The position numbers were made by a program, and so were the translations under genes. This document shows, piece after piece, positions 1 to 5,654 of a DNA stretch of 5,654 nt. This DNA comes from Lentzea sp. (GTDB taxonomy: Bacteria; Actinomycetota; Actinomycetes; Mycobacteriales; Pseudonocardiaceae): NCBI GenBank assembly GCA_030146905.1, contig JASLAV010000018.1, positions 1-5,654 on the forward strand, written 5' to 3'. Positions within the stretch are counted from its first letter, which is position 1; the number at the start of each line of letters is the position of its first letter. Below the pieces are notes generated by a model. The model saw nothing but the letters and a program-made list of their open reading frames with translations, made no database searches and was not told the DNA's origin.

Positions 1-339
1 CTGGACAAGGCGTTCGCGCTGATCGAGGAGTGGACGGAGAAGCACACCAAGTGGGAGGTGATGGACAAGCTCAACGCCCACAACATCCCGTGCGGACCCA
101 TCCTGTCCACCAAGGAGATCATCGAGGACGAGACGCTGGCCCAGCTCGGCACCGTGGTCGAGGTCGACCACCCGGAGCGCGGCAGGTTCAAGACGGTCGG
201 CAACCCGCTCAAGCTCTCCGACTCCGCGGTGGAGGTCCAGCGCCCGCCGCTGCTCGGTGAGCACAACGACGAGGTGCTCGGCGCGCTCGGCTACAGCGCG
301 GACCGGCTGGCAGGGCTGCGCGCCGCAGGCGTCATCTGA
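1..339 (+). CDS. frc: Formyl-CoA transferase (Frc), C-terminal part; 5' end outside window
   Basis: Reading frame 1 is open from the first base to a TGA at 337-339 and gives the last 112 residues of a class III (CaiB/BaiF-type) CoA-transferase. Recognisable Frc stretches are NIPCGPILSTKEI (residues 28-40 of the fragment), VVEVDHPERGRF (51-62), NPLKLSDS near 67-74, and PLLGEHNDEVL near 83-93, all typical of the C-terminal part of formyl-CoA:oxalate CoA-transferases. The family transfers CoA from formyl-CoA to oxalate in the cytoplasm, giving oxalyl-CoA for decarboxylation by Oxc. The catalytic aspartate of the family lies in the missing N-terminal part, so activity cannot be judged here. The next gene starts 35 bp downstream on the same strand, consistent with one operon. 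A related class III transferase with another acyl specificity (such as an acetyl-CoA:oxalate CoA-transferase) is possible but fits less well. Confidence 0.9.
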   Translation: MDKAFALIEEWTEKHTKWEVMDKLNAHNIPCGPILSTKEIIEDETLAQLGTVVEVDHPERGRFKTVGNPLKLSDSAVEVQRPPLLGEHNDEVLGALGYSADRLAGLRAAGVI

Positions 340-374
340 ATCCGCCCAGAACACCCCCAGGGAGACGAGATCTC

Positions 375-2522
375 ATGCCGGACAACGGCTACGACCGCGC
401 CGCGGTCGAGAACGTACTCGCGAAGGTGCGGGCGGAGGGACGGTCCTCGCTCACCGCACCCGAGGGCAAGCGGGTCTGCGACGCCTACGGGATCGCGACC
501 CCCGCCGAGGCGCTGGCGAAGTCGTCGGAGGGCGCTGTCGCGTTCGCCGAGGAGATCGGCTACCCGGTTGTGCTCAAGATCGTCTCACCGGACATCCTGC
601 ACAAGACCGAGGCCGGCGGCGTGCTGGTGGGGCTGAAGAACTCGGCGGAGGTCGCCGAGGGCTACCGCACGATCATCCACAACGCCAGGAACTACAAGGG
701 CGACGCCGACATCACCGGTGTCCAGGTCCAGCAGCAGCTGCCGACCGGGAACGACGTCCACGAGGTGATCGTGGGCGCCGTGACCGACGAGACGTTCGGC
801 AAGATCGTCGCGTTCGGCCTGGGCGGCGTGCTGGTCGAGGTGCTCAAGGACGTCACGTTCCGGCTGGCGCCCACGAGCCCCGCCGAGGCGCTGTCGATGG
901 TCGACGGCATCGCGGCAGCGGAGATCCTGCGCGGTGTCCGCGGCGCGCGGGGCGTCGACGCCGGCAGGATCGCCGACCTGATCCACCGCGTCTCGGACCT
1001 CGTCACGGACTTCCCGCAGCTCGCGGAGGTCGACCTCAACCCCGTGCTGGCCACGCCCTCCGGGGCGACCGCGGTCGACGTCCGCATCCTGGTGGACGAG
1101 GACGCCGCCAAGGTGCCGCACCGGTTCACGCAGGACGAGATCCTCGCCTCGATGAACCGGATCATGAAGCCGTCCGCCGTGGCCGTGATCGGCGCCTCGA
1201 ACGAAGAGGGCAAGATCGGCAACTCGGTGATGAGGAACCTCGTCAACGGCGGCTACCGGGGCGAGATCTACCCGATCAACCCCAAGGCGGACGAAATCGG
1301 AGACCGCAAGGCCTTCGCGAGCATCGCCGACGTACCGGGGGACATCGACGTCGCGGTCTTCGCCATCCCGGCGAAGTTCGTCCCCGCGGCGTTGGAGGAG
1401 GTCGGGAAGAAGGGCGTCGCCGGCGCGATCATGATCCCGTCCGGCTTCGGCGAGACGGGCAACGTCGAGCTGCAGGACGAGATCGTCGCGATCGCCCGCA
1501 AGCACGGCGTCCGCATCCTCGGCCCGAACATCTACGGCTACTACTACACGCCGGAGAACCTCTCGGCGACCTTCTGCACCCCGTACGACGTCAAAGGCGG
1601 CGTCGCCCTGTCGTCGCAGAGCGGCGGGATCGGCATGGCGATCCTCGGTTTCAGCCGTTCCTCGGGAATGGGTGTCTCCGCGATCGTCGGTGTGGGCAAC
1701 AAGGCCGACATCGACGAGGACGACCTGCTGACGTTCTTCGAGCAGGACCCGAACACCCAGCTCGTCGCGATGCACCTGGAGGACCTGAAGGACGGTCGTT
1801 CCTTCGCGGAGACGGCGAAACGCGTCTCGCAGAAGAAACCGGTCGTCGTGCTCAAGGCGGGACGAACCGCGCAGGGCGCCAAGGCCGCCAGTTCGCACAC
1901 CGGCGCGCTGGCGGGCAACGACCGGGTCTACGACGACATCCTCAGGCAGAGCGGCGTGATCCGCGCACCCGGCCTGAACGACCTGCTGGAGTACGCGCGC
2001 GGCATTCCGCTGCTGGCCACGCCGAAGGGCGAGAACGTCGTCATCATCACGGGCGCGGGCGGCTCCGGTGTGCTGCTGTCGGACGCCTGTGTGGACAACG
2101 GGTTGTCGCTCATGAGCATCCCCGACGACCTGGACGCGGCGTTCCGGAAGTTCATCCCCCCGTTCGGCGCGGCCGGCAACCCGGTCGACATCACCGGCGG
2201 GGAACCGCCCTCGACGTACCGGAACACGATCGCGCTCGGTCTCGCTGACGAGCGCATCCACTCGTTGATCCTCGGCTACTGGCACACCATCGTCACGCCG
2301 CCGATGGTGTTCGCGAAGCTCGTGGTCGACGTCGTGGAGGAGTACCGGTCCAACGGCATCCACAAGCCCGTCGTCGCCTCGCTCGCCGGTGACGTGGAGG
2401 TCGAGGAGGCCAGCGAGTACCTGTACCGGAACGGGGTGGTTGCTTATCCGTACACAACGGAGAAGCCTGTCGCAGTACTGGGTGCGAAGTACCGGTGGGC
2501 CCGTGCTGCCGGCTTGCTTTAG
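375..2522 (+). CDS. ADP-forming acyl-CoA synthetase (acetate--CoA ligase family), ATP-grasp domain first
   Basis: This 715-residue cytoplasmic enzyme belongs to the NDP-forming acyl-CoA synthetase superfamily, which interconverts acid + CoA + ATP with acyl-CoA + ADP + Pi through a phosphohistidine. Residues ~15-245 form an ATP-grasp domain: GYPVVLKIVSPDILHKTEAGG at 62-82 with His76, a glycine-rich stretch at 147-151, and EVDLNPVL at 218-225, the usual metal-binding end. Residues ~255-390 are a Rossmann CoA-binding domain (VAVIGASNEEGKIGNS, 269-284). Residues ~400-715 are the succinyl-CoA-ligase-like part, with the probable phosphorylated His508 in SSHTGALAG (506-514) and NPVDITGG at 602-609. 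The CoA-binding site reads GPNIYG where most relatives have a GPNCxG-like sequence. The ATG is supported by AGGGAG at 359-364, ten bases upstream. Being next to frc suggests oxalate, formate or a related short acid as substrate, but that is inferred. It could instead be a general acetate or propionate enzyme. Confidence 0.88.
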   Translation: MPDNGYDRAAVENVLAKVRAEGRSSLTAPEGKRVCDAYGIATPAEALAKSSEGAVAFAEEIGYPVVLKIVSPDILHKTEAGGVLVGLKNSAEVAEGYRTIIHNARNYKGDADITGVQVQQQLPTGNDVHEVIVGAVTDETFGKIVAFGLGGVLVEVLKDVTFRLAPTSPAEALSMVDGIAAAEILRGVRGARGVDAGRIADLIHRVSDLVTDFPQLAEVDLNPVLATPSGATAVDVRILVDEDAAKVPHRFTQDEILASMNRIMKPSAVAVIGASNEEGKIGNSVMRNLVNGGYRGEIYPINPKADEIGDRKAFASIADVPGDIDVAVFAIPAKFVPAALEEVGKKGVAGAIMIPSGFGETGNVELQDEIVAIARKHGVRILGPNIYGYYYTPENLSATFCTPYDVKGGVALSSQSGGIGMAILGFSRSSGMGVSAIVGVGNKADIDEDDLLTFFEQDPNTQLVAMHLEDLKDGRSFAETAKRVSQKKPVVVLKAGRTAQGAKAASSHTGALAGNDRVYDDILRQSGVIRAPGLNDLLEYARGIPLLATPKGENVVIITGAGGSGVLLSDACVDNGLSLMSIPDDLDAAFRKFIPPFGAAGNPVDITGGEPPSTYRNTIALGLADERIHSLILGYWHTIVTPPMVFAKLVVDVVEEYRSNGIHKPVVASLAGDVEVEEASEYLYRNGVVAYPYTTEKPVAVLGAKYRWARAAGLL

Positions 2523-2529
2523 GTAGACG

Positions 2530-2566
2530 TGAGCGGTTTCCGTTGCACTGCGGCGGAAACCGCTCA
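2530..2566 (+). terminator. Perfect 13-bp hairpin just after the synthetase gene; probable terminator without a T-tract
   Basis: The arms TGAGCGGTTTCCG (2530-2542) and CGGAAACCGCTCA (2554-2566) are exact reverse complements around an 11-base loop, beginning 7 bases after the synthetase stop codon. The position and strength fit a transcription terminator or a 3'-end stabilising structure. No run of T follows the stem, so it is not a textbook intrinsic terminator, although actinobacterial terminators often lack the T-run. The right arm overlaps a 10-bp palindrome, GCTCATGAGC (2562-2571), so a protein-binding site is an alternative. Confidence 0.6.
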
Positions 2567-2594
2567 TGAGCTTGCAAGGGAGTGATGGCCCGTC

Positions 2595-2621
2595 CGCGAC
2601 CGTGACACGCCCACGGTCGCG
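2595..2621 (+). promoter_or_regulatory. Second GC-rich hairpin (10-bp stem) upstream of the Nramp-like gene
   Basis: CGCGACCGTG (2595-2604) and CACGGTCGCG (2612-2621) are perfect reverse complements separated by 7 bases. The hairpin lies 28 bases beyond the first one and ends 52 bases before the GTG start of the Nramp-like gene. It may be the second half of a tandem terminator, an operator for a dimeric regulator, or an mRNA leader structure. No T-run follows it, and I see no convincing -35/-10 pair between it and the gene. The sequence alone does not decide the role. Confidence 0.45.
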
Positions 2622-2658
2622 AACCCGCCAGGGAGGTCAACGAAGACAGCCGGTCCTC

Positions 2659-2664
2659 TGGAGG
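2659..2664 (+). promoter_or_regulatory. Ribosome binding site that fixes the Nramp-like start at GTG 2674
   Basis: TGGAGG lies 9 bases upstream of an in-frame GTG at 2674-2676, a close match to the Shine-Dalgarno core at normal spacing. The same frame stays open upstream to an ATG at 2566. That ATG falls on the last base of a perfect hairpin, and the added 36 residues (rich in Arg, Gln and Ser, encoded across the second hairpin) look non-coding. A further in-frame ATG at 2761 has no well-spaced ribosome binding site. Confidence 0.75.
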
Positions 2665-2673
2665 TTGTTAACC

Positions 2674-4167
2674 GTGGATGATCCAAATCTGGCAGCTCGC
2701 ACGGAAGTCGGCACGCCCCCTGAGAAGGAGCGAGTCTGGCCCGCGGGCAAGCTGGAAGCGATGCCCATCAGGAAACTGCCCGACGCGCCACCGTCGATCC
2801 ACCTGCTGGGCCCCACCGTCTTCCTGGTGGCACTCGGCGTGGGCATGGGCGAGGCCTACATGTGGCCCCGGCTCGTGCTGTTGTTCGGTCCGGACATCCG
2901 ATGGCTCTTCCTGATCGGCGTGACGCTGCAGGCCGTCGTGATGCTGGAGATGGCCCGGTACGCCATGGCGACGGGCGAGAGCATCTTCTTCGGCGCGGCC
3001 CGCGTGTTCAAACCGATCATGTGGTTCTTCTTCATCGTCGCGATGGCCGTCTACATCTGGCCCGGACACCTCTCCGCGGGCGCGGCGGCGCTGGAGCGGA
3101 TCACCGGCATACCGTGGACGATCTCGGCCTGTGTGGGCCTGATCCTGGTCGGTGTGCTGTTCAGCTTGGCGAAGGTCATCTACAACCTTCTCGAGAACCT
3201 GCTGTCCATCCTCATCGGCGTGCTCGTCGTCAGCACCGCCATCGTCGCGGCGATGGTCGGCACGTGGCAGGACCTGGTCACCACGGTGACCGGCATGTTC
3301 CAGTTCGGCTACCTGCCGGCGGAGGCGCTGTCGGCGACGTGGTTCCCGGTCATCGTCGGATCGATCGCCTTCGCGGGCCCGTCCGGCATGCAGCAGATGT
3401 GGTACACGCTGCACCTGCGCGACAGCGGCGCCGGCATGGGCGCGCACATCCCGAAGGTGCGCGGTCTGCGGCACGCGGGCAAAGAGGAGGAGATGCCCAG
3501 CCGCGGCTTCATGTTCGACACCTCGGACCCGGCCGAGATGGCGAAGTGGAAGGGCTGGCGGCGCTGGGTGACGTTCGACGCGCTGCTGCTCTTCTGGGGC
3601 ATCACGATGCTCGTCACCGTCTCCTTCACCGTCCTCGCCCAGGCGGCCAACCGGGAGAGCCCGAACGTGAAGGCGCTGATCGAGGCCGGCGAACGGGAAG
3701 CGGCGCTCAACGGCATGTCGGACGCCTTCGCCTCCGCCGGCGGACCGGTCCTCGGCGCGGTCTTCCTCGGGTTCATCGCGTTGATCGGCCTGAACGCCAC
3801 GCTGGGCCTCTTCGACTCGTTCTCCCGCGGCCAGGCCGACATGGCCTACCACTTCGTGCGCGGCGCGAAGCGGTTCGGCATGTCGCACCTCTACGCGGGG
3901 TTCCTGTGGGGCGTCATCACGTTCGGCATCATCATCCTGCTGTGGGGACCGGCGGACGGACCGGGAGCGATCCTCGACGTCCTCGCGTTCCTGTCGACGT
4001 TCGCGATGGGCGCGTACTGCGTGGTGCTGCTGCTCGTGAACAACCGGATGCTGCCGAAACCCATCCGGCCGAAGCTGATCACGAACATCATCATCGGGCT
4101 GGGCGCCGTGTTCTACCTCGGCATGCTCTTCTACAGCCTGGTGCGCTTCGGCGTCGTGGTGGACTGA
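2674..4167 (+). CDS. Divergent Nramp/SLC11-like membrane transporter lacking canonical metal-site motifs
   Basis: Starting at GTG 2674 the product is 497 residues: a ~42-residue hydrophilic N-terminus, then about eleven predicted membrane helices (roughly 44-69, 76-97, 114-135, 148-168, 173-196, 222-245, 299-323, 357-380, 404-424, 432-455, 468-490). The order and count fit the LeuT-fold Nramp family, whose classical members co-import Mn2+/Fe2+ with protons. The GP start of helix 1 (46-47) is kept, but the DPGN position reads GMGE (57-60). In helix 6 the MPH motif appears as MQQ (239-241). A long charged loop (~250-297) joins helices 6 and 7. The changed substrate site makes classical Mn/Fe transport doubtful. 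Mg2+, another cation or an organic acid are open options. The next gene overlaps its stop codon, suggesting a partner protein. The family call rests on remembered motifs and topology, not on a search; another APC-superfamily permease is the main alternative. Confidence 0.72.
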   Translation: MDDPNLAARTEVGTPPEKERVWPAGKLEAMPIRKLPDAPPSIHLLGPTVFLVALGVGMGEAYMWPRLVLLFGPDIRWLFLIGVTLQAVVMLEMARYAMATGESIFFGAARVFKPIMWFFFIVAMAVYIWPGHLSAGAAALERITGIPWTISACVGLILVGVLFSLAKVIYNLLENLLSILIGVLVVSTAIVAAMVGTWQDLVTTVTGMFQFGYLPAEALSATWFPVIVGSIAFAGPSGMQQMWYTLHLRDSGAGMGAHIPKVRGLRHAGKEEEMPSRGFMFDTSDPAEMAKWKGWRRWVTFDALLLFWGITMLVTVSFTVLAQAANRESPNVKALIEAGEREAALNGMSDAFASAGGPVLGAVFLGFIALIGLNATLGLFDSFSRGQADMAYHFVRGAKRFGMSHLYAGFLWGVITFGIIILLWGPADGPGAILDVLAFLSTFAMGAYCVVLLLVNNRMLPKPIRPKLITNIIIGLGAVFYLGMLFYSLVRFGVVVD

Positions 4168-4595
4168 TGGAGACCAGGGAGGCAATCCCGGGTGCGGCGG
4201 TCGGACTCGCCGCAGGGGTCGTCGCGGGTGGGCTGGCGGCCGTGGTCGGCCAGCCCCTCTCGTGGGCGGCGGTCACCACGCTCGCGCTCGGCGTGCCGCT
4301 CGCGGTGCTCGGTGGCGGACTCGGCGTCCTGCTGGCGTCCGGCCGGCTCCCGCGCGGGCGGTTCGCCCCCGTCGCGCTGTTCTGGCTGGCGGGTTTCCCG
4401 CTGGCCAGGCTGGTGCACGAGATCTCCGTGAGCGTGGTGCTCACCGGCCAGGTCCGGTTTCCCCCGGACCTGGCGGGCTTCCTCGCCTACCAGGGGATCG
4501 TGAGCCTCGGCTGGGCGATCGGTTTCCTGTGGCTGCACGAGCGGATCGCACTGCGCCTGCGCATGCGCGCCGCCGCTGCCGCCACGTCCCGCTGA
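4167..4595 (+). CDS. Small four-helix integral membrane protein of unknown function, overlapping the Nramp-like gene
   Basis: I do not recognise this 142-residue protein. Four hydrophobic segments are clear: about 9-28 and 33-57 (rich in Gly, Ala, Val and Leu), 66-86, and 103-124. Segment 3 ends in RLVHEI (81-86), with His84 and Glu85 at the membrane edge, and segment 4 ends in LHERIALRLRMR (123-134), a basic tail likely to face the cytoplasm. A short linker (87-102) holds the only polar stretch of note. Its ATG shares one base with the TGA of the upstream gene (TGATG, 4165-4169), a layout typical of translational coupling and roughly equimolar production. This suggests, but does not show, that it is a subunit or assembly partner of the Nramp-like protein. 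The high GC at third codon positions matches the neighbours, which supports it being a real gene. The terC-like gene follows after 21 bp. Confidence 0.78.
   Translation: METREAIPGAAVGLAAGVVAGGLAAVVGQPLSWAAVTTLALGVPLAVLGGGLGVLLASGRLPRGRFAPVALFWLAGFPLARLVHEISVSVVLTGQVRFPPDLAGFLAYQGIVSLGWAIGFLWLHERIALRLRMRAAAAATSR
4447..4474 (+). other. Intragenic perfect hairpin (11-bp stem, 6-base loop)
   Basis: GCCAGGTCCGG (4447-4457) and CCGGACCTGGC (4464-4474) are exact reverse complements around TTTCCC, inside the coding region of the small membrane protein (residues ~94-103). After one mismatch, two further pairs are possible (4444-4445 with 4476-4477). It could affect mRNA stability or polarity between the Nramp-like pair and the terC-like gene. 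A chance structure in GC-rich coding DNA is also plausible, so no function is assigned. Confidence 0.5.
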
Positions 4596-4616
4596 CCTTC
4601 CGCCGGAGGAGCGAGA

Positions 4617-5633
4617 ATGCTGGATCTACCTGTCTGGGTGTGGGCCGCGACGATGGGCGGCATCGCCGCCATCATCGCGTTCGACTTCTACCTGGTGGTG
4701 CGCAAACCGCACGAACCGTCGTTCCGCGAGTCGTTGTACTGGGTGCTCTTCTACGTCGGCCTGGCCGTCCTGTTCGGGCTCGGCGTCACGGTGTTCGCCG
4801 GGCCCGGTCACGGCGGCGAGTTCTTCGCCGGCTGGATCACCGAGTACTCGCTGAGCGTCGACAACCTGTTCGTGTTCGTGATCATCATGGCCAGGTTCGC
4901 CGTGCCGCGGGAGTACCGGCAGAAGGTGCTCATCGTCGGCATCATCCTGGCCCTGTTGCTGCGAGCGGTGTTCATCGCGCTCGGAGCGCAGGCGATCTCG
5001 CGGTTCGACTGGCTGTTCTACTTCTTCGGCGCCTTCCTGATCTTCACCGCGTGGAAGCTGGTGAAGCAGGACGAGACCGAGGAGGCGGACGTCCCGGAGA
5101 ACGCCGCCCTGCGCGCGGTGAAGAGGTTCCTGCCGGCGACCACGATCTACCACGGTGCCTCGCTGACGACGCGCATCGACGGCAAGCGCGTGGTCACGCC
5201 CATGCTGATCGTCATGGTCGCGGTCGGCACCACGGACCTGCTGTTCGCGGTCGACTCGATCCCGGCGATCTTCGGCCTCACCAAGGAGCCCTACCTGGTG
5301 CTGACCGCCAACGCGTTCGCGTTGATGGGCCTGCGCCAGCTGTTCTTCCTGGTGGGCGGCCTGCTGGACCGCCTGGTGCACCTGAGCAAGGGTCTCGCGG
5401 TGGTGCTCGCGTTCATCGGGTTCAAGCTCATCTTCGAGGCGATGCACCACCACGGCGTCTCGTGGGCTCCGGAGAGCCCGATCGTGGTGTCTCTCGGGGT
5501 GATCGTGGTGACGCTCGCCATCACCACGGTGTGGAGCCTGCACACCTCCAGGCGGGCGGCCCGGTCGGCGGTGGAGGGTGCCGAGAGTGCGCAGAGGAGC
5601 GAGGACGCTCCCGTGAAGGACTCTCAACCGTGA
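4617..5633 (+). CDS. TerC-family integral membrane protein (probable metal ion exporter)
   Basis: This 338-residue protein has the hallmarks of the TerC family: EYSLSVDNLFVFVII at 76-90 (Glu76, Asp82) and TDLLFAVDSIPAIF at 206-219 (Asp207, Asp213), two inverted-repeat-like membrane motifs with conserved acids. About nine hydrophobic segments are visible (near 7-28, 40-61, 72-92, 105-125, 131-149, 195-215, 224-247, 257-277, 288-308), with a charged cytoplasmic-type loop at 150-194 and a hydrophilic tail from 310. The length is normal for the family. Characterised relatives such as Alx of E. coli and MeeF/MeeY of Bacillus export Mn2+, in some cases to metallate secreted proteins, and the founding member is linked to tellurite resistance. 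GGAGGA at 4605-4610, six bases before the ATG, supports the start. It lies 21 bp after the small membrane gene, so co-transcription is likely. That gap is too short for a yybP-ykoY manganese riboswitch, which often precedes such genes. Confidence 0.92.
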   Translation: MLDLPVWVWAATMGGIAAIIAFDFYLVVRKPHEPSFRESLYWVLFYVGLAVLFGLGVTVFAGPGHGGEFFAGWITEYSLSVDNLFVFVIIMARFAVPREYRQKVLIVGIILALLLRAVFIALGAQAISRFDWLFYFFGAFLIFTAWKLVKQDETEEADVPENAALRAVKRFLPATTIYHGASLTTRIDGKRVVTPMLIVMVAVGTTDLLFAVDSIPAIFGLTKEPYLVLTANAFALMGLRQLFFLVGGLLDRLVHLSKGLAVVLAFIGFKLIFEAMHHHGVSWAPESPIVVSLGVIVVTLAITTVWSLHTSRRAARSAVEGAESAQRSEDAPVKDSQP

Positions 5634-5654
5634 ATCGTGTGGCCTTCGGAGTCC
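5630..5654 (+). CDS. Possible start of a downstream coding region (cut by window end)
   Basis: A GTG at 5630-5632 overlaps the terC-like TGA by three bases (GTGA, 5630-5633) and stays open to the window edge, reading M-N-R-V-A-F-G-V. AAGGA at 5616-5620 sits nine bases upstream, a good ribosome binding site position. Only eight codons are visible, so no function can be suggested, and the open frame alone is weak evidence. Confidence 0.4.

Follow-up and report, generated by a model that had tools for sequence, protein, structure and literature searches.

Which substrate would an Nramp-like transporter carry when its metal-binding motifs have been replaced and its gene lies beside genes of oxalate catabolism? 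The question is raised by a 5,654-nucleotide stretch of DNA from Lentzea sp. (the window), in which five genes follow one another on the forward strand: the 3' end of frc, for formyl-CoA:oxalate CoA-transferase (1-339; 112 codons, with the 5' end outside the window; CoA_transf_3, 62.4 bits; TIGR03253, 139.5 bits for this tail); acl, for an NDP-forming acyl-CoA ligase of 715 residues with ATP-grasp_5, CoA_binding_2, Succ_CoA_lig and Ligase_CoA_2 domains (375-2522); the transporter gene, nrp (2674-4167); duf142, for a small four-helix membrane protein (4167-4595); and a gene for a 338-residue membrane protein of the TerC/Alx metal-homeostasis family (4617-5633; TIGR03718, 368.6 bits against a cut-off of 246.4). 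The original prediction had placed frc and an acyl-CoA ligase upstream of the transporter, and this is what we find. Lentzea terrae, the source of an orthologue 96% identical to the window transporter, has a full-length frc orthologue (locus L001) that scores 662.7 bits with TIGR03253, over the cut-off of 504.2, and 482 bits with YfdW in the PDB; acl has a sub-cut-off match to 4-hydroxybutyrate--CoA ligase. The nrp reading frame runs from a GTG at 2674 to the stop at 4167 (497 residues), with other possible in-frame starts at 2566 (ATG) and 2665 (TTG), and the ATG of duf142 overlaps its stop (TGATG). Since the gap between acl and nrp holds two inverted repeats (2530-2566, with 18-nucleotide arms that are 89% complementary, and 2586-2630, with 19-nucleotide arms that are 84% complementary), the expression level of nrp is possibly its own; the repeats could be attenuator- or terminator-like structures that set transporter expression apart.

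By fold, nrp belongs to the Slc11/Nramp superfamily: its AF2 model has a LeuT-type fold that, in a structure search, lies closest to Nramp structures, at 11-18% identity in the structural alignments. It scores 19.3 bits with Pfam PF01566, under the gathering cut-off of 29.8, and 465.9 bits with NCBIfam NF037982 (Nramp_1), a full-length match against a cut-off of 50. At that cut-off NF037982 also takes in DPGN Nramps and the GSGE-type paralogues discussed below, so that, with the oxalate-linked clade covered as well, the name "Nramp_1 divalent metal transporter" looks too broad. In our tree the classical group is split off at 100/98 and nrp does not fall among the ordinary Mn/Fe Nramps. Judged from sequence, nrp forms a separate clade within a known fold, marked by GMGE in helix 1 and GPSGMQQMW in helix 6.

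The replaced motifs had been read by eye as DPGN to GMGE at residues 57-60 of helix 1 and MPH to MQQ at residues 239-241 of helix 6. A MAFFT alignment with classical Nramps bears out the helix 1 reading, and the structural alignment with DraNramp, which begins at residue 45 of the model and 44 of the chain, fits this register provided helix 1 is ungapped, the fit being one of start positions only. In helix 6 the same MAFFT alignment, which has a one-residue gap close by, pairs MPH with S237-G238-M239, so the proposed position was shifted by some two residues; in either register the classical ligands are lost. All 81 of 81 aligned sequences (80 loci and the window) have the same residues at G46-E60, and hence GMGE, and at A232-W243, the stretch that contains GPSGMQQMW. 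The site signature is roughly GxxE / about AxxS, with helix 6 reading about AGPS in a register uncertain by 1-2 residues, in contrast to the DxxN and A/CxxM of classical Slc11/Nramp proteins such as DraNramp, ScaDMT and MntH; by this classical Mn/Fe signature, nrp is not one of them.

The gain of Glu60 had also been read, with the loss of Asp and Asn, as pointing to a changed substrate. A wider GxGE alignment of 41 proteins, 17 of them GSGE-type paralogues, has E60 throughout, and being common to this group the residue is by itself uninformative on the substrate, oxalate included. The GSGE-type paralogues, also matched by NF037982, are 24-29% identical to nrp in this alignment and share G59, E60 and a helix 3 stretch with R95, Y96 and A99-G101, but they differ in having Tyr for R66 (15/17), Trp for H132 (16/17) and Asn for Q241 (17/17). 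None of the 18 stretches (8-20 kb) around such paralogues, here 25-30% identical, gave a match to frc, acl or the thiamine-enzyme gene that precedes frc in relatives of the window.

Does nrp nevertheless import a metal? It might still import a divalent metal, Mg2+ or Mn2+, for the thiamine and ligase enzymes, in which case its place in the operon would reflect cofactor supply. The Nramp fold and the NCBIfam name speak for this, as does YcsG (MntG) of B. subtilis, a relative of PxpT that is argued to be a Mn2+ importer, over-expression having raised cellular Mn (PMC10448178). Mg2+ in particular, one of the original suggestions, gains little support: the NRMT signature is given as DxxG / TxxA-T, beside DxxN and A/CxxM for classical Nramps, in PMC8806188, and nrp differs from NRMT Mg2+ transporters such as EleNRMT both in its GxxE / about AxxS site and in standing apart in the tree from two NRMT-like rows (named by motif), so that it does not group as an NRMT. 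The loss of the DxxN / AxxM site counts against metal import more generally, as do two points taken up below, namely that a carboxylate-type MFS carrier occupies the same slot in related operons, and that an exporter-type TerC beside an importer would be futile unless the metal enters with something else. We regard a plain metal importer as quite unlikely.

Loss of the metal ligands has a parallel in PxpT, an Nramp relative that Corynebacterium glutamicum requires for growth on 5-oxoproline, as established by genetics (PMC13274462). In four PxpT-type proteins helix 1 has GPGT and helix 6 has VPYN, so the classical ligands are lost there too; the first (L173) lies beside a pxpA match and, by eye, a putative ycsI, the second (L186) lies beside a ycsI-like gene, the third (L176) has a pxpA match at a distance of about 5 kb, and the fourth (L184) is PxpT-type by motif alone. 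The PxpT/YcsG proteins differ from nrp in their GPGT motif, in their pxpA and ycsI-like neighbours, neither of which is present in the window, and in lying on the opposite side of the 100/98 split, so nrp is not assigned to them. The Nramp outgroup has earlier been proposed as a bridge that may connect metal carriers with carriers of other, non-metal substrates (PMC4072509). Among the matches listed for open PMC papers, some of them represented by title and the start of the abstract, we found none that joins Nramp with bacterial oxalate catabolism.

We examined how closely nrp is tied to oxalate genes by scanning the best 80 of 229 relatives in genome contigs, with the window and Lentzea proteins as queries. 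Among these loci, frc and acl were each found in 75/80, a lyase-like thiamine enzyme (oxc-like) in 74/80, TerC in 66/80 and duf142 in 80/80 at E <= 1e-8 (75/80 under a stricter rule). Five loci have neither frc nor acl, namely L062, L067, L068 and L071, which are extra Kibdelosporangium copies, and L075, whose contig is cut just before nrp. Because these 80 loci were chosen by similarity, we turned as well to 296 genomes of the class, sampled evenly around Lentzea terrae, of which 10 have nrp and 25 have frc. In each of the 10 nrp carriers frc lies within 4 kb of nrp, compared with frc in 15 of the 286 other genomes (Fisher p 2.7e-12; 9/9 and p 3.2e-11 without the centre genome), and the order oxc-like - frc - acl - nrp - duf142 is kept in 10/10. 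Close homologues of nrp therefore do occur near frc.

The thiamine enzyme complicates the assignment to oxalate. Its gene lies upstream of frc in relatives, outside the window (4773-6458 in L001), and is strongly conserved, but its scores with TIGR03254 (252.6 bits in L001, 243.1 in L024) fall far below the cut-off of 739.4 for canonical oxalyl-CoA decarboxylase; 2-hydroxyacyl-CoA lyase is its nearest solved structure, at 282 bits versus 214. The residues that we take to be catalytic in oxalyl-CoA decarboxylase are not kept, which leaves room for a 2-hydroxy acid or some other C2 acid in place of oxalate. In the class sample, canonical oxc and nrp, present in 10 genomes each of the 296, share no genome. 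As the enzyme is not a canonical decarboxylase, nrp might carry a different small acid (glycolate, glyoxylate, lactate or a 2-hydroxy acid), which frc and acl would activate and the lyase-like enzyme would cleave. The frc product, being over the curated cut-off for the oxalate enzyme, argues the other way, and we consider such a cargo unlikely in view of this and of the oxidoreductase described below.

What else can occupy the position downstream of acl? Our survey drew on the class sample, two family samples and L001, and covered 61 frc loci, of which 54 have acl and 7 do not; in 3 of the 54 the contig ends less than 400 bases after acl, leaving 51 readable slots. Before counting we set aside four class-sample frc genes beside canonical oxc, the loci L153, L154, L156 and L161, and, from the 69 frc hits in the family samples, 11 copies (seven 53-56% identical and four 73-85% identical, two of these four partial), among which the L153 and L154 copies recur. 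The slot is occupied by nrp in 30 cases, by an MFS carrier in 17 and by another Nramp, with IGASH in helix 1, in 4, proportions that are not natural frequencies since the genomes at the centre of the family samples had been picked for their MFS or IGASH gene. An MFS carrier is also found in 4/7 frc loci that have no acl. Five of the slot MFS carriers match the oxalate/formate and lactate families of NCBIfam below the curated cut-offs, and one of them scores 88.9 bits with an L-lactate carrier (6g9x) and 75.2 bits with OxlT (8hpj) in the PDB. The slot after acl thus acts as an acid-permease slot; that the MFS family includes lactate carriers is also in keeping with another small acid as cargo. 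The OxlT/OFA-family carriers share this slot with nrp in related genomes, but they have the MFS fold and no adjoining duf142 or TerC (0/17), whereas nrp is Nramp-like and matches no MFS family of Pfam or NCBIfam. The IGASH Nramps (L168 4681-6219, L169 12143-13705, L170 12437-13984 and L171 6742-8256) likewise follow oxc-like - frc - acl, and score 72-76 bits with the Pfam Nramp family.

A second context comes from five distant genomes, Rubrobacter xylanophilus and relatives, whose nrp proteins are 64-67% identical to that of the window. In 5/5 of them nrp and duf142 adjoin not frc but a complete three-gene oxidoreductase with oxalate-oxidoreductase-like alpha, beta and delta-type genes (763-4454 in L134, whose nrp protein is 97% identical to Rxyl_0924 of R. 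xylanophilus DSM 9941; also L132, L133, L135 and L136). The three L134 subunits score higher with Moorella oxalate oxidoreductase (5c4i) than with pyruvate:ferredoxin oxidoreductase (9bt4), at 354 versus 216, 308 versus 199 and 71 versus 51 bits, and those of the other four genomes are 80-99% identical to them. Oxalate oxidoreductase is the best NCBIfam family for each L134 subunit (399.9, 355.2 and 104.7 bits for alpha, beta and delta), yet these scores lie below the equivalog cut-offs of 500, 590 and 230, so that oxalate activity is likely rather than certified. Equivalents of R31, R109 and N143, which we take to be substrate residues of the Moorella enzyme, and of F117, presumably in its switch loop, are kept in 5/5, and D116 is replaced by Ala. 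Oxalate oxidoreductase is known mainly from anaerobic acetogens. The nearness to the oxalate enzyme and the kept residues, in the roles assumed here, weigh against another small acid; an aspartate-glyoxylate aminotransferase-like gene in 2/5 of these loci would suit it.

Taken with the loss of the metal signature, the presence of nrp where relatives keep an organic-acid carrier points to a probable oxalate importer, and on balance we favour oxalate as its natural cargo. The proposed change of substrate towards oxalate is thus well supported by context (frc in 10/10 sampled carriers, interchange with MFS carriers in the slot, the oxidoreductase in 5/5), with transport itself a prediction; nrp forms a new clade, probably with a new substrate, on a known fold, with one recent organic-acid precedent among Nramps. 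As an Nramp-fold (LeuT-fold) secondary transporter, it would take up oxalate in place of, or in addition to, metal as the first step of oxalate breakdown. Oxalate would pass by way of the site that lies between helices 1 and 6, perhaps accompanied by H+ or complexed with a metal. Against oxalate, beyond the thiamine enzyme, stand the acidic E60 in the site, awkward for a bare dianion and better suited to a cation, an anion bridged by metal or an acid in protonated form; the 4/80 loci (the extra Kibdelosporangium copies) without oxalate genes; the separate occurrence of canonical oxc in the sample; the oxidoreductase scores below the equivalog cut-offs; and the case made for Mn2+ import by the related YcsG.

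The two genes downstream bear on how oxalate might enter. The AF2 model of duf142 (pLDDT 95.3) has helices at 6-26, 31-57, 66-93 and 102-141, the window protein matches no Pfam family at E <= 1, and the residues invariant in 29/29 sequences include P68, W73, R81, G119, W122 and E125. It adjoins nrp in 30/30 slot loci and 5/5 oxidoreductase loci, and is beside an MFS carrier in 0/17 and an IGASH Nramp in 0/4 slot loci; duf142 is a predicted partner subunit of nrp. TerC adjoins nrp in 25/30 slot loci compared with 0/17 for the MFS carrier (p 9.6e-9, kinship ignored), and in 5/5 oxidoreductase loci nrp is followed by a gene of the TerC family that falls in a different subfamily (in L134, YjbE according to NCBIfam).

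These associations allow a sharper form of the oxalate reading, in which nrp would be a symporter that carries a divalent metal and oxalate together, much as CitM-type carriers transport metal-citrate, and TerC would expel the surplus metal. The original prediction had included a metal-oxalate complex among the possible substrates, which the TerC association favours indirectly, co-transport itself being predicted. The kept acidic E60 fits such a symporter, as do the Mn efflux activity of TerC proteins in Bacillus subtilis (PMC10550928) and the reports of both 5-oxoproline and Mn for Nramp relatives in the papers already cited. On the other hand, the p value given above ignores kinship; of the five nrp slots without TerC two are at contig ends, but L147, L149 and L150 have room downstream; the scan of the best 80 of the 229 loci gave no TerC for 14, five of them the loci without frc and acl; the IGASH Nramps in the same slot have TerC in only 1/4; and TerC proteins also take part in metalation of secreted proteins, according to the same paper, PMC10550928. 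We consider joint transport possible but hold it tentatively. More tentative again is a three-part uptake module, in which the Nramp-fold carrier and a dedicated four-helix subunit would import the complex and TerC would return the accompanying metal.

Were such a module real, carboxylate uptake would have arisen on the Nramp scaffold three times or more (PxpT, the nrp clade and the IGASH Nramps), and the 5-oxoproline and Mn2+ claims for PxpT and YcsG would be reconciled. If nrp transports oxalate, it would be an uptake carrier outside the MFS that bears on the oxalate-carbonate cycle of soils; duf142 would then be a possible accessory subunit of a LeuT-fold carrier, TerC would have a part in the uptake of organic acids, and a set of genes in soil actinobacteria now named "Nramp family divalent metal transporter" by NCBI would be misnamed. 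The family makes it testable whether non-canonical Nramps beside carboxylate-catabolism genes move acid, metal or both.

Two further features of the loci may be recorded. The extra Kibdelosporangium copies (L062, L067, L068 and L071) consist of nrp with duf142 and lie away from oxalate genes; by eye, L062 is near glycerol kinase and aquaporin genes, and the neighbours of L071 include a dioxygenase, an amidohydrolase and a CoA transferase of the CaiB type. A pair of genes resembling succinate-CoA ligase, which may supply the CoA donor, is divergent from the operon in Lentzea terrae (L001 2665-4649) and downstream of it in other genera, with the beta-type gene in 55/80 and the alpha-type gene in 52/80 of the best 80 of 229 loci.
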